Shown here: piece after piece, positions 1 through 64,000 of the stretch
How the letters are laid out: each line of letters opens with the position of its first letter
How positions within the stretch are numbered: position 1 is the first letter of the stretch
Source of the DNA: an uncultured Clostridia bacterium
GTDB taxonomy: Bacteria; Bacillota; Clostridia; Oscillospirales; Acutalibacteraceae
DNA length: 64,000 nt
Assembly (NCBI GenBank): GCA_945876745.1
Contig: CAMCPL010000005.1
Span: forward strand, 62,001 to 126,000
Reading direction: 5' to 3'
Program-made: the position numbers and the translations under genes
Notes under the pieces: generated by a model
Told to the model about the DNA's origin: nothing
The model's database searches: none
What the model saw: the letters and a program-made list of their open reading frames with translations, nothing else

Positions 1-761
1 TGTAATTCCTTATTACTCTTAATGAGATTAACCATATCTTTGAAAGACGGTTTTTCTTCTTTTTCTTTTCCTATTTTAATGTTTTCAAAGTTTTCAGGCT
101 TGTCAAATTTTGAAACACCTATACAAGACAGCAGATAAAATACAAACGAAACTGCAATAACTACAATGTTGAGAGTTTCAAAATATTGAGTAGACTGAAT
201 GTTGTTGAATTTTGGAAGAATAACAGACATTGAAACAACAGACATAATCATTGGAGCTAAATAGGAATATGCCGTATTCCAAACCGAAATGGTAGGTCTC
301 TGTTTAGGATCGTTAGTTAAAACATTTGCATTGATTTGTCCTGAGATACTGCAAAATGTATAACCAATAATATAAATCACATAGCAAAGGACAAAAAATG
401 CTATTCCTAATGCACCTTCAAGATGAAGTTTTGGTCCGATATTGCACATAAGTGTAGTAGCAACTGACATAGTTGCCCATCCGATCATTGTGAAAAACCT
501 TATTTTGCCGTGTTTACTCTTAAATCTTTCCATTACCAGTGCAATTATCGGGTCTGTGATACCATCGAATAATCTCGAAAATGTAATGATTACTCCTGTA
601 ACGGCAACAAGTATACCGAAATTTGCATTACCAATGTATGTAGCCGATGTCATTAGTACATAAAACACCATTTGACCTATACCGGTCATTGTTGTTAATG
701 CGATTTGCCAAGTTTTCGCCCTGCTGTAAACAGGTGACGGCTTTGCGTTTTTTTCTTTCAT
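1..761 (-). CDS. GPH-family sugar:cation symporter (MFS), 3' end outside window
   Basis: The first 253 codons of a membrane transporter that continues beyond the left edge. The start ATG follows GGAGTAAAAATT on the minus strand. The N-terminus is short and hydrophilic, then alternating hydrophobic helices appear, and the loop after helix 2 contains DGITDPIIALVMERFKSKHG, the acidic/basic loop typical of glycoside-pentoside-hexuronide (MelB-like) symporters. A long central loop (KEKEKPSFKDMVNLIKSNKE) is also typical of the family. It is divergent from an AraC-type regulator 142 bp away, which probably controls it. Substrate cannot be read from the sequence; a mono- or oligosaccharide or glycoside is expected. 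Confidence 0.85.
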   Translation of the reverse strand, partial: MKEKNAKPSPVYSRAKTWQIALTTMTGIGQMVFYVLMTSATYIGNANFGILVAVTGVIITFSRLFDGITDPIIALVMERFKSKHGKIRFFTMIGWATMSVATTLMCNIGPKLHLEGALGIAFFVLCYVIYIIGYTFCSISGQINANVLTNDPKQRPTISVWNTAYSYLAPMIMSVVSMSVILPKFNNIQSTQYFETLNIVVIAVSFVFYLLSCIGVSKFDKPENFENIKIGKEKEEKPSFKDMVNLIKSNKEL

Positions 762-903
762 AATTTTTACTCCTTTTCAATTTTTTAATGAAAACTTGCT
801 TTTTGGTTGTCTTTAGTGTATCATTAAAAAAAAGAAATGAATAGAAAAATATTATTAAGTATAGCAAAATATTATCATATTTATGTACTTTCGAGGTGTT
901 ATT

Positions 904-2112
904 ATGGACTCAAGCTTGTTTGAAAGGTTGCTACACGTACTTCTGAAAACTCCTGTATTTAAACTCGATAATAAAGATGAACAGTTAGAACAATTTGAAA
1001 ATGAGTATTGTTTTGATGAAAACTTGCAGCCTATGTTTACTAAAACAATTCTTCTTAATATTATTTCTGATGTAGAAAAAAATGTCATCTACGAAATCGC
1101 AGATGACATTAATGTCTATATATCTATATTTAACTTCGAGAATGAAATATATTTAGTGGGACCTTATGTAAGGGAAGAATATTCACAACAAGATATTGAT
1201 AATTTGTTGATAGAGTATCATCTTCCTTCTGCATATTCATTGTCACTAAAATTGTATCGCAACTCACTGTCTTTGATTTACCACAATCAGTTATATAATA
1301 TAATTAATTCATGTATTTACGCTTTTAACCCTTCAACTGCTGAATTTTTATATGAAAGACTTGAAAGCGACTTTTTCATTAACGACAACAATATTAAAAA
1401 TATCAACTATGACGACAAAAATTACAGCAGTATTTACAGAAGATATGACAGTGAAAGAGCATTTGAACATTTGATTAGAATGGGAGATGTTGAAAATGTT
1501 ATTGCTATGCAGCAAATAATGCTTGATAATGCACAAAATTCAGGCTTTTTGAAATCAAATACATCATATATAAATCCGGCTGTTAGTTTTGCCATACTTC
1601 GTACTCTTGCAAGAAAAGCAGCAGAGAGCAGCGGACTTTCTGTTGTAACTATTGATGAAATTACTCAGCGTTATGCACAGTTGGCAGATTCAGCTGTAAC
1701 GATAGCCAGGCAAGAAGAGCACTCAAAGAAAATGATACTTGAATTAACAAAGGCTGTTCGTGAACATCAGTTAAAATATTCAAATTATTCTTTGCCTGTT
1801 GTGAGAACGCTTGAATACATTATTTCTCATTTAAGTGACGAGTTAAAAATAATTAATCTTGCAAAACAGGTAGATATGTCTGTTTCAAGTTTTTGCAAGT
1901 TATTTAAAAATGAAACCGGTTTAACTGTAAATGAATATATCACAACTCAAAGATGCAAAAAAGCCGCAGAATTTCTGTCTCAAACAAATTTTCCGGTACA
2001 AGAAATAGGAAGCTATGTAGGCTATGATGATAATAACTATTTTGTAAAGGTTTTCAAAAAAGTTTATAACACTACTCCTACACAATACAGAAAGAATCAA
2101 AGAAAAAAATAA
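904..2112 (+). CDS. AraC-family transcriptional regulator, long N-terminal sensor
   Basis: A 402-aa DNA-binding regulator. The C-terminal about 100 residues carry the double helix-turn-helix of AraC proteins: LAKQVDMSVSSFCKLFKNE for the first helix pair, and VQEIGSYVGYDDNNYFVKVF before the closing PTQYR motif. The first 290 residues are an acidic, mixed alpha/beta sensor without the His-rich cupin signature, so the ligand is unknown. I chose the ATG at 904 over the one at 883 because GAGGTG lies 5 bases before 904 and nothing similar precedes 883. It is divergent from the GPH symporter and most likely activates it in response to the transported sugar (inference). Confidence 0.88.
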   Translation: MDSSLFERLLHVLLKTPVFKLDNKDEQLEQFENEYCFDENLQPMFTKTILLNIISDVEKNVIYEIADDINVYISIFNFENEIYLVGPYVREEYSQQDIDNLLIEYHLPSAYSLSLKLYRNSLSLIYHNQLYNIINSCIYAFNPSTAEFLYERLESDFFINDNNIKNINYDDKNYSSIYRRYDSERAFEHLIRMGDVENVIAMQQIMLDNAQNSGFLKSNTSYINPAVSFAILRTLARKAAESSGLSVVTIDEITQRYAQLADSAVTIARQEEHSKKMILELTKAVREHQLKYSNYSLPVVRTLEYIISHLSDELKIINLAKQVDMSVSSFCKLFKNETGLTVNEYITTQRCKKAAEFLSQTNFPVQEIGSYVGYDDNNYFVKVFKKVYNTTPTQYRKNQRKK

Positions 2113-2458
2113 TGATGCATATGTTTTGTTAATGTATCATTACACGACCACTTATTGACACTTATGATTGAAAAGCGGTAGCATTACAAGTTGCTAACTG
2201 TTAATTTATTCTTTTCTATTGTTTTTGTAAAGCTTTTTTACTGGTGGTCGCCTAATATTTTTACTCACTTATCCAATTTTCTTAAAGCTTCAACTTGAAA
2301 ATATCTTAGAGATACAAGCCTTCAAAAACGGCTTAAAATGAGAGCTTTTGAAATCAATTCTTACACTACTATGACGCCTATTTTGACGGCTGCACAGGAG
2401 AACGAGGGTGTAGAAACAGTGAGCCACGTGAAAATGTGGCAGAAAAATCGGACGAGAA

Positions 2459-2486
2459 AAGCCCTAAACATCGCTGTTTAGGGCTT
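2459..2486 (+). terminator. intrinsic terminator hairpin
   Basis: Perfect 12-bp stem AAGCCCTAAACA / TGTTTAGGGCTT with TCGC loop, followed by TGTTT. It has a short T-tract and sits just before the tRNA fragment. Confidence 0.6.
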
Positions 2487-2510
2487 GTTTAATGGCTATC
2501 GACACTGCTA

Positions 2511-2552
2511 CGAACCAGTAGGTCGGGGGTTCGAGTCCCTTCCAGCGTACCA
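2511..2552 (+). pseudogene. tRNA 3'-end fragment (att-like scar)
   Basis: Contains a T-arm (GGGGGTTCGAGTCCC), a 3' acceptor strand and an encoded CCA, but no complementary 5' acceptor, D-arm or complete anticodon arm upstream. tRNA 3' ends are the classic crossover site of tyrosine-recombinase elements, so this is best read as an integration scar. A second, diverged fragment lies at 4926-4965. Confidence 0.7.
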
Positions 2553-2592
2553 ATAAACCGATATAGACTTTTGTCTGTATCGGTTTATTTTT
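2553..2592 (+). terminator. terminator after tRNA fragment
   Basis: Stem AATAAACCGATA / TATCGGTTTATT with a further inner pairing AGAC/GTCT, then TTTTTA. It directly follows the CCA end, as expected for an original tRNA terminator. Confidence 0.75.
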
Positions 2593-2628
2593 ATGTTGCT
2601 CAGAGTGCGATAACCCTCTGTTTGTGGG

Positions 2629-2733
2629 GAAAGGAGAAACATATGGAGTGATTGTTAATGATTGCTTTAGCAATTATTTTAATCACGGAATATGTTTGGA
2701 CGAGACTCCCATTTGACTCCCACCGATATATTT
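2629..2733. repeat. 103-bp dispersed repeat, copy 1
   Basis: Nearly identical to 16857-16959, starting GAAAGGAGAAACATATGGAG and containing the small palindrome ATTGCTTTAGCAAT. Both copies lie just upstream of a promoter for a small membrane-associated protein gene. It may derive from the border of a mobile element, since the copy sits 80 bp past a tRNA scar. Confidence 0.85.
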
Positions 2734-2781
2734 TTGCTTTTCAATCGTCATTTTACGCTTTTGTTTTATGTACTATTTATA

Positions 2782-2810
2782 TTGAAAATCATATTTTATT
2801 TATGTATAAT
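2782..2810 (+). promoter_or_regulatory. sigma-A promoter for the 2846 gene
   Basis: TTGAAA, 17-bp spacer, TATAAT; the start codon is 35 bp downstream of the -10. Confidence 0.7.
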
Positions 2811-2845
2811 AATACTGACAAATTCTAAGCTGAAGGAGATATATT

Positions 2846-3316
2846 ATGAGTGATTATAAAGATAAATTAACTAACAATGAAAGAAGGTATTTATATTCTG
2901 TTCCTTTATTATTTCTGTTAGGCTTTGGTTTATTTCTTTTTAGATTTATTATAGGAATGGATGTTGATTTTGAAATAAATGAAAAATTCGGAATTCTTAT
3001 CAATGTGTTGGGTGCATTAATATCAGGATATGGATTATCATCCGAATGCACGATAGTTCATTTTATGTTGAATAAGATACGAGAGAATGAAGGAGCCACA
3101 AAGGTTTTATATATTCTCCTTTTTATACCTGCATTATTTGTGGGAATTGTTTTTGCTGCAATTATGACAATACCATATTGTTTTAGTTGTTCAAAGAAGA
3201 TTAGTAGAATAAAGATGGATAATAATGGCACATATTTAAAATGGCAAAAAATATCACTTATTGTTTTAGGATTTCTTGATGCTATAATTCTAATTGCTTA
3301 TTTTGTTGTTATGTAG
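2846..3316 (+). CDS. four-helix membrane protein, unknown function
   Basis: A 156-aa protein I do not recognise. It starts after a strong GAAGGAGATATATT site. Hydrophobic segments lie at about residues 16-37, 47-70, 87-113 and 132-155, so a four-helix inner-membrane protein is expected; a basic loop (CSKKISRIKMD) joins helices 3 and 4. It has its own promoter and stands alone in the decayed island, upstream of the duplicated DUF6809-like segment. No catalytic motif is visible. It may be cargo of the former mobile element. Confidence 0.7.
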   Translation: MSDYKDKLTNNERRYLYSVPLLFLLGFGLFLFRFIIGMDVDFEINEKFGILINVLGALISGYGLSSECTIVHFMLNKIRENEGATKVLYILLFIPALFVGIVFAAIMTIPYCFSCSKKISRIKMDNNGTYLKWQKISLIVLGFLDAIILIAYFVVM

Positions 3317-3360
3317 ATGTATTTCAAACTAAATAATAACTTTGTCTTTATGAAAATTCA

Positions 3361-3386
3361 GGCTCAAGGATTTTGTTCCTTGAGCC
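3361..3386. terminator. terminator hairpin of duplicated segment
   Basis: Perfect 10-bp stem GGCTCAAGGA / TCCTTGAGCC with TTTTGT loop. It lies at the 3' side of the minus-strand DUF6809-like frame; an identical hairpin is at 5164-5189. Confidence 0.6.
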
Positions 3387-3486
3387 TTTCGTTATGCCGA
3401 GAAATGTATAAGCTTGTTCTTTCGTTTGTTTTCGGTTTCTGTGATTAGGTTTTGCATTGCATTTGCCACCGCCTGTTGCATATTGG

Positions 3487-3726
3487 TTATATGCATACTG
3501 CTAACTTAAATCCTATTTCAAATGCCTGAGCCTCTATTAGAGAGGCGAATTCAGTAAAGCAATCAGCATATTTTTCAAACACTTTCAAGTCATCATTTTT
3601 TAGGGAAGAAGATAATGTTTCGTGATGCCGGGCGATAAGTTCTATCAGCCTTTTCTCCTCATCAGTAATAACCTTATCTTCGTTTGGTCGAACGTTCCCA
3701 TATCATAGTTCTTGTAGTATATTCAT
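3487..3726 (-). pseudogene. DUF6809-like gene disrupted by a nonsense codon
   Basis: Reads as a 79-codon frame co-linear with the intact copy at 5291-5530, but codon 8 is TGA where the intact copy has TGG (Trp in QELWYGN). The rest of the frame is open and well conserved, including VFEKYADCFTE and QAFEIGF. A point mutation therefore killed this copy after the duplication; in-frame TGA recoding is very unlikely because TGA is used as a normal stop elsewhere in the window. Confidence 0.8.
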
Positions 3727-3787
3727 AAATAATCAACTCCCTTGCAGTACAACAAATACCACAAAGGAGTTAGAATATCCAGACCAA

Positions 3788-4119
3788 TTATTCACTTTTT
3801 AACATTTCTAATAACTCCGGTATATCATTTTTTAATGTATCAAAAATCACATTCAAATCAACACTACCATAATTATGAACTATTCTGTTTCGTAAGCCGG
3901 AAATAGCATTCCAAGGAATGTGTGATTTTGAAGCTTTAAATTCCTCTGATAAACCTTTTGTATTTTCAGATATTTGAATCATACGAAAAAGCATTGAATC
4001 AAGTAAAATATCGTTCTTATTCAATTCTTCAATATCAACACTCATCATATGTCGAGCAATAAACTCTAAATCCGTAACGATTTTATTACATAATAGCTGT
4101 CGTTTTTTACATTATCCAT
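3788..4119 (-). pseudogene. hepT: HepT-like toxin (DUF86), frameshifted
   Basis: HepT is the HEPN-type partner of MNT nucleotidyltransferases. The frame from 4048 contains the catalytic R-X4-H-X-Y motif as RNRIVHNY, within SGLRNRIVHNYGSVD. Upstream, the same frame stays open (NKIVTDLEFIARH) but offers no start codon. The natural start, ATG at 4119, overlaps the end of the antitoxin gene and encodes MDNVKNDSYYV in another frame, then runs into TAG. One missing base near 4086-4089 separates the two parts. This is either a genuine 1-bp deletion that silenced the toxin or a sequencing error. Confidence 0.8.
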
Positions 4120-4585
4120 ATATCTTTACCCCATCCCTCAAAATCTCTTTTACTAAATCTGTGTTATTGTTTAATTGATTAATATCTAATACATCTACTT
4201 TTTTGTGCAGAGCGACTCTCAATTCTTCTACTAATCCAAAGAATTTGATTCCTTTTATATCTACAGAAATCAACAAATCGACATCGCTTTTTTCAGTAGC
4301 TTTTCCTTTTGCATAAGAGCCGAACAGATAACAATATTCAGCTCCATATTTATTAAGAACAGGACTACATTTATCCTTGATATACTCAACATTTACAATG
4401 CCGTGTTCTTCATTAATTGGATTTATTTCACTTAATCTTTCCACAATATAATTATATTTAATAGTTCCAACCTTTGATTCATCATTTTCATAGGTAATAT
4501 AGGAACGCAATGAAATACCAACTAATTCAGCGACCTGCTTTTGAGTTAAGTTTTTTTCAATTCTTAAATCTCTTAAAATGTTCAT
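4112..4585 (-). CDS. mntA: XRE-MNT antitoxin (HTH plus minimal nucleotidyltransferase)
   Basis: A 157-aa protein. Residues 1-60 form an XRE helix-turn-helix (LTQKQVAELVGISLRSYITY). Residues about 80-155 form a minimal nucleotidyltransferase with GSYAKGKATEKSDVDLLI, the G-S-X-D-X-D signature. MntA proteins neutralise HepT by AMPylating its active-site tyrosine; the fused HTH suggests that it also represses the operon. I chose ATG 4585 because AGAGGTGCAATT precedes it; the longer frame to 4624 starts inside the operator. The end overlaps the hepT start by 8 nt. With hepT broken, this gene is an orphan antitoxin. Confidence 0.85.
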   Translation of the reverse strand: MNILRDLRIEKNLTQKQVAELVGISLRSYITYENDESKVGTIKYNYIVERLSEINPINEEHGIVNVEYIKDKCSPVLNKYGAEYCYLFGSYAKGKATEKSDVDLLISVDIKGIKFFGLVEELRVALHKKVDVLDINQLNNNTDLVKEILRDGVKIYG

Positions 4586-4610
4586 AATTGCACCTCTGTT
4601 TGTATTATAG

Positions 4611-4654
4611 TGCAATATTTGCACATTATCAATATTAAATGTGCAAATATTGCA
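4611..4654. promoter_or_regulatory. 17-bp perfect inverted repeat, probable XRE operator
   Basis: Arms TGCAATATTTGCACATT and AATGTGCAAATATTGCA flank a 10-bp A/T spacer. Each arm is itself a near-palindrome of TGCA...TGCA. Its place 26 bp upstream of the XRE-MNT start suggests autoregulation (inference). Confidence 0.65.
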
Positions 4655-4925
4655 TTTATCATAATTACTATATGAAAAACTTTAGAATAAATGCAAACAA
4701 TTTGAGTTTTATATTCTTTTTGTCAATTTATCTTAATAGGGCTGGTTAAAATTTTATGTTTGGGTGGAGTTGGTTGGAGCAGTTTCTGACCACAATTTTG
4801 ACCACAACAGAAAAATCGAGGATAGGCAAAGAGAGTGCTAAACTCGATTATGGCTTGAAAATAGGTAACAACAAAGGGCAAGAAACGGCGTAATTTAGGT
4901 ATTTAAGTTATTGTACCGTGGCTAT

Positions 4926-4965
4926 GAACCAGTAGGTCGAGGGTTCGAGCCCCCGCAGCGTGCCA
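4926..4965 (+). pseudogene. second tRNA 3'-end fragment (att-like scar)
   Basis: Aligns with the fragment at 2511-2552: shared GAACCAGTAGGTCG, a T-loop GGGTTCGAGCCC, an acceptor strand and CCA. The 5' half of the tRNA is absent. Two tRNA scars 2.4 kb apart suggest successive integrations or the two ends of a decayed element. Confidence 0.7.
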
Positions 4966-5001
4966 AAAGTCCCGTAAACACTGCGTTTTCGGGACTTTTT
5001 T
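4966..5001 (+). terminator. terminator after second tRNA fragment
   Basis: Stem AAAGTCCCG / CGGGACTTT followed by TTT; directly follows the CCA. Confidence 0.75.
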
Positions 5002-5163
5002 ATATCCTTTATTTTCGGTGCTACAATCCTTCCACCACCCAGTAGGTTATATATAATGTATATAATCTACGTTTTTTATTTGTTAAGATTTACAACACAA
5101 TTTCGCTTGAAATTGTGTAAATGACGCCTAAATGACTCCCACTGAAAAAGTTTGAAAAGAATT

Positions 5164-5587
5164 TGGCTCAAGGATTTTGTTCCTTGAGCCTTTTGCTATG
5201 CCGAGAAGTGTATGAGCTTGTTCTTTCGTTTGTTTTCAGTTTCCGTGATTAGGTTTTGCATTGCATTCGCCACCGTCTGTTGCATATTGGTTATATGCAT
5301 ACTGCCAACCTAAAGTCTATTTCAAATGCCTGAGCCTTGATTAGAGAGGCGTATTCGGTAAAGCAATCAGCATATTTTTCAAACACTTTCAAGTCATCAT
5401 TTTTGAGGGAAGAAGATAGTGTTTCGTGATGTCGAGCAATCAGCAAAACTAATTCTTTTCCCTCGTCTGTAATAATCTTATCTTCGTTAGGTCTGATATT
5501 TCCATACCATAGTTCTTGAAGTGTCGTCATAAATAATCAACTCCCTTGCAGTACAACTAATACCACAAAGGAGTTTAAATATCCAGA
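5164..5587. repeat. 423-bp duplicated segment, copy 2
   Basis: Direct repeat of 3361-3783, from GGCTCAAGG to ATCCAGA. It carries the intact DUF6809-like gene and the same terminator hairpin. Confidence 0.9.
5291..5530 (-). CDS. small DUF6809-like protein
   Basis: A 79-aa acidic, helical, cytoplasmic protein. The N-terminal LQELWYGNIRPNED matches the L-Y-G-x-I-x-P-x-E start that I associate with the DUF6809 family, which is common in mobile regions of Clostridia; its function is unknown. The predicted coiled helices run through ARHHETLSSSL and VFEKYADCFTEYASL. A GGGAGTTG site lies 11 bases before the ATG. It is the intact member of a duplicated pair. Confidence 0.65.
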   Translation of the reverse strand: MTTLQELWYGNIRPNEDKIITDEGKELVLLIARHHETLSSSLKNDDLKVFEKYADCFTEYASLIKAQAFEIDFRLAVCI

Positions 5588-5625
5588 TATTTTTACTAAT
5601 TCGAACAATAAAAATATCATACCAA

Positions 5626-5661
5626 AAAATTTTATCAAATTGTAGTTTTTGATAAAATTTT
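5626..5661. promoter_or_regulatory. 14-bp inverted repeat operator overlapping the yhgE-like promoter
   Basis: Perfect arms AAAATTTTATCAAA and TTTGATAAAATTTT with an 8-bp spacer. The right arm covers the -35 box (TTGATA, 5649-5654) of a promoter with TATAAC at 5672-5677 and a 17-bp spacer. A repressor, possibly TetR-type, probably binds here (inference). Confidence 0.6.
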
Positions 5662-5677
5662 AAGCACTCTATATAAC
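5649..5677 (+). promoter_or_regulatory. sigma-A promoter of the YhgE/Pip gene
   Basis: TTGATA, 17 bp, TATAAC, about 80 bp before the start codon; the -35 box lies in an inverted repeat. Confidence 0.6.
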
Positions 5678-5756
5678 TTGTTTAATGACTTTTAGCAGCA
5701 AACGCATTACTATTTGTAATGAAGCAAAATACAATAAGTTATAAGGAGACGATTGT

Positions 5757-8543
5757 ATGAAAGAAAAAAAGAAAACGCCGTGGATTATGAAGGCGGCAAT
5801 CATCATAGGCGTACTGGTTATCCCTTTGCTTTATTCCTATTTCTATTTAGGAGCATTCTGGGACCCGTATGCAAGACTTGATGATGTTCCCGTGGCAGTA
5901 GTTAATCTTGACAGCGGTGCTGTTATTAACGGCGAGGAGAGAAATCTCGGTCAGGAAATCTGCGATAATCTTGAAAAGGACGGAACACTTAAATTTGTAT
6001 TTACCGATAATGCAGACGCAGAACAAGGTGTACTTGAAAATGATTATTACGCTTCAATAACAATTCCTAAAGATTTTTCAAGCAATGCCTCAACTGCTTC
6101 AAAGGACACTGAAAAACTACATAGTTCGATTGTTTACACGGCAAACCAAAAAAAGAATTATCTTGCTGCACAGATACTTGAAAACGCAATGCCTACAATT
6201 AAGCAAACAGTTAATTCAAGCATTGATAAAGAAATAATTACTACTCTTTGCGACAAGCTGGAAAGCGTACCCGATTCAATGGGTGAGCTGCAAAACGGAT
6301 TCAAGCAATTATCGGACGGGTCCGGAAAACTGAGTAGCGGTACTAACGAGCTTGCTGACGGAGCAGATAAATTATCCGAAGGATCAAGTGCTCTTGCTGA
6401 CGGCAGTAAACAGGTGTCAGACGGTGCAGTAACACTTTTTGACGGAATTAAAGCGCTTGATGAAGGGGCAAATACCTTAAATGCCTCAGTTCCACAATTA
6501 GCCGATGGTGTTCAGAAGCTTACATACGGTTCAGTTGCCCTAAGAAACGGAACAGGTGCATTAAATTCAAAAATTCCGGAATTATCCGGCGGTGCGGCAC
6601 TGCTTAATAATGGCGCACTTCAGCTTAGCACAGGTCTTGATACCTTGAAATCAAACAGTCCCTCTCTTACTGCGGGTGCACAGCAATTAAACGCAGGTGC
6701 CACATCTCTTAAAAGCGGAATTCAAACATATACAGATGGTGTATCATCTGCCAATTCGGGTGCTGTTACTCTTGCCAACGGTATCGGCGCATACACAACA
6801 GGTGTTGAAAGTGCAAGTGCAGGAGCAAATAATCTTTATAATGGTATTAATCAGGCAAACAAAGGATTAAATCAAATTGTTACACAGGTTCAGGCTTCAT
6901 CACAACAGCTTGAGCACACAGCTCCCGACAGCAGTCTTGATGCCCTTTCCTCCGGTGCATCACAGGTGTATGAGGGTATCGGCACATTCAGTACAAATTA
7001 TACGAATGCTTTAAAGGCTCTTAAATACTATCAGACAACAGGTGATACTCAGTATCTTAATGTGGCAGTCAATGGATTTGAACAGCTTGAAAACAGCCTC
7101 CCTGCTCTTAAGTCAGGTGCTCAACAGGTAAGTAGCGGCGTTACGGAATTGACTAACGGTATGAAAGATGTTAAAAACAACACTTCGCAGCTTCTTACAG
7201 GCTTGCAGGCATTGCAATCAGGCTTTGGTAACAATACGCACAGCAGTACATTGTTAGGAGGTGCGTATGCTCTTAATCAGGGACTTAGTACATTAAAATC
7301 TAATAACAATACACTAAACTCAGGAGCACAGGCATTAAAAACAGGACTTAATACTCTTAACAGTAACAGCAATGCTCTTAATCAAGGCGCAAATGAGCTT
7401 TCAATCGGTGCAAGCACACTAAGCACAGGCGTTAACAGCTATACAGATGGTGTTGCGTCAGCTACTGACGGTGCTGCTCAGCTTAAAGAGGGTACTTCTT
7501 CATTAACATCAAAAATCCCTGCCCTTACTCAGGGAGTAAATGCACTTGACGAGGGATCGGGTGAACTTAGCACAGGTCTTATACAACTCAATTCAAAGGT
7601 ACCTGCACTTTCAAACGGTGTTTCGGCTCTTGCAGACGGCTCAGATAAATTACTTGCAGGTGCTGACAAGTTATCAACAGGTACTAAAGATTTGTCTGTC
7701 GGTACAGTTCAGCTTGATAATGGTATATCAACATTAAGAACAGGTGCATATTCACTTAATGATGGTGCAACTCAGCTTGACAACGGTATTAGCACAGCAA
7801 AGGATGGTGTTGATGAATCAATCACCGATACTATCATTCAGCTAAATGCTTTGGACGGACTTGCAGATTATGCCGAAGAGCCTATATCAACAGTAACAGA
7901 ATATGTTCAGCCGGTGGAAAATTACGGTTCTGCCTTCGCACCATACTTTATGTGTCTGTCACTTTGGGTAGGCGGCTTGATGATTTACTTTGGTATTTAT
8001 CTTGATTATAACAGAAAAATAAAATCACTTACCAAGGACTCTAACAGAATAATTTTGAGAACACTATCCTTTGGTCTTATCAGTATGGCTCAGGGTGTAC
8101 TTCTTGCAATAGTAATCAAGGACATTCTTCACATTGTTGTAAATAATCCGTTAATGCTGTTTATGTCCTGCATACTTGTTTCATTAACCTTTATGACAAT
8201 AATACAGTTCTGTATTATTAATCTTGGTGACGCAGGCAAATTTGTTTCACTTTTACTGCTTATTCTTCAGCTTACTTCCTGCGCCGGTACTTTCCCGATA
8301 GAAACACAGTCAGGTTTCTTCAGAGTTATCAATAAAATTCTGCCAATGACATATTCTACACAACTCTTTAAAGAGGCTATAAGCGGAACGGCAGGTTCAA
8401 ACGCAGGAAAAAGTGCAATAATACTTGCTGCTTTCTTCGTGGTGTTCCTTGCTTTAACACTTATCTTTAGCCACAGCTCACTAAAAAAGGATTTACAGAG
8501 AATTGATGCTAACACAAAGGAAAAAATGGCAGTGTCTCAATAA
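5757..8543 (+). CDS. YhgE/Pip-domain membrane protein (ABC-2 like, heptad-rich)
   Basis: A 928-aa protein of the YhgE/phage-infection-protein family. Order: a short cytoplasmic N-terminus, a helix at about residues 11-35 ending in the family motif FWDPYARLDDVPVAVVNLD, an extracytoplasmic domain, then a very long stretch (about 180-700) of L-x-x-G heptads such as ELADGADKLSEGSSALADGS, and five helices at the C-terminus related to ABC-2 permeases. Family members are linked to phage adsorption (Pip), type VII-related export and drug or stress export; the exact substrate is unknown. AAGGAGACGATTGT precedes the ATG. The next gene follows within 32 bp, so they are probably co-transcribed. Confidence 0.88.
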   Translation: MKEKKKTPWIMKAAIIIGVLVIPLLYSYFYLGAFWDPYARLDDVPVAVVNLDSGAVINGEERNLGQEICDNLEKDGTLKFVFTDNADAEQGVLENDYYASITIPKDFSSNASTASKDTEKLHSSIVYTANQKKNYLAAQILENAMPTIKQTVNSSIDKEIITTLCDKLESVPDSMGELQNGFKQLSDGSGKLSSGTNELADGADKLSEGSSALADGSKQVSDGAVTLFDGIKALDEGANTLNASVPQLADGVQKLTYGSVALRNGTGALNSKIPELSGGAALLNNGALQLSTGLDTLKSNSPSLTAGAQQLNAGATSLKSGIQTYTDGVSSANSGAVTLANGIGAYTTGVESASAGANNLYNGINQANKGLNQIVTQVQASSQQLEHTAPDSSLDALSSGASQVYEGIGTFSTNYTNALKALKYYQTTGDTQYLNVAVNGFEQLENSLPALKSGAQQVSSGVTELTNGMKDVKNNTSQLLTGLQALQSGFGNNTHSSTLLGGAYALNQGLSTLKSNNNTLNSGAQALKTGLNTLNSNSNALNQGANELSIGASTLSTGVNSYTDGVASATDGAAQLKEGTSSLTSKIPALTQGVNALDEGSGELSTGLIQLNSKVPALSNGVSALADGSDKLLAGADKLSTGTKDLSVGTVQLDNGISTLRTGAYSLNDGATQLDNGISTAKDGVDESITDTIIQLNALDGLADYAEEPISTVTEYVQPVENYGSAFAPYFMCLSLWVGGLMIYFGIYLDYNRKIKSLTKDSNRIILRTLSFGLISMAQGVLLAIVIKDILHIVVNNPLMLFMSCILVSLTFMTIIQFCIINLGDAGKFVSLLLLILQLTSCAGTFPIETQSGFFRVINKILPMTYSTQLFKEAISGTAGSNAGKSAIILAAFFVVFLALTLIFSHSSLKKDLQRIDANTKEKMAVSQ

Positions 8544-8575
8544 ACCAACCTATTGTTTAGAAGAGGAGAATGCAT

Positions 8576-9217
8576 ATGGCTAAATTTAATTTTTATCAAT
8601 ATGTATGGATATTCATTTCAGGCTGTTACTTAGGCTACGGTGTAGAAACACTTTGGTGTTTGATTAAACTTGGCTACATAGAAAGCAGAAAATCCCTTGT
8701 GCTCGGTCATCTCAGCGTAGCCTACGGAATGGGAGCTGTACTTCTCACGCTTTTACTTGTGCACTTTCAAAATTCATCTGCTTGGAAGATATTTTTAGTT
8801 GCTTTTGTCAGTGGAACTGTTGTTGAATATATCTGTTCATTAGGACAGGAAATTTGCTTCGGCTCGGTAGCTTGGGATTACAGCCATCTTCCGCTAAATA
8901 TAAACGGCAGAGTGTGCCTTTTGTACTCACTTTTTTGGGGAGTGCTTGGGCTATTTTGGGTAAAGCTTGTTATACCGTTTATGAGTAAATGCTTTGATAA
9001 AATCAATATTCCTTTTGATAAAGTAATAATTTGGGCATTTATAGCATTCTTTGTATTTGATGCTACGCTGTCTGCTTCAGCTGCAATACGAATGGATAAG
9101 CGAGATAACGGTGAAGCTGCGAAAAATCACTTTGAGCAATATCTTGATACTCATTATGATGACGAAACGATGCACAAAATCTATGCAAACTCAAAAAGTG
9201 TTGAAAAAAACAATTAG
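8576..9217 (+). CDS. PF06541-type ABC transporter-like membrane protein
   Basis: A 213-aa polytopic protein of the putative ABC-transporter type IV (CmpB-like) family. The opening GCYLGYGVETLWCLIKLGYI, the central SGTVVEYICSLGQEICFG and NINGRVCLLYSLFWGVLG are the conserved blocks; five to six helices are expected. GAGGAG at 8563-8568 favours the ATG at 8576 over the one at 8570. It lies 32 bp after the YhgE/Pip gene and may act with it in one export system (inference). No ATPase gene is adjacent. Confidence 0.8.
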   Translation: MAKFNFYQYVWIFISGCYLGYGVETLWCLIKLGYIESRKSLVLGHLSVAYGMGAVLLTLLLVHFQNSSAWKIFLVAFVSGTVVEYICSLGQEICFGSVAWDYSHLPLNINGRVCLLYSLFWGVLGLFWVKLVIPFMSKCFDKINIPFDKVIIWAFIAFFVFDATLSASAAIRMDKRDNGEAAKNHFEQYLDTHYDDETMHKIYANSKSVEKNN

Positions 9218-9283
9218 AAAACTACAAAATAAGTGAACTTTAAAATTAAAGCTAAAAATTATATATCCCGTCATTCTTGTATA

Positions 9284-9298
9284 TTGACAAAAAGTCAA
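9284..9298. promoter_or_regulatory. TTGAC-N5-GTCAA palindrome before oxidoreductase operon
   Basis: TTGAC AAAAA GTCAA, an exact 5-bp-arm palindrome 48 bp upstream of the start codon. It may serve as an operator or as part of a -35 region. A TATAAT lies at 9319-9324, too far for this TTGACA. Confidence 0.35.
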
Positions 9299-9346
9299 CA
9301 ATGTTTTAAGATGTGATATATAATCATATTGCTTAGGAGAATTCTG

Positions 9347-12184
9347 ATGGAAAAAGAGAACACTTACGAGTACAAATTTGATACGGTTAAAACACCGAAG
9401 GACAGAGTTTATGAGGATAGAGTAATGCACTATTACGAAAATCACTCTGACGAGCCTCCTCGTGAGCTTATATTAAAGCTTGGTAAAAAAATTACGGATC
9501 GTATTCTTTATAAAATTCCGTGGGTGCCGAAAATCGGTAAAACAATGACCGTCAACGACCCTGAATATTGGGGTCTTGCCACAATGGTTACTGATGAAAT
9601 GGCAGAGATTGCACTTAAAATGAAGGTGCATAAGGGTATGACTCTTCCCGAAATTCAGAAGGCAACAGGCAAGGACGCCGATTATCTTGAAAATATACTG
9701 CAGGAAATGGCAAATGTAGGTCTTATTGAATATAACTGGGAGAATCCTACAAGAACAAAGCAGTATGTTCTTCCTATGTTTGTACCGGGCAGTGCAGAAT
9801 TCTTTAATATGAAATGGGATAATATCGTTGAACATCCACAGGTGGCAAATTTCTTTGAAAGAATGACTCAGCTACCTTTAGAAAAGATTACACCTATGGT
9901 ACCTCCGGGAGGTGCAGGTATAGGTATGCATGTTATCCCTGTCGAAAAGGCTATTGAGATGGAAAATGAAAGTGCCAGCGTTGAGCATATTTCTCACTGG
10001 CTCGACAAATATGACGGTAAATATGCAGCAGGTCCCTGCTCCTGCCGTTATTCAAGGGCAATATGCGGTGAGGGCTGTGCAGATGACCCTGAGGATTGGT
10101 GTATTGGTGTAGGCGATATGGCCGATTACCTTGTTGAAACAAACAAAGGCCATTACATAACTCGTGAAAAAGTAATGGAGATTTTGCAAAGAGCAGAGGA
10201 TAACGGCTTTGTTCATCAAATTACCAATATTGACGGAGAAAACAAGATTTTTGCTATATGTAACTGTCAGGTTAAGGTATGCAATGCACTTCGTACGTCT
10301 CAGCTTTTTAATACTCCGAATATGTCACGCTCAGCATATGTTGCCAGAGTTGAGGCAAAGGACTGCGTAGCCTGTGGCAGATGCGTTGAATACTGCCCAG
10401 CAGGCGCAGTAAAGTTAGGTCAAAAATTATGCACCAAGGACGGCGGACATATAGAATATCCAAAGCAGGAGCTGCCTGACACAAATGAGTGGAGCGAGGA
10501 TAAGTGGTCACCGGATTACCGTGACAAAAACAGAATTAACTGCTACGATACAGGTACAGCACCATGTAAAACTGCCTGTCCTGCTCATATTGCAGTACAG
10601 GGCTATCTTAAAATGGCATCTCAGGGCAGATATACAGAAGCCCTTGCCTTGATAAAGAAAGAAAATCCTTTCCCTGCAGTATGCGGCAGAGTGTGCAACA
10701 GACGATGTGAAGATGCTTGCACAAGAGGTACCATTGACCAAGCTGTTGCTATTGACGAGGTTAAAAGATTTATTGCTCAGCAGGACTTAGACGCTGACAA
10801 GAGATATATTCCCAAAAAGGTTATTCCTTCGAACAGAGGCGAATTCAAAAACAAAATTGCTATTATCGGTGGTGGTCCTGCAGGTCTTTCCTGTGCATAT
10901 TATCTTGCAGTTACAGGCTATCGCCCAACAGTGTTTGAAAAGAACGAAAAACCCGGCGGTATGCTGACCTATGGTATTCCGTCTTATAAGCTTGAAAAAG
11001 ATGTTGTTGAGGCAGAGATCGATATTATCCGTCAGCTTGGCGTAGAGATTAAATGTGGCGTTGAGGTTGGTAAGGATATTACACTTAACGAATTAAGAGA
11101 ACAGGGCTATGAGGCATTTTATATTGCAATCGGTTGTCAAGGCTCACGCAAGGCCGGTATTGCAGGTGAGGACGCAAAGGGTGTTATGAGCGCTGTTGAT
11201 ATTCTCCATGCCATAGCAGAAAATCAAAGCTTAGACCTTAACGGAAGAAAGACAGTAGTTATCGGCGGCGGTAATGTTGCAGTTGATGTGGCTCGCTCAG
11301 TTAAAAGATGCGGTGCCGATGTGCTTGGTATGTACTGCCTTGAAAGCAGAGAAGAAATGCCTGCCTCTACAGAAGAAATATTTGAAACTGAGGACGAAGG
11401 CATTACAATCCAAAACGGTTGGGGGCCGAAGGAAATCCTTACCGAAAACGGAAAGGTTAAAGGAATTGTACTTAAAAAATGTCTTTCGGTTACGGACGAA
11501 AGCGGACGCTTTAATCCGCGGTATGATGAAAATGATACTGTAACTATTGATTGTGATAATGTATATCTTTCAATCGGTCAAAGCATTGATTGGGGCGATA
11601 TGCTCAAGGATGAAGATGTTGAGCTTGCACAGGGCGGCAGACCAAATGCTGACAGTTTAACATACCAAACTGCACAGAAGGATATTTTTGTCGGCGGTGA
11701 TGTTTATACAGGTCCAAAATTTGCCATTGATGCCATTGCGGCAGGCAAGGAGGGCGCTGAGTCAATACACAGATTTGTACACTACAATGCAAGTCTTACT
11801 ATCGGCAGAAATCGCAGAGATTTTATTGAGCTTGACAAAAATAATATTAAAATTGAGGCATACGATAATTCTTCCCGTCAAATACCGGGAATGGATAAAA
11901 GCATTAACCACAGAACATCGTTTAGAGATGCTCATAAGCCTTTCTCAGAGGAGCAGGTAAAGATTGAAACTGCTCGCTGTCTTGGCTGCGGTGCATCAGT
12001 TGTTGATGAAAACAAATGTATCGGCTGCGGTGTGTGTACGACAAAGTGTGAGTTTGACGCAATCAAGCTTCACAGAGAGCGTCCTGAATGCAGTACAATG
12101 GTTAACTCCGATGACAAGATGAAAGCGATTCTGCCTTATATGATTAAGAGAAAAATTGCTATCAAAAAAGCCAAAAAGGGTTAA
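9347..12184 (+). CDS. multi-domain Fe-S / FAD NAD(P)H oxidoreductase (GltD-like core)
   Basis: A 945-aa cytoplasmic electron-transfer protein; the ATG at 9347 follows AGGAGA. Residues 1-230 are a helical, partly winged-helix-like region. Cys-rich segments follow (CSCRYSRAICGEGC), then a ferredoxin motif CVACGRCVEYCPAG near 345. A dihydropyrimidine-dehydrogenase-type Fe-S helical domain (CKTACPAHIAVQGYL, CGRVCNRRCEDAC) leads into the GltD-like FAD site GGGPAGLSCAYYL and NAD(P)H site GGGNVAVDVARS. The C-terminus has CLGCG and CIGCGVCTTKCEFDA. At least four clusters are likely, so it probably bifurcates or relays electrons between NAD(P)H and a partner. It heads a tight operon with hypA and a Trp-rich membrane protein. 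Confidence 0.85.
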   Translation: MEKENTYEYKFDTVKTPKDRVYEDRVMHYYENHSDEPPRELILKLGKKITDRILYKIPWVPKIGKTMTVNDPEYWGLATMVTDEMAEIALKMKVHKGMTLPEIQKATGKDADYLENILQEMANVGLIEYNWENPTRTKQYVLPMFVPGSAEFFNMKWDNIVEHPQVANFFERMTQLPLEKITPMVPPGGAGIGMHVIPVEKAIEMENESASVEHISHWLDKYDGKYAAGPCSCRYSRAICGEGCADDPEDWCIGVGDMADYLVETNKGHYITREKVMEILQRAEDNGFVHQITNIDGENKIFAICNCQVKVCNALRTSQLFNTPNMSRSAYVARVEAKDCVACGRCVEYCPAGAVKLGQKLCTKDGGHIEYPKQELPDTNEWSEDKWSPDYRDKNRINCYDTGTAPCKTACPAHIAVQGYLKMASQGRYTEALALIKKENPFPAVCGRVCNRRCEDACTRGTIDQAVAIDEVKRFIAQQDLDADKRYIPKKVIPSNRGEFKNKIAIIGGGPAGLSCAYYLAVTGYRPTVFEKNEKPGGMLTYGIPSYKLEKDVVEAEIDIIRQLGVEIKCGVEVGKDITLNELREQGYEAFYIAIGCQGSRKAGIAGEDAKGVMSAVDILHAIAENQSLDLNGRKTVVIGGGNVAVDVARSVKRCGADVLGMYCLESREEMPASTEEIFETEDEGITIQNGWGPKEILTENGKVKGIVLKKCLSVTDESGRFNPRYDENDTVTIDCDNVYLSIGQSIDWGDMLKDEDVELAQGGRPNADSLTYQTAQKDIFVGGDVYTGPKFAIDAIAAGKEGAESIHRFVHYNASLTIGRNRRDFIELDKNNIKIEAYDNSSRQIPGMDKSINHRTSFRDAHKPFSEEQVKIETARCLGCGASVVDENKCIGCGVCTTKCEFDAIKLHRERPECSTMVNSDDKMKAILPYMIKRKIAIKKAKKG

Positions 12185-12189
12185 TACTT

Positions 12190-12534
12190 ATGCACGAACT
12201 TGGTATAGTTTTTCATATAATTAAGCAGGTTGAAGAGGTAGGAGAGGAAAACGGTGTAAGCCTTGTTTCCTCTGTTACTCTTGAGATAGGTCAGGTATCC
12301 GGAGTCCTTCACGATTATCTTGAGGATTGCTGGAATTGGGCTTGCAGTAAGTCAAAGCTTATGAATGGTGCAAAACTGATTATCAACGAGATACCTGCAG
12401 TGACATACTGTGAGGACTGCGGTGAGAAATATTCTACTGTTGAATACGGAAAAACCTGTCCCAAATGTTCGGGGGACAACACCTATCTGCTTAACGGTAA
12501 TGAAATTATGATTAAGGAAATTGAAGTGCAGTAG
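12190..12534 (+). CDS. hypA: HypA-type nickel metallochaperone, without other hyp genes
   Basis: A 114-aa protein. It begins MHELG, the MHE nickel-binding N-terminus of HypA, and carries the zinc ribbon CEDCGEKYSTVEYGKTCPKC. HypA delivers nickel to [NiFe]-hydrogenase or urease. Here only 5 bp separate it from the oxidoreductase, and no hydrogenase, urease or hypB-F gene is in the window. It may serve a distant enzyme or, as the gene order suggests, mature or partner the operon's own oxidoreductase/membrane pair (inference). Confidence 0.9.
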   Translation: MHELGIVFHIIKQVEEVGEENGVSLVSSVTLEIGQVSGVLHDYLEDCWNWACSKSKLMNGAKLIINEIPAVTYCEDCGEKYSTVEYGKTCPKCSGDNTYLLNGNEIMIKEIEVQ

Positions 12535-12571
12535 TGCTTTGATGATAAATTATTTTAGAGGAGGAAATAAA

Positions 12572-13636
12572 ATGTTATTCCAAATTTATGGCGATAACTC
12601 ATTCTATCAGCTTCTTGGCTGGATTTTGGTTTTCGCAGGTCTTGTTATTTTTAACGAGATCGCACGCCGTTCAAAGGCAGGCGGAATTTTCTGTTTCTTT
12701 GTTCTTCCGGCGGCGTTGACGGTTTACTTTATTGCTATTGCCATAGGTGCAAAAGCAGGAGCAGAATGGGCACTGAACAACCAGACTCATATTTATATGA
12801 ACGGTTGGTTCCATTATGCCAAGCTTTATGCGGCAACAGCAGGCTGTATCGGATTTATGATGCTTAAGTACAAATGGGGCATAGGCAAGACGGAATGGTT
12901 TAAGGTATTTCCCTTTGTCATTGTTGCAATCAATATCCTTATTGCCGTGGCATCTGACTTTGAGTCGGCTATTAAAGGCGGATTTACAGGCGGCTGGTGG
13001 CTGTCCAGTGAAAATGTTTGGATTTACGGCGGCTGGTGGAACTGGCTTAACGGTATTGCCGGTATCATCAACATTTTCTGTATGACAGGCTGGTGGGGTA
13101 TATATACCTCAAAGAACAAGCACGATATGCTTTGGCCGGATATGACTTGGTGCTATATTCTTGCATACGATTTGTGGAACTTTGAATATACCTATAATAA
13201 TCTTCCGTCGCACTCTTGGTACTGCGGTCTTGCCCTTCTTCTTGCTCCAACATTTGCAAACGCATTTTGGAACAGAGGCGGCTGGATTCAAAACCGTGCC
13301 AACACCCTTGCCCTTTGGTGTATGTATGCACAGGTATTCCCACTATTTCTGGACGACAGCAAATTCTCGGTGCTTTCCTCTGTATATCCTGAGGGCTACA
13401 CAACCTCAATGATGGTTCAGAGCATCAATCCTGAAACAGTAGGTGCCGCTAATCCAAAGGCACAGGCAGTTATTTCAATAATTGCACTTGTTGCTAATGT
13501 TTGCATACTCGCTGCTATTATCAAGCGTTCTGTTGAACAAAAGAAGAATCCTTATAAGAATGAAATCTTCACAGACCAAAAGAATTATAAGGACGCCCTT
13601 CTCAGAGCAGCAGAGGCAAACAGAGAAATTGCTTAA
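12572..13636 (+). CDS. Trp-rich polytopic membrane protein (DUF5692-like)
   Basis: A 354-aa integral membrane protein with about eight helices. It is very rich in tryptophan: GGWWLSSENVWIYGGWWNWL and GWWGIYTSK lie in two loops, and DLWNFEYTYNNLPSHSWYC in a third. I associate this pattern with DUF5692, of unknown function. The ATG at 12572 follows GAGGAGGAAATAAA; earlier in-frame ATGs lack a site. The His/Trp-rich helices could hold cofactors or quinone, which would give the upstream soluble Fe-S/FAD protein a membrane partner (inference). Confidence 0.7.
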   Translation: MLFQIYGDNSFYQLLGWILVFAGLVIFNEIARRSKAGGIFCFFVLPAALTVYFIAIAIGAKAGAEWALNNQTHIYMNGWFHYAKLYAATAGCIGFMMLKYKWGIGKTEWFKVFPFVIVAINILIAVASDFESAIKGGFTGGWWLSSENVWIYGGWWNWLNGIAGIINIFCMTGWWGIYTSKNKHDMLWPDMTWCYILAYDLWNFEYTYNNLPSHSWYCGLALLLAPTFANAFWNRGGWIQNRANTLALWCMYAQVFPLFLDDSKFSVLSSVYPEGYTTSMMVQSINPETVGAANPKAQAVISIIALVANVCILAAIIKRSVEQKKNPYKNEIFTDQKNYKDALLRAAEANREIA

Positions 13637-13658
13637 TTCATAAATTTATAATATAAAA

Positions 13659-13984
13659 GGCAGCTGACGGTTCTTGTCAGCTGTCAGCGTGTCGAAAAAG
13701 TCAAATTATAAATTTCGACACGCTGGTAGGCTGTTGAGAAATGGAGCTGAATTTCGCATTTTGGGAGGGAAGATGTACGATGGTACCTCGACCGAGCAAA
13801 AGGCGAAAAACGCCAAAAGCGGCTTAGATTCGATGTCTAAGCCGCTTTTACAATCCCTCCGTCAGTGCAATGCGCTGCAACCACCATTTACACAAAGGAG
13901 GCTCCATTTTGTTTGTTATTTTATCAGGCGTGTTTCAGCCCACTTTATCGACAGTCTGGCAGCTGACGGTTCTTGTCAGCTGTC
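13659..13984. mobile_element. MITE-like insertion splitting a terminator
   Basis: The terminator sequence GGCAGCTGACGGTTCTTGTC... occurs twice, at 13659-13685 and 13958-13984; only the second copy is followed by TTTTTA. The 272 bp between start AGCGTGTCGAAAAAGT and end with the complement of AGACTGTCGATAAAGT, which is an imperfect 16-bp terminal inverted repeat. Inside are further hairpins (AAAGCGGCTTAGA / TCTAAGCCGCTTT at about 13816-13848) and a copy of the dispersed hairpin family (13851-13906). It encodes no protein. Confidence 0.6.
13851..13906 (-). repeat. dispersed hairpin repeat, variant copy
   Basis: On the minus strand it reads GGAGCCTCCTTTGTGTAAAT... GCAGCGCATTGCACTGAC GGAGGGATTG. 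This is the same arrangement (GGCTCC stem, short palindrome, CTGAGGG end) as the copies at 35822, 44178, 49161, 62979 and 63073. Confidence 0.6.
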
Positions 13985-14013
13985 TTTTTATGTCTATCAG
14001 AAAATGAATTCCA

Positions 14014-14042
14014 TTGATAAAATTTCAAAAATATGCTATATT
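14014..14042 (+). promoter_or_regulatory. sigma-A promoter of the TetR gene
   Basis: TTGATA, 17 bp, TATATT; the start codon is 44 bp downstream. Confidence 0.55.
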
Positions 14043-14085
14043 GTAATTGGTAAATATTATTTTGTGAAAGAAATGGGGTTTTTTT

Positions 14086-14667
14086 ATGTCACAAATAACA
14101 AAAAAGGCTTTAGCTCAATCTTTAAAAAATCTACTATTAAAGAAACCGTTAAACAAAATAACTATCAATGATATTACAGATGATTGCGGTATTAACCGAA
14201 TGACCTTTTATTATCATTTTAAAGATATATATGACCTTGCTGAGTGGACTTGCCTTCAGGAAGCCGATAAAGTAATAAAAGAAAACAAAACGCACGATAC
14301 CTGGCAGGAGGGTATGCTTCAGATTTTCTATACAGTGCGTGAAAATAAGCCGCTCATTATGAATGTCTACCGCTGTGTTGATCGTGAACAGGTTGAAAGG
14401 TATCTCAAACCTCTTATTGATCATCTTTTGCTGAAAGTTGTGGAAGAACAATCCGCTGATATGACCGTTCGTCAGGAAGACAAGGAATTTATTGCATCGG
14501 TATATTCCTATGCTTTTGTCGGCTTGATGCTTGACTGGATTAAAAATGATATGAGAGAAAACCCCGAACAGCTTATCAGTAAGCTTGCTTTGGTTATACA
14601 GGATACCTTTACAGATGCACTTGAAAGATTCAGAATAGATAAAACGTTATCAAAAAATGATATTTGA
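14086..14667 (+). CDS. TetR/AcrR-family regulator
   Basis: A 193-aa repressor. The N-terminal HTH INDITDDCGINRMTFYYHF is typical of the DhaS-like branch of TetR proteins; the C-terminal domain (about 75-185) is all-helical with PLIMNVYRCVDREQVERYL. It lies directly upstream of oleate hydratase in the same direction, separated by a terminator and that gene's own promoter. A role in controlling oleate hydratase in response to unsaturated fatty acids is likely (inference). It could also act on the YhgE operator at 5626. Confidence 0.88.
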   Translation: MSQITKKALAQSLKNLLLKKPLNKITINDITDDCGINRMTFYYHFKDIYDLAEWTCLQEADKVIKENKTHDTWQEGMLQIFYTVRENKPLIMNVYRCVDREQVERYLKPLIDHLLLKVVEEQSADMTVRQEDKEFIASVYSYAFVGLMLDWIKNDMRENPEQLISKLALVIQDTFTDALERFRIDKTLSKNDI

Positions 14668-14687
14668 TAAAAATATTAACATCTTTT

Positions 14688-14721
14688 TGCCCGTGATAAA
14701 TTTTTTATCACGGGCATTTTT
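14688..14721 (+). terminator. terminator between TetR and oleate hydratase
   Basis: Perfect 13-bp stem TGCCCGTGATAAA / TTTATCACGGGCA followed by TTTTTCT. Confidence 0.85.
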
Positions 14722-14728
14722 CTGTTTA

Positions 14729-14756
14729 TTGTTAACCTGCGAAAAAATAATATAAT
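14729..14756 (+). promoter_or_regulatory. sigma-A promoter of oleate hydratase
   Basis: TTGTTA, 16 bp, TATAAT, 34 bp before the start codon. Confidence 0.65.
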
Positions 14757-14790
14757 GAAATTACAAAATAAAAATTTGGAGGTAAATTTT

Positions 14791-16584
14791 ATGTATTATT
14801 CAGCAGGAACTTATGAATCTTTTGCACATCCCGAAAAGCCAAAGGATGTTGACAAAAAATCCGCCTATATTATCGGCACCGGTCTTGCCGGTCTTACAGC
14901 AGCATTTTATCTGGTGCGTGACGGTCAGATGAAGGGTGAGCATATCCACCTTCTTGAAAAGTCAGAGCTTGCCGGCGGAAGCTGTGACGGACGAAAGGAT
15001 GTTACAAAAGGCTTTTATATGCGCGGCGGCAGAGAAATGGATAACCATTTTGAAGTTATGTGGGATATGTTCAGAGATGTTCCTTCTTTGGAAAATCCCG
15101 AGGTTTCCGTTCTTGACGAGTACTATTGGCTCAACAAGCACGATCCAAACTATTCTCTGTGCAGAGCCTCTGTAAACCGCGGAGAAGACGCTCATACAGA
15201 TAAAAAATTCGAACTTGATAAAGAATCTGCAATGGCTCTTTCGCAGTTGTTTATTACACCTGAAAAGGCTCTTGAAGGTAAGAAAATTTCGGAGGTTCTG
15301 CCGGATTCATTCTGGTCAACAAATTTCTGGCTTTACTGGCAGACTATGTTTGCATTTCAGCGTTGGTCAAGTGCGCTTGAGATGAAACGTTATCTGTGCC
15401 GTTATGTTCATCATATTGATGGACTTCCTGATTTCAGTGCTCTTCGCTTCACAAAGTATAATCAGTATGAAAGCCTGATTATGCCACTGGTAAAATACCT
15501 TGAAAACCACGGCGTTACAATCGAGTACGGTATGGATGTAAAAAATGTTATTATCGACACCGTAGGCGACAAAAAGATTGCAAGGCAGATTGTGTTTATT
15601 AAAGACGGCAAGGAGCAAACAATAGATTTAGTTGAGGATGACCTTGTGTTTATTACAAACGGTTGTTGCACCGACACTTCCTGTTACGGCGACCAAACAC
15701 ACGCTCCCGACCTTACAAAAGCTAAAAACGGTACAGGCGAGTCATGGGATTTATGGAAAAACATTGCAAAGCAGGCTGAGCACAGTGAGTTTGGTAATCC
15801 CGATAATTTCTGCACCAATATTGAAGAAACAAACTGGATGAGTGCTACTGTTGCAACATCTAACGAAGAAATTATTCAACATATAATCAACATTTGCAAG
15901 AGGGATCCTCGCGAGGGAAAGGTTACTACAGGAGGTATTGTTACTGTTAAAGACAGTATGGATAACTGGTATCTGTCGTGGACAATCAACCGTCAGCCTC
16001 AGTTTAAGTCACAGGATAAAGACACTGTTTTAATTTGGCTTTATGCTTTGAGCACAAACAAGGAAGGTAATTATGTTAAAAAGGCAATGCGTGACTGCAC
16101 AGGCGAGGAGGTATGCCGTGAGTGGCTGTATCATATCGGTATTCCTGATGCGGAAATTGATGACCTTGCAAAAAATGCCTGCAACACCACAACCTGCTTT
16201 ATGCCATTCATTAACGCCTTTTTCCAGCCGAGAAAGAACGAGGACCGTCCAAAGGTTGTACCTGACGGCGCTGTAAACTTTGCTTTCCTCGGTCAGTTTG
16301 CAGAAACTCCCCGTGACACAATATTCACGATAGAATATTCAATGCGTACCGGTATGGAATCTGTTTATACTCTCCTTGATGTTGACCGCGGTGTTCCTGA
16401 GGTATGGGGCAGTAAATATGATGTTCGTGAGCTTCTCCGTGCCTGCTACTACGCTATTGATAAGAAACCGATTACCGATGTTAAGCTTTCGCTTATGGAA
16501 AAGGAGTTCGTAAAGATTTTGCTTAAAAAGGTTGAAGGTACGGATATTGAAATTCTTCTAAAAGAAAGCGGTCTTATCGAGTAA
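14791..16584 (+). CDS. ohyA: oleate hydratase
   Basis: A 597-aa FAD enzyme that adds water to the cis-9 double bond of oleate to give 10-hydroxystearate, which detoxifies unsaturated fatty acids. Length matches the family. The dinucleotide-binding motif GTGLAGLTAAFYL is at about residue 30, followed by ELAGGSCDG and RGGREMDNHFE, hallmark blocks of the 67-kDa myosin-cross-reactive antigen family. TTGGAGGTAAATTTT precedes the ATG at 14791; the earlier ATG at 14755 lies in the promoter. The TetR gene just upstream is the likely regulator. Confidence 0.95.
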   Translation: MYYSAGTYESFAHPEKPKDVDKKSAYIIGTGLAGLTAAFYLVRDGQMKGEHIHLLEKSELAGGSCDGRKDVTKGFYMRGGREMDNHFEVMWDMFRDVPSLENPEVSVLDEYYWLNKHDPNYSLCRASVNRGEDAHTDKKFELDKESAMALSQLFITPEKALEGKKISEVLPDSFWSTNFWLYWQTMFAFQRWSSALEMKRYLCRYVHHIDGLPDFSALRFTKYNQYESLIMPLVKYLENHGVTIEYGMDVKNVIIDTVGDKKIARQIVFIKDGKEQTIDLVEDDLVFITNGCCTDTSCYGDQTHAPDLTKAKNGTGESWDLWKNIAKQAEHSEFGNPDNFCTNIEETNWMSATVATSNEEIIQHIINICKRDPREGKVTTGGIVTVKDSMDNWYLSWTINRQPQFKSQDKDTVLIWLYALSTNKEGNYVKKAMRDCTGEEVCREWLYHIGIPDAEIDDLAKNACNTTTCFMPFINAFFQPRKNEDRPKVVPDGAVNFAFLGQFAETPRDTIFTIEYSMRTGMESVYTLLDVDRGVPEVWGSKYDVRELLRACYYAIDKKPITDVKLSLMEKEFVKILLKKVEGTDIEILLKESGLIE

Positions 16585-16661
16585 CAAAAAATACAAACAG
16601 TAGAGGAATAATCTTTCATTTACTCCCGAATTATAAATAATAATTTTATAGTATTTTTCCT

Positions 16662-16698
16662 AAAAGCTGATTCTCAATTTAATGGGAATCAGCTTTTT
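16662..16698 (+). terminator. terminator of oleate hydratase
   Basis: Stem AAAAGCTGATTC / GAATCAGCTTTT followed by TTAA. Confidence 0.8.
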
Positions 16699-16856
16699 AA
16701 CATTTAATAAAAGTAACATATTGAAAATAATGTGCTAAAATCCGACAAAAACAATTCAAGCGAACAAACTGATTTTTTGTATTGTTCTCCTCAATATTAT
16801 GAAAAAAGGTATACGTTTTGACTCTTAAACTGACGCACTACTGTACGGCAGTTTTT

Positions 16857-16959
16857 GAAAGGAGAAACATATGGAGTGATTGTTAATGATTGCTTTAGCA
16901 ATTATTCTAATCACGGAATATGTTTGGACGAGACGCTTATTTGACTCCCGCTAATATAA
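16857..16959. repeat. 103-bp dispersed repeat, copy 2
   Basis: Same sequence as 2629-2733 with about eight differences, again immediately before a promoter. See copy 1. Confidence 0.85.
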
Positions 16960-16961
16960 TT

Positions 16962-16990
16962 TTGACTTTTGCATCTAAAAGTGATAAAAT
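16962..16990 (+). promoter_or_regulatory. sigma-A promoter of rhodanese lipoprotein
   Basis: TTGACT, 17 bp, TAAAAT. Confidence 0.6.
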
Positions 16991-17056
16991 AAATTAACAC
17001 TTGCGCTTTGCGACAGGAGTCAACAACAAAATATTTATGACTTTGAGGAATTACAA

Positions 17057-17482
17057 ATGAATAAAAAAATAATACTTACTGTAACGGTAATAATTTTAAC
17101 GGCGGCTGTTTTATCAGGCTGTATACAAAAGACAAATAAAGAACAAACGGAGGCTACACAGGTGAACATAGGAACTTATTATCAAATTTCACAGGATGAA
17201 GCAAAAAGAATTATGGACGAGGAAAGCGATTATATTATCGTTGACGCCCGTGAGCAAAGCGAGTATGACGAAGGGCACATAAAGGGAGCAATCGTTATTC
17301 CGTATACCGAAATCGAACAAAAGGCAGAGGAGCTTTTACCGAATAAGACGCAGCTTATTCTCGTTTATTGCCGAAGCGGCAGAAGAAGCAAAATTGCCGC
17401 ACAGTCCCTTGCGAATATGGGATACAAAAATGTTAAGGAATTCGGCGGAATAATTGATTGGCAATACGAAATCGAAAAATAA
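17057..17482 (+). CDS. rhodanese-domain lipoprotein
   Basis: A 141-aa exported protein. The signal peptide ends in a lipobox at LSGC (Cys22), so it should be lipid-anchored outside the membrane. Residues 47-140 form one rhodanese domain: YIIVDAREQSEYDEGHIKGA and the active-site loop CRSGRRS with a catalytic Cys. It probably handles persulfides or thiosulfate at the cell surface. A TGAGGAATTACAA site precedes the ATG. It is a single gene with its own promoter and terminator. Confidence 0.88.
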   Translation: MNKKIILTVTVIILTAAVLSGCIQKTNKEQTEATQVNIGTYYQISQDEAKRIMDEESDYIIVDAREQSEYDEGHIKGAIVIPYTEIEQKAEELLPNKTQLILVYCRSGRRSKIAAQSLANMGYKNVKEFGGIIDWQYEIEK

Positions 17483-17493
17483 TATGAAGAAAA

Positions 17494-17523
17494 AAGCTCC
17501 CTTGCAAAGCTGTAAGGGAGCTT
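17494..17523 (+). terminator. terminator of rhodanese gene
   Basis: Stem AAGCTCCCTT / AAGGGAGCTT; the T-tract is weak. Confidence 0.55.
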
Positions 17524-17597
17524 GATTACTTTATATTGCCGTTTGCTTTTTAGTCTTTCAGCGTCATTATCTTTGCCTTAATACAATCCTTCTTGAA

Positions 17598-19226
17598 TTA
17601 CCGAAGAATAGTGTTACTGCAATTTTTTGTCTTTATACTTTTGCATGAAAATTTATTGTCTTTAAGCGTAATACTGTCGGTGTCCTTTGCGCTTATTGAG
17701 TAGCCCTTGTATTTCTTAAAGGTGTTGCCGATTAGCTTAATGTTCTTGTGCACCGCACCTGAATATAATCTGTTTTCCGGCTTGATAAGTATCGGCGTTT
17801 GACCGCAGTAGTCAAAGGTGTTGCCTTGTATTGTAACGTCCTTACACATTCCGCTTTCGTACCAGCTTTTTGCATCGTCGGAAAGCAGAATACCACTCAT
17901 GGTTGTGCTGACAAAATGATTGTTTTTAACCTTAACTCTTCCCCTTGTTGTAATCAGCAGACCTCTTGTAATAATCCTTGTCATTTTATTATTTTCAAAT
18001 TCAAGATTAGGACAGGCGCTTGTGTTTTCAATCACGTTGTCTACCTTTGCGTTGTCGGTATTGCTGACGGTCAGCTTGATGTCATATTCATTCACAAGAA
18101 TAGATTTTTCGATAACCGCCGTGCCTTCCTCAAGAAGTGTATCGGAGTTGATATAAGCTATAGTGTCGCCGACTCTCAAAGGATTGTAGCCGTGTGTCTG
18201 TGGGTGCATAAAGCGAACGGTGAGGTGGTTTTCGTCGATATTTGTTATCTTAAAATGAACGCCGTGAACGTTCAGGCTGTCGTCGCCTGCGCCGTCAAAG
18301 TAGCTGTTTTTGATTGAAACATCGCCTCGGCACATACAAATTTGAATGAAATCGGCAACCGACGCCATTTTCCTTGCCGAACCCTTTTCAGGCGCAAATT
18401 CAACATTTTCAACGGTTATATTTTCGCTGTCCTGTGCAACAAGTGCGAGCGAATAATTAAATCTTTGCTTAATATTTTCAAGCCTTACATTTTCGCATTT
18501 GTTGACGAATATTCCTGCAAATTGACGGCGAACGTCAAAAAGATAATAACAGTCACCTTGATTAAATCTGCTTGTATTCGGATATGTAACACGGATTTTT
18601 CGGTTGCCTAAATCCTTAATTTTCAAAGCGGAAAACAATGGATGATTAACTCTTTTAATCTTGTTTGGCGTAGCCTTTCGGATGAGCCCTATCCACCAAG
18701 AGCTGTTTGCTTTGTTGTCAATAGCATATCTGTAATCCTTGCCGAAAAGATATGCCTTGCCGTTTATAAATTCATACTGCGTGTCTTCGTCGATTTCAAA
18801 ATCAATACTGAAAATTCCCCTGCGCACAACCTTGAGCTCGTGCATATCGGGGTGGGCGTGACGAATTTCAATATTTTTAAGCGTGATATTTTTGCAATTC
18901 TCCATTGCGATATTCGTCACCTTGCCGTCAATTACAAAAATCGAATCGCCGCCGTCAAAAATAATGTTGTCAATACCGCCGAAATAAAACGGAACTGCGT
19001 TAATATGCGGCGTTTCGTCCTTTGAAAATTCGTTGTCACCGACTGTATTTGTAATATGAAGTGTATATTTTTTGCATTTTTCGCTGTCTAAAAAATATGT
19101 GCCCTTGTCGAATATTACGGTCTTTTCTTCGTCAATCGTTTTCAAATAATCAAAAAGCCCGAATAATTTTTCGGTTATATCCTCGTTAGTGTGGATATCA
19201 AAATCCTTTGCCCAAACAGTTTTCAT
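17598..19226 (-). CDS. right-handed beta-helix protein, possible GH110-like glycosidase
   Basis: A 542-aa protein without signal peptide. The body is made of beta-helix coils with the repeating pattern N-x-T-x-x-x-N (CKNITLKNIEIRHA, SENITVENVEF, CKDVTIQGNTF, HKNIKLIGNTF). The block FDGAGDDSLNVHGVHFKI, with paired aspartates followed by NVHG, resembles the catalytic region of GH110 alpha-1,3-galactosidases, which act on blood-group-B and linear alpha-galactosyl glycans. A generic pectate-lyase-fold enzyme is the alternative. Being cytoplasmic, it would act on imported oligosaccharides. GAGGATAAAAT precedes the ATG. Confidence 0.6.
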   Translation of the reverse strand: MKTVWAKDFDIHTNEDITEKLFGLFDYLKTIDEEKTVIFDKGTYFLDSEKCKKYTLHITNTVGDNEFSKDETPHINAVPFYFGGIDNIIFDGGDSIFVIDGKVTNIAMENCKNITLKNIEIRHAHPDMHELKVVRRGIFSIDFEIDEDTQYEFINGKAYLFGKDYRYAIDNKANSSWWIGLIRKATPNKIKRVNHPLFSALKIKDLGNRKIRVTYPNTSRFNQGDCYYLFDVRRQFAGIFVNKCENVRLENIKQRFNYSLALVAQDSENITVENVEFAPEKGSARKMASVADFIQICMCRGDVSIKNSYFDGAGDDSLNVHGVHFKITNIDENHLTVRFMHPQTHGYNPLRVGDTIAYINSDTLLEEGTAVIEKSILVNEYDIKLTVSNTDNAKVDNVIENTSACPNLEFENNKMTRIITRGLLITTRGRVKVKNNHFVSTTMSGILLSDDAKSWYESGMCKDVTIQGNTFDYCGQTPILIKPENRLYSGAVHKNIKLIGNTFKKYKGYSISAKDTDSITLKDNKFSCKSIKTKNCSNTILR

Positions 19227-19426
19227 ATTTTATCCTCACTCTTTGTTTTTCAAATGATTTACCCGCTTCTTATTTTAGCACAACCTATACCGCAGTTGTC
19301 AAGAAATAATGTTCAATTATTTAGAAAAACGATTATAAAGCCGATTTTTTTTAACATTTAAGTAAAAGAAATTACTTGAAATAATATTTTCTTCGTGTTA
19401 TTATTAACAATAAGGAGGCGTTATTT

Positions 19427-20605
19427 ATGAATGAAAAAGCAATGCATAAGCTGAGCTACGGTCTGTTCGTTCTTACCGCAAGGGACGGCGACAGGGATAA
19501 CGGCTGTATTGTCAACACGGCAATTCAGGCAGCGTCTGCGCCTAATCAACTTAGCGTTTGCGTTAATAAGGCGAATTATACAAACGAAATGATTCAAAAA
19601 ACAGGCAAGTTCGTTGTATCAATTATCAGTCAGGGTGCCGAATTCGATTTGTTTAAGCATTTCGGCTTTCAGTCGGGAAGAGATGTAAATAAGTTTGACG
19701 GCTTTACCGATTATGCAAGATGTGAAAACGGCTTGTGCTATATCACAAAGGGAACTAACGCATATATCAGCGTAACCGTAACAGGTACGCAGGATTTGGG
19801 CTCGCACACTATGTTCGTAGGCACTATCGACGATATGGAGATTTTGAGTGACGAGCGTTCCGCAACCTACGAATATTATTTCGAAAACATAAAACCGAAG
19901 CCGCAGGCAGTAGGCGAAACGCAGGACGGAAAGACGATTTGGCGTTGTACAATTTGCGGCTACGAATATGTCGGTGATGAATTACCACAGGACTTTGTTT
20001 GTCCTATTTGTAAGCATCCGGCGTCGGATTTTGAAAAAATTATTATTAAAAAGGAGAATAGTGTTATGGCAAATAAATACGCAGGAACACAGACAGAAAA
20101 AAATTTACAGGAAGCATTTGCAGGCGAGAGCCAGGCAAGAAATAAGTATACCTACTTTGCTTCGGTAGCAAAGAAAGAGGGCTATGAGCAAATGGCGGCT
20201 CTCTTCCTCAAAACTGCCGACAACGAAAAGGAACACGCAAAGATGTGGTTTAAGGAGTTAGCCGAGCTCGGCGATACACCTGCTAATCTCAAGGCTGCCG
20301 CTGACGGCGAAAACTATGAGTGGACAGATATGTACGAGGGCTTTGCAAAGACTGCCGACGAGGAAGGCTTCCACGAACTTGCAGAAAAGTTCAGAGCAGT
20401 AGCCGCTATCGAAAAGCACCACGAGGAAAGATATCGCGCACTTCTTAAGAATATCGAAACTGCTCAGGTATTTGAAAAGAGCGAGGTAAAGGTTTGGGAG
20501 TGCAGAAACTGCGGTCATATCGTGGTCGGCACAAAGGCGCCTGAAATTTGTCCTGTATGCGCTCACCCTCAATCATACTTCGAGGTTCACGCAGAAAACT
20601 ATTAA
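19427..20605 (+). CDS. flavin reductase-rubredoxin-rubrerythrin fusion
   Basis: A 392-aa chimera for peroxide/oxygen reduction. Residues 1-160 are a flavin-reductase-like FMN domain ([19 protein letters not shown]). Residues 172-205 are a rubredoxin ([11 protein letters not shown]...CPICKHP). Residues 214-350 are a rubrerythrin four-helix diiron domain ([31 protein letters not shown]). Residues 356-392 are a C-terminal rubredoxin-like domain (CRNCGHIV...CPVCAHP). Electrons can thus pass NAD(P)H-flavin-Fe-diiron in one chain. The codons for KKENSVM contain AAGGAGAATAGTGTTATG, a complete ribosome binding site and start at 20066, so a separate rubrerythrin may also be made. The leader has a near-palindrome TTATTATTAACAATAA (19398-19413). 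Confidence 0.92.
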
Positions 20606-20612
20606 TCTACCC

Positions 20613-20640
20613 AAAAAGGCGGTCAATCGACCGTCTTTTT
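20613..20640 (+). terminator. terminator of fusion gene
   Basis: Stem AAAAAGGCGGTC / GACCGTCTTTTT, one G-U pair, built-in T-tract. Confidence 0.8.
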
Positions 20641-20687
20641 CATTTTAGCAAAAACCTTTTACGCTACCTTTATTTGTTTTTCGATTT

Positions 20688-20720
20688 TTGTACAATTAGG
20701 GACTGTCCCTGCTTGTACAA
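20688..20720. repeat. nested palindrome, REP-like
   Basis: TTGTACAA ... TTGTACAA flank a perfect inner palindrome AGGGACTGTCCCT. Similar GGGAC-type hairpins accompany IS200-like transposases in Clostridia; a related one is at 35776. Confidence 0.5.
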
Positions 20721-20796
20721 AGAAGTTGATTTATTTCGGTTGAATATGGCAATAATATGGTATATAATAATTATATCAATGTATGGCGGGGGAATT

Positions 20797-21357
20797 ATGA
20801 GGGCGTTTGATTTTGACAATACAATTTATGACGGCGAAAGCGTGTTTGACTTTTATCTGTTCAGCATACGCTACAATTTGCGCGTTGCAAAATATATTCC
20901 GATTGTGTTTTTTAATTTGTTCAAGTACAAGCTCGGCAAGACCACAATGCAGGATTTGGAGCAGGCTGTTAAGAAGTACTCAAGGGATTATCTCGATTCC
21001 TTTGACAATAAAGAGGAGCTTGTTTCTCTTTTTTGGGATAAGCATATAAAAAAGATAAAGCCTTGGTACGAGCCGCGAAAGGACGATATAATTATTACCG
21101 CCTCGCTAAATCTTATTATGGACGAGCTTTGCAAACGACTCGGCATAGAAAACTGCATATGCTCCGTTGTCAACCGTGAAACAATGGAGGTTGAATATCT
21201 TAATTTCAGGGACAACAAGCGCAAAACCTTTGTTGAAATGTATAAGGACAAGCCCATTGACGAGTTTTACACCGACAATATGGTAGATAAGCCGATGATT
21301 GATATTGCAAAATCGGCATATTTCGTAAAGGGCAATAAAATAAAAAAGATAAAGTGA
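20797..21357 (+). CDS. HAD-superfamily phosphatase (HAD-IB type)
   Basis: A 186-aa hydrolase. Motif I is FDFDNTIYDGES (D-x-D-x-T), motif II IITASLN, and motif IV near FYTDNMVDKPMI; the cap is inserted after motif I as in HAD-IB proteins such as SerB. The start ATG at 20797 follows GGCGGGGGAATT; upstream in-frame starts lack a site. It is first in an operon with a Gfo/Idh/MocA dehydrogenase, a metallophosphoesterase and an MFS symporter, so a sugar-phosphate substrate is plausible. Confidence 0.8.
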   Translation: MRAFDFDNTIYDGESVFDFYLFSIRYNLRVAKYIPIVFFNLFKYKLGKTTMQDLEQAVKKYSRDYLDSFDNKEELVSLFWDKHIKKIKPWYEPRKDDIIITASLNLIMDELCKRLGIENCICSVVNRETMEVEYLNFRDNKRKTFVEMYKDKPIDEFYTDNMVDKPMIDIAKSAYFVKGNKIKKIK

Positions 21358-21365
21358 GGTAACCT

Positions 21366-22325
21366 ATGGGAAAATTCGGCTGGGCGTATATCGGAAACGG
21401 CAATATTGCCCGTTCAACTGCAAATGATATTATGAAGGGCGAGCATAAAATCGTTTCCGTCTACGGCAGAAATATTCAAAAGGCAAGGGCGTTTGCCGAA
21501 AAATACGGCGCAACTGCATTTGATGATTTTGAAAGGGCAGTAATGTGCGACGGCGTTGATGCGGTATATATCGCAACACCTCATACCTCGCATCTTGAAT
21601 ACGCAATCAGGGCAATGAAGCTCGGTAAGCCTGTTTTATGCGAAAAGCCGGTCGGCGTGTCGTTTGATGAAGCGCAAAAGATGATTGAAACCGCAAAAAG
21701 CGAAAACGTTTATTTTTGCGAGGCTATGTGGACTTGGTTTTCCGACGTTGCGCTGACGGTAAAGAAATGGGTGCTCGGCGGTGAAATCGGAGATGTTAAG
21801 GATGTTCAAATCAACTATGCCTTTCCCGGAATACTTATGCCGAAAACATCGAGAGTTCTAACTCCCGAAACTGCAGGCGGTGCACTTCTTGACATCGGAA
21901 TTTACCCGATTACATATTGCTATAATCTTTTCGGCTATCCGAAAACGATAAGCTGTAAGGGTAAAATCAAAAACGGTATTGACTTAGGCGAAACAGTTAT
22001 TCTCGGTTATGACGGCTTTAACTGTACGCTTAATATGTCGCTTTGTAAGCTAAAAGAGGATTGCCTTATTAAAGGCAGTAAGGGAAGCGTCAGCCTGCCT
22101 GTTTTCTTCCATATGGCTTCAAAGGCGATACTGAAAAACGAAAACGGCAGGCAGACTTTTTCAGGCAAAACAGATTATCTAACCGAATTTTCAAGAGCCG
22201 CAGAGGAAATTAAGCAGGGCAAAATGCAGTCCGATTACATTCCGTTTCGTGCAACGCTTGATTGCCTGAAGATTATGGACGAGTGCCGCCGTCAAATGAA
22301 GCTCGTTTATCCGTTTGAAAAGTAA
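21366..22325 (+). CDS. Gfo/Idh/MocA-family oxidoreductase
   Basis: A 319-aa NAD(P)-dependent sugar or cyclitol dehydrogenase. The Rossmann domain starts WAYIGNGNIARSTANDI, followed by VYIATPHTSHLEY and the conserved catalytic CEKPVGV (EKP motif). The C-terminal alpha/beta domain contains GGALLDIGIYPITY. It follows the HAD gene by 8 bp and probably oxidises a sugar in this operon; the exact substrate cannot be told. Confidence 0.9.
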   Translation: MGKFGWAYIGNGNIARSTANDIMKGEHKIVSVYGRNIQKARAFAEKYGATAFDDFERAVMCDGVDAVYIATPHTSHLEYAIRAMKLGKPVLCEKPVGVSFDEAQKMIETAKSENVYFCEAMWTWFSDVALTVKKWVLGGEIGDVKDVQINYAFPGILMPKTSRVLTPETAGGALLDIGIYPITYCYNLFGYPKTISCKGKIKNGIDLGETVILGYDGFNCTLNMSLCKLKEDCLIKGSKGSVSLPVFFHMASKAILKNENGRQTFSGKTDYLTEFSRAAEEIKQGKMQSDYIPFRATLDCLKIMDECRRQMKLVYPFEK

Positions 22326-22661
22326 GATATAAGCAAAAACACCGATTTGGCTTCAAGAATCAAGCAATGCCTTGAAAATAATATCACCGAGGAATTTAAT
22401 CTTGATAGACTTTGTGAGAGCTTGAATTATTCAAAAAATCATATTATCAATGTTTTCTTTGAAAAATACGGCGTTACTCCTTATAACTATTATAAGACGT
22501 GCAAAATTCAGCTTGCAAAGGAATATTTGACCAACACTCAAATGACGGTAGGCGAAATTTCAAATGCACTTTCCTTTGCCGACCGACAGTATTTTTCCTA
22601 CGCCTTCAAAAAAGAAACAGGCTATTCGCCGAAAAATTATCGAGAGTTAGTAAGATTTTGA
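22326..22661 (+). pseudogene. AraC HTH domain without sensor (remnant)
   Basis: Encodes only a C-terminal AraC domain of about 105 residues: CLENNITEEFNLDRLCESLN, MTVGEISNALSFADRQYF and the closing YSPKNYRE. The frame continues directly from the TAA of the preceding gene with no ATG; the first possible start is TTG 22347. The preceding ISKNTD looks like a linker. It is probably the tail of a full AraC gene whose sensor was deleted when the neighbouring gene was joined. A free-standing HTH protein from the TTG is possible. Confidence 0.65.
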
Positions 22662-22742
22662 TATTTCACAACAATTATATGATTTTTCATATTAAATATA
22701 GGCTTCAAATGTGATATTTTTATAGTGAAAGGTAAGGGTGCT

Positions 22743-24062
22743 ATGAAGAATTTCAGTTTTTATCTTGTAACTGATACTCATTATTACGACAGCTCGTTCA
22801 AGCGAGTGGGCGAGGCTTATGAAAAAAGAAGTGTAACCGACCAAAAATGCGTTGCGGAAACGCCTGCAATAATTGACGCAGGCTTTGAGCAGATAGTAAA
22901 GGACAAGGATACAGATGTTATTCTTATTCCCGGCGATTTGGTATATCGGGGCGAGTACCAAAGCCACGTAGGCTTCAGACAAAGACTGTATAAGCTCAAA
23001 GAACAGGGCAAAAAAATTTATCTTATTACCGCTCGGCACGATTATTGCGAGGACGGAAATCCCGTTGAGTTTGACGGTGACGAGCTGATACCTGTTAAGG
23101 GTATGCCCCGTGATGAGCTTCGTGATTTCTACAAGGATTTCGGCTTTGATGATGCAATAAGCGAGCATAGAGAAAGTATGAGCTATGTTGCGCAAATAGC
23201 AGACGGCGTAAGACTTCTTGCCCTAAACTGCGACGGCGACTGCAAGGATTTTAAGGGCTTGTGGGACGACCAAATGCAATGGGCACTTGATGAAATAAAA
23301 AAAGCTCACGAAAGTGGAAATTACATATTCGCAATGACGCACTATCCTCTTTTACCGTTTTCTCCTATTATGAATTTGATAGGAGATGCAAAGCTGACCG
23401 ACTGGGAAAAGCGTGCAAATGAATTTGCAAACGCAGGTCTTGATTTGATTTTCACAGGTCATATGCACGCACAGGCGATAACGGATTACACTACCGAAAA
23501 AGGAAATACAATAACCGATGTGCAGACAGGCTGCTTTGTCGGTTGTCCGTGTGCATACAGAAAGGTAACAATTAAAGAGGGCAAGGCAGAAATAAAATCA
23601 TATACCATTAAGGATTTTGATTATGATAAACAGGGCAAAACCGCCGAGGAATATTTTGAGTGGCGCTTCAACCGAATGATAAATTACAAAATGGACGAAA
23701 TTCTGCCAAAGCCCGCAAGGAAAATACTTGACGGGTTTACGCTCAAAAAGTTAGGCAGACTGCTTTGCTTCAAGGTCGACAAAAGCATCGAAAACCGCCT
23801 TGCAAGAGATGTCGGAATTGAGCTTGTAAGAAATATTTTTGTCGGCAACGAGCCTTATGTTAAGGGCACGCCGATGTACGAGGCTATGGCAAAGCTGCTT
23901 AAAAGACTTCATTTTGTTACTCGCATAGTTGAAAAGAAAATGGGTGCAAAAAATCCCGTGCTGTCGGATATTGACAGCTTCATTCTGTCAATGATAGGCG
24001 ACGAAAAGCAAAGGGATTACGAAGCAGTTATTAATATTAATTGTAATAAATTTAAGGGGTAG
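22743..24062 (+). CDS. calcineurin-like metallophosphoesterase
   Basis: A 439-aa cytoplasmic phosphoesterase. Metal-binding blocks are visible: VTDTHYY (D-x-H), IPGDLVYRGEY (GD), MTHYPLLPF and FTGHMHAQ (GHxH). The usual GNHD block is replaced by ITARHDYCEDG, so the bridging Asn is missing. About 130 residues follow the core. ATG 22743 is preferred; the frame also opens with GTG at 22725. It lies between the AraC remnant and an MFS gene (5 bp gap), so it likely removes a phosphate or phosphodiester from an imported glycan. Confidence 0.85.
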   Translation: MKNFSFYLVTDTHYYDSSFKRVGEAYEKRSVTDQKCVAETPAIIDAGFEQIVKDKDTDVILIPGDLVYRGEYQSHVGFRQRLYKLKEQGKKIYLITARHDYCEDGNPVEFDGDELIPVKGMPRDELRDFYKDFGFDDAISEHRESMSYVAQIADGVRLLALNCDGDCKDFKGLWDDQMQWALDEIKKAHESGNYIFAMTHYPLLPFSPIMNLIGDAKLTDWEKRANEFANAGLDLIFTGHMHAQAITDYTTEKGNTITDVQTGCFVGCPCAYRKVTIKEGKAEIKSYTIKDFDYDKQGKTAEEYFEWRFNRMINYKMDEILPKPARKILDGFTLKKLGRLLCFKVDKSIENRLARDVGIELVRNIFVGNEPYVKGTPMYEAMAKLLKRLHFVTRIVEKKMGAKNPVLSDIDSFILSMIGDEKQRDYEAVININCNKFKG

Positions 24063-24067
24063 AAATT

Positions 24068-25495
24068 ATGACTGATTCAGTTTTGTTAGAAAACGAAAGA
24101 AAGCATATTAAGGGTAAGGAGTTTATACTGTATCTTGTTTCAGTATTCTTCTACACAATGATGACAGGAGCAGTAGGCTCTTACAGAAGCGACTATTTAA
24201 TCAACGTTTTGTCGCTCCCGGATAAAAGCGTATCGCTTTTTAATACGCTGACATCAATTATTCCGTTTGTGCTCAATTTCTTCATTGCGATGTATATCGA
24301 CAATAGGAAAACAGGTAAAAGCGGAAAATTCCGTCCGCTTGCATTATTGGTAGCCGTTCCGACAGGCATATTCCTTGTTCTTTCGTTCTGGGCGCCAAAG
24401 GGAATTGCAGGCTCGCTTTTGATGATTTATCTTGTTACGGTTGCTGTTGCGTGGAGCGTTTGCACTAATTTCGGAGACTGCGTGAATAAGGTTGCAATCG
24501 TTATGACGCCAAATATGTCCGAACGTGATACCGTTATGTCGTTTAGAGGTATTGTGTCGGCTGTCGGCAATTCCGCACCGCTTGTAGTTGAGCTTGTTTT
24601 GGCGTTTATGGTAAAGGACAAGGGACTTCGCTATATCGGAGTTGCTTCTCTTTGCGGCGTCTGCGGTATTCTCACAATGCTTCTCGGTATGAATACCGTT
24701 CGTGAGAGGATTACATATAATAACGAAAAGAAAAATCCCGTTGAAGGATATATGGATGTGCTTAAAAACAAGTACGCATGGACGATTATCATATCCGAAT
24801 TTTTGAAAAGCTTTAGAGGAGTATCGACCTATATGGGTATCTTCCTTGCGGAAGCACTTTTAGGACCGGGTAAGTTCCTGCTTTTCGGTCTGCCGACAGG
24901 TATCGGAACAGCAGTCGGAATGTTGCTTATCAACTTCCTGCTTAAAAAGTTTAATTCCAAGGTGCTTTATATCGCAAGCGGTATTTATTCGGTTATCATA
25001 AATACAGCCGCTTTTGCAGTGGGATATATTTATTTCAAATCCCCAAGCCCCGTGCTTCAAATTTTGTTTGTTGTATTTCTGTTCCTTATCGGTTTGCAAT
25101 TCGGCGCATCAAATCTTTTGCCGACTATGTTTCAAGCTGATGTTTTGGAGGATATTGAGCTTAAAACAGGCAAGCGTCTTGACGCATCCCTGCCGTTCGT
25201 TATCGGTATCGGCACTATGATTTCGGGAACGATTGCTTCCGCCGTTGCGCCCATGATACTTTACGGTACAAAGGTTCCGATTATCGCTTATGTTCAGGCG
25301 GTTGACGGTGTTGCGCAGGAACAAAGCCTGCATACAAAGGTAATGCTTTTGTTCTTCTATACCGTTGTTCACGGACTGATGATGTTCCTTGCAGGCGTTC
25401 CGTTCTTCTTCTACAAGCTGACAGGCAAAACAAAGCAAGAGGTTCACGAAAAGGTGCTTGCAAAACGAAACGAGTTGAATTCAAATAACGATTAA
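24068..25495 (+). CDS. MFS symporter, GPH-like
   Basis: A 475-aa transporter with 12 predicted helices. The cytoplasmic loop after helix 2 is DNRKTGKSGKFRPL, the MFS/GPH signature, and a central basic loop (VRERITYNNEKKNPVEGYMD) splits the two halves. It closes the operon HAD-Gfo-phosphoesterase-MFS, starting 5 bp after the phosphoesterase. The substrate is presumably the sugar or glycoside handled by these enzymes. Confidence 0.85.
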   Translation: MTDSVLLENERKHIKGKEFILYLVSVFFYTMMTGAVGSYRSDYLINVLSLPDKSVSLFNTLTSIIPFVLNFFIAMYIDNRKTGKSGKFRPLALLVAVPTGIFLVLSFWAPKGIAGSLLMIYLVTVAVAWSVCTNFGDCVNKVAIVMTPNMSERDTVMSFRGIVSAVGNSAPLVVELVLAFMVKDKGLRYIGVASLCGVCGILTMLLGMNTVRERITYNNEKKNPVEGYMDVLKNKYAWTIIISEFLKSFRGVSTYMGIFLAEALLGPGKFLLFGLPTGIGTAVGMLLINFLLKKFNSKVLYIASGIYSVIINTAAFAVGYIYFKSPSPVLQILFVVFLFLIGLQFGASNLLPTMFQADVLEDIELKTGKRLDASLPFVIGIGTMISGTIASAVAPMILYGTKVPIIAYVQAVDGVAQEQSLHTKVMLLFFYTVVHGLMMFLAGVPFFFYKLTGKTKQEVHEKVLAKRNELNSNND

Positions 25496-25508
25496 TAAAA
25501 AGCAAAAT

Positions 25509-25547
25509 GCTGCGGCTTGAGAGCTTTCTCAAGTCGCAGCGTTTTTT
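25509..25547. terminator. bidirectional terminator between convergent operons
   Basis: Perfect 14-bp stem except one G-T: GCTGCGGCTTGAGA / TCTCAAGTCGCAGC, followed by GTTTTTT. Confidence 0.85.
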
Positions 25548-26382
25548 ATTGATTGAATATTTTCCACGAAACGACCTCAATACCTTTTTGTTTTGCCCTA
25601 TCAAGCAGACAGCCGCTTTTGAGAATTTCGTATTCAAAAACTCTTTTTTGCCATTCGCCCTGTTCAGTTTCAAGCGGCAGGGCAGGGTGCAAAAATATTT
25701 CGGTTACGCCGTCTATGCAGTTGTCGATTGCGTTAAGATAGTATTTTTCGAGTGTATTTCTGTCTTTAATACGTTCAATTGACCAAGGGTTTGAAACGAG
25801 GTCGTCGAGCATTTTTACTCCGCGTTTTTCGCCTGCGCGTACTATCATTTGTTGATAGCTTTTGAGAATATTCGGGATTTTGCGCCCAAGCTGTCTTTCC
25901 AAAAATCCGCTTGTTTTCGGAAACCTAAACGGCAAATTATACTTTGCACAAAAGTCAAATGCGTCAATGTAAAATCTTCTTGCGTTTATTCCATAAAGCG
26001 TTGCACAATGGTTGTCGGCGTGGTCAACTGTTGCACCGCCTTTTGTAATAAAATCGTATTGCGCTTCAAGTTCCTGTCTGACATCGCGCCGTGTTGTGTG
26101 AAAAATCAAATCCTTTTGTTCACTCGGAAGACCGCCTGTAAATGATTGTGCACTTGATATGCTATGCCATTTTTCGGTTGCATTGTCAGAATTAATTGTC
26201 AGATGAACGCCGATGTCAACAGCGTTTATCTTTGCAAAATTTATTGCGTTTTCGCTTTTGTCACACACGGCTAAAATTGAAGTTGAGGTTATTAAGCCGT
26301 CTTGCAAAAGCTCCTTTATTGCAGCATTTTGCTCGTCGTTGTAGCCGAAGTCGTCTGCGTTGATAATCAGGTATTTACTCAT
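25546..26382 (-). CDS. ChbG/YdjC-family carbohydrate deacetylase
   Basis: A 278-aa metal-dependent deacetylase. It opens with YLIINADDFGYNDEQN (catalytic NADDFG), then IGVHLT and DHADNHCATLYG, which provide Asp/His metal ligands. Family members remove acetyl groups from chitobiose or other N-acetylated oligosaccharides. It overlaps the MFS symporter gene by 8 bp in an operon of PHP phosphoesterase-symporter-deacetylase. It probably deacetylates an N-acetylhexosamine-containing saccharide imported by the symporter. Confidence 0.9.
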   Translation of the reverse strand: MSKYLIINADDFGYNDEQNAAIKELLQDGLITSTSILAVCDKSENAINFAKINAVDIGVHLTINSDNATEKWHSISSAQSFTGGLPSEQKDLIFHTTRRDVRQELEAQYDFITKGGATVDHADNHCATLYGINARRFYIDAFDFCAKYNLPFRFPKTSGFLERQLGRKIPNILKSYQQMIVRAGEKRGVKMLDDLVSNPWSIERIKDRNTLEKYYLNAIDNCIDGVTEIFLHPALPLETEQGEWQKRVFEYEILKSGCLLDRAKQKGIEVVSWKIFNQ

Positions 26383-27673
26383 TTTCCTTTTTCTCCGGCA
26401 GCTTGAGGAAGAATGTAATTATGCTTGCAACAACCATTGCCGCAAACGGAAATACGCAAAGCAGAATTTTTGAAGCAAGAGCAGGATTGTCGCCCGGCTC
26501 GTCGCCGTTTACAAAGCCGAAGCAGGACGAAGCAATGTAGAATGCAAGCGAGGTGTAAAGCCCGTTGAGCCTGTTCATAACGCCCATAAGGCTGTTGATA
26601 ATGCCCTCTCGCTTAACGCCGTTTTTTTGGTAATCGTCGTCGACGATTTTTGCACCAATGCAGTCCATAGTGGTAAGACAAGCGGCAATGCCGAAGCCCA
26701 TAACTCCTGCAATAACAACTGCAACAGGGAGCGTTTTTGCAAAATAAAGCGGAATAAAGCCGATAGCCATAATAATGAAGCCTGTTCTCCAAATCTTCAT
26801 AACCGCAACCTTTTTTGAAATTCTTGACCAAATGACAATTCCTATAACCGCAACTCCCAAAACTATGCCGAGCATAATCGTTGTTGAGCTTCCGCCCAAG
26901 CCGAGATTGTATTTAACATAAAACGGAAGTGCCTGCGAAATCAATGCAAATGCCGCAGAATAAAATGCTCCTGCCAAACCGAAAATCCAAAAATGCGGAT
27001 TTTTGATAAGCGCAATAATGCTGTCAAGAAGCCTCGGTTTTTCAAGCTCCTCGTAATTTGTGCTTTCCTTACAGCCGATGAACGAGTACATCATAACCGC
27101 AACGGCGAGTATTCCGTAAATTAACGACGTTTTGCGATAACCGATTTTTTCGGTAATCATCGGTGTGAGCGCAATGCTGATTGCCATTGCAAAAAGCTGA
27201 CAAATTTGGCGAATACCGTTTGTCTTTGCACGCTCACTGTCGCTTTGGAAAAGCTCGGGGAAGAGTGCGCCGTAGTTTGCGTTGACGAGTGAATCGAGCG
27301 TGCCGGTGAGAATATACATCAAAAGCATATAAATAAACAGCATACCCTTTTCACTTTCGACAAACGACGGAACGTTATAAAACAGTATGAAGCATAATAC
27401 CAAAAGCGGTGCGCCAATAATAAGCCAAGGTCTGCGCCTGCCCCATTTTGTCCTTGTTCTGTCCGACAAAAATCCGTAAACGGGATTGTCAATAGCGTCA
27501 ACGAATGTGTAAATAAACAGTACGAGTGAATATTTTTTCATATCAAGTCCGAGCATATCAACATAGAATATTGCCGCAAATGACTTGAACATATTTATCG
27601 GCATTGACGTGCCGAACATACCTATGCCGTAGCGAAACGGCGAGGTCTTTTTTAAGGTTGAAGTATTTGACAT
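26375..27673 (-). CDS. GPH-family sugar symporter (MFS)
   Basis: A 432-aa, 12-helix transporter. The GPH loop is complete: VDAIDNPVYGFLSDRTRTKWGRRRPWLIIG, in which the acidic pair and RRR-P motif can be seen. Start ATG 27673 follows GAGGAGTAACATT; the longer frame has no site. It sits between the PHP phosphoesterase gene (4 bp gap) and the deacetylase gene (8 bp overlap), so the three are translated as a unit. Confidence 0.9.
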   Translation of the reverse strand: MSNTSTLKKTSPFRYGIGMFGTSMPINMFKSFAAIFYVDMLGLDMKKYSLVLFIYTFVDAIDNPVYGFLSDRTRTKWGRRRPWLIIGAPLLVLCFILFYNVPSFVESEKGMLFIYMLLMYILTGTLDSLVNANYGALFPELFQSDSERAKTNGIRQICQLFAMAISIALTPMITEKIGYRKTSLIYGILAVAVMMYSFIGCKESTNYEELEKPRLLDSIIALIKNPHFWIFGLAGAFYSAAFALISQALPFYVKYNLGLGGSSTTIMLGIVLGVAVIGIVIWSRISKKVAVMKIWRTGFIIMAIGFIPLYFAKTLPVAVVIAGVMGFGIAACLTTMDCIGAKIVDDDYQKNGVKREGIINSLMGVMNRLNGLYTSLAFYIASSCFGFVNGDEPGDNPALASKILLCVFPFAAMVVASIITFFLKLPEKKENE

Positions 27674-27677
27674 AATG

Positions 27678-28946
27678 TTACTCCTCATCAAAATAAATCG
27701 GGTTTGATACGGCATAAATATGCCTTAGCCTGCCAAAGCCCCTGTATAGTTTTATGTAGGCGAATTTCGTTTGCTTTATGAAGGCTTCGGCAATGCCGTT
27801 TTGAAGCGTTATCGGCGTTTCTCCCTGCTCGGTTACGAGATATGCTTTGTCGAAATTGCCCTCGATTTTTAAGGGTATTTCGCTTTTGTATTTTGCACTC
27901 TCTCCCATAATACAGTTCTCATATTTTAAGTCAAGCCGTAAGTTGTCCGCCTTTTGACAAACAAAGGCTCTGCCTCGTCTTATTGAACCTAAAATATCTT
28001 CCTTGCTCGGCGACGGAGAATAAACAGCCGTAACAGGATTCCCGAGCTTTGCAAGACTTTTCGGCTTGTGAAAATCGCTTCCGCCTACAATCGGAATTTT
28101 GCGCCCCTTTGACAGCAGGGAAGTCCACCATTCAATCGCCCTCTCATTCGTCTTTCGCATAGGACCGTTCCAAATTTCCATCATATCAAAAGCGTTCTCG
28201 TCCTCCCATAGGTACGGACAAAATCGACATTTCGGGTGGTTAACGCTGACGGTTGCCCCCTTGCTTTTTGCGTTGTCAATAAGTGAATGCATTTCCTCCT
28301 TTGTATTTGCGACAAAGGAATTTTCAAACGGGTTTTCAACTCCGAAAAGATTTATGTGTCCCTTGTAATGCGTCCATTCAACCGCCGGAATAAATGTTAA
28401 GCCGTCAATGTGCGGGAGCGAATAATTTTCTGCAAAATTATTATGATTTGCAAGTGCGACAAAATCAAGTCCCTTTTTCCTTGCAAGCAAGCCTATTTCG
28501 TAAGCCGAAAGACTTCCGTCCGACGCATTGGAGTGAATATGCAAATCGCCGTATAGTAGCCTCGTTTGCTTTAATTGAAATTCAATGTTGTATGTAACGT
28601 CAACGCCCTGTGGCATAATATGATATGCGCCGACAATGATTTTCCAGTTGCCCGAATTAATCCTTGTGCATAAATAACCGGCTGACGAATCGTATTCGCT
28701 CACGCTGATTGTCCTGTGAGCACTGCCCGACCAACCGAGAAATCTTCCCACCTCGTCCTCAAGACCGATATCCACCGTGTTCGACGGCTTCAAATCCGAT
28801 AATACGCCGCCGCCTTTTCTGTAATAATCATAGCTAACTGTAATTTTTTCGACATTTTCAGGCACAAAAAAATCAATTGTGTAGTACTGTCCCTGCCTGT
28901 CACTCGGTATATGATGCTTTATTACGATAGCAGTCACCCCCCTCAT
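27678..28946 (-). CDS. CehA/McbA-family PHP metal-dependent phosphoesterase
   Basis: A 422-aa protein. Residues 1-135 form a beta-rich domain, and residues 138-340 a PHP domain: YGDLHIHSNASDGSL, ALANHNNF, VSVNHPKC and GGSDFHKP supply the His/Asp metal ligands of the CehA/McbA branch. A beta-sandwich-like tail follows. The branch hydrolyses phosphoesters, and some members act on carbamates. First gene of the operon with symporter and deacetylase. The start (ATG 28946) is uncertain because GAGGGGGG lies inside the frame. Confidence 0.85.
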   Translation of the reverse strand: MRGVTAIVIKHHIPSDRQGQYYTIDFFVPENVEKITVSYDYYRKGGGVLSDLKPSNTVDIGLEDEVGRFLGWSGSAHRTISVSEYDSSAGYLCTRINSGNWKIIVGAYHIMPQGVDVTYNIEFQLKQTRLLYGDLHIHSNASDGSLSAYEIGLLARKKGLDFVALANHNNFAENYSLPHIDGLTFIPAVEWTHYKGHINLFGVENPFENSFVANTKEEMHSLIDNAKSKGATVSVNHPKCRFCPYLWEDENAFDMMEIWNGPMRKTNERAIEWWTSLLSKGRKIPIVGGSDFHKPKSLAKLGNPVTAVYSPSPSKEDILGSIRRGRAFVCQKADNLRLDLKYENCIMGESAKYKSEIPLKIEGNFDKAYLVTEQGETPITLQNGIAEAFIKQTKFAYIKLYRGFGRLRHIYAVSNPIYFDEE

Positions 28947-29039
28947 TACACTCTCTATCCTAATAGTATATCATATCGTAACAAAATTCTTGCTATTATT
29001 TAAGAAAAATAGGTGATTTTTTTAATATTTTGATATTCA

Positions 29040-29070
29040 TTTGACAAAGTACGTCAAAAAGTGTTAATAT
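29040..29070 (+). promoter_or_regulatory. promoter with palindromic -35, AraC gene
   Basis: TTGACA at 29041-29046, 18-bp spacer, TAATAT. The -35 lies inside TTTGAC-N7-GTCAAA (29040-29058), so a regulator, perhaps the AraC protein itself, may bind over the promoter. Confidence 0.55.
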
Positions 29071-29082
29071 CACAGTAGAGTA

Positions 29083-29979
29083 TTGAATTTTGAGGACGTG
29101 TGCAATTTGAACAATAATTCATTAAATACCGATAACAATTTAGCAATTATGGTGGATTATAATAATAACGAATGGCTAAAGCGCTATAATGTTGCGTGTC
29201 ATTGGTGGAGTGCCGATGCCACCTCGCTTCACCGTCATAATTTTTATGAATTTTTTATTGTGACCTCCGGTGAAGCGTACCACGAAATCAATAATCACAC
29301 ATCTCGGCTTCATAAGGGCACGCTTCGGCTCATCACTCCGAACGATGCCCACTGTATTGTTTCCTGCCAAGGTAATAGCTGTACGCATATTAACCTCAGC
29401 GTTACCGTTGAACGTCTTGAAGCGATTTGCACAAGCCTCGGCGTAAAGCTTGATGAGCTTTGCGAGGATATTCAAAATATAAACCTCTCTGTCAGCGAGC
29501 TCGAATTTTTCGTAAAAACAGCACAGCGCGTCAGCCTTATGCAGTTTAATAACGACGATAGGGGAGTTGTTTTTATCAGCGAGATGCTCTCAAACGCCGT
29601 TTGTATTATTTATAATTATAAGCTGTTTTCACATCAGGAATGTCCCGAATGGTTTACTCATACTCTTGAGAAAATTCATTCACCCGAATGTTATTCCTGC
29701 TGTGCCGACGATATTTATCGTATGTCCGGCTTTTGCGCACCTGTCGTCATTGACCGCTTTAAGCGCTATACCGGTAAAACGGTTGTTGAATATCTTAAGA
29801 TGATTAAGATAAATAACGCCTGCGATATGCTTAAAAATACCGATACCTCCATTCTTGAAATATCGAACACCCTCGGTTATGCAAGTCTAAGCCACTTTAA
29901 TCGCGTGTTTAAGGAATATATCGGAATAACCCCCGCTTTGTACAGAAAAGAAAATAAACCCTCTTTGATTAATTTTTAG
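29083..29979 (+). CDS. AraC-family regulator with cupin sensor
   Basis: About 298 aa. N-terminal cupin: LHRHNFYEFFIVTSGEAYHE with His metal/sugar ligands. C-terminal AraC HTH domain: CCADDIYRMSGFCAPVVIDRF, then ILEISNTLGYASLSHFNRVF and the terminal TPALYRKE. No ATG is available; TTG 29083 and TTG 29107 (after TGAGGACG) are both possible starts. It is divergent from the PHP-symporter-deacetylase operon and is followed by an esterase, and it probably controls both in response to a glycan. Confidence 0.88.
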   Translation: MNFEDVCNLNNNSLNTDNNLAIMVDYNNNEWLKRYNVACHWWSADATSLHRHNFYEFFIVTSGEAYHEINNHTSRLHKGTLRLITPNDAHCIVSCQGNSCTHINLSVTVERLEAICTSLGVKLDELCEDIQNINLSVSELEFFVKTAQRVSLMQFNNDDRGVVFISEMLSNAVCIIYNYKLFSHQECPEWFTHTLEKIHSPECYSCCADDIYRMSGFCAPVVIDRFKRYTGKTVVEYLKMIKINNACDMLKNTDTSILEISNTLGYASLSHFNRVFKEYIGITPALYRKENKPSLINF

Positions 29980-29995
29980 TGTCATTAGGTGAATT

Positions 29996-31012
29996 ATGAT
30001 TACGGTAGAGAATAGATTTAAGGATGCAAAAAATGAAATGCCAAGCGCATATCAGCTAAGCCGATATATCTCGGTAAAACAAATTAATAACGTTTTCAAA
30101 TGGTTTATGCCGTATAAATTCAAAACGCTGATACGCCTTGCTCCTAAGGGCGTCAAGCAAACGCTTTACGGTATGATAGATTTCCTAAATTGCAAAAATG
30201 TTGTCGTTTGCTATGACGACGAGGAGTGTCAGCCCGTGTGGCAGGAGGATAATATTCCGCTTTATAACGGCGAGGAAAAGCCGTTTTTCATTCCGTTTTT
30301 GCTGAAAGATAAGACTGCGCCCGCCGTTGTTGTTATTCCCGGCGGCGCATATTTGAGTGTTTGGATGCAGGCAGAGGGTATTGATACCGCAAAGCGGCTT
30401 AATGAGCTCGGCTTTCACGCAATAGTTCTTTCTTACAGAGTGTCGCCTGCACGCTATCCCTGTATGCATCTTGACCTTATTAGAACTATTCGACTTATGC
30501 GAAAAAATGCTCAGGAGTGGGGAATTATTCCCGACCAAATTATTGCTCTTGGCTATTCGGCAGGCGGTCATTTGGCGTTAAGTGTTAACGGCGTTTATGA
30601 CGAGCTTAAAAACGGATATGACGATTTGCAGGAAATTGACGGAAGACCTAATGCAATAGTTTCCGGATACGGTATGTCCGACCTCAAATGCCGTAGCTTC
30701 ACCGTTACTGCTGATATGATTTTACTCGGTGATAAGTATAATAAGAAAGAAAGCGAACGTCTTTGTGTTCATAATCTTGTGAATAAGGATTATCCTCCCG
30801 TTTTTATGTTCACCCAGCAGGGCGATACAACCGTGCCGCCGAAAACAAATTGTATTCGGCTTAAAGGTGTACTTGATACGCTTGGCGTAAAAAATGAGCT
30901 TCATATTTATCCCGGCTCACGCCACGGCTTCGCTCTCGGTGACGGCGAGCAGGCAGGGGAGTGGTGCACAAAAATGGTCGATTTTTTGAAAAACAACGGA
31001 GTGATTGAATAA
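29996..31012 (+). CDS. alpha/beta-hydrolase, acetylesterase-like
   Basis: A 338-aa esterase without signal peptide. The oxyanion region is VVVIPGGAYLSVWMQAEG, the nucleophile elbow GYSAGGHLALS, the acid in TQQGDTTVPP, and the catalytic His in GSRHGFALGDG. This order matches BD-FAE/acetyl-xylan-esterase-like and dienelactone-hydrolase-like proteins. It lies 16 bp after the AraC gene. It likely removes acyl decorations from an imported glycan in the same pathway as the ChbG deacetylase. Confidence 0.85.
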   Translation: MITVENRFKDAKNEMPSAYQLSRYISVKQINNVFKWFMPYKFKTLIRLAPKGVKQTLYGMIDFLNCKNVVVCYDDEECQPVWQEDNIPLYNGEEKPFFIPFLLKDKTAPAVVVIPGGAYLSVWMQAEGIDTAKRLNELGFHAIVLSYRVSPARYPCMHLDLIRTIRLMRKNAQEWGIIPDQIIALGYSAGGHLALSVNGVYDELKNGYDDLQEIDGRPNAIVSGYGMSDLKCRSFTVTADMILLGDKYNKKESERLCVHNLVNKDYPPVFMFTQQGDTTVPPKTNCIRLKGVLDTLGVKNELHIYPGSRHGFALGDGEQAGEWCTKMVDFLKNNGVIE

Positions 31013-31059
31013 AATCAAGGGGTGCCAATATTCAAGACGAAACGCAGATTTTAACGACA

Positions 31060-31292
31060 AAGGCTCCCCTTATAATGTCATTAAGGGTGCGGGTGTCCGG
31101 TGGACACCTCTGCATTTTAATGCAGAAGCACCGACCGAACCGGCAGGTGAGACAGCTGTCGGCTTTGCCGACTGAGGGGATAAAAGAACGGGTCGTCGAG
31201 GACGCCGACCCCTACGATTGCCTTGTTGTAACGATACGGTCTTATCTCCCGGCTCGTTGCAATGCTTCACTGCGATTGCACAATTTCACTTA
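31060..31292. repeat. composite dispersed hairpin repeat with internal insert
   Basis: Begins AAGGCTCCCCTTATAATG and ends its core with GACTGAGGGGATAAAAGAA (31188), as in the family copy at 35822. About 65 bp of extra hairpins (GGTGTCCGGTGGACACC; TCTGCATTTTAATGCAGA) are inserted in the first stem. The tail to 31292 adds GGGTCG...CGACCC and a GCTTCAC-spaced mini-hairpin. No gene is present in this 319-bp gap. Confidence 0.7.
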
Positions 31293-31294
31293 AC

Positions 31295-31329
31295 AAAAAC
31301 CACAGCTTAACAAACAAGCTGTGGTTTTT
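31295..31329. terminator. bidirectional terminator
   Basis: Perfect stem AAAAACCACAGCTT / AAGCTGTGGTTTTT between the convergent esterase and lipoprotein genes. Confidence 0.85.
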
Positions 31330-31331
31330 CG

Positions 31332-31727
31332 TTAATTCTGTATCGGTGTACCCCACTCGCCCTCCTGATAAGGTGCTCTGGGAAGTGTGGTAGTTACCTT
31401 TTGTGTTGTACTCTCGGTTGTCTGCTCGTTATTATTGCCGCTTTGTTTTTTTGTAGTCGAAACAGACGAGCCGGAGCTTTTAGTAGTTGATTGTTGCCCA
31501 AAGGGCTCTTCGTCCTCCTGCTCAACGCCGTAGCCCTCGCCGTCGTAGTAAACGCTTTGACCTTGAGAATCGTCGGCTTGTGTTGAGCTTTGTTGCTGAG
31601 AAGCTTCGGTAGAAGAAGTTGTTGTGCTTTCGTCGTCATTCTTTGAGCCTGTGCAGGCAACGAAGCAAATGCTTATCGCCATAACCGCAATGCAAAGAAT
31701 GATTGCAATTTTTTTATTTATTCCCAT
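31332..31727 (-). CDS. Ser/Thr-rich lipoprotein, unknown function
   Basis: A 131-aa exported protein. The signal peptide ends in lipobox FVAC (Cys25). The rest is low complexity, rich in Ser, Thr and Gln with repeated TTTSST and STTQK stretches, and a central acidic patch (QEDEEPFG), so it is probably an extended, disordered wall-spanning linker. Its ATG overlaps the stop of the 57-aa gene upstream, which ties it to the secreted 1216-aa protein. No known domain. Confidence 0.75.
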   Translation of the reverse strand: MGINKKIAIILCIAVMAISICFVACTGSKNDDESTTTSSTEASQQQSSTQADDSQGQSVYYDGEGYGVEQEDEEPFGQQSTTKSSGSSVSTTKKQSGNNNEQTTESTTQKVTTTLPRAPYQEGEWGTPIQN

Positions 31728-31891
31728 TCTATATCTCCACTACTTCTTATTGACCAAGGATTCCACGGGTCGCTCCAATCGCCTGTCGTCGGTCCTTGCT
31801 CGTGTCCTCCACTTAATGTATAAACGCTGTCGGAAGATAAAATAGAGAAAAGTTCAATTTCTGCTTCCGGAGCAACATATTCTTTTTTCAT
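31718..31891 (-). CDS. 57-aa peptide of the secreted-protein operon
   Basis: Starts after AGGAGGATGAAAT. It begins MKKEYVAPEAEIELFSILSS, a pattern (K-x-Y-x-x-P-x-x-E-x-x-x-F) seen in many short Firmicute peptides of unknown role, and ends with a Trp/Pro-rich part (GDWSDPWNPWS). There is no signal peptide or Cys. It lies 17 bp after the 1216-aa gene and its stop overlaps the lipoprotein start. It may be a precursor peptide or a small partner; I cannot assign a function. Confidence 0.65.
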   Translation of the reverse strand: MKKEYVAPEAEIELFSILSSDSVYTLSGGHEQGPTTGDWSDPWNPWSIRSSGDIEWE

Positions 31892-31908
31892 ATTTCATCC
31901 TCCTTTGT

Positions 31909-34900
31909 TTATTTTGAGGAAGCCGCATCTTTCTTTGCCTTATAGTAAGCAATAAGCTTTTCAGAGTATGTCTTAATTGATTTGCTTATTTCTCCGGTTT
32001 CATCACTTGTATCATTACTTGCTATAGTGTTATAGCTGTTAGTAATGACTTTTGAGTAATGGTACTTACCGTTACTATCCTTTACGAAGAAAACTGCATA
32101 AGTATTCTTTTCGAAATCTGTGGCTTTTATTCCATTTACATGGTGTACACAAATGCTACCATCTTCGGTGTAGTAGTTATTCATTGATTTTGAATAAAGA
32201 AGTGAATTTGAATTGTTCAGTATTTCGTAAATTGTCGGTGTTGTGTCTATATATGTGTCATTTGTATCTGTAAGAACAACGGCACCATAATCACTAAAGC
32301 TTGTTACATCAGTTTCAGAAATATTGAATGAATACTTGAAGCCCCAAGGCTCGATATTTCTGATTGCTGTTTTTGAATTGAAGTTGTAATCAGTTGAAGG
32401 TACGGTGTCTTCGGTAACGGTTAATCCGGTGACGGTAACACCTTCTTTATATTCTGTAGGTTTTGTAATTCCTTTTGGTGCAATAGCTTCATTCATAGCA
32501 CGAATACTGTTGAGCATTTCAGTTTGTGCAGTTCGAAGCACTGCCTGTGTTTTTTTCGGGAAAGTTGTGAAATAACCGTTGTTTTCGGTTTTCATATAAA
32601 TATCTATTTCATTATATAAGCAACGATCTGCTATTGCACTTGTGTAGGTGATTCCGTTATATGTGAAATCAAATACAACCCAAGTCGGAATATGCATATT
32701 GAAGATATATGCGTCTTTAAGCCTTGCACCGCAACGATTGAATGATACCTGTGTGTTAGTTGTGTTGTTATAAAGCACTAAGGAATTGTTTTTATTTTTA
32801 CCAACCCTAACGGTGTTCGCATTTTTCTTGATTTCAGATGCTTTCGGAGCGGTATTACCATAATCAGATGTCGTGAGCATATATGTGTTAAAATCAGTTA
32901 TTAACGAATCTGATTTCATGTCAACAAATTTTGTAGTGTTGTTGTCGTTTCTCAAGAGCAATGTTGCATAGCATTCTACCGTCCACGGTTCGGTGAAACT
33001 GAAACCTGTGTAGTAATTGAAATTAAACGCCGGGCTTGCATATAAATGTGTTTCCTCGGTAATCGGAGTACCAAAGTTGAACAGATGCTCTTGGTCTCTC
33101 TCTGTCGGGGAAGTAAACCACATTGTAACCTTTGGATTTAAGTTGGTCGGAGGCTGTGTTGCCTTTTCGTTATACACTACATCTTGGAAGTACTTTCCGT
33201 ACTTGTTGTCAGTATCTTTTAAGTAGTAATCGTATCCGTCGCTTGCACCGCTTGCAGAATAGTGGAAAATTACCGGAACCGTCTTTGTCTTAAAGCGGGC
33301 GTAATATGCTGTTGACTTGCCCTCTTTAACAGAAATTGGAAGGTTAGGTGTCGTGCTGATACGAGTTTCAACGCCGTTTTCATCAATTGTGTACCAACCT
33401 TCGAATACATAGTTGTTTGCCGAATCGGCATTTGCACGGAAAATTATTGTTTCGCCGACTGCAGCGTAAGCGTCTGTACGCTCTATTCTTTTTTCGCCGT
33501 TTATATCTTTTTTGTAGTCTACAACATTATTATCTCTGTCCGTGGTGATATAGGTTTCCTCAACCCAACCGCCGACAGCGGAGTTTTCGTATGTTTTTTT
33601 AACGCTGTCGATTAAGGTCTGTGCTTGTGCCGTATAACCGAACTGCCATTGCGCTGTGAGTGTTACACCGTGAGTTGCGTCAAGCTCAAGCCCTGCAACT
33701 TCACCGTCTTCTATAATTTTTCCGTTTTCATCCAAGTTGTTGAATGTAACATAACCTGAATCTGTTTTAGCAGGGTCGTATGTTACCTGATGATTGCCGT
33801 TAAGTATAACAAGATTATTACTGCTGTCCTTGATAGCCCAACCTAAAAATCTTGCGCCAACTGTTGTACCGTCTGCAAAAGTATTTTTATTCCACTTTTG
33901 ATTTGGTAAAGCAGAGTGAGATTTATAAAATCCCGCTTTTTCTTCTTTTAAGTTACCGTGGTCGTCTTCTGTAATTTCAGCGTCCTTGTAATAATCACTC
34001 GTGTCAACGCCTGCGATTGTTTTAAATCCGTCTCTAAAGCCGATAAGATTTCCGCCGTCTAAATTGCTTCTTTCCCATTGATACGGTTCACCGCCGTTTG
34101 AATCGTATAATACATACGGTGCTTTTGTATACATCATATGAATATGAACCGGTGACTTAACTGAAACATTGAAATAATAGTCCCAAGTTTTCTTTACACC
34201 GTTTTCATCGGTTGTTGTAGTACCGTCAGGTAAAAAGTAATCTTTTGAAAGCGCTAACTTTTGTTCCTTATCAAGTCTGGATATTTCGTCATGGTCGTCT
34301 TTATAGATAGGAATAAATCTTGTAACCGGAGTTCCGTCATCCTCATATACGGTAACATAAGCACCTTGGAATTCGTATGTATCCTTTTCGTCAAGCTTCA
34401 TTGTACGGATTGTACATAATTCGCCGTCTGTTACGGTTGAGTAGAATAAGTTACCGTTTTGAATATCGCTTGTAATCGTTGCGTTTCCTGTATGCACACC
34501 GCCGTTACCGCCCTCGGTAATTGACGATGAAATAGGCTGATAAAGCTTAAAGTTAATATCATCAAGCAGATTACCGTAGGTTGCGTCAAAAATATAGCTA
34601 TTGTTACTCTTTCTGTTTGGATTAACTGTGAATGAACAGAATGCAAAGAGAGTTTTTGTCTGTCCCTTTGGTACGGTGTATGTGCAGTCATAGCCTAATT
34701 TGCTGTTTTCACCTTTGATTACATCGTTGTAGGAATCATCGGTTTCGTCATAGCAGTTCGTTCCGTATTTTGACCAACCGTTAACTGCTTCAAATTCATT
34801 TGTGCTGGTGTTGTTATTTTTGGAAGAAATAACCCATAGGCTCCACTCCTGGTTACATTTGTCTGTTTTTGTCATCGAAAAGTTTTCGTTCGCATTAGTT

Positions 34901-35559
34901 GATTCATTTTGAAATTTACCTTTTTCTGCGAAAGGCTTTGAATAAATCGTGTACTTTTGCGAACAGCCGGTTGCGGGATAATTGATGCCGTACTGTGTTT
35001 TCAGCCAGTCCGTCATTTTAACAAATTGGTCTTGACCTGTTTTTGAAGGCTTTGACGGATCAATAGCAGTTTTTACTCCGTTAACAGTTTTATACTGTTC
35101 CGGACCGATGAAAAGAACCATTGTATCGGTTGTATCTCTTCCTCTGTGGTCAAGTCCCCAAGTGTATGTTGAGCCGGAAACGGTTTCGATTCTTTGATAA
35201 ATCGTACTTATCTCGTCGGCATTAAGCTCGGCGGCAACAGTTCCCTCGGCTACTTTCTTGTTAGTGTTTGACTGACTGAAATGAAGGGCACCGGCTTCAA
35301 AAAATTCAAACATACCGTCTGTGCCGTTGCCGCCAAAAGCGGTTGTATCCCAATAAGGCACAGTGTTTTTAGCAGGCTGAACATAATGATCCGTTCGCCA
35401 ACGATAACTATCTTTATTTTCCTCAAAGCCACCGTTTTGAAGATACTTCTTTGAATATCTTGTAACGTCAGTTGCGGCGCTGACTTCAAAAATACCGAAT
35501 GTTGAAATAATCAGCGCAAGCGACAACAATATTGCAATTATCTTTTTATATCTCTTCAT
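31909..35559 (-). CDS. large secreted protein with InlB-type repeats
   Basis: A 1216-aa exported protein. The signal peptide (about 1-29) ends ...IFEVSAA. Residues 30-350 look like a lectin or beta-sandwich region. From about 490 to 780 come repeats of the Listeria-Bacteroides (Flg_new/InlB beta-grasp) type, recognisable by GARFLGWAIKD, TLTAQWQFGY, YVFEGWYTIDENG and TAYYARFK. The C-terminal 400 residues contain two beta-rich modules. No LPXTG motif, transmembrane tail or SLH domain is seen, so it may be secreted or bound through its partners. It is first in a three-gene unit with the 57-aa peptide and the lipoprotein. Likely a surface adhesin. Confidence 0.8.
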   Translation of the reverse strand: MKRYKKIIAILLSLALIISTFGIFEVSAATDVTRYSKKYLQNGGFEENKDSYRWRTDHYVQPAKNTVPYWDTTAFGGNGTDGMFEFFEAGALHFSQSNTNKKVAEGTVAAELNADEISTIYQRIETVSGSTYTWGLDHRGRDTTDTMVLFIGPEQYKTVNGVKTAIDPSKPSKTGQDQFVKMTDWLKTQYGINYPATGCSQKYTIYSKPFAEKGKFQNESTNANENFSMTKTDKCNQEWSLWVISSKNNNTSTNEFEAVNGWSKYGTNCYDETDDSYNDVIKGENSKLGYDCTYTVPKGQTKTLFAFCSFTVNPNRKSNNSYIFDATYGNLLDDINFKLYQPISSSITEGGNGGVHTGNATITSDIQNGNLFYSTVTDGELCTIRTMKLDEKDTYEFQGAYVTVYEDDGTPVTRFIPIYKDDHDEISRLDKEQKLALSKDYFLPDGTTTTDENGVKKTWDYYFNVSVKSPVHIHMMYTKAPYVLYDSNGGEPYQWERSNLDGGNLIGFRDGFKTIAGVDTSDYYKDAEITEDDHGNLKEEKAGFYKSHSALPNQKWNKNTFADGTTVGARFLGWAIKDSSNNLVILNGNHQVTYDPAKTDSGYVTFNNLDENGKIIEDGEVAGLELDATHGVTLTAQWQFGYTAQAQTLIDSVKKTYENSAVGGWVEETYITTDRDNNVVDYKKDINGEKRIERTDAYAAVGETIIFRANADSANNYVFEGWYTIDENGVETRISTTPNLPISVKEGKSTAYYARFKTKTVPVIFHYSASGASDGYDYYLKDTDNKYGKYFQDVVYNEKATQPPTNLNPKVTMWFTSPTERDQEHLFNFGTPITEETHLYASPAFNFNYYTGFSFTEPWTVECYATLLLRNDNNTTKFVDMKSDSLITDFNTYMLTTSDYGNTAPKASEIKKNANTVRVGKNKNNSLVLYNNTTNTQVSFNRCGARLKDAYIFNMHIPTWVVFDFTYNGITYTSAIADRCLYNEIDIYMKTENNGYFTTFPKKTQAVLRTAQTEMLNSIRAMNEAIAPKGITKPTEYKEGVTVTGLTVTEDTVPSTDYNFNSKTAIRNIEPWGFKYSFNISETDVTSFSDYGAVVLTDTNDTYIDTTPTIYEILNNSNSLLYSKSMNNYYTEDGSICVHHVNGIKATDFEKNTYAVFFVKDSNGKYHYSKVITNSYNTIASNDTSDETGEISKSIKTYSEKLIAYYKAKKDAASSK

Positions 35560-35775
35560 ACAAAATCCCCCTCTTTTTTTAAGTTGAAATTTATATAGTT
35601 TTCAAAAAGTATATTTTAATATTATTTATAGTAATTATATATCTTTTAACAAAATTTGTAAACTGTAATATTATGAAATATTTGAAATGATTACAAAGTA
35701 ATTTATGTATTTTTTGCACAAAAATCAGCACCGTTTGTTATATAACAAGCACAAAAAATAAATAAACTCTAAAGA

Positions 35776-35806
35776 ACAACACACGGGGACGGTTCTCTTG
35801 TGTTGT
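35776..35806. repeat. REP-like hairpin
   Basis: ACAACACA ... TGTGTTGT arms enclose CGGGGACGGTTCTCT. The GGGGACGGTTCT core is a recurrent intergenic motif in Clostridia, often near IS200-like transposases; none is present here. Confidence 0.5.
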
Positions 35807-35821
35807 ATTATTTTAGCAAAC

Positions 35822-35998
35822 AAAGGCTCCCCTTATAATGTAATTAAGGGGAGCTGTCGGCTTTGCCGACTGAGGGGATAAAAGAATTTTTCATATTGAC
35901 GCAGTCAATGCTTCATTTTTCATACGCCTATGGCGTGCTTCATACACCGCAGGTGTGCTTCATATCGGCTTTGCCGATGCTTCATTTTTCCTTGCGGC
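35822..35998. repeat. dispersed hairpin repeat plus GCTTCAT mini-hairpin array
   Basis: 35822-35886 is a clean copy of the hairpin family: AAGGCTCCCCTT / AAGGGGAGC, then GTCGGCTTTGCCGAC, then TGAGGGGATAAAAGAA. Directly attached is an array in which GCTTCAT recurs between different small palindromes: ATTGACGCAGTCAAT, ACGCCTATGGCGT, ACACCGCAGGTGT, ATCGGCTTTGCCGAT. The same layout with another 7-mer occurs at 62844. Confidence 0.8.
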
Positions 35999-35999
35999 A

Positions 36000-36770
36000 T
36001 TACTTCACAAACTTAATTATCATCATCGCACCGCCGAGGATAACGAGGATTACGCCGACGGCACGGTTGAGCGTTTTCGGGCTTGCTTTATTTGCGAGCT
36101 TTGATGCAATTTGTGCAAAAACGAGCGTAGATATGATGCACAAAACAAGGCATTGAATATCCGGCATACCACCGATTACGAAGTGACTTAAAGCTCCTGT
36201 CAGCGCAGTAAAAGTCATAATGAAAACCGAAGTGCCGACAGCGGTTTTAAGCTCGTAGCCGAGAAAAGATGTAAGAACAAGAAGCATCATCATACCGCCG
36301 CCTGCGCCGATAAAGCCGCATATAAATCCAACTAACGCACCGCTTACAACGGACTGAATAATTTGTTTTTTCCTGCTGCTTTCAAGGCGCTTTTCCTTTG
36401 TTGTCATAACGGGCTTGACTATGAATTTCACGCCTAAAAATGTTGTCATAAGCACCGACATACCGCCCATTGTGCCGTTTGGTACAAGCTTTGCAATATA
36501 GCTTCCGATAAGCGTAAATATCAGCACGAATATCATCATAACAACGCCGTTTTTTATGTCGATATTTTTATTTTTTCTGTAATTATTCGCACTTACGGCG
36601 CTTGCCAAAACGTCGCTTGCAAGCGCAATTCCGACTGCTTCGTAAGCCGGGACGCCCAAAAATGTTATGAGCATAGGGCTGATTACCGCCGCCGCACTCA
36701 TTCCCGCAAAGCCTGTGCCGAAGCCGGCACCCAAGCCTGCAATTATACACACTATTAATTTTATTACCAT
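36000..36770 (-). CDS. TauE/SafE-family sulfite/organosulfonate exporter
   Basis: A 256-aa membrane protein with eight to nine helices in two halves, each with the Gly-rich signature of the family (GAGFGTGFAGMSAAAV and GFICGFIGAGGGMMMLLV). ATG 36770 is favoured because GAGGTG lies 9 bp ahead; the track-like longer GTG start would overlap that site. The substrate may be sulfite, sulfonates or a related anion. It is monocistronic; a second family member at 47282 belongs to the sulfatase cluster. Confidence 0.88.
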   Translation of the reverse strand: MVIKLIVCIIAGLGAGFGTGFAGMSAAAVISPMLITFLGVPAYEAVGIALASDVLASAVSANNYRKNKNIDIKNGVVMMIFVLIFTLIGSYIAKLVPNGTMGGMSVLMTTFLGVKFIVKPVMTTKEKRLESSRKKQIIQSVVSGALVGFICGFIGAGGGMMMLLVLTSFLGYELKTAVGTSVFIMTFTALTGALSHFVIGGMPDIQCLVLCIISTLVFAQIASKLANKASPKTLNRAVGVILVILGGAMMIIKFVK

Positions 36771-36799
36771 TATATTCAGCACCTCTTTTTATTCGCTAA

Positions 36800-36952
36800 A
36801 AAGCAATTATATCACTATACATAGGAAATTACATCAGTCAAAATTATGAAATAAAATCAGCCGTCTTAGATGAAACGGCTGAAAAATGGAACGATAATTA
36901 TCAAAAATTCTTAAAGCAAGCAAAAGCCGAAAAAGGCTTTGAGAAAGTATGA
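36800..36952 (+). pseudogene. possible 3' coding remnant
   Basis: An open stretch with protein-like composition ending ...KFLKQAKAEKGFEKV and TGA, but without any start codon or ribosome binding site. It may be the decayed tail of a gene. Part of it forms a hairpin CAGCCGT/ACGGCTG. No family recognised. Confidence 0.3.
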
Positions 36953-36976
36953 TAAAAGTATTGTGATTCCATATAT

Positions 36977-38650
36977 TTATTTTTCAAAATAATACACTCT
37001 CGTCTCGTACGGACGAAGCGTAAAGCCGTTGCATTGAACAGTCGGATTATCGTAGTTGCACAGCATCGGCGTGCCTTCCTCAAGAGTGAAGCCTTTAGGC
37101 GCTTCAAACGCAACTGCTTCGTCGCTGAAAGAATTAATTACAAGCAAGCGTTTGCCGTTGTAGCTTCTTGAATAAACGTAGATTTTGTCGGAGCTTTTGC
37201 AGTATTCCTTGTAATCGCCGTAGATTGCAACCTCGTTTTCTTTCTTGAATTTAATCAGCTTTTTGTAGTGATTTAAGATAGAATTTGGGTCGTTTTGCTC
37301 GTGCTCAACGTTGATTTGAGGATAATTTTTGTTGACAGGAAACCACGGCTTTCCTGTTGTGAAGCCTGCGTTTTCGCTGTCGTTCCATTGAACCGGCGTT
37401 CTTGCGTTGTCTCTCGTTGACCTAACAGCCCAGTCCATACATTTTTTCTCGCTTAAATGCACCTTGTTCCTTGCGACGTTGTAGTTGTTTTTAACAAAGC
37501 AATCCTCGTACTCGTCGAGTGAATCGAGCTTCGTGTTGAGCATACCGATTTCCTGACCCTGATAAACAAAAGGCGTACCCTGTTGAAGCATATACATATT
37601 TGCAAGCATTTTTCCCGATTCGGTGCGATATTTCTCATTTCCGTAGCGTGAAATAATTCTCGGGTGGTCGTGGTTTTCAATATACAGAGTGTTCCAAGCC
37701 TTGCCGTTGAGCTTCTCCTGCCAGCGTGAAAAGGCTTTTTTCATTTTTTTAAGGTCAAAGCCCGTTTGAATGAAATCAACCATGAAGCAGTCTGCCTCGA
37801 TATGCTGAAAATGGAACATCAAATCAAGCTCCTTACTGCCGTCCTTGATGTATTTCAGCGCCTTATCGGGCGTCATCATCGGCGCTTCACCGATAGTAAT
37901 GCAGTCGTATTTGTCGGTAACCTCGCGATATTCTTTGAGGTATTTATGAATGTTAGGACCGTCCATATAATGCTCTATGCCGCACGCCGAGGGAATAGGG
38001 AAGCCGTTTGGCAGGCCCTCTTTTTTGGAAATAAAGGTGATAACATCCTCTCTGAAGCCGTCAACTCCCATATCGAGCCAAAATTCCATAATCTCCTTAA
38101 CTTCACGGCGAACATTCGGGTTGTCGTGATTAAGGTCGGGTTGCTTTTTGGAAAAAACGTGGAGATAGTATTCGCCTGTTTTTTCGTCCTTTTCCCATGC
38201 GCCGCCCTCAAAGCATGAAAGCCAGTTGTTAGGCGGACGCTTGCCGTGGCGTTTACCCTTGCGCCAAAAATAATAGTCGTGATACGGCGAGCTTTTGTCC
38301 TTCGATTCTATGAACCATTTGTGCTCGTCCGAGGTGTGATTAACGACTAAATCCATAATGATTTTTATGCCTCTTTTGTGAGCCTCGTCAAGCACTGTCT
38401 TGAATAACTCAAGAGTTCCGTATTCGGGATTTATGCTTTTGTAATCTGCAATGTCGTAGCCGTAATCGGCGTTGGGCGACGGATAAAGCGGTGAAAACCA
38501 AATGCAGTTACAGCCCAAATCCTTTATGTAGTCGAGCTTTGAAAGCACACCCTGCAAATCTCCTATACCGTCGCCGTTTCCGTCGCAAAACGAACGAGGC
38601 CATATTTGATAAACAACTGCGTTTTTGTACCATTCGTTAGTATTTGACAT
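36977..38650 (-). CDS. malL: GH13 alpha-glucosidase (oligo-1,6-glucosidase type)
   Basis: A 557-aa cytoplasmic glucosidase. GH13 blocks are visible in order: DLVVNHTS (region I), GVDGFREDVI (region II, nucleophile Asp), TIGEAPM (region III, acid Glu) and YIENHDHPRI (region IV). The start VVYQIWPRSFCDGNGDGIGD and the QPDLNHDNP block place it with oligo-1,6-glucosidases and alpha,alpha-phosphotrehalases (GH13_31 / 29 group). GGAGCGAGAATA precedes ATG 38650. It likely hydrolyses isomaltose-type or short alpha-glucosides taken up by a symporter. Confidence 0.9.
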   Translation of the reverse strand: MSNTNEWYKNAVVYQIWPRSFCDGNGDGIGDLQGVLSKLDYIKDLGCNCIWFSPLYPSPNADYGYDIADYKSINPEYGTLELFKTVLDEAHKRGIKIIMDLVVNHTSDEHKWFIESKDKSSPYHDYYFWRKGKRHGKRPPNNWLSCFEGGAWEKDEKTGEYYLHVFSKKQPDLNHDNPNVRREVKEIMEFWLDMGVDGFREDVITFISKKEGLPNGFPIPSACGIEHYMDGPNIHKYLKEYREVTDKYDCITIGEAPMMTPDKALKYIKDGSKELDLMFHFQHIEADCFMVDFIQTGFDLKKMKKAFSRWQEKLNGKAWNTLYIENHDHPRIISRYGNEKYRTESGKMLANMYMLQQGTPFVYQGQEIGMLNTKLDSLDEYEDCFVKNNYNVARNKVHLSEKKCMDWAVRSTRDNARTPVQWNDSENAGFTTGKPWFPVNKNYPQINVEHEQNDPNSILNHYKKLIKFKKENEVAIYGDYKEYCKSSDKIYVYSRSYNGKRLLVINSFSDEAVAFEAPKGFTLEEGTPMLCNYDNPTVQCNGFTLRPYETRVYYFEK

Positions 38651-38738
38651 TATTCTCGCTCCTTTCCTTATATTACAAATATAATACATTCAAAGCGATA
38701 TGTAAATGTTTTTTTGTATATTTTTCATAAAAAAATAA

Positions 38739-38778
38739 AAGCCTCAAGTCGTTTGCGTTTGCGTTCGACTTGAGGCTT
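38739..38778 (-). terminator. terminator for the small membrane protein gene
   Basis: Perfect 13-bp stem AAGCCTCAAGTCG / CGACTTGAGGCTT; on the minus strand it is followed by TTTATTTTTTT. Confidence 0.8.
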
Positions 38779-38787
38779 AAGAGAGGA

Positions 38788-39078
38788 TTAAACAGCTTGT
38801 TTTGCTTTTTCGCGCGCCTTGTCCTTGTGTTTGTTAATGAAATACACAACAAGATTAAGACTTACTATAAGTATGTTGAGTATATAAACAATCAAAACAT
38901 AGTTAAATTGATGAGTAATCAGCTTTGCGCTGATGCCTGCCACATATCCGAAAATAATGAGCAAAATGAATTTAAGGCTCATTGATTTTGCAGTTTGCGC
39001 CTTGATGTTTTTCATCAGATTTATCGGCCACGATAAGCCGAAGCATATAAGCATTGTTGCTTCAAGTGCCTGTGTCAT
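38788..39078 (-). CDS. small three-helix membrane protein, SemiSWEET/PQ-loop-like
   Basis: A 96-aa protein with three predicted helices at about 6-22, 37-54 and 62-84 and a basic tail (KHKDKAREKAK). The SWPINLMKNIKAQTAKSMSL segment after helix 1 resembles the loop of PQ-loop half-transporters (SemiSWEET), which dimerise to move sugars. Evidence is limited to size and this loop. It is divergent from a LysR gene. Confidence 0.55.
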   Translation of the reverse strand: MTQALEATMLICFGLSWPINLMKNIKAQTAKSMSLKFILLIIFGYVAGISAKLITHQFNYVLIVYILNILIVSLNLVVYFINKHKDKAREKAKQAV

Positions 39079-39202
39079 ATTTGTTATCCTTTACCTTTCA
39101 TTTCTTATTTCGTGATATATTATACGCTTGACAACTCATTATGTCTAATATATAATTTATTATGAAATGATAATATATATATTATGAATTGAGGTTGAAA
39201 AT

Positions 39203-40066
39203 ATGGAGTTTCAGCAGTTAAAATACTTTTTAGAGGTGGCACAGAGTCAGCATATTACACAAAGCGCGCAAAAGCTGCACATTGCACAGCCTGCATTGTC
39301 GCAGTCTGTACACCGTCTTGAAAAGGAGCTTGGTGTTAAACTTTTTGCTTCAAAGGGGAGAAATATTGTTTTGACCCCCTGCGGAAAATTTCTTCAAAGC
39401 AAGCTGGAGGGCGTTATGGCAGTTCTTGATTCAATTCCCGAACAGCTTGCGATTCTGTCCAATGAAAATTATAAAACGCTTCATATTAACGTGCTTGCCG
39501 CTTCTACAATTATGACCGATATCATTATTGAATACGGTTCAATTCACGATCGTATTAAGTTTCAGCTTTTGCAAAATACGGAAAACAACGACGGCGTTTG
39601 CGATATTGAAATAACGACAAAAATGAATTATGTACCAACCGATACAGCCACCTGCTTTGAATGTCCCGAGCGTATTTTTCTTGCTGTGCCGAACAACGAA
39701 AAATACAGTGCCGTATCGTCGATAGACCTGCAAAGCGTTGCACAGGAGGACTTTATCAGTCTTATGGGCTCAAAGCAGTTTCGTTATATTTGCGATAAAT
39801 ATTGCCATCAAGCGGGAATTGTGCCGAAAATCGTTTTTGAAAGCGACTCTCCTGCCGCAGTAAAAAATATGATAGGCGCCAATTTGGGCGTCGGATTTTG
39901 GCCGGAATATACATGGGGCGAGGTAGAAAACGAAAGAGTTAAACTCCTTGAAATCGAAAATCCGAGCTGTCAAAGAAGTATAGTGGTAACCTGTAATTCG
40001 CCTGAAAATGAAAATGCCGTGAACTTTTTTAATTTCGTTCACGACAGACTTTTTGAAAGAATATAA
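39203..40066 (+). CDS. LysR-family transcriptional regulator
   Basis: A 287-aa regulator. The N-terminal winged HTH reads FQQLKYFLEVAQSQHITQSA...AQPALSQSVHRLEKELGVKLF, which is canonical. The C-terminal two-lobed effector domain includes a GANLGVGFWPEYTW binding loop. TGAGGTTGAAAAT precedes the ATG. It is divergent from the small membrane protein and convergent with azlD, so either could be its target. Confidence 0.92.
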   Translation: MEFQQLKYFLEVAQSQHITQSAQKLHIAQPALSQSVHRLEKELGVKLFASKGRNIVLTPCGKFLQSKLEGVMAVLDSIPEQLAILSNENYKTLHINVLAASTIMTDIIIEYGSIHDRIKFQLLQNTENNDGVCDIEITTKMNYVPTDTATCFECPERIFLAVPNNEKYSAVSSIDLQSVAQEDFISLMGSKQFRYICDKYCHQAGIVPKIVFESDSPAAVKNMIGANLGVGFWPEYTWGEVENERVKLLEIENPSCQRSIVVTCNSPENENAVNFFNFVHDRLFERI

Positions 40067-40073
40067 TATAAAA

Positions 40074-40403
40074 CTATATAAAAATATAATGAATCATCAG
40101 CATATATGAGATTGTGCCGACCGATATGCTAAGCAGTGTATTTCTTTTCCAAAGGTGAATACCTGCCGTTATGCCGACACCCAAAAGCTGCGGCAAAATT
40201 GTATTAATATTGAGCGAATAGCTGTCCTTTATGCAGTAGATTATCAGCACTCCGATAATTGCAGGCGGCATAATTTTGCCCAAATATTTTATTATTTCAG
40301 GCACCTTTCTGTTTCCGAAGGCGGCAAAGGGTATGAGTCTTGTTGCAAATGTAAATACGCCTGCAACAACGATAGTTATGAGCATTTTAGAGGTTGAAAG
40401 CAT
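40074..40403 (-). CDS. azlD: AzlD-like branched-chain amino acid exporter subunit
   Basis: A 109-aa protein with three to four helices. The opening FTFATRLIPFAAFGNRKVPE and later MPPAIIGVLIIYCIKD are the AzlD signature. With AzlC it forms a branched-chain amino acid (or azaleucine) exporter. It begins 2 bp after azlC. Confidence 0.9.
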   Translation of the reverse strand: MLSTSKMLITIVVAGVFTFATRLIPFAAFGNRKVPEIIKYLGKIMPPAIIGVLIIYCIKDSYSLNINTILPQLLGVGITAGIHLWKRNTLLSISVGTISYMLMIHYIFI

Positions 40404-40405
40404 AT

Positions 40406-41116
40406 TTATTCTCCGCCTTTCATATCATTGTTCAAAATCGGCTTTGCGCCGTACAAAACGGCAACAGTAATAACCAATGCAGGAAGTATAAAGTTTTCCG
40501 GTCCGAAAATCGCAAGACATATTACGGCACAGAAAATTCCGATAAATCCCGAAAGTTTTGAATTTTTGCTTTTCATTTGGTCGATGAAGATAACAACGAA
40601 CAGTGCCGTCATCGAAAAATCAATACCCGAAAAATCAATGCTTATCAGTTGTCCTGCAAGACTTCCGATAATCGAGCCGATTATCCAATAAATGTGGTCG
40701 AAAAGCCCTATTAAATATCTTGCGTTTCCCTCGTGAACGCCGTCGGGCACAGAGTCAAATGATGTGTTTACGCCGTAGGTTTCGTCGGTCAACGTGAAGA
40801 TTAAAAACGGGTATCTCCAAGAGTAGCTTCTGAATTTTTCAATAAAGCTCAAGCCGTAAAAAATATGACGTGAGTTTATGAAAAATGTCATAACGGCTAC
40901 GTTAAGCAGGTTTTCACCCGATGCAAGAAGCGAAACGAGTAAAAACTGACCGCTTCCTGCGTACACAAGCAGAGAAATGACAGTAGCCCATATCCAATTG
41001 TATCCGATTTCATATAGCATTATTCCGAACGCCGAGCCTAAAAACAGATACCCGAAAAGCACGGGTAACGATTTTTTCAGCGCAAAGGATAATGTTTTTT
41101 TCTTGTTGTATTTCAT
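40406..41116 (-). CDS. azlC: AzlC-like branched-chain amino acid exporter subunit
   Basis: A 236-aa membrane protein with about six helices. GYLFLGSAFGIMLYEIGYNW, AGSGQFLLVSLL and FFINSRHIFYGLSF are AzlC blocks. It is the large subunit of the AzlCD exporter; azlD follows immediately. Confidence 0.92.
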   Translation of the reverse strand: MKYNKKKTLSFALKKSLPVLFGYLFLGSAFGIMLYEIGYNWIWATVISLLVYAGSGQFLLVSLLASGENLLNVAVMTFFINSRHIFYGLSFIEKFRSYSWRYPFLIFTLTDETYGVNTSFDSVPDGVHEGNARYLIGLFDHIYWIIGSIIGSLAGQLISIDFSGIDFSMTALFVVIFIDQMKSKNSKLSGFIGIFCAVICLAIFGPENFILPALVITVAVLYGAKPILNNDMKGGE

Positions 41117-41132
41117 ATTATCGCAAAATCAA

Positions 41133-41152
41133 CGCCCTGAATGAACAGGGCG
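41133..41152 (-). terminator. terminator hairpin after 41175 gene
   Basis: Stem CGCCCTG / CAGGGCG, loop AATGAA; the minus-strand T-tract is weak (TTGATTTT). Confidence 0.5.
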
Positions 41153-41174
41153 CTTGTTGTATCAAATTATTTAG

Positions 41175-41684
41175 TTATTGAGTTCGTTCTCGGTAGTTTC
41201 GTTTCGGACGGTTGTTGCGAAGCTGTATAAGCTCGTCTATGTATTTAACATCCAAATCCTCAAACAGCGGCATATTATATGCTTGCGAATTTGAGCTGTC
41301 TGTCCAAGTCGGATTATCGAGCAGAATACGAAGCTCCGCAAGCTCACAATACCATAGGTCGATATAGTGAATATTTCGCTCGTTTATGCCCTCGTGTGTG
41401 TGGTATTTTACCATATTTTCGAGCTTGCTTTTTGCCTTAAGCAGAATATCGGTGCTCAAGCTGTCGTATATTTCGCCTAACGAATCCCAGTAAATTGAAC
41501 GCAGACGCTTTTGAAGTCTGTTAAATTCCTCTTTCTTTCTTAATTCCTCATCATGCTCTTTGTTTGAATTGGCCGTTTTTTCCGAATAAGTCTTTTTCGG
41601 CGACAGTAAATCAAGACATATAAAAAACAAAACTATGAAAAGGAATATAAGAAGGACGGTATTAGATGATGAAGCTTCTTCCAT
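41175..41684 (-). CDS. single-pass membrane protein, unknown function
   Basis: A 169-aa protein. One N-terminal helix (residues about 9-27) is followed by a charged, helical cytoplasmic or external part, with a possible coiled coil over KEHDEELRKKEEFNRLQKRL. A conserved-looking block SIYWDSLGEIYDSL follows, and the tail is very basic (NNRPKRNYRERTQ). No domain is recognised. It is monocistronic, between azlC and the sodium symporter. Confidence 0.65.
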   Translation of the reverse strand: MEEASSSNTVLLIFLFIVLFFICLDLLSPKKTYSEKTANSNKEHDEELRKKEEFNRLQKRLRSIYWDSLGEIYDSLSTDILLKAKSKLENMVKYHTHEGINERNIHYIDLWYCELAELRILLDNPTWTDSSNSQAYNMPLFEDLDVKYIDELIQLRNNRPKRNYRERTQ

Positions 41685-41876
41685 AGTCGTTCCTTTTGAA
41701 AATAATATAATAAAGATTTTACATTATTATTATAGTTTTGTCAACCGAAATAAAGCTCAATACTTGCAGAATTTATTTTTATGTAAAAAAAGCCTGTTAA
41801 ATATGTATTTTTTGAACAAAATTGAACGAAAATGAATAAATAATAACCGATAAGCGGTATAAATTTAATAAAGATA

Positions 41877-41905
41877 TTGTAATAACAGTAAAAGTGTGAT
41901 AATAT
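41877..41905 (+). promoter_or_regulatory. sigma-A promoter of the sodium symporter
   Basis: TTGTAA, 17 bp, TAATAT; implies a leader of about 90 nt. Confidence 0.55.
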
Positions 41906-41911
41906 TAATCT

Positions 41912-42003
41912 AATATTACGGCAGGTCGTAAGCAATAACAGTAGCAAGATTGGCTTACGAACTTACGCCGATATCGGGATTATCCGAAGAAAGAGAGGAA
42001 AAA
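41912..42003 (+). promoter_or_regulatory. structured 5' leader of the sodium symporter
   Basis: A two-part stem: CGGC (41919-41922) with GCCG (41967-41970), and inside it a perfect 8-bp helix TCGTAAGC (41926-41933) / GCTTACGA (41953-41960), separated by an asymmetric AGG/ACTTAC internal loop. A second hairpin CGGGATTATCCG (41975-41986) lies just before the ribosome binding site AGAGAGG. This order could give translational control as in a riboswitch; no known class is recognised. Confidence 0.45.
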
Positions 42004-43389
42004 ATGGAAAACAAAAGAGGTAGCTTTAAGGGCTCACTCGGTTTTGTTCTTGCTGCCGCAGGTAGTGCAGTAGGACTTGGAAACATTTGGCGATTTCCGT
42101 ATTTAGCTGCAAAGGATAATGGCGGATTTTTTATTCTGTGCTATATTATCCTTGCACTGACATTCGGCTTTGCGCTTCTTATAACCGAAATTGCTCTTGG
42201 CAGAAAAACAAAGCAGTCACCGCTTACTGCTTACGGTAAAATTCACAAAGGCTTTAATTGGCTCGGAACACTGGCTACGATTGTCCCTGTAATTATCTTG
42301 CCATATTACTGTGCAATAGGCGGCTGGGTAATTAAGTATTTTGTAACATATGCCACAGGTAAGGGTGTAGACGCCGCAGGCGCCGATTATTTTACCGGAC
42401 ATATCACAAGTGTTGCTCAACCCCTTATTTTTATGGTAGTTTTTCTTGTTATAACCGCAGTTATAATTCTCGGCGGTGTAAACAAGGGAATTGAAAAAAT
42501 GAGCCGTATTTTGATGCCGATACTTTTCGTGCTTATTATCGGCATTTCAATCTTTGCACTTACGATTAAAAACGGCGAAACAGGTGTTACGGGTATAGAC
42601 GGCTTAAAGGTTTATCTTATCCCCGATTTCAAGTCTTTAACGCTTAAATCGGCGTTTACAACCGTGTTTGACGCTTTGGGTCAGTTGTTCTTTTCTATCA
42701 GCGTTGCTATGGGTATTATGGTTGCTTACGGCTCTTACGTTGACGATAAGACAAACCTTATGAAATCGGTTAACCAAATTGAGATTTTTGACACTCTTGT
42801 GGCACTTCTTGCAGGACTTATGATTGTACCTGCCGTTTATGTGTTTATGGGCAAGGAAGGAATGACCGCAGGTCCGGGCTTGATGTTCATCGCTTTACCG
42901 AAGGTATTTGCGGAAATGGGCGTTGTGGGTACGGTTGTCGGTGTGGTTTTCTTCGTTATGGTACTGTTTGCCGCAATCACATCTTCGGTTTCAATTATGG
43001 AAGCTATCGTTGCGTCTCTTATGGACCGCTTTGGCTGGAAGAGGAAGATGTCAACTATAATTGTATTGGTTTATGCTATTATTACAGGCGCAGTAGTTTG
43101 TCTCGGATACAACCTTTTCTATTTCGAGCTTCCTTTACCGAACGGAAGTGTCGGTCAGATATTAGACCTTATGGACTATGTAAGCAATAACGTATTTATG
43201 CCTGTCGTTGCACTTGCAACTTGCGTATTGTTCGGCTGGATTTCAAAGCCTCAAACGATTATCGACGAGGTAACAAAAAACGGCGAAAAATTCAACCGTA
43301 AGATTATCTATAATGTAACAATAAAGTTTGTCGCACCTGTACTTTTAATCTTCCTTTTGCTTCAGGCATTCGGAATCGTAAAGCTTTAA
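42004..43389 (+). CDS. neurotransmitter:sodium symporter family transporter
   Basis: A 461-aa transporter of the NSS/SNF family (LeuT fold). It starts SLGFVLAAAGSAVGLGNIWRFPYL, the helix-1 Na+/substrate site, and contains EIALGRKTKQSP. Eleven or twelve helices are predicted. Members take up amino acids or indole-type compounds with Na+. ATG 42004 follows AGAGAGGAAAAA; the earlier ATG 41950 lies in the structured leader. Single gene with its own terminator. Confidence 0.93.
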   Translation: MENKRGSFKGSLGFVLAAAGSAVGLGNIWRFPYLAAKDNGGFFILCYIILALTFGFALLITEIALGRKTKQSPLTAYGKIHKGFNWLGTLATIVPVIILPYYCAIGGWVIKYFVTYATGKGVDAAGADYFTGHITSVAQPLIFMVVFLVITAVIILGGVNKGIEKMSRILMPILFVLIIGISIFALTIKNGETGVTGIDGLKVYLIPDFKSLTLKSAFTTVFDALGQLFFSISVAMGIMVAYGSYVDDKTNLMKSVNQIEIFDTLVALLAGLMIVPAVYVFMGKEGMTAGPGLMFIALPKVFAEMGVVGTVVGVVFFVMVLFAAITSSVSIMEAIVASLMDRFGWKRKMSTIIVLVYAIITGAVVCLGYNLFYFELPLPNGSVGQILDLMDYVSNNVFMPVVALATCVLFGWISKPQTIIDEVTKNGEKFNRKIIYNVTIKFVAPVLLIFLLLQAFGIVKL

Positions 43390-43400
43390 TAAAAACAAAT

Positions 43401-43439
43401 AAAAAACGCTCCGCAGACTTGTTTGCGGAGCGTTTTTTT
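43401..43439 (+). terminator. terminator of the sodium symporter
   Basis: Stem AAAAAACGCTCCGC / GCGGAGCGTTTTTTT. Nearly the same hairpin recurs at 44246. Confidence 0.9.
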
Positions 43440-43441
43440 GA

Positions 43442-43888
43442 CTACGAATTGTTGTCAATCATATATATTGTTTTATCTTGCTTTGATGCATAGCTTATAG
43501 CGGTTATTGCACCGCCGTATTTACGAACTGAAAAACCAATAACAATGTCAGAGTGATTAACAATCCATTTGTTACGTTCGGTTATAGCTTGTTTATAATG
43601 TACATTGCTTAATTCAGGAGGAATGATTATGCAATCAAAGTAATCATAATAGTAATCCTTATTGCTTTGAAGCTCTTTTGTAAGATATGGACGAACACAT
43701 ATTAGTTCAATGTTTTTATATTCTTTTTTTGCTTCTTTTACAGCGTTACAAAATTTCAAGTCAAAATCTCCCATATATCCTGTATAAAAAGTATCACAGC
43801 CGTTTTGAATTGCCTGTATGACTAAATCATATAATTGTTTGTCAATATTACGGTATACTTTTCTGTTTCCAAATCCACAACAATTCAT
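43442..43888 (-). CDS. SLOG-superfamily protein (DUF1273/YpsA-like)
   Basis: A 148-aa Rossmann-like protein. MNCCGFGNRKV is the family's first nucleotide-binding strand/loop, CDTFYTGYMGDFDLKF the second, and IVNHSDIVIGFSVRKYGGAI the third with its G-G pair. SLOG domains bind nucleotide-derived ligands, and some act in anti-phage conflict systems. It is divergent from a small RHH repressor gene. The decayed C-terminal part of a paralogue lies at 59080-59187. Confidence 0.8.
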   Translation of the reverse strand: MNCCGFGNRKVYRNIDKQLYDLVIQAIQNGCDTFYTGYMGDFDLKFCNAVKEAKKEYKNIELICVRPYLTKELQSNKDYYYDYFDCIIIPPELSNVHYKQAITERNKWIVNHSDIVIGFSVRKYGGAITAISYASKQDKTIYMIDNNS

Positions 43889-44001
43889 AATTACACCCTC
43901 AATTTAGATATATTATAAACATATAATGCGTTTATAATTAACATTATAACACATAAAAAATATAAAATAAAGTCACAATAAATATGAAATGAGGTTATTG
44001 T

Positions 44002-44166
44002 GTGGCTAAAATAAAAAGTTTATCTATAAGAATTGATGAGGATATGCTCAACAAGCTTCATATTGTTGCAGATTATGAAGGTCGTTCCGCTAACAGTGAA
44101 ATTCTTATATTAATTAGAAACGCTATTGAGCAATACGAAGCAAAGAACGGAAAAATTGAATTGTAA
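44002..44166 (+). CDS. Arc-type ribbon-helix-helix protein
   Basis: A 54-aa protein with GTG start after GAGG (43991). Sequence SLSIRIDEDMLNKLHIVADY then GRSANSEILILIRNAIEQYE fits the Arc/MetJ ribbon-helix-helix fold: the strand KSLSIRI contacts DNA and the helices dimerise. It is probably a repressor acting on its own divergent promoter region shared with the SLOG gene (113 bp). Confidence 0.8.
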   Translation: MAKIKSLSIRIDEDMLNKLHIVADYEGRSANSEILILIRNAIEQYEAKNGKIEL

Positions 44167-44177
44167 TAGCAGATTAT

Positions 44178-44222
44178 GGCTCCTTTGTCAAAGGGAGCTG
44201 TCACGAAGTGACTGAGGGATTC
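44178..44222 (+). repeat. dispersed hairpin repeat, short variant
   Basis: GGCTCCTTTG / CAAAGGGAGC stem, then GTCACGAAGTGAC and TGAGGGATTC. Confidence 0.75.
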
Positions 44223-44245
44223 AAACGTTAGTATTTCAATATAGT

Positions 44246-44285
44246 AAAAAACGCTCCGCAGACTTGTTTGCCTGCGGAGCGTTTT
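44246..44285 (+). terminator. terminator after RHH gene / repeat
   Basis: Stem ACGCTCCGCAG / CTGCGGAGCGT, flanked by AAAAA and TTTT; also suits the minus-strand symporter gene. Near-duplicate of 43401-43439. Confidence 0.8.
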
Positions 44286-44305
44286 GTTTATATTAGGTTG
44301 TTTAA

Positions 44306-45811
44306 TTATTCTTCAACTACGCCGTGCATTTTAGCCTGTCTTGCATCCTCAAGCTCTTTTTGAGCCTTTTCTTTTGTCTTTCCGGTAAAGTCGTTAAAGA
44401 GCATAGGAATGATTGTAAGGAAGAAGCCAACAGCAGGAACTATGGTTACGAGTGCAAGAAGCATCTTTTGAGTGTCGAGCGACTGCTCAAAGAAGATTTG
44501 TCTGCCTGCTACGTCAACCAAGCTCTTGTCAACAGCCTTGAAGTCCGAACGGCCGAGAATTTGACCGAATACGAATGTCGCGATAGCGGCATTAACCTTT
44601 GAAAGGAAGGTCTGGAACGAGAAGCAAACACCCTCGTGTCTTTCGCCTGTTTTCCATTCCATATAGTCTACTGCGTCTGCAATAAGTGCGTATGTGATAA
44701 CGTTGTAGATACCGAGCGGCAAGCCCATAAGGAAGAGGAATACCCAAAGCAAAATGATGGAAATATTTGTTACATCGCCCGAGAATACTAAGTAGCAAAG
44801 AGCGTGAACGATAAATCCGAATGCGGCTGAGCCGATGTAGATTTGCTTAAGGCTGAGCTTCTTTCTGAGAACAGGGAAGAGAGCCATTGCAGGAACCATA
44901 CCAACGCCGATAGCAACGGTAAGAGTTGTAACGATTGTTCCTCTCGGAATCCAAAAATCGTAAGCGGCAGCGGCGTCAACATTCGGAAGAAGATTGCCGG
45001 CAGCGTCAAAGATTTTTGAGAAATCGGTGTAGTTTTGAATAATGAGATAGTTACCGATATAGTCTGCACACTGGTTTGCAGTTACCATTGTTGAACCGAG
45101 GATAGCGGCGAAGATAACGATAATAAGCAGCTTATCCTTACCGAGAACAACGAAGGTTTCCTTGAATGACGGAGTGTGATCCATCTTCGGTACTCTTTCC
45201 TTTGAAACAAAGAAGATAAGAATTGAAAGTCCGCAGCCGAGAAGCGCAAACAACAAAGCCGAAATGAAGAAGCCCTTGTTGTAGCCGAGGTTACTCTGAT
45301 AAAGAATCGGAACAAGTAATGCCGGAAGAATACCGCCGAAGGTTGAACCGAGTCTTGCAGTTGAAATAAAGCTTGTTCTTTCGCTTTCCAGAGGTGTGAT
45401 TACAGAAGATAAGCCCCAGAAAGGAACGTCCTGAACAGTGAATGCAACGCCCCAAAGAATGTATGTAACAAGTGCCCATACAAACGCCGCAGTCGAGCCG
45501 TCCTCAAACGGTGCGGTGAACAAAAGAATCGTTGTTATTGCAATCGGAACAGGTGAGAAAAGAAGATACGGTCTCATCTTGCCCCATCTTGATTTTGTTC
45601 TGTCGACAATCATACCCATCATCGGGTCGTTGATTGCGTCAAAAATTCTTCCTATAAGAATAATTGTCGTACCCTGACCGAGTGTAAGTCCGGCACCGTT
45701 TTGGAAGAATACGAGTGTGAACATTGACATAAGGGTGTAAATACCCGAACGTCCGAATGCGCCGAGCGTAAAGCAAATACGCTCTTTCATAGTCAAATAT
45801 TTTTTATCCAT
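44306..45811 (-). CDS. GPH-family symporter of the sulfatase operon
   Basis: A 501-aa, 12-helix transporter. The GPH loop FDAINDPMMGMIVDRTKSRWGKMRP is intact in its D-x-x-x-D-P and R-x-x-x-G-x-x-R-P parts. It lies 3 bp after the sulfatase gene and starts after GGAGAAAGTAACAT. It likely imports the saccharide that the sulfatase acts on. Confidence 0.9.
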   Translation of the reverse strand: MDKKYLTMKERICFTLGAFGRSGIYTLMSMFTLVFFQNGAGLTLGQGTTIILIGRIFDAINDPMMGMIVDRTKSRWGKMRPYLLFSPVPIAITTILLFTAPFEDGSTAAFVWALVTYILWGVAFTVQDVPFWGLSSVITPLESERTSFISTARLGSTFGGILPALLVPILYQSNLGYNKGFFISALLFALLGCGLSILIFFVSKERVPKMDHTPSFKETFVVLGKDKLLIIVIFAAILGSTMVTANQCADYIGNYLIIQNYTDFSKIFDAAGNLLPNVDAAAAYDFWIPRGTIVTTLTVAIGVGMVPAMALFPVLRKKLSLKQIYIGSAAFGFIVHALCYLVFSGDVTNISIILLWVFLFLMGLPLGIYNVITYALIADAVDYMEWKTGERHEGVCFSFQTFLSKVNAAIATFVFGQILGRSDFKAVDKSLVDVAGRQIFFEQSLDTQKMLLALVTIVPAVGFFLTIIPMLFNDFTGKTKEKAQKELEDARQAKMHGVVEE

Positions 45812-45814
45812 ATG

Positions 45815-47125
45815 TTACTTTCTCCTTGTTATTACAGCCGGTAAGATTGCCGGAACCTTTTCGTCGGCGTTTCTCATTTGCTCCTTGAGCATTTCCTTGA
45901 GCTCGGCTCTGACGCTTGCATAAGCCTTGTCCTTTACGAGGTTATTAAGCTCGTTCGGGTCCTTTTCCAAGTCGTAGAGATAGTCCTCAAAGTATACGTT
46001 TGCCTTGCTGTGAATATATCCTATCGGTGCAATATCACGAACGGAATACTTGTATCTTTGTGTTCTTATTGCACGTGAATTACTCATTTCGCTGACTTGA
46101 ATGAATACGGATTTACGCTTTGAAATATCGCCTGCAAGATCCATACCCATATAATCGCTCGGTATTTCGATATCTGCCATTGAAAGCAGGGTAGGGGGCA
46201 TATCAATAAGCGAGGTAAGCGCTGTTTCCTTGCGTCCGCCTGTGAAATTTCCGCCCTTGATGATAAGCGGAGTATGTACTGCGGATTCGTGGCAAGAACG
46301 CTTGTATTCCGGATTTCTCGTTTTGAAATGACTTCCGTGGTCGGAGGTGTAAACGATAATAGTATCGTCGTAAATGCCTAATTCCTTGAGCTTTTCGACA
46401 AGCCTGCCTACATTGTAGTCGAGACGGTTGATTGCCGAAAGGTAATCGGGATAGCTTTCCCTGTAATCGCCCTTGAAGGCTGTCAAGTCGTCGGGAATAG
46501 GATAATCCTTGTAGTTGTCGATGGTTTCCTTGTAGCCCTCGTAGCAATGGTGGTCGTTTTGGTGATGCGGCTCAAGCTGACTTATGAACATAAAGAACGG
46601 TTTTTCTTTATCTCTTTTGTCGAGGTATTCGAGCGCATAGTCGTTGATGCAGTCGGCACGGTAGCCCTTGAAATCAAGCTGATTTCCGTTTTCGTCAAAA
46701 ACATAGCCGTCATATCCGTGAGAGGTAAATTCAAGTACGTCGGCTCCTCTGAAATACTTGTATCCACCTAATCTTTCTTTTGGGATGGCTGTTTTTTCAC
46801 AATGTAAACCGATGTTGGGCAATCTGTCCGAAGCTAAATGCCATTTGCCGATATATGCCGTGTCGTAGCCTGCGTTGTTGAAGTAGTGAGCAAGCGTTTT
46901 CGTGCCCTTAGGAAGAGCAATTCCGTTGAAGACGCAGCCGATTTGAGTGGCGTATCTTCCGCTTTGCAGACAGGCTCTTGCAGGACCGCATACCGGTTGA
47001 CAGGTGATGTTGTTTTCAAACATAACACCCTCATCTGCAAGACGCATAAGGTTCGGCGTAAGTTGTTCGTTTACAGTGTCCCAGCGTTGCTGGTCGCTGA
47101 AATAAAAGATGATGTTTTTCTTCAT
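45815..47125 (-). CDS. type I (formylglycine) sulfatase
   Basis: A 436-aa arylsulfatase-type enzyme without signal peptide. It starts KNIIFYFSDQQRWDTVN, with metal-binding DQ residues. The active-site signature is CGPARACLQSGR (Cys-type C-x-P-x-R), whose Cys must be oxidised to formylglycine. Further metal and substrate residues lie in YIGKWHL and YTSDHGSHF. AAAAGGGGAAAATAA precedes the ATG. The maturase that makes formylglycine is encoded 1 kb away on the other strand. It is probably cytoplasmic, acting on imported sulfated sugars. Confidence 0.92.
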   Translation of the reverse strand: MKKNIIFYFSDQQRWDTVNEQLTPNLMRLADEGVMFENNITCQPVCGPARACLQSGRYATQIGCVFNGIALPKGTKTLAHYFNNAGYDTAYIGKWHLASDRLPNIGLHCEKTAIPKERLGGYKYFRGADVLEFTSHGYDGYVFDENGNQLDFKGYRADCINDYALEYLDKRDKEKPFFMFISQLEPHHQNDHHCYEGYKETIDNYKDYPIPDDLTAFKGDYRESYPDYLSAINRLDYNVGRLVEKLKELGIYDDTIIVYTSDHGSHFKTRNPEYKRSCHESAVHTPLIIKGGNFTGGRKETALTSLIDMPPTLLSMADIEIPSDYMGMDLAGDISKRKSVFIQVSEMSNSRAIRTQRYKYSVRDIAPIGYIHSKANVYFEDYLYDLEKDPNELNNLVKDKAYASVRAELKEMLKEQMRNADEKVPAILPAVITRRK

Positions 47126-47281
47126 TTATTTTCCCCTTTTTTCGGAGCCATACTTTACCATTTATTATATTATATATTATAGTCTTTGTCAAGGTGAGTT
47201 GTGAGGGCTTGAAAATAATTGTTGTTGATTTTATATTAATTTTTTTGTATAATACCGTTGAATGATAACGAGAAGAGGAAT
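47126..47281. promoter_or_regulatory. divergent promoter region of sulfatase cluster
   Basis: A 156-bp A/T-rich gap that must hold promoters for sulfatase-symporter (minus) and exporter-maturase (plus). Clear -35/-10 pairs could not be fixed. Confidence 0.4.
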
Positions 47282-48076
47282 ATGACTATGCTAACCTACA
47301 TAATTTCAACAATTGTAATATTTTGTGCCTGTACAATCGGCGCGATTGTCGGCTTCGGCGGCGGTGTAATCATTAAGCCCGTGCTTGACAGTATGAATTT
47401 TTGCACTATTGATATAGTGAATTTTGTGTCGTCGTGCGCCGTTCTTGCAATGAGTATTTCGTCAATTGTCCGTCATAAAATACAGAAAACGAAATTTGAC
47501 AAAAAAATTGCCTTGTCACTTTCATTGGGCGCAGTAGTGGGCGGCTATTTGGGCAACCGTCTGTTTAGGCTTGCTATTGCAGGAATAGGCAAGGACAGGC
47601 TTGTTGTTATTCAGGCGGCTATGATAATCGCTTTTGTCGGCTTTGCCGAAATTTACGTTAATATGAAAAATCCAAAAACCTTTCATTTGACAAATCCTGT
47701 TGCCATGGCGGTAAGCGGCGTTGTCTTGGGTATGCTCAATTCATTTTTAGGTATAGGCGGCGGTCCTATTAATATGACGGTTTTGCTTTTGTTATTCTCA
47801 CTTGCCGTAAAGCAGGGCGCCGTGTATTCGATTTGCGTTGTATTCTTTTGTCAGCTGAGCAATCTCGTTACTCTGTTTATTCATAACAGATTTGAGCCGT
47901 ATGCCGACTATCTCCCTTTGATAATCTGCGGTATGATTGCCGCTGTTGTCGGAGGCTTGGTCGGAAGTACGTTCAATAAGAAATTCAGTGACAAGGCCGT
48001 CAGAATAGTGTTCAGCTTGGTTATGCTTGCCGTGTTCGGAATAAATGTATATAACATTATTGTAGGTGTGATGTAA
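47282..48076 (+). CDS. TauE/SafE-family anion exporter of the sulfatase cluster
   Basis: A 264-aa membrane protein with eight or nine helices. The two family repeats show as GAIVGFGGGVIIKPVLD and GMLNSFLGIGGGPINMTVLL. AGAGGAAT precedes ATG 47282; the in-frame TTG 47258 is less likely. Its stop overlaps the maturase start (TAATG), so they are co-translated. Given its neighbours, it probably exports sulfate or sulfite released by the sulfatase (inference). Confidence 0.88.
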   Translation: MTMLTYIISTIVIFCACTIGAIVGFGGGVIIKPVLDSMNFCTIDIVNFVSSCAVLAMSISSIVRHKIQKTKFDKKIALSLSLGAVVGGYLGNRLFRLAIAGIGKDRLVVIQAAMIIAFVGFAEIYVNMKNPKTFHLTNPVAMAVSGVVLGMLNSFLGIGGGPINMTVLLLLFSLAVKQGAVYSICVVFFCQLSNLVTLFIHNRFEPYADYLPLIICGMIAAVVGGLVGSTFNKKFSDKAVRIVFSLVMLAVFGINVYNIIVGVM

Positions 48077-49140
48077 TGGCAATTTCCGTTATGATAAAGC
48101 CGGCTTCGTCGGCTTGTAATTTAAGATGCGAATACTGCTTTTATTCTTCGGTAAGCGACGAAAGAGAAATAGCAAACCGAGGTATGATGAGCGAGGAAAC
48201 GGCAAAAAGGGTAATTGACAGCGCTCTCGCTTTCGGAAAGGACAGCGTATATTTTACTTTTCAGGGCGGTGAGCCGCTTTTAAGAGGGCTTGATTTTTTC
48301 AGATTTTTCGTTGATTATACAAAATCCGTAAATAAAAATAATGCAGTCGTTTCGTATTTTCTCCAAACAAACGCAACGCTTCTCAATGACGAATGGTGCT
48401 CCTTTTTTAAGCAAAACGGCTTTTTGCTCGGCGTTTCTCTTGACGGTGACAGAGAGCTTAACGATTACCGAAAATATCCCGACGGCAGTAATTCGTTTGA
48501 TGATATAATGAAAGGTATCGAGCTTCTGAAAAAATACGATGTGCCTTTTAATATACTTTCTGTTTTGACAAAACGTCTTGCAAATAATTTCAGAAAAAGC
48601 TACCGATTTTTTAAGGAGCAGGATTTGAAATATCTTCAGTACATACCGTGCCTAAAGCCCTTCGGTGAGGAGGATAATGAGTACAGTATGAGCGTTGAAG
48701 ATTATTCGCAGTATCTTAATTCCGCTTTTAAGCTTTATTATAATTCGCTTATGCGAGACAACTTTGTAAGTATTCGTCAGCTTGATAACTACCGTCTTTT
48801 GTCACAGGGCAAAAACGCCGAGCAATGCGGAATGAACGGCGTTTGTTCAAATCAGTTCGTTGTTGAGGGCGACGGCGCAGTCTATCCCTGCGACTTTTAC
48901 TGCACCGACGAGCTGTATCTCGGAAACATAAACGAGCAGTCATTTGAGCAGATGTACAACAGCCCCGTTGCTGTTGAGTTTATTAAGGAATCGTTCAAAA
49001 TGAAGGACGACTGCAAAACCTGTGAGTATTTCTATATCTGCCGTGCCGGCGGCTGCAAACGAAATAAGCAGGCGTATGACTACTGCGATGCGTATAAGCA
49101 GTTTTTTGCGAAAAATGAGGAATTTCTCAAAGTGTTATAA
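48076..49140 (+). CDS. anaerobic sulfatase-maturating enzyme (radical SAM/SPASM)
   Basis: A 354-aa Fe-S enzyme that converts the sulfatase active-site Cys to formylglycine. The radical-SAM motif is SSACNLRCEYCFYSSVSDER, in the typical anSME context. The TFQGGEPLL block binds SAM. The C-terminal SPASM region has CGMNGVCSNQ, YPCDFYC and CKTCEYFYICRAGGC for two auxiliary clusters. It matches the Cys-type sulfatase encoded divergently. Confidence 0.95.
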   Translation: MAISVMIKPASSACNLRCEYCFYSSVSDEREIANRGMMSEETAKRVIDSALAFGKDSVYFTFQGGEPLLRGLDFFRFFVDYTKSVNKNNAVVSYFLQTNATLLNDEWCSFFKQNGFLLGVSLDGDRELNDYRKYPDGSNSFDDIMKGIELLKKYDVPFNILSVLTKRLANNFRKSYRFFKEQDLKYLQYIPCLKPFGEEDNEYSMSVEDYSQYLNSAFKLYYNSLMRDNFVSIRQLDNYRLLSQGKNAEQCGMNGVCSNQFVVEGDGAVYPCDFYCTDELYLGNINEQSFEQMYNSPVAVEFIKESFKMKDDCKTCEYFYICRAGGCKRNKQAYDYCDAYKQFFAKNEEFLKVL

Positions 49141-49160
49141 AAAACGCGATTGAAAAAAAT

Positions 49161-49226
49161 AAGGCTCCCCTTGATTTGTCATCAAGGGGAGCTGTCTTGT
49201 TTTGCAAGACTGAGGGGATAAAAGAA
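49161..49226 (+). repeat. dispersed hairpin repeat
   Basis: AAGGCTCCCCTTGAT / ATCAAGGGGAGC stem, then GTCTTGTTTTGCAAGAC and TGAGGGGATAAAAGAA. Also lies where a terminator is needed between the convergent maturase and radical-SAM genes. Confidence 0.85.
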
Positions 49227-49238
49227 AATGATAATTAA

Positions 49239-50687
49239 TTAAACATCTTCTTTTATCTCTTCTCGATTATCTTTTCTCTGCGAGCGAAGCGAGTTTTTTG
49301 CTTCTTCGGTATCACGATAATACTGCGTAAACGGGTGGAAGCGTTCCTGCTCGTTCCAAATATCGTTTGCTGTTTTTGCCCACGCTTTTGCGTAGTCGTC
49401 GCATTTTGAGCAAAGCTGCTCTGCGCTTTCGGGGCAGGTTAGATTTGTTGACTTTGCATTTGTTTTTGCAACGATATTGCGAAGCGCCTGCGGATTTTCA
49501 AGCATTGGACACGGACGAAGCATATTATCGTTGAACGGCTGTCCCTTGTAGTATTGCTTGAAAAGCGGAGAACGCAGACATTCCAATACGCTTTTTTCAC
49601 GAATGTTGCTGTCGCTGTAATGAATGAATACGCACGGCTCTGCGTCGCCCTCGGAGTTGATATGAAAATAGTTTCGTCCGCCTGCGATACAGCCGCCGAC
49701 ATATTCGCCGTCGTTTTGGAAGTCGACAGTAAAAATGCCTTTACCTCCACGGCTTTTGCGCTTGTCACGGATAGCACGGTAAACATATTCTCTTTGCTCC
49801 GGTGAAAGAAGCAGACTTGTATCTGCGTCCGAGCCAACGGGCATATAGTGGAAATACCAAGCAAATTTTGCCCCTGCGTTAATCTCCATATCATAAAACT
49901 CGTTGGAGGTTACCGCCTTGTAGTTCTTTGAGGTATAGCATACAGAGGTGCCGAAAATGCATTTGTGCTTTTTGAGAAGAGCCATAGCGTCCATAACCTT
50001 TTGATAAACTCCGTCACCTCGTCTGTCGTCAGTCGTTTCCTTTGTACCCTCGACCGAAAGTGCAAGCGCAAGATTGCCCGACTTCTTCATATCCTCGCAG
50101 AATTCATCGTCAACGAGTGTTCCGTTTGTAAACGCAAGGAAAATGCAATCCTGATTTTCCTTTGTGAGAGTCAGAATGTCCTTCTTGCGAATAAGCGGCT
50201 CGCCGCCTGTGAACATAAAGAAATTAGTTCCAAGCTCCTTTGACTGCGTAATAATTCTCCTCATTTCATCAAGCGTAAGCTGTGATTTATGACCGTATTC
50301 AGCCGCCCAGCAGCCCTTGCATTTTAGGTTGCACGCCGAGGTCGGGTCCATAAGAATTACCCAAGGAATGTTGCATTTGAGCTTTTCACGGTTTGTACGC
50401 AGGGTGTATGTTCCGTCATAGCCTGCGTCGATTGCAAAGGTCAAAAGCACCCTGCTTAAAAGCTCATTGTCGATGTCGTCAATGAAGCTGAATGCGTAGT
50501 CGTGCCACGTGTTTTCCGGATTTGTGATAATATCAAGCGGAACTGTCCATGTGTGCTCCGGAAACATGTCACCCGTTACTGCCTTTGCAATTTTAAGAAC
50601 TCTCGGAATATTTCGTTTAGGATTTTTGTAAACATACTTCACAAGCGGCTTGCCGATTTTGTGAAGAGTGCTTGTTTTCAGTCTCAT
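49239..50687 (-). CDS. radical SAM/SPASM-type protein, unknown target
   Basis: A 482-aa Fe-S enzyme. About 110 N-terminal residues of unknown fold precede the radical-SAM motif DPTSACNLKCKGCWAAEYG; FMFTGGEPLI is the SAM-binding block. C-terminal cysteines (GGCIAGG, EPCVFIHY, RPCPMLENP, CSKCDDY) resemble a SPASM/twitch region for extra clusters. The tail is charged. It follows argS by 27 bp and may be in that operon. The target could be a peptide or protein; no precursor peptide gene is adjacent. Confidence 0.85.
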   Translation of the reverse strand: MRLKTSTLHKIGKPLVKYVYKNPKRNIPRVLKIAKAVTGDMFPEHTWTVPLDIITNPENTWHDYAFSFIDDIDNELLSRVLLTFAIDAGYDGTYTLRTNREKLKCNIPWVILMDPTSACNLKCKGCWAAEYGHKSQLTLDEMRRIITQSKELGTNFFMFTGGEPLIRKKDILTLTKENQDCIFLAFTNGTLVDDEFCEDMKKSGNLALALSVEGTKETTDDRRGDGVYQKVMDAMALLKKHKCIFGTSVCYTSKNYKAVTSNEFYDMEINAGAKFAWYFHYMPVGSDADTSLLLSPEQREYVYRAIRDKRKSRGGKGIFTVDFQNDGEYVGGCIAGGRNYFHINSEGDAEPCVFIHYSDSNIREKSVLECLRSPLFKQYYKGQPFNDNMLRPCPMLENPQALRNIVAKTNAKSTNLTCPESAEQLCSKCDDYAKAWAKTANDIWNEQERFHPFTQYYRDTEEAKNSLRSQRKDNREEIKEDV

Positions 50688-50714
50688 ACCAAATTCTCTT
50701 TTCGTACGCTTATT

Positions 50715-52403
50715 TTACATTGACTCCGGTACGTCTACCTTGAGCATAACAAGAATGTTTTTGATTGTGTTTTTAACTGCGGTGCAAAGATAAAGTCTTG
50801 CCTGTGTAAGCTCCTCGTCCTCGCTTACAACTCTGTGCGCATTGTAGAACTTGTGGAAAAGTGTTGCAAGCTCGATTACGTAATGCGTAATTCTTGCTGG
50901 GTCGTAAGCCTTTGCCGAGGTGATTATTTCGTCCGTCAGTCCTGCAAGGAATGAAATAAGCTCTCTTTCCTCGCTTGTGTTCAGTCTGTTAAGTGCGTTT
51001 TGCGAAACGTCGCACGCTTCAATGCCCTGTTCTTTTGCTTTTTTGATTATTGAGCAAATTCTTGCGTGAGCGTACTGAACATAGTAAACAGGATTTTCGC
51101 TGCTCTTTGTTACTGCAAGCTCAAGGTCGAAATCGCAATGTGAGTTAGGCTCACGAAGATTGAATAAAAATCTCGCCGCGTCAATAGGCACTTCCTCAAG
51201 CAGGGTGTTCAGCGTGATAGCCTTGCCCGAACGCTTCGACAGCTTTACTGTTTCACCGTTTCTGACGAGCCTTACCATTTGCATAATAACAGGATTGAGC
51301 CTGCTTGCGTCAAGTCCGAGTGCCGATAATGCCGCCCTCATTCTCGGAATGTAGCCGTGGTGGTCTGCACCGAGAACGTCGATAGCAATGTCATAGCCTC
51401 GTGTCACGAGCTTGTTGTAGTGATATGCAATGTCGGGAACGATATAAGTCGGAATACCGTTTGCACGAACCAAAACTATATCCTTGTCGTTTCCGAATTC
51501 GCTTGCCTTAAACCATAAAGCGCCCTCCTGCTCGTAGGTTGTGCCCTTTTCCTTGAGGGTGTCGATAACCCATTTAACCGAGCCGTCGTTATGGAGCGTT
51601 GACTCTCTAAACCACTTGTCGTAAACTATTCTGTACTTTTTGAGGTCGTCCTCAAGTCCCTGAATGTTTAGCGGTAAAGCGTAGTCAACGAGCGCCTTCC
51701 TTCTCTCGTCGGAGGAAGAATCGGCATATTTGTCGCCGTTAATTTCAAAGAAATTCTTTGCGTGAACCGTAATATCCTCGCCGTGATATGCGTCCTCCGG
51801 CATTTCAATATCCTTGCCGCAAAGCTGTAAATATCTCACTTCAAGCGAGGTTGCGAACTTCTCAATTTGGTTTCCTGCGTCATTAATATAGAATTCACGC
51901 TGAACGTCGTAGCCTGCGGCGTCAAGCACGCTTGCAAGACAATCGCCGATTGCACCGCCTCTTGCGTTGCCGATGTGCATAGGTCCTGTCGGGTTAGCCG
52001 ATACAAATTCAACCAAAACCTTTTTACCCTTGCCGTAGTCACTCTTGCCGTAGTCGTCGCCGCTTTCGACAACGTCCTTCAGGATTTCGCTGTAATAGTC
52101 ATCAGCCATATAAAAATTTATAAAGCCGGGACCTGCAATTTCGTACTTTTCTATTAAGCTGCCTTCAAGCGAAATGTTGTCGCATATAGCCTGTGCGATA
52201 GCCCTCGGTGCTTGATGAAACGCTCTTGCGCCCGCCATTGCAATGTTCGACGAAAAATCGCCGTTTTTTCTGTCAGCAGGCTGTTCAATAATAAATTCCG
52301 GAATTTCGGACTGCGGTAACGCACCACTTTCAATAGCCTTGTTTACCGCATCCGTAATACAGGATTTTAATAATGCTTGAGTTTGTTTAATTATTTTTGA
52401 CAT
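50715..52403 (-). CDS. argS: arginyl-tRNA synthetase
   Basis: A 562-aa class I aminoacyl-tRNA synthetase. The ATP site HIGN appears in NPTGPMHIGNARGGAIGD; VLGADHHGYIPRM and KLSKRSGKAITL (KMSKS equivalent) follow. The N-terminal Add1 domain and the C-terminal DALR anticodon-binding domain (YAHARICSI onward) are present. AGGAGTAAGGA precedes the ATG. It belongs to the run ddl-DUF1934-argS. Confidence 0.97.
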   Translation of the reverse strand: MSKIIKQTQALLKSCITDAVNKAIESGALPQSEIPEFIIEQPADRKNGDFSSNIAMAGARAFHQAPRAIAQAICDNISLEGSLIEKYEIAGPGFINFYMADDYYSEILKDVVESGDDYGKSDYGKGKKVLVEFVSANPTGPMHIGNARGGAIGDCLASVLDAAGYDVQREFYINDAGNQIEKFATSLEVRYLQLCGKDIEMPEDAYHGEDITVHAKNFFEINGDKYADSSSDERRKALVDYALPLNIQGLEDDLKKYRIVYDKWFRESTLHNDGSVKWVIDTLKEKGTTYEQEGALWFKASEFGNDKDIVLVRANGIPTYIVPDIAYHYNKLVTRGYDIAIDVLGADHHGYIPRMRAALSALGLDASRLNPVIMQMVRLVRNGETVKLSKRSGKAITLNTLLEEVPIDAARFLFNLREPNSHCDFDLELAVTKSSENPVYYVQYAHARICSIIKKAKEQGIEACDVSQNALNRLNTSEERELISFLAGLTDEIITSAKAYDPARITHYVIELATLFHKFYNAHRVVSEDEELTQARLYLCTAVKNTIKNILVMLKVDVPESM

Positions 52404-52416
52404 TCCTTACTCCTGT

Positions 52417-52845
52417 TTATTCGTTAATTTTGTATAATATCGTCACTTCATTTTGGGAAGAAACAGCTCCGTTTATATCTATTTCATAGGAAAAATTGAA
52501 GCTTCCCTCATTTTCGTTATATTCGTTTTCTATATTTTTTCCGAAAATTCCCATAAGCATATCGCCGTATTCGGTGCCGTAGTTACACAAATGCCGCTTC
52601 GATTTTTCGATAATAAGACACGAGGAATACGGACCCGACTTCATCATTTCAACCCTGCTTTCGTCCTTTGCAATGTTGAGCCTTGCACGGATGGGAACGG
52701 TTGAATTTTCAAGCTCCTCGTTGTAGCGGATTATGTAATTATCCTCGTCACAGTCGATGGTACCGACGGTTTTCATTTCGATTTTGTCGTTGTCGGAGTC
52801 AAATTTCTGACGTCCGATTATGGTTATTAACGCCTTTTTCTGCAT
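52417..52845 (-). CDS. DUF1934 family beta-barrel protein
   Basis: A 142-aa protein. The pattern KKALITIIGRQKFDSDNDKI...GTIDCDEDNYIIRYNEE is typical of DUF1934 (YwiB-like), a calycin-like small barrel regularly found next to argS in Firmicutes. Function unknown. Starts 2 bp after ddl and ends 13 bp before argS. Confidence 0.85.
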   Translation of the reverse strand: MQKKALITIIGRQKFDSDNDKIEMKTVGTIDCDEDNYIIRYNEELENSTVPIRARLNIAKDESRVEMMKSGPYSSCLIIEKSKRHLCNYGTEYGDMLMGIFGKNIENEYNENEGSFNFSYEIDINGAVSSQNEVTILYKINE

Positions 52846-52847
52846 TG

Positions 52848-53915
52848 TCAGATTATACCTCCACGTTGGGCGGCAAGCTCAATCAGTCTGTCGATAAGCT
52901 GTGCATACGGTATGCCGACAGCCTCAAAGAGCTTCGGATACATACTTATCGGCGTTTGTCCGGGGATTGTATTAATCTCGTTGAGGAGAACTCTTTCGTC
53001 GCCCTTTGTGACGAAGAAGTCGCATCTGCTTAAGCCTTCACAGCCTAATGCCTTGTATGCGTGAAGCGCACAGGCTCTGACCTCGTTTCGTTTTTCCTCG
53101 CTTAACATTGCAGGAATATGAAGCTCCGACGACGGATTGTTATATTTTGAGTCGAAATCGTAAAATTCGGCAGCCGCAACGATTTGTCCTACCTCTGCGG
53201 CAATCGGCTCGTTGTTGCCCAAAACGGCAACCTCAACCTCCGCACCGTCGATAAATTCCTCAAGTACAGCCTTTTTGTCTTCCTTAAAGGCGATTTCCAT
53301 ACCTTTTTCAAGCTCCTGCTGATTGTGTGCCTTTGATATTCCGACGGACGAGCCTGCGTTTGCCGGTTTGATGAAAATGGGATATCCCAATTTTTTTACC
53401 GCCATATCAATACAGCGTTGTTTGTCCTTGCAATATTCGTATTTTGTAAAGGCGCACCACTTTGCCTGTGCAATTCCGAAAGCGTCTGCAACAGCGTTTG
53501 TTACCGCCTTGTCCATACAGCTTCCCGACGAGGTTGCGTCACAGCCTACAAACGGAATTTGAGCAAGCTGAAGCAAGCCCTGTATCGTTCCGTCCTCGCC
53601 GTTTTTTCCGTGAAGAACAGGGAATACAACGTCGAGTTTTATTACATCACCGTTTTCGCAGACAATGCCGTGAATTGAGGAATCGGGCGAAATATATGCT
53701 TTTTTTAGGTTCGGTGAGTCCAACCACCTGTCGCCTATAAGCATTTCGATATCGTCGTCGAAAAGATACCATTCTCCGTTTTTTGTTATGCCGAGCATAG
53801 TGATATCGTATTTGCTTTTGTCGATGGCGGAAAGTATGCCTTTTGCACTTATACAGCTTATGTCGTGCTCGGAGGACGCACCGCCGAAAATTATACAAAG
53901 TGATAATTTGTTCAT
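52848..53915 (-). CDS. ddl: D-alanine--D-alanine ligase
   Basis: A 355-aa ATP-grasp enzyme that makes D-Ala-D-Ala for peptidoglycan. It opens LCIIFGGASSEHDISC (GGxSxEhxxS), then HGKNGEDGTIQGLLQL, the ATP-grasp core FIKPANAGSSVGISK and LLNEINTIPGQTPISMYPK. The final motif has the usual D-Ala type sequence. First gene of the ddl-DUF1934-argS run. Confidence 0.96.
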   Translation of the reverse strand: MNKLSLCIIFGGASSEHDISCISAKGILSAIDKSKYDITMLGITKNGEWYLFDDDIEMLIGDRWLDSPNLKKAYISPDSSIHGIVCENGDVIKLDVVFPVLHGKNGEDGTIQGLLQLAQIPFVGCDATSSGSCMDKAVTNAVADAFGIAQAKWCAFTKYEYCKDKQRCIDMAVKKLGYPIFIKPANAGSSVGISKAHNQQELEKGMEIAFKEDKKAVLEEFIDGAEVEVAVLGNNEPIAAEVGQIVAAAEFYDFDSKYNNPSSELHIPAMLSEEKRNEVRACALHAYKALGCEGLSRCDFFVTKGDERVLLNEINTIPGQTPISMYPKLFEAVGIPYAQLIDRLIELAAQRGGII

Positions 53916-54042
53916 ACAATCATTCCCTATAAATATAAGTTTGCGAATAATTTTCTCTATATTGTATCACAAGTGAACCTTAATATCAACATATTAAATT
54001 GATAAAATTAGAAAAAATATTTATTTTATTTTTAACAAAATA

Positions 54043-54071
54043 GTGACAAACGGTAATATATATGTTATAAT
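54043..54071 (+). promoter_or_regulatory. sigma-A promoter of the six-gene membrane operon
   Basis: GTGACA, 17 bp, TATAAT, about 105 bp before the first start codon. Confidence 0.6.
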
Positions 54072-54177
54072 GTTACGAAAATATGCCGTAAGCAATAAAG
54101 AATAATTTGAAATACAGTTAGGATTTCTCTTTATTTTATTGACGAAAACAGGCTGAATTAAGAAAAGGACAGCGACT

Positions 54178-54402
54178 ATGGAAAAAAATAATCAAACTGA
54201 CGCTCTAAAGCGCGATTTGAGAGTCAGAGGAATTGTTATTCCGATAATATTTGCTATTGTAACGGTTATTATATGCGTTATTATCAGCACCTCACATCTT
54301 GATATTTTTCCAAGCGGAATGCATCACGATTCGCTTACAACAACTGTAACGGAAACAACGGAGTTTAACGAAAATGAATTTTCACGTGTCATCAAAAATT
54401 AA
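54178..54402 (+). CDS. short single-pass membrane protein (gene A)
   Basis: A 74-aa protein. LKRDLRVRGIVIPIIFAIVT begins one transmembrane helix (about 18-40) and is followed by a short Thr-rich external tail. The start resembles the start of the gene at 56197 (KKDLLIKGIVLPL), so the two look like diverged paralogues, this one lacking the external domain. AAAAGGACAGCGACT precedes the ATG. It overlaps the next gene by 29 bp. Not a recognised family. Confidence 0.7.
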   Translation: MEKNNQTDALKRDLRVRGIVIPIIFAIVTVIICVIISTSHLDIFPSGMHHDSLTTTVTETTEFNENEFSRVIKN

Positions 54403-55333
54403 CAGAACAATTACGGACATTGTTCTTGCACTTTTGATTTTTGTGTTTTTTATGATGGCGGTTATGTCGCCGACTATCGGTAACGCTCATTTTTACGGCT
54501 TTGCACTTAATGATGCAACAGTAACTACTATGCTGCAAGACAAGCTGAACGAGCAAACGCAGGAGATTGCCGCAAAAACGGGAATAGAAGAAAAGGCATT
54601 TGAATTTGCTGTGGGTCAGAATAAAATCAGCACCATTCAGCGAGAAATTGTAAAGTCTTCTTTCAGCGGAGCAAACTATGACTATTCCGACAGCGCAAAT
54701 ATCGAAAGCTGCTATACCGACGGAATAAGAGAATATTACCGCTATAACGGTATGGAGCTTGACGAAGCGGCGTTGGAAATGGCTGTGCCTATGGCGTGCC
54801 GAGCGTTCAATTCCGTTATGGGCATAGAAAATAACCGTGAGTTTAGGACTTTTACCTACTTTTTAGGCAAGATATCAATCATTCTCGCCGTTGCGCTGTT
54901 GATACTGATTTTGGCGCTCGGCTTCAGAGTGTTCAGCCTTTCCGGCGGAAGAACAAAAATGCTCAGCCATTATGCCTGCTCGTTTATCAGCGCAGGCGCG
55001 GCACTCGTTTTGCTTTTTCTTGTAAACGCTCTTACAAGATTTAGCGACAACTTGTATCTGACAAATAACGACGGCTTGAACTATGCTCTGGCAAGTGGCT
55101 TTAACGCTTACTTTCTTATTCAGGCGTGCTTCGGTGCGGCGCTCATTATTGCAGGTGCAAGTATGCTCGGATATGTTTATAAGTATTATACCGACAAATT
55201 CCGTAAGCAAAAGCAGGAAAGGGATATTAATAAAACCCTTTATGTCAAGCTTGAAGACGGAGATAAAACTATCGGTGAGCTTGCAAGCAATGCAAGGCAA
55301 AAACAGAACAATCGAAACGATAAGGAGAACTGA
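54374..55333 (+). CDS. four-helix membrane protein with external domain (gene B)
   Basis: A 319-aa protein I do not recognise. TM1 at about 12-31, an external helical domain to about 160, then three helices (about 165-188, 198-222, 245-272) and a charged cytoplasmic tail (KFRKQKQERDINK, DKTIGELASNARQKQNNRND). It aligns with the product of 56757: both have HFYGFALND/SFYEKQFSND after TM1, and a YYRYNGMELDEAALEMA / YLDSNGYEYSTDAVYNA block ending in VMGI/TVGI. CGGAG lies 10 bp before the ATG. Its pairing with gene A repeats the 56197-56757 pair. Confidence 0.75.
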   Translation: MNFHVSSKINRTITDIVLALLIFVFFMMAVMSPTIGNAHFYGFALNDATVTTMLQDKLNEQTQEIAAKTGIEEKAFEFAVGQNKISTIQREIVKSSFSGANYDYSDSANIESCYTDGIREYYRYNGMELDEAALEMAVPMACRAFNSVMGIENNREFRTFTYFLGKISIILAVALLILILALGFRVFSLSGGRTKMLSHYACSFISAGAALVLLFLVNALTRFSDNLYLTNNDGLNYALASGFNAYFLIQACFGAALIIAGASMLGYVYKYYTDKFRKQKQERDINKTLYVKLEDGDKTIGELASNARQKQNNRNDKEN

Positions 55334-55335
55334 TA

Positions 55336-56169
55336 ATGGAATTATTACAGGCTTTTGAGGATATACAAAAAAATCTTGAAAATGTAAATAAAGACCTCGG
55401 CTTTTCAAGAAAGTCGCAGGACGAAAGCTCAATAACCTTTAAGGGCGAAAAGGGAATATACCGCCTTAACTATGACAGCGAAATAGGCGTTATCATGCTT
55501 GATGTCGCTTATGACGATAACGGTGAGCAAACCGAATATAATACTGTTTCGAAGAGCCTTTTTGAGCTTGACGTAATCGACGCAAGAGATATTAAATCAA
55601 TCTCAAATGAGGTTTCGGACGAGCTTGAAAGACTATTTAAGGTGAAGAAGCCCGTTAATCTCGATAAGGTAAAAATGCCGAAATCCGTATCAAGAACAAA
55701 GGCGAAAAACGGAGTCATCAGCTATGATGCAGACAGCCTTGCAAATCGTTTCGGTGCGCTTTACCCTGAGTTTAAGGATATAATTAAGGCAAATGTTGTT
55801 GAATACGGCGACTTTTTGCCTGAAGAATTTTTTGTTAATTACGGAACTCCGAAGGTGCTTGATGTAATCAAAAACGGTACAAAGGCAGAGCAGAAAAAGC
55901 TTTTCAAGATGCTCGGCGAGGTTTTTGAGGACGGCACAAACGAGGTTCAGGATATTATCGCAGTAACTATTTTAGGCGAAATGAAAAACGATAAGCAGAT
56001 GATGAGCGTTGCCGATGAATATATGAGCGATTATATGGCGGGTGCCGTTCACGAGGTTAATAAGCTTACTGCAAAGAAAAACCGTTTTACCCGTAAGCTT
56101 CAAAATCCTCCTGTTTACAAGCCGAAGAAGAAAAAATCCTTCAGCATTTCAAATCAGCTGGGACAGTAA
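55336..56169 (+). CDS. soluble protein of the membrane operon (gene C), unknown
   Basis: A 277-aa cytoplasmic protein. Residues 1-100 are a mixed alpha/beta domain (GEKGIYRLNYDSEIGVIMLD), residues 130-245 are helical, and the tail is strongly basic (AKKNRFTRKL, YKPKKKKSFS). No signal, Cys or catalytic motif is seen. It starts 2 bp after gene B, so translation is coupled. It may be a cytoplasmic adaptor for the membrane pairs (inference). Confidence 0.7.
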   Translation: MELLQAFEDIQKNLENVNKDLGFSRKSQDESSITFKGEKGIYRLNYDSEIGVIMLDVAYDDNGEQTEYNTVSKSLFELDVIDARDIKSISNEVSDELERLFKVKKPVNLDKVKMPKSVSRTKAKNGVISYDADSLANRFGALYPEFKDIIKANVVEYGDFLPEEFFVNYGTPKVLDVIKNGTKAEQKKLFKMLGEVFEDGTNEVQDIIAVTILGEMKNDKQMMSVADEYMSDYMAGAVHEVNKLTAKKNRFTRKLQNPPVYKPKKKKSFSISNQLGQ

Positions 56170-56196
56170 TTTATCTCATTTACGGAGAAAGCGACT

Positions 56197-56757
56197 ATGA
56201 AAAAGGACTTGTTAATTAAGGGAATTGTGCTTCCTTTATGTATAGGTGCGGCTTTGGGCGTTGCTTTCTTTTTGTTTGCCCTTATGTCGGACAACTCTCT
56301 TGTTGTAAGCGAGCAGGGCGCTGTTGCTTATTTTGACAGCGACGAAAAGGAAAACGCTTCAAGCTCAAATAACACCGTCGATATGAAAAGCGGTGAAATT
56401 ATCGGAAAAATTGCTTTCGGCAATGATGAAATGAATGTTATATATGACGGGGGATATTCATCTTTGTCGGAGTGTATTTCTCTTGAACACGGCTGTACAT
56501 TCTCTCAAGGGGGAATCGGCTTTTACCGTGCTGTTGAGAACAATATTTCTCCCTTTGATAAATCCGAAATAACCGTGAAAACCGAAAGCGGAGAATATAG
56601 ATATGTTTATTCTCACTCGTTTACCGCATCAAATGAAAATGCTGTTTTTTCCGACAACTCAATAAAGGGAAGCGGTATTGTGATTTATTACCAAGAAGCT
56701 GAAAATTACGGCTTTGATACGCAGTATGAGGCGCTTGTATATCGGGAGGTAGAATAA
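56197..56757 (+). CDS. membrane-anchored protein with sortase-like domain (gene A')
   Basis: A 186-aa protein with one N-terminal helix (about 8-30) and an external beta-rich domain. The order GEIIGKIAFGNDEMNVIYDG, then SLEHGC..GGIGFYRAV, then SEITVKTESGEYRYVYSHSF resembles the strand order of class sortases (G-x-I-x-I-P, H-x-G, G-D-x-I-x-V-x-T-x-x-G-x-Y-x-Y). The C-terminal Cys and Arg of the sortase active site are not found, so it would be inactive. The similarity is weak and needs structure prediction. It is tied to gene B' by a TAATG overlap. Confidence 0.6.
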   Translation: MKKDLLIKGIVLPLCIGAALGVAFFLFALMSDNSLVVSEQGAVAYFDSDEKENASSSNNTVDMKSGEIIGKIAFGNDEMNVIYDGGYSSLSECISLEHGCTFSQGGIGFYRAVENNISPFDKSEITVKTESGEYRYVYSHSFTASNENAVFSDNSIKGSGIVIYYQEAENYGFDTQYEALVYREVE

Positions 56758-57623
56758 TGGGACTTAAATCCACAAGACGTATTTTGTCAATTGTATTCTC
56801 CGTAATACTTGCTTTTTCGCTTTTTGTCAGCGCGAGCTGCATTATGTCTAACCTTACTGTATCAAACAGGAGCTTTTACGAAAAACAATTTTCAAATGAT
56901 AGCATTGTAAACGAGTGCAACAGACAGCTTGACGAAAAGCTGAAAACCCTTGCTATAAAAAGTAATATTCCGTTTGAGGTTTTCGAGAGCGTAAAAAAGC
57001 AGTACGATACGTCGCAGAGCCTTGAACAGGCAACCTCGTATTTGTTCGATGAAAATGATTCAACTCTTAATAACGAAGTAAGATTGAAGTATTTTTACAG
57101 TATTTGTACCGAATATCTTGATTCAAACGGTTATGAATATTCAACCGACGCCGTATATAACGCCTGTGCTGAAGCGGCGCAGATTTACAGTGATACGGTA
57201 GGAATTCATAATCTTGAATACTTGAATAATGATATTTCAGCACGCAGAACCTCAAATACAAAAAAAATAAGTATATTTCTTCTTGCGGGTGCAATTTGTA
57301 TTGTGCTTACACTTTATATGTACAAAAAGAAAACTGATGCAATGATTTATGTCTCGTCGGGAATAATCGGCGGCGGTATTGCAGGCGTGATTTCCTTTTT
57401 GTTACAGCTTGTGTTCAAGGTTGGTGCGAGTTATGATTTTGAACCGCTTGTTTATTCGCAGACATTCGCAAAAATGTATAAGCTGTATCTTGTATACGGA
57501 ATTTCGGCAAGTGCCGTGCTTACATTAATCGGAATTGCCGTGCTTGTTGTTACCGTCAAGATTATTAACCGTGATGAATTTAGAAAGAATACAAGATTTT
57601 TCAAGGTTGTCGATAAGCTGTAA
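56757..57623 (+). CDS. four-helix membrane protein with external domain (gene B')
   Basis: A 288-aa paralogue of the protein at 54374: TM1 (about 9-30), an external helical domain of about 125 residues, then three helices (about 157-178, 184-208, 228-252) and a short basic tail (INRDEFRKNTRFFKVVDKL). The external part has no metal or catalytic signature. It starts on the last base of gene A' stop codon. Confidence 0.75.
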   Translation: MGLKSTRRILSIVFSVILAFSLFVSASCIMSNLTVSNRSFYEKQFSNDSIVNECNRQLDEKLKTLAIKSNIPFEVFESVKKQYDTSQSLEQATSYLFDENDSTLNNEVRLKYFYSICTEYLDSNGYEYSTDAVYNACAEAAQIYSDTVGIHNLEYLNNDISARRTSNTKKISIFLLAGAICIVLTLYMYKKKTDAMIYVSSGIIGGGIAGVISFLLQLVFKVGASYDFEPLVYSQTFAKMYKLYLVYGISASAVLTLIGIAVLVVTVKIINRDEFRKNTRFFKVVDKL

Positions 57624-57673
57624 AAATGTAACGACAAAGAAAAATCGGCATATTATGAAACGGTGGTGATTAT

Positions 57674-58789
57674 GTGCAGTTTTTAACGCAGTATCTAAAG
57701 CAGTACGGCGGCTTTACCTTTGATGAAAAAGCGTTTTGCGAGCTTGACGCACTTGTTTTCAGTCAGCTTGCGTATATTGATTTTAACGGCGTTGTTGAAA
57801 ACGGAGAAATTACAATAGAAAGCGCCTCTTCAAATTATTATTTGCTTCATTCACAGCAGGAAATTGACTCGTTTATCGGTATCAGCGAAAAGGCGGTTAG
57901 ACTTCTTTCGCTTTGCGCAAAAACGCTCCGCTTCGGTCAGGTAAGAATTTGTAATTATGTAAATAATATCAACGACGAGATTGATAAGCAATTTTCGGGA
58001 GTCGAGTTTTTGTTCGGCGACGATGTGGTAGTTGCTTTTCGAGGTACGGATATTACGGTTACCGGCGTTAAGGAATCGGCAATGCTCAGCTATATGTTTC
58101 CCGTACCTGCCCAAATTGAAGCGCTCCATTATTTTCAGGAAAGCGCTATGACCTGTAACGGCAGGGTGTATGCCTGCGGTCATTCAAAGGGCGGCAATCT
58201 TGCCGTGTTTGCCTGTGTGAATTGCTCTAATTCACTTAAAAAGCACATAGCGGGTGTTTATGAATTTGACGCTCCGGGCTTTCCGAAATGGTTTTTTGAG
58301 CGGTATGATTATGCTCAAATAAAGGATAGGCTTCATTTTTATGCGCCTCAAAGCAGTATTGTTGGCAGAATGTTGACCCATGACGCCGTGCCCGTCGTTG
58401 TTCAAAGTACAAACAGCGGTCTCAAGCAGCATCAGGTTTCCTCGTGGGTTATTGATAACGGATGCTTTGAGGAATGTGAAAGCTTCGACTCTTTTTCGGA
58501 TTACGTCGCAGATTACATTAATGATTTGATTGAATATGTAGGAGAGGACGATTTGGAGGTTTTCTTCGATACTCTCGAATTTGTTGCCGAAAATTTGCAG
58601 ATAAACGATTATTACGATTTGAAAACGATTGATTTTCGCCGTATTTCTCGCCTTGTTGATAAGGTTCAAAATACCGACGAGGCTCAAAAGGAACGCTTTA
58701 AGCAAATTTTGAAAAAGGCTTTTTCCGACTTTACCCGCGAATATATCAAATCTCATTTTCAAAAGCTGAATAATAAAAAAACGCCGTAA
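57674..58789 (+). CDS. DUF2974 (Mbeg1-like) lipase-type alpha/beta hydrolase
   Basis: A 371-aa soluble hydrolase. VVVAFRGTD is the oxyanion/strand block of lipase class-3-like folds, ACGHSKGGNLAVF the nucleophile elbow (G-x-S-x-G), and DAPGF, SIVGRMLTHD and KQHQVSSW supply the Asp/His region. It has no signal peptide. Start is GTG 57674, since the ATG at 57672 runs straight into a stop. It closes the six-gene operon 50 bp after gene B'. It probably acts on acyl lipids or esters at the inner membrane face. Confidence 0.85.
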   Translation: MQFLTQYLKQYGGFTFDEKAFCELDALVFSQLAYIDFNGVVENGEITIESASSNYYLLHSQQEIDSFIGISEKAVRLLSLCAKTLRFGQVRICNYVNNINDEIDKQFSGVEFLFGDDVVVAFRGTDITVTGVKESAMLSYMFPVPAQIEALHYFQESAMTCNGRVYACGHSKGGNLAVFACVNCSNSLKKHIAGVYEFDAPGFPKWFFERYDYAQIKDRLHFYAPQSSIVGRMLTHDAVPVVVQSTNSGLKQHQVSSWVIDNGCFEECESFDSFSDYVADYINDLIEYVGEDDLEVFFDTLEFVAENLQINDYYDLKTIDFRRISRLVDKVQNTDEAQKERFKQILKKAFSDFTREYIKSHFQKLNNKKTP

Positions 58790-58813
58790 CGGTTTGCCCG
58801 TTGCGGCGTTTTT
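58775..58813. terminator. bidirectional terminator
   Basis: Stem ACGCCGTAACGG / CCGTTGCGGCGT (one G-U) with A- and T-tracts on both sides. Confidence 0.85.
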
Positions 58814-58823
58814 CAAAATTGTC

Positions 58824-59000
58824 TTACGCTTTGAATTCTTCGATTAATTCTTCAACTCTCGGCTCACAGCCGCCGCAGTGTGTTGATGCACCGGTTGCTT
58901 CCTTAACAGCCTCTAAAGTTGTTGCACCTGCTTCAACAGCTGCTTTGATATCGCCGGCAGTAACGTTACCGCAGAAACAAATTGTCTCGTTCAAATCCAT
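58824..59000 (-). CDS. BFD-like [2Fe-2S] protein
   Basis: A 58-aa protein. ETICFCGNVTAGDIKAAVEA and STHCGGCEPRVEELI give the C-x-C...C-x-x-C ligand set of bacterioferritin-associated-ferredoxin-like proteins (BFD, also the NirB/NifU middle domain). It may act as a small electron carrier or a sensor for iron. GGAGGGTACAAAA precedes ATG 59000. Confidence 0.88.
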   Translation of the reverse strand: MDLNETICFCGNVTAGDIKAAVEAGATTLEAVKEATGASTHCGGCEPRVEELIEEFKA

Positions 59001-59042
59001 TTTTGTACCCTCCTTTAATTTAGTAATTTTAGTATAACTCAA

Positions 59043-59318
59043 TATCGTTTCGTTGTCAACTTTGATAAAGCATTTTATGTTATTTGCTGATATTAATTAT
59101 CCGCTTATTCCCTTTTGAAGCATATTTTACGGTGTTATATGCGCCGCCATAGTTCCTTGTTATATAGGCGATTATCAGTTCGCTTGTTTACATAAAATGT
59201 TGTAATTGTCATTCAATATGTATAGTATGTTTGGAACTTTTGTTCCTTTGGAGTTATCTATAAACGGTGGCGGTTAGTCCTCTAACATAATTTATCGGTC
59301 GTGCAAAGCTCGAAAAAA
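59043..59318. other. gap holding a gene remnant
   Basis: No intact gene. It holds a decayed SLOG fragment (separate entry) and a small hairpin GGAACTTTTGTTCC near 59233-59246. Confidence 0.6.
59080..59187 (-). pseudogene. SLOG (DUF1273-like) C-terminal remnant
   Basis: An open stretch of 35 codons reading SELIIAYITRNYGGAYNTV and KYASKGNKRIINISK then TAA. It aligns with the C-terminus of the intact SLOG protein at 43442 (SDIVIGFSVRKYGGAITAIS). A stop precedes it in frame; the adjacent frame reads NYNILCKQAN, which suggests that a frameshift broke a longer gene. Confidence 0.65.
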
Positions 59319-59341
59319 GAAGCGGTCGAGATGACCGCTTC
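59319..59341 (-). terminator. terminator of reverse rubrerythrin
   Basis: Stem GAAGCGGTC / GACCGCTTC, with TTTTTTCG after it on the minus strand. Confidence 0.8.
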
Positions 59342-59350
59342 AAATATTTA

Positions 59351-59887
59351 TTAGCCGAAGTATCTTTCAAGAAGACCTGCAAATGCCTTGCCGTGTCTTG
59401 CTTCGTCTCTTGCCATTTCGTGAACTGTGTCGTGAATAGCGTCAAGACCCTGCTCCTTAGCCATCTTTGCAAGCTCAAACTTGCCCTTTGTTGCGCCGTT
59501 TTCAGCAGCAACTCTCATTTCAAGATTCTTCTTTGTTGAATCTGTAACAACCTCACCGAGAAGCTCTGCAAATTTTGCAGCGTGCTCTGCCTCTTCAAAA
59601 GCAGCCTTTTCCCAGTACATACCGATTTCAGGATAGCCCTCTCTGTGTGCAACTCTTGCCATAGCAAGATACATACCAACCTCTGTGCATTCGCCGTTGA
59701 AGTTCTCTCTTAAGCCCTTGATGATTTCTTCATCAACGCCCTGTGCAACGCCTACAATGTGTTCAGCAGCCCAAGCCATAGCTTCGCTTTCTTCTCTTAC
59801 AGCCATCTTTGCCTTACAGATAGGGCAAATATCAATTGGCTCGTCACTTTCGTATCCGCAAACCGGACAATAATACTTTTTTCCCAT
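59351..59887 (-). CDS. reverse rubrerythrin (NADH peroxidase component)
   Basis: A 178-aa protein with the domain order of reverse rubrerythrins: N-terminal rubredoxin ([20 protein letters not shown], residues 5-24), then a four-helix diiron domain with [33 protein letters not shown] and [11 protein letters not shown]. It reduces hydrogen peroxide with electrons from NADH via rubredoxin partners. It follows perR by 24 bp, so it is likely under direct PerR control. Confidence 0.93.
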
Positions 59888-59911
59888 TTTGAAAAACTCC
59901 TTTATAATTTA

Positions 59912-60310
59912 TTATTTACATTCAGGGCAAATGCCACTGTAATATATATCCTTTTGCCTGATATAGAAATCATCAATGCCGCCGAATTTTATGTCGAAAA
60001 TTCCGAAATCAAAAATCCTGCCGCATTTCTCACATTTGAAATGACCGTGAGTATCTATATTGGCGTCGTAGTGCACCCTGTCCTTGTCGATGGTAACGCT
60101 GATAATCAGCCCCTCTTTTTCAAGCGCCTTGAGTGCGTTATATACAGTCGTCGGTGAAAAATTCGGATTTTCCTTAATCATTACCCTGTATATCTCGTCA
60201 ACGTCGGGGTGGGTGTGATGCTCGCACAGATATTTGTAAACGGCGATACGTTGGGGAGTGGCTCTGAATGAATGAGAACGGAACAATGCCTGTATGTCGT
60301 TTGTTGTCAT
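59912..60310 (-). CDS. perR: PerR/Fur-family peroxide regulator
   Basis: A 132-aa repressor. The winged helix spans HSFRATPQRIAVYKYL to NFSPTTVYNALKALEKEGL. The regulatory metal site is HYDANIDTHGHFKCEKCG (His-rich) and the structural zinc site CEKC...CPEC. It is PerR-like rather than Fur because it forms an operon with a peroxide-reducing rubrerythrin. A box-like palindrome lies upstream. Confidence 0.88.
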   Translation of the reverse strand: MTTNDIQALFRSHSFRATPQRIAVYKYLCEHHTHPDVDEIYRVMIKENPNFSPTTVYNALKALEKEGLIISVTIDKDRVHYDANIDTHGHFKCEKCGRIFDFGIFDIKFGGIDDFYIRQKDIYYSGICPECK

Positions 60311-60325
60311 ATTACCTCTCCTTAA

Positions 60326-60340
60326 TTGTAATCACTACAA
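60326..60340. promoter_or_regulatory. Per/Fur-box-like palindrome
   Basis: TTGTAATCACTACAA, a 15-bp palindrome with arms TTGTA/TACAA, 16 bp before the perR start. It fits autoregulation. Confidence 0.6.
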
Positions 60341-60499
60341 TGTAATTATACTACGATAATATCCTTTCGTCAAGTACAATTAGCTATATTTTTATAATAT
60401 TTATTGACTGATTATTATACATTTTTTGGTTATTATTGTGGAATATTGACAAATATTTGTCAAAAATTCATTATTTTACACAAAGTTTGCTATAAAACA

Positions 60500-60527
60500 T
60501 TGACAAAAAACTGAATAATTATATAAT
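60500..60527 (+). promoter_or_regulatory. sigma-A promoter of serCA
   Basis: TTGACA, 16 bp, TATAAT, 58 bp before the serC start. Confidence 0.8.
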
Positions 60528-60585
60528 AGGTACTATGTGAATATAAATTTACAGACACAGTTTATGAAAAAGAGAGGTATTTAAT

Positions 60586-61671
60586 ATGTCAAGAGTATTT
60601 AATTTCAGCGCAGGTCCGTCAACCCTGCCGGAAAGCGTGCTTAAAAAAGCAGGCGAGGAAATAATGGATTATAAGGGAAGCGGTCAGTCCGTAATGGAAA
60701 TGAGCCACCGTTCAAAGTGGTTTGACGATATCATTAAGGAAGCCGAGGTATTAATGCGTGAGCTTTATAATGTTCCCGATAACTACAAGGTTCTGTTTTT
60801 ACAGGGCGGCGCTTCGGCACAGTTTTCGGCTATTCCGCTTAACTTTATGAATAAAAACGGTAAGGCTGATTATATTATCACAGGTCAATGGGCGAAGAAG
60901 GCTTTTCAGGAAGCACAAAAATACGGCGACGTAAAGGCTGTTGCTTCTTCGGCGGATAAAACATTTTCATATATCCCGAAGACAAAACCGGAGGATTTCA
61001 GAGAAGATGCGGACTACGTATATATTTGTATGAACAATACAATCTACGGTACTGTTTATAAGGAGCTTCCTCCTGTCGGTGATAAGGTGCTTATTGCAGA
61101 CGTATCGTCCTGCGCATTGTCCGAGCCGCTTGATATCAGCAAGTTCGGTATGGTTTATTTCGGCGCACAGAAGAATGTTGCACCTGCCGGCTTGGTTGTT
61201 GCTATCATTCGTGAGGACTTGCTCGGAAACGCAAGAGATATTTGTCCTGTTATGATGGATTATAAGATTCAGGCAGACGCTGATTCGCTTTATAACACTC
61301 CGCCTTGCTGGACAATTTATATTTGTAAGCTCGTTCTTGAATGGATTAAAGAGGAATTTGGCTCACTTGAAGCAATGAAGGCTCATAACGAAAAGAAAGC
61401 CGCAATACTTTATAATTTCCTTGATAATTCAAAGATGTTCAAGGGCACTGTTGTTCCAGAGGACAGAAGCCTTATGAATGTTCCGTTTGTAACCGACAGC
61501 GACGAGCTTAATGCAAAGTTTATTAAGGAAGCTACCGAAGCAGGCTTTGTTAACCTTAAGGGTCACAGAACAGTCGGCGGTATGCGTGCTTCTATCTATA
61601 ACGCAATGCCAATCGAGGGCGTAGAAAAGCTCGTTGAGTTTATGACAGAGTTTGAAAAGAATAATCAGTAA
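60586..61671 (+). CDS. serC: phosphoserine aminotransferase
   Basis: A 361-aa PLP enzyme, step 2 of serine synthesis from 3-phosphoglycerate. FNFSAGPSTLPESVL opens it, EMSHRSKWF and FLQGGASAQF follow, and the PLP-Lys lies in YFGAQKNVAPAG. The C-terminus SLMNVPFV and GHRTVGGMRASIYNAM binds phosphoserine. AGAGAGGTATTTAAT precedes the ATG. serA follows by 12 bp. Confidence 0.96.
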   Translation: MSRVFNFSAGPSTLPESVLKKAGEEIMDYKGSGQSVMEMSHRSKWFDDIIKEAEVLMRELYNVPDNYKVLFLQGGASAQFSAIPLNFMNKNGKADYIITGQWAKKAFQEAQKYGDVKAVASSADKTFSYIPKTKPEDFREDADYVYICMNNTIYGTVYKELPPVGDKVLIADVSSCALSEPLDISKFGMVYFGAQKNVAPAGLVVAIIREDLLGNARDICPVMMDYKIQADADSLYNTPPCWTIYICKLVLEWIKEEFGSLEAMKAHNEKKAAILYNFLDNSKMFKGTVVPEDRSLMNVPFVTDSDELNAKFIKEATEAGFVNLKGHRTVGGMRASIYNAMPIEGVEKLVEFMTEFEKNNQ

Positions 61672-61683
61672 GAGGTATATATA

Positions 61684-62844
61684 ATGTATAATATAAAATT
61701 ACTTAATAAAATATCTAATGTCGGACTTTCAAAGTTTGACACAACAAAATATACATATGCAGACGATATCGAAAATCCTGACGCTATTATGGTTCGCTCT
61801 GCATCAATGCACGATATGCAAATGCCTGAAAGCCTGCTTGCAATTGCAAGAGCAGGCGCAGGTACAAACAATATTCCCGTTGCAGACTGTGCAAAGCAGG
61901 GAATAGTCGTTTTCAATACACCCGGCGCAAACGCAAACGCAGTTAAAGAGCTTGTCGTTTTGGGACTTCTCATTTCTTCAAGAAAGGTTGCAAAGGCAAT
62001 TGATTGGTGCAAAACTATTAAGGACGAGGGCGACAATGTAGGCAAGACCGTAGAAAAGGGCAAGTCCGCATTTGCAGGTCCCGAAATTAAGGGCAAGACC
62101 CTTGCTGTTATCGGCTTGGGCGCTATCGGCAGACTTGTTGCCGACGCCGCAGTAGCTTTAGGCATGGACGTTATCGGCTACGACCCGTTTTTGCAAGAAA
62201 ATGCCGTACTTAATCCGAGTGTTAAGGTAAACAATAATCTTTCGGAAATTTTCCCTGTTGCAGATTATATTTCCGTTCACGTTCCTCTTACACCAGATAC
62301 AAAGCATATGATTAATGCCGAAACTATCGCAACAATGAAGGATACTGTTCGTGTTTTGAACTTTGCAAGAGGCGACCTTGCAGACAGCGACGCTGTTATC
62401 ACCGCTCTTGACGAGGGCAAAATGGCTTGCTATGTAACCGATTTCCCCGATGCAAAGCTTATCGGTGTTGACGGTGTTGTTGCAATTCCGCATCTCGGCG
62501 CTTCAACCCCCGAAAGTGAGGAAAACTGTGCCGCTATGGGCGCACAGGAGCTTATTGATTTCCTTGAAAAGGGAAATATCAAAAACAGCGTTAATATGCC
62601 CACCGTTATTATGGATAGAACAGGCAAGGTACGTGTAACGGTTATTCACAAAAACCAGCCTAATATGATTGCGACAATTACTGATACTATCGCAAAGGAC
62701 GGAGTAAATATCAGCTCTTTCGAGGATAAAATCAAGGGCGATATGGCTTACTCAATTATCGACTGCGACAGTGATGTCAGCGAAAAGGTTGTAAGCGATA
62801 TTGAGGCTCTTGACGGCGTTATCCGTGTTCGCACAATATTGTAG
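61684..62844 (+). CDS. serA: D-3-phosphoglycerate dehydrogenase
   Basis: A 386-aa NAD enzyme, first step of serine synthesis. The Rossmann motif VIGLGAIGRLVADAAVALG is at about residue 140; catalytic Arg/Glu/His appear in VLNFARGDL, and the terminal helix in IPHLGASTPESEENCA. Residues 318-386 are an ACT domain (VTVIHKNQPNMIATITDTIA), which normally gives serine feedback. It forms an operon with serC; serB is not adjacent. Confidence 0.96.
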   Translation: MYNIKLLNKISNVGLSKFDTTKYTYADDIENPDAIMVRSASMHDMQMPESLLAIARAGAGTNNIPVADCAKQGIVVFNTPGANANAVKELVVLGLLISSRKVAKAIDWCKTIKDEGDNVGKTVEKGKSAFAGPEIKGKTLAVIGLGAIGRLVADAAVALGMDVIGYDPFLQENAVLNPSVKVNNNLSEIFPVADYISVHVPLTPDTKHMINAETIATMKDTVRVLNFARGDLADSDAVITALDEGKMACYVTDFPDAKLIGVDGVVAIPHLGASTPESEENCAAMGAQELIDFLEKGNIKNSVNMPTVIMDRTGKVRVTVIHKNQPNMIATITDTIAKDGVNISSFEDKIKGDMAYSIIDCDSDVSEKVVSDIEALDGVIRVRTIL

Positions 62845-62955
62845 AACACAGGCAAGCCGTGTTCAGTGATATACGGCTTCTCCGTGTGATATATTTCCTT
62901 GCGGAATGTGATATTTTGCGATTAAAATCGCAAAGTGATATACGCCTTACGGCGT
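62844..62955. repeat. GTGATAT mini-hairpin array
   Basis: Four GTGATAT 7-mers separate five different palindromes: GAACAC...GTGTTC (overlaps the serA stop), ACGGCTTCTCCGT, ATTTCCTTGCGGAAT, TTTGCGATTAAAATCGCAAA and ACGCCTTACGGCGT. The layout mirrors the GCTTCAT array at 35887-35998. A dispersed hairpin repeat follows 23 bp later. Confidence 0.8.
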
Positions 62956-62978
62956 GTTGAGGTAAATTTGATTATAAT

Positions 62979-63038
62979 TTTTTATCCCCTCAGTCACTTC
63001 GTGACAGCTCCCCTTGATTCTTAAAACAAGGGGAGCCT
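62979..63038 (-). repeat. dispersed hairpin repeat, inverted copy
   Basis: On the minus strand AAGGCTCCCCTTG / CAAGGGGAGC, then GTCACGAAGTGAC, then TGAGGGGATAAAA. Confidence 0.85.
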
Positions 63039-63072
63039 TGATTCGTTAAAACAGCGTTTTGTCTTGAACAAT

Positions 63073-63136
63073 AAGGCTCCCCTTTTAATGTTATTAAGGG
63101 GAGCTGGCGGTTTTGCCGACTGAGGGGATAAAAGAA
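63073..63136 (+). repeat. dispersed hairpin repeat
   Basis: AAGGCTCCCCTT / AAGGGGAGC, then GGCGGTTTTGCCGAC and TGAGGGGATAAAAGAA. It faces the copy at 62979 with a 34-bp gap. Confidence 0.85.
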
Positions 63137-63148
63137 ACAACTAATAAA

Positions 63149-63177
63149 GCTCTCGGTTATTCTGCCGAGAGCCTTTT
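63149..63177. terminator. terminator hairpin
   Basis: Stem GCTCTCGG / CCGAGAGC followed by CTTTTT on the plus strand; it lies between serA-side repeats and the minus-strand DUF6472-like gene. Confidence 0.65.
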
Positions 63178-63180
63178 TAA

Positions 63181-63366
63181 CTAATTCTGTTTTCTGACTA
63201 TTCCGTATTCGCCAATATCCCTGCGATAATATTTGCAGGGCTTACCGTTTTTGCTGTCTTCCAAGAACCTGCCGTATTCGTCTTGGTCAAGCTGTAAATC
63301 GCAGTAGTACGTATCGTACTCTTCGTCGTATACGTTGTACCAACAGCTGTCGCAAAGCTCTGCCAT
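63181..63366 (-). CDS. small Cys-rich protein, DUF6472-like
   Basis: A 61-aa protein beginning MAELCDSCWYNVYDEEYDTY, with later YYCDLQLDQDEYGRFL and CKYYRRDIGEYG. The four cysteines (CDSC, C, C) suggest a zinc knuckle. I associate it with DUF6472 of Clostridia, function unknown. Its ATG overlaps the stop of the SecB-like gene (ATGA). Confidence 0.65.
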   Translation of the reverse strand: MAELCDSCWYNVYDEEYDTYYCDLQLDQDEYGRFLEDSKNGKPCKYYRRDIGEYGIVRKQN

Positions 63367-63773
63367 CAGTTGAGAATTTCTCCGTCGTCATTTTTTATCG
63401 GCACACCGACATTTACTGAATTTCTGTCCAGCTTCATAATCGGAATCATAAGCCCCGGCATACCGCACATAGTAGTTGTGTTGCTGATAATTTGGCGCAA
63501 AAACGGAAAAATTTGGTCAAAGGAATTTACGTGAATATCCGGCTTTTCGTCGTTTTCACCGAACGAAAATTCGCCTACCATTTCAATCTTTATTTCAAAC
63601 GGCTGCATATCCGTATCCGAAACCTTGAAGTTCAAAATGCCTATGCACTTGTTTTCTGCGTCAATGTAGTTAACGTTGTACTTCACCTGATTTTGAAGCT
63701 TAAGCTGAACGCCGTTTGCAACCTTGTTTTCAAATGAAATTGAATTTACCTTGTAGCCCTTTAGCTCTACCAT
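63366..63773 (-). CDS. SecB-like chaperone-fold protein
   Basis: A 135-aa protein. The strand pattern VELKGYKVNSISFENKV, then IKIEMVGEFSFGE, then FDQIFPFLRQIISNTTTMCG followed by MPGLMIPIM, matches the beta-sheet plus long helix of the SecB fold (compare the P-x-x-R and G-x-P-x-L-x-x-P end). Gram-positive SecB-like proteins often act as toxin-antitoxin chaperones or in protein handling, not Sec export. It is coupled to the DUF6472-like gene. Confidence 0.7.
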   Translation of the reverse strand: MVELKGYKVNSISFENKVANGVQLKLQNQVKYNVNYIDAENKCIGILNFKVSDTDMQPFEIKIEMVGEFSFGENDEKPDIHVNSFDQIFPFLRQIISNTTTMCGMPGLMIPIMKLDRNSVNVGVPIKNDDGEILN

Positions 63774-63786
63774 ATGTCATTACTCC

Positions 63787-64000
63787 TTACTTTACTAAAT
63801 TAACATTGTTGAGCTTTATATCCTCAACGCTCGGATTTACTGCCTTGCCGCTGAATCTTATGAGCTCTAAATTCTCAACATTTTCAGCGTCGATAGCGTG
63901 CTTGTAGCTGTCGCAGAGATTACCCCACGAGGTCTTTGTTTTTTCGATAATCACATTTTTTGCATACCTGATGAAGAATGCCGAGTTGTCGTATTTTTCA
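63787..64000 (-). CDS. beta-helix protein C-terminus (GH28/pectate-lyase-like), 5' end outside window
   Basis: The last 70 codons of a gene that continues to the right. The reading is FFIRYAKNVIIEKTKTSWG, HAIDAENVENLELIRFSGK, and a terminal VEDIKLNNVNLVK. The N-V-x-x-E and AENVENLEL pattern is the closing coil of right-handed beta-helix glycosidases. It may be another glycan-degrading enzyme, like the one at 17598. Confidence 0.6.
   Translation of the reverse strand, partial: EKYDNSAFFIRYAKNVIIEKTKTSWGNLCDSYKHAIDAENVENLELIRFSGKAVNPSVEDIKLNNVNLVK

Follow-up and report, generated by a model that had tools for sequence, protein, structure and literature searches.

Results

A six-gene operon at a conserved chromosomal site

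The window analyzed here, a 64,000-nucleotide stretch of a contig from an uncultured Clostridia bacterium of the family Acutalibacteraceae, carries six open reading frames in the order A-B-C-A'-B'-D, all on the + strand, together with a promoter-like site and an intrinsic terminator hairpin:

54043..54071, + strand: promoter-like site, GTGACA-17 nt-TATAAT; consensus match only
54178..54402, + strand: A, 74 aa; single-pass membrane peptide, a stub in place of a sortase-like gene
54374..55333, + strand: B, 319 aa; four-TM partner protein of the 'stub-B' branch
55336..56169, + strand: C, 277 aa; cytoplasmic, DUF7674 domain plus lysine-rich tail
56197..56757, + strand: A', 186 aa; signal anchor followed by a degenerate sortase domain that lacks the His/Cys/Arg triad (predicted pseudosortase)
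56757..57623, + strand: B', 288 aa; four-TM partner of A'
57674..58789, + strand: D, 371 aa, GTG start; Mbeg1-like (DUF2974) alpha/beta hydrolase with a GHSKG nucleophile elbow
58777..58813, + strand: intrinsic terminator hairpin, 16 pairs, -25.1 kcal/mol, z -5.85

A and B overlap by 29 nt, A' and B' have one base in common, and the remaining gaps are 2 nt (B-C), 27 nt (C-A') and 50 nt (B'-D); the gene order and tight coupling that a sequence-only reading of this DNA had described agree with these coordinates. That reading also proposed a strong terminator, which the hairpin bears out (a simple terminator scan did not list it), and a single promoter, for which the picture is mixed: the promoter-like site matches 11 of 12 consensus positions and has TG ahead of its second hexamer, but the promoter scan as a whole did not rise above shuffles (15 sites found against 12.8 +/- 3.5 expected). 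The operon occupies a conserved chromosomal site whose neighbors, judging from their sequences, we take to be argS plus ddl or murI; serC, serA, IlvD, PFOR and ABC-transporter ATPase are likewise gene names that we presume from the sequences.

Hydropathy gives one TM segment each for A and A', four each for B and B', with a loop of 137-140 aa after TM1 in both of the latter, and none for C or D. In A', the TM segment at 10-28 is followed by 158 external aa, making a membrane anchor plus external domain.

B and B' belong to a family that accompanies sortases

Profile-profile comparison with hhalign finds B and B' homologous over 277 columns (E 1.7e-29), and single-sequence comparisons give E-values of 1.4e-6 and 2.4e-6. 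The kinship that had been proposed from a common TM1, external domain and three further helices, and that had been staked on profile comparison, therefore holds, as does the description of duplicated single-pass/four-pass pairs: there are two homologous A-B pairs with matching TM counts. No curated family in Pfam or NCBIfam takes in B above its cut-off, and family-wide searches of Pfam, NCBIfam and PDB sequences returned scattered weak matches, none common to more than 2 of 24 members. A SpoIIGA match of B (E 0.001, below cut-off) and a lipoprotein signal peptidase match of B' (E 7.3e-4, 19.6 bits against a cut-off of 177) were judged to be chance.

Gene neighborhoods are more telling. In 73 of the 74 loci read in the window's genus, B is preceded by an A-type gene or a stub; the exception, L260, lies where a contig stops and consists of B' fragments alone. 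This conserved pairing makes a heteromeric A-B/A'-B' envelope complex, as had been suggested, plausible. In other genera of the same family, B adjoins a sortase in 23 of 26 loci (L145-L170), and it lies next to sortases in other families of the class as well; B represents an unnamed membrane family found alongside intact sortases in several of the class's families. For many of the B-like matches across the class (L313, L315-L320 and those with lower scores; in L309 the contig stops short), no sortase turned up within 1.5 kb, and B is therefore probably able to work without a sortase. Across 18 loci, A' and B' distances correlate beyond what C explains (partial r 0.53; 0 of 2,000 permutations as high), with shared ancestry accounted for only through C.

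A and A' descend from sortases

The A' profile matches 21 intact sortases at E 2.2e-14, with controls at 0.014 or worse. Because E-values as low as those between the substrate proteins and B (see below) can arise between membrane segments, the comparison was repeated with the external part of A' without its anchor, and the match persisted (E 3.4e-10). Among PDB sequences, the A' profile also picks out class A sortases (E 7.4e-4 and 7.7e-4). Intermediates complete the chain: the c6 paralogue from the window's own genome passes the Pfam Sortase family (33.4 and 33.9 bits, cut-off 26.6), and 10 of 12 members of the c6 line match Sortase (PF04203) at E up to 1, as do 3 of 22 A' proteins (best 0.001). 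A' as a group shows the sortase-barrel profile only in the profile-profile comparison (E 2.2e-14), and the window's A' on its own matched no Pfam family, PF04203 included, so that its kinship to sortases rests on profiles and intermediates. Against PDB sequences, the c6 profile ranked a lectin, 4gk9, best (E 9.3e-5), followed by sortase 4d70 (1.8e-4), which we take to be Clostridium perfringens SrtD.

The likeness that had been noted between A and A' is partial. They have an N-terminal membrane start in common (with the A' profile, A reaches a score of about 20 bits), but A lacks the external domain of A': it keeps the membrane anchor and a short tail, and the sortase domain is missing. A stub of 57-103 aa occupies the A position in all 10 B-C-A'-B' loci (L247 included). 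On sequence grounds, A-B and A'-B' are descendants of a sortase and its unnamed membrane partner, an ancestry that the sequence-only reading had missed.

The closest described relatives appear to be class D sortases. Four intact relatives score best against the NCBIfam class D models (67.9-112.7 bits), below the cut-offs of 165 and 140 (NF033746 and NF058671), and the window's A' does not match these models. Like C. perfringens SrtD (PMC4498605), the relatives consist of an anchor and an external sortase domain, whereas neither A' nor the paralogue lines have the triad; the term 'membrane protein' is not found in the main text of that paper, as far as the text was available.

C is an older neighbor of ddl

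C passes DUF7674 (PF24722) with 37.5 bits against a cut-off of 27 (residues 137-232), differing from other proteins of that family in an added N-terminal part and a lysine-rich tail. The earlier description of C as cytoplasmic fits its lack of TM segments, but calling it basic was mistaken: the net charge is -3 overall and only the C-terminal tail is lysine-rich. PDB searches returned nothing for C (best E 0.023), no regulatory domain was recognised in it, and the term DUF7674 was not found in the literature searched.

C-A'-B' is contiguous in 35 genomes of the genus and in one neighboring genus (G391), and stub A plus B stand ahead of C in 10 of those 35. This linkage, the presumed ddl or murI next door and the strong conservation of a cytoplasmic C (its mean identity is 0.65; A' and B' average 0.25 and 0.28) would suit a cell-wall status sensor in which A' senses a precursor or peptide outside, B' relays the signal through the membrane and C responds inside. 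We consider such a sensor unlikely. In other genera, 12 of 37 loci show C next to ddl and no A-B genes in view, and of 150 family genomes 85 carry C and 33 carry B, which indicates that C does not need A-B. Moreover, A' and B' diverge fast and C does not, and C shows no recognised regulatory domain. C is an older neighbor of ddl that was later joined to A'-B'.

D lies outside the conserved unit

D is, as had been proposed, a DUF2974-type hydrolase (Mbeg1-like, PF11187; 203.1 bits against a cut-off of 21.1) with GHSKG at residue 169. It has the family's profile and motif and shows nothing unusual, but its place beside B' is lineage-specific. The sequence-only reading had the envelope complex feeding or controlling D, perhaps for lipid signaling, defense or surface remodeling, and D does lie on the same strand 50 nt downstream of B', before the terminator. 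Both nearest relatives have a D orthologue (802 and 622 bits) at the edge of a contig, pointing the way that linkage would predict, so D perhaps follows B' there too. Yet among the 27 of the 35 C-A'-B' loci that extend at least 500 nt past B' (the other 8 end sooner), D follows B' in one, the window's own. D-family genes above the Pfam cut-off occur elsewhere in 43 of 60 genus genomes, and a comparison of place lists puts them on other contigs than the B genes, many of these contigs being short; in the one exception (G005), a D-family gene and a c6-B pair stand about 50 kb apart on one contig. The reading had itself named, as the outcome that would speak against it, D alone and the other genes unlinked in relatives: D does stand alone, and the other genes stay linked. 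As to defense, PADLOC gave no match at E up to 1 for five of the six proteins (A, B, A', B' and D); C matched AbiEii weakly (14.8 bits, E 0.0034). The locus is a conserved, housekeeping one. Control of D by the complex is therefore very unlikely; D is a late neighbor outside the conserved unit. With D following B' in one of the 27 loci that reach far enough, the locus is better described as two putative pseudosortase-partner modules beside an old gene than as a hydrolase-control operon.

The active site is lost in the window's genus

The His/Cys/Arg triad is kept in none of 74 distinct sortase-like proteins of the window's genus (L199 and L202 among them), whereas it is intact in 22 of 25 sortase-B pairs of other genera (L160 among the 22; L159, L200 and L143 are degenerate). 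Triads were counted with hmmalign and an independent motif check, leaving out the comparison sortases L099, L104, L118, L119, L121, L126, L100-L103, L122 and L124. For A' the hmmalign columns cannot be relied on, since many of these proteins get no score from the intact profile; triad loss in A' rests instead on the motif check and on column conservation among 22 A' proteins, where no column of His, Cys or Arg reaches 90%, let alone invariance. The predicted sortase domain of this genus has either lost His/Cys/Arg (A') or is wholly missing (A). Literature searches found no paper on pseudosortases; in the available parts of two papers, 'degenerate sortase' (PMC8615915) refers to a cleavage motif and 'inactive sortase' (PMC3516528) to a mutated srtC.

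The substrate has gone from view as well. In 16 of 22 intact loci of other genera, the gene directly upstream codes for a secreted sorting-signal protein; the other 6 have no such gene there, and a recount found sorting motifs in 10 of 15. In 60 genomes of the window's genus, some of them incomplete, a search with one profile gave no convincing match to a substrate-type protein. Between the substrate proteins and B, hhalign aligned the signal peptide with TM1 (20 columns at E 2.8e-4, probability 41%, and 71 columns at 8.5e-4, probability 24%), which was counted as no homology. Sister genera resemble known pilus or single-substrate clusters in placing the gene for a sorting-signal protein, a sortase and B together, whereas the window's genus has neither a detected substrate gene nor a catalytic sortase in the cluster; the conserved four-TM protein sets this module apart.

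The external part of the window's A' does carry Cys93, Cys100, His98 and His140, through which it might still work as a transpeptidase or protease, but given the column conservation and the missing substrate gene we regard this as highly improbable.

The pairs are kept under selection

Against the two nearest relatives, dN/dS is 0.05-0.21 for A, B, C, A' and B'; for stub A it is 0.18 and 0.12, over 73 compared codons in a gene that overlaps B. As judged from these ratios, the pairs are under purifying selection despite triad loss, and in the genus they persist as three long-lived paralogous lines. The lost triad, the copy cut to its anchor and the fast divergence might suggest functionless remnants of a decaying anchoring system, but low dN/dS in every gene, the stub in all 10 loci and the three clades make this scarcely credible. 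Because the pair has been kept, duplicated and selected despite its lost active site, the evidence points to a new, non-enzymatic job at the surface.

Discussion

We favor, with moderate confidence, an explanation in which the operon holds two copies of a sortase plus membrane-partner module whose sortase has turned pseudoenzyme, likely forming a non-catalytic envelope complex. A and B would be partners in a membrane complex, and the ancestral B would have presented the sortase with its substrate or with the cell-wall acceptor. In the window, A'-B' most likely goes on binding such a ligand, either a C-terminal sorting peptide or a cell-wall precursor linked to lipid, while leaving it uncut, and would serve the envelope as a non-catalytic receptor, scaffold or chaperone. 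Stub A and B would be a trimmed second pair, and C, whose gene predates the association, may read the A'-B' complex from the cytoplasm.

More tentatively, what was a protein-anchoring machine may have become, in this genus, a set of envelope receptors without enzymatic activity: three paralogous pairs of a pseudosortase and a four-TM protein, which would bind sorting peptides or cell-wall precursors and leave them uncut. On the same tentative footing, one branch would have been cut back to a membrane peptide and another connected to the cytoplasmic C.

If this is true, B would be the first protein to be described as a dedicated membrane partner of a line of sortases. A sortase line that has lost its active site while its partner was kept and multiplied would offer a natural experiment on the non-catalytic role of the sortase domain, and would make it testable whether these sortases work as complexes or alone.

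Organization of the cluster and its paralogues

The six genes, in the order A-B-C-A'-B'-D, lie where the sequence-only reading had placed them and are coupled as it described; its strong terminator does have a strong hairpin, and its basic C turns out to have a net charge of −3 and not to be basic overall. By hydropathy, A and A' each have one transmembrane (TM) segment, B and B' each have four with a loop of 137–140 aa after TM1, and C and D have none. A promoter-like site precedes A, in a region that holds 15 such sites where 12.8 are expected and is thus not enriched.

54043–54071: promoter-like site matching 11 of 12 consensus positions
54178–58789, + strand: six-gene cluster, A to D
L076:7414–9010 (contig C10 of the same genome): c6-B pair, a full-length degenerate sortase plus B

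The proposed homology of B and B' was borne out by single-sequence searches (E 1.4e-6 and 2.4e-6) and by profile–profile comparison (E 1.7e-29 over 277 columns); we found no curated family for B. The c6-B pair, on a different contig, is the third pair in this genome and adjoins a gene that we take, from its sequence, to be pyruvate:ferredoxin oxidoreductase-like.

Sortase ancestry of A' and c6, and the stub A

The c6 protein of this genome passes the Pfam Sortase cut-off of 26.6 bits (33.4 by hmmscan, 33.9 in the genome search), and 10 of 12 c6 proteins match that model at E ≤1, as do three of 22 A' members; the window's own A' has no Sortase match at that threshold. A' is more diverged from sortases than c6. 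Against PDB sequences, the best matches of the A' profile are class A sortases (E 7.4e-4 and 7.7e-4), and the c6 profile finds a lectin first (9.3e-5), then sortase 4d70 (1.8e-4), with more sortases below. With hhalign, A' aligns to a set of 21 intact sortases from other genera at E 2.2e-14, or 3.4e-10 when only its external part is used, to c6 at 1.1e-17 and to a third degenerate line (dgA-dgB) at 1.5e-11; in control comparisons with substrates, B and C, E ranged from 0.014 to 0.43 for A' and from 0.078 to 0.7 for c6.

A, at 74 aa, is an anchor only, with about 20 bits to the A' profile. Because a comparable stub of 57–103 aa overlaps the beginning of B at each of the ten loci with B ahead of C (86 aa in L247), it is no assembly accident; its position and short match suggest that it was derived by truncation.

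Intact sortase-B modules in other genera

Family-wide, the B profile matched 33 of 150 genomes, including three from the window's genus, and loci were obtained for 27 of the other 30. A sortase-type gene adjoins B in 23 of the 26 loci L145–L170 (L160 included) and was not detected beside B in L158, L165 and L170. The catalytic His, Cys and Arg are kept in 22 of these 23 pairs, the exception being L159; adding two more degenerate pairs outside the window's genus, L143 (genome G391, carrying C-A'-B') and L200, 22 of 25 such pairs are intact. The L159 pair (L159:1462–3147) belongs to another genus and has Y, D and N in the triad columns, apparently a separate loss. For four intact sortases tested, the nearest NCBIfam models are class D sortases, with scores below the class cut-offs.

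A gene for a substrate-type protein lies directly upstream in 15 of 21 intact loci, with L160 (motif IIQTG) a sixteenth. These proteins end in a sorting-signal-like motif, a TM segment and a basic tail, and measure 183–260 aa as called, some frames beginning early or running into a contig edge. The motif is [IV]KxTG in 10 of 15, the rest being variants (LKITG, LPPTG, IAKTG); L156 and L167 have Asp in place of Gly. Like B, the substrate proteins matched no curated family. Substrate-sortase-B modules, most of them with [IV]KxTG-type signals, were seen across many genera (L145–L169, L307, L308, L310, L311). Among other families within the class, L307, L308 and L310 have the order substrate-sortase-B, L311 has sortase-B-substrate, and L314 has sortase-B, its sortase frame running to the locus end. 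The class-wide search found matches in 31 of 391 genomes, many of them weak, and beside most of the weaker matches no sortase was detected within 1.5 kb. Three loci (L315, L317, L319) encode B-like proteins of 433–531 aa whose external part contains a long insertion, and no adjoining sortase was detected there.

Degenerate pairs in the window's genus

Within the genus, B matched 42 of 60 genomes. Among 74 loci read, 35 from as many genomes have the complete C-A'-B' set, ten of them with B directly ahead of C; c6-B stands alone at 18 genus loci and the third line occurs at 19. L091 has A'-B' but lost C to the contig end, and L260 holds only broken pieces of B'. None of 74 distinct A-type proteins of at least 150 aa from the genus has the triad, nor do [GA]H and [TS]C motifs occur together in any of 74. 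In the third line, whose members include L249, L252, L254, L256 and L259, the His column is Tyr in 15 of 19 aligned rows; at the three loci with flanks examined (L199, L200, L202), it lies between what we take to be an IlvD-like gene and an ABC-transporter ATPase.

The substrate profile found no match in the window's genome and weak ones (at most 26.2 bits) in 20 of 60 genus genomes, mostly over signal peptides of other proteins; one such match, L291, has an LPxTG-like C-terminal signal and is otherwise unlike the substrates. Immediately after B', L074, L075 and L093 carry a gene of 1440–1450 aa that clusters with repeat-rich surface-type proteins, and near B' in L066, L067, L090, L091 and L094 is a secreted-looking protein of 409–449 aa, presumably resembling G5/3D-domain proteins.

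A tree of 88 B proteins, built by a quick method with long branches and a midpoint root, separates B', c6-B and the third line (support 100, 99 and 100) and joins the B branch that follows stub A to c6-B (99; 57 for that weak group itself). It demands at least three changes between intact and degenerate partner.

In comparisons with the two nearest relatives (L062 and L063, in that order), Nei–Gojobori dN/dS values are 0.18 and 0.12 (A), 0.05 and 0.07 (B and C alike), 0.19 and 0.21 (A') and 0.12 and 0.12 (B'). Several of the dS estimates for L063 are saturated, and A is short and overlaps B. Across 18 loci, identity averages 0.65 in C, compared with 0.25 in A' and 0.28 in B', and the distances of A' and B' remain correlated once C is accounted for (partial r 0.53). 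The pairs are thus maintained, even though A' and B' evolve rapidly.

C and D as neighbors

C contains DUF7674, on which our literature search found no paper. It occurs in 85 of 150 family genomes and in only 13 of 295 sampled from the order, all 13 within this family. Of 37 loci from other genera (among L130–L197), 13 have a gene named ddl-type from its sequence beside C, 12 of them with no A-B genes in view (exception, L173). A'-B' joined C in the window's genus and in a neighboring genus (G391).

Genes of the D type score above the cut-off in 43 of the 60 genomes of the genus, and D follows B' only in the window, one of 27 C-A'-B' loci with at least 500 nt past B' (eight of the 35 stop sooner). 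In the nearest relatives, G474 and G016, D orthologues (802 and 622 bits) have the fitting orientation and are 106 and 207 nt away from a contig edge, and B' likewise lies at an edge, so the linkage is possible there. Comparing L335 and L336 with L240 and L065, both assemblies break between B' and the expected place of D. D after B' is thus observed in one genome and possible in three.

A sortase-derived pair that may bind without cutting

Searched without most subscription journals, the literature yielded, among the matches listed, no paper describing pseudosortases or a membrane partner of a sortase. The comparisons establish sortase ancestry, pairing with B, loss of the triad and selection, with no substrate gene detected in the window's genus. 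We regard it as very likely that these proteins are sortase-derived pseudoenzymes. B would have assisted the ancestral sortase, with A and B binding each other; that A'-B' now binds without cutting is a tentative suggestion, which we would put below an even chance. Taken jointly, ancestry, pseudoenzyme and binding function make up an explanation that we somewhat favor, in which a membrane-anchored sortase and its four-TM partner may have persisted in this genus as a binding pair.
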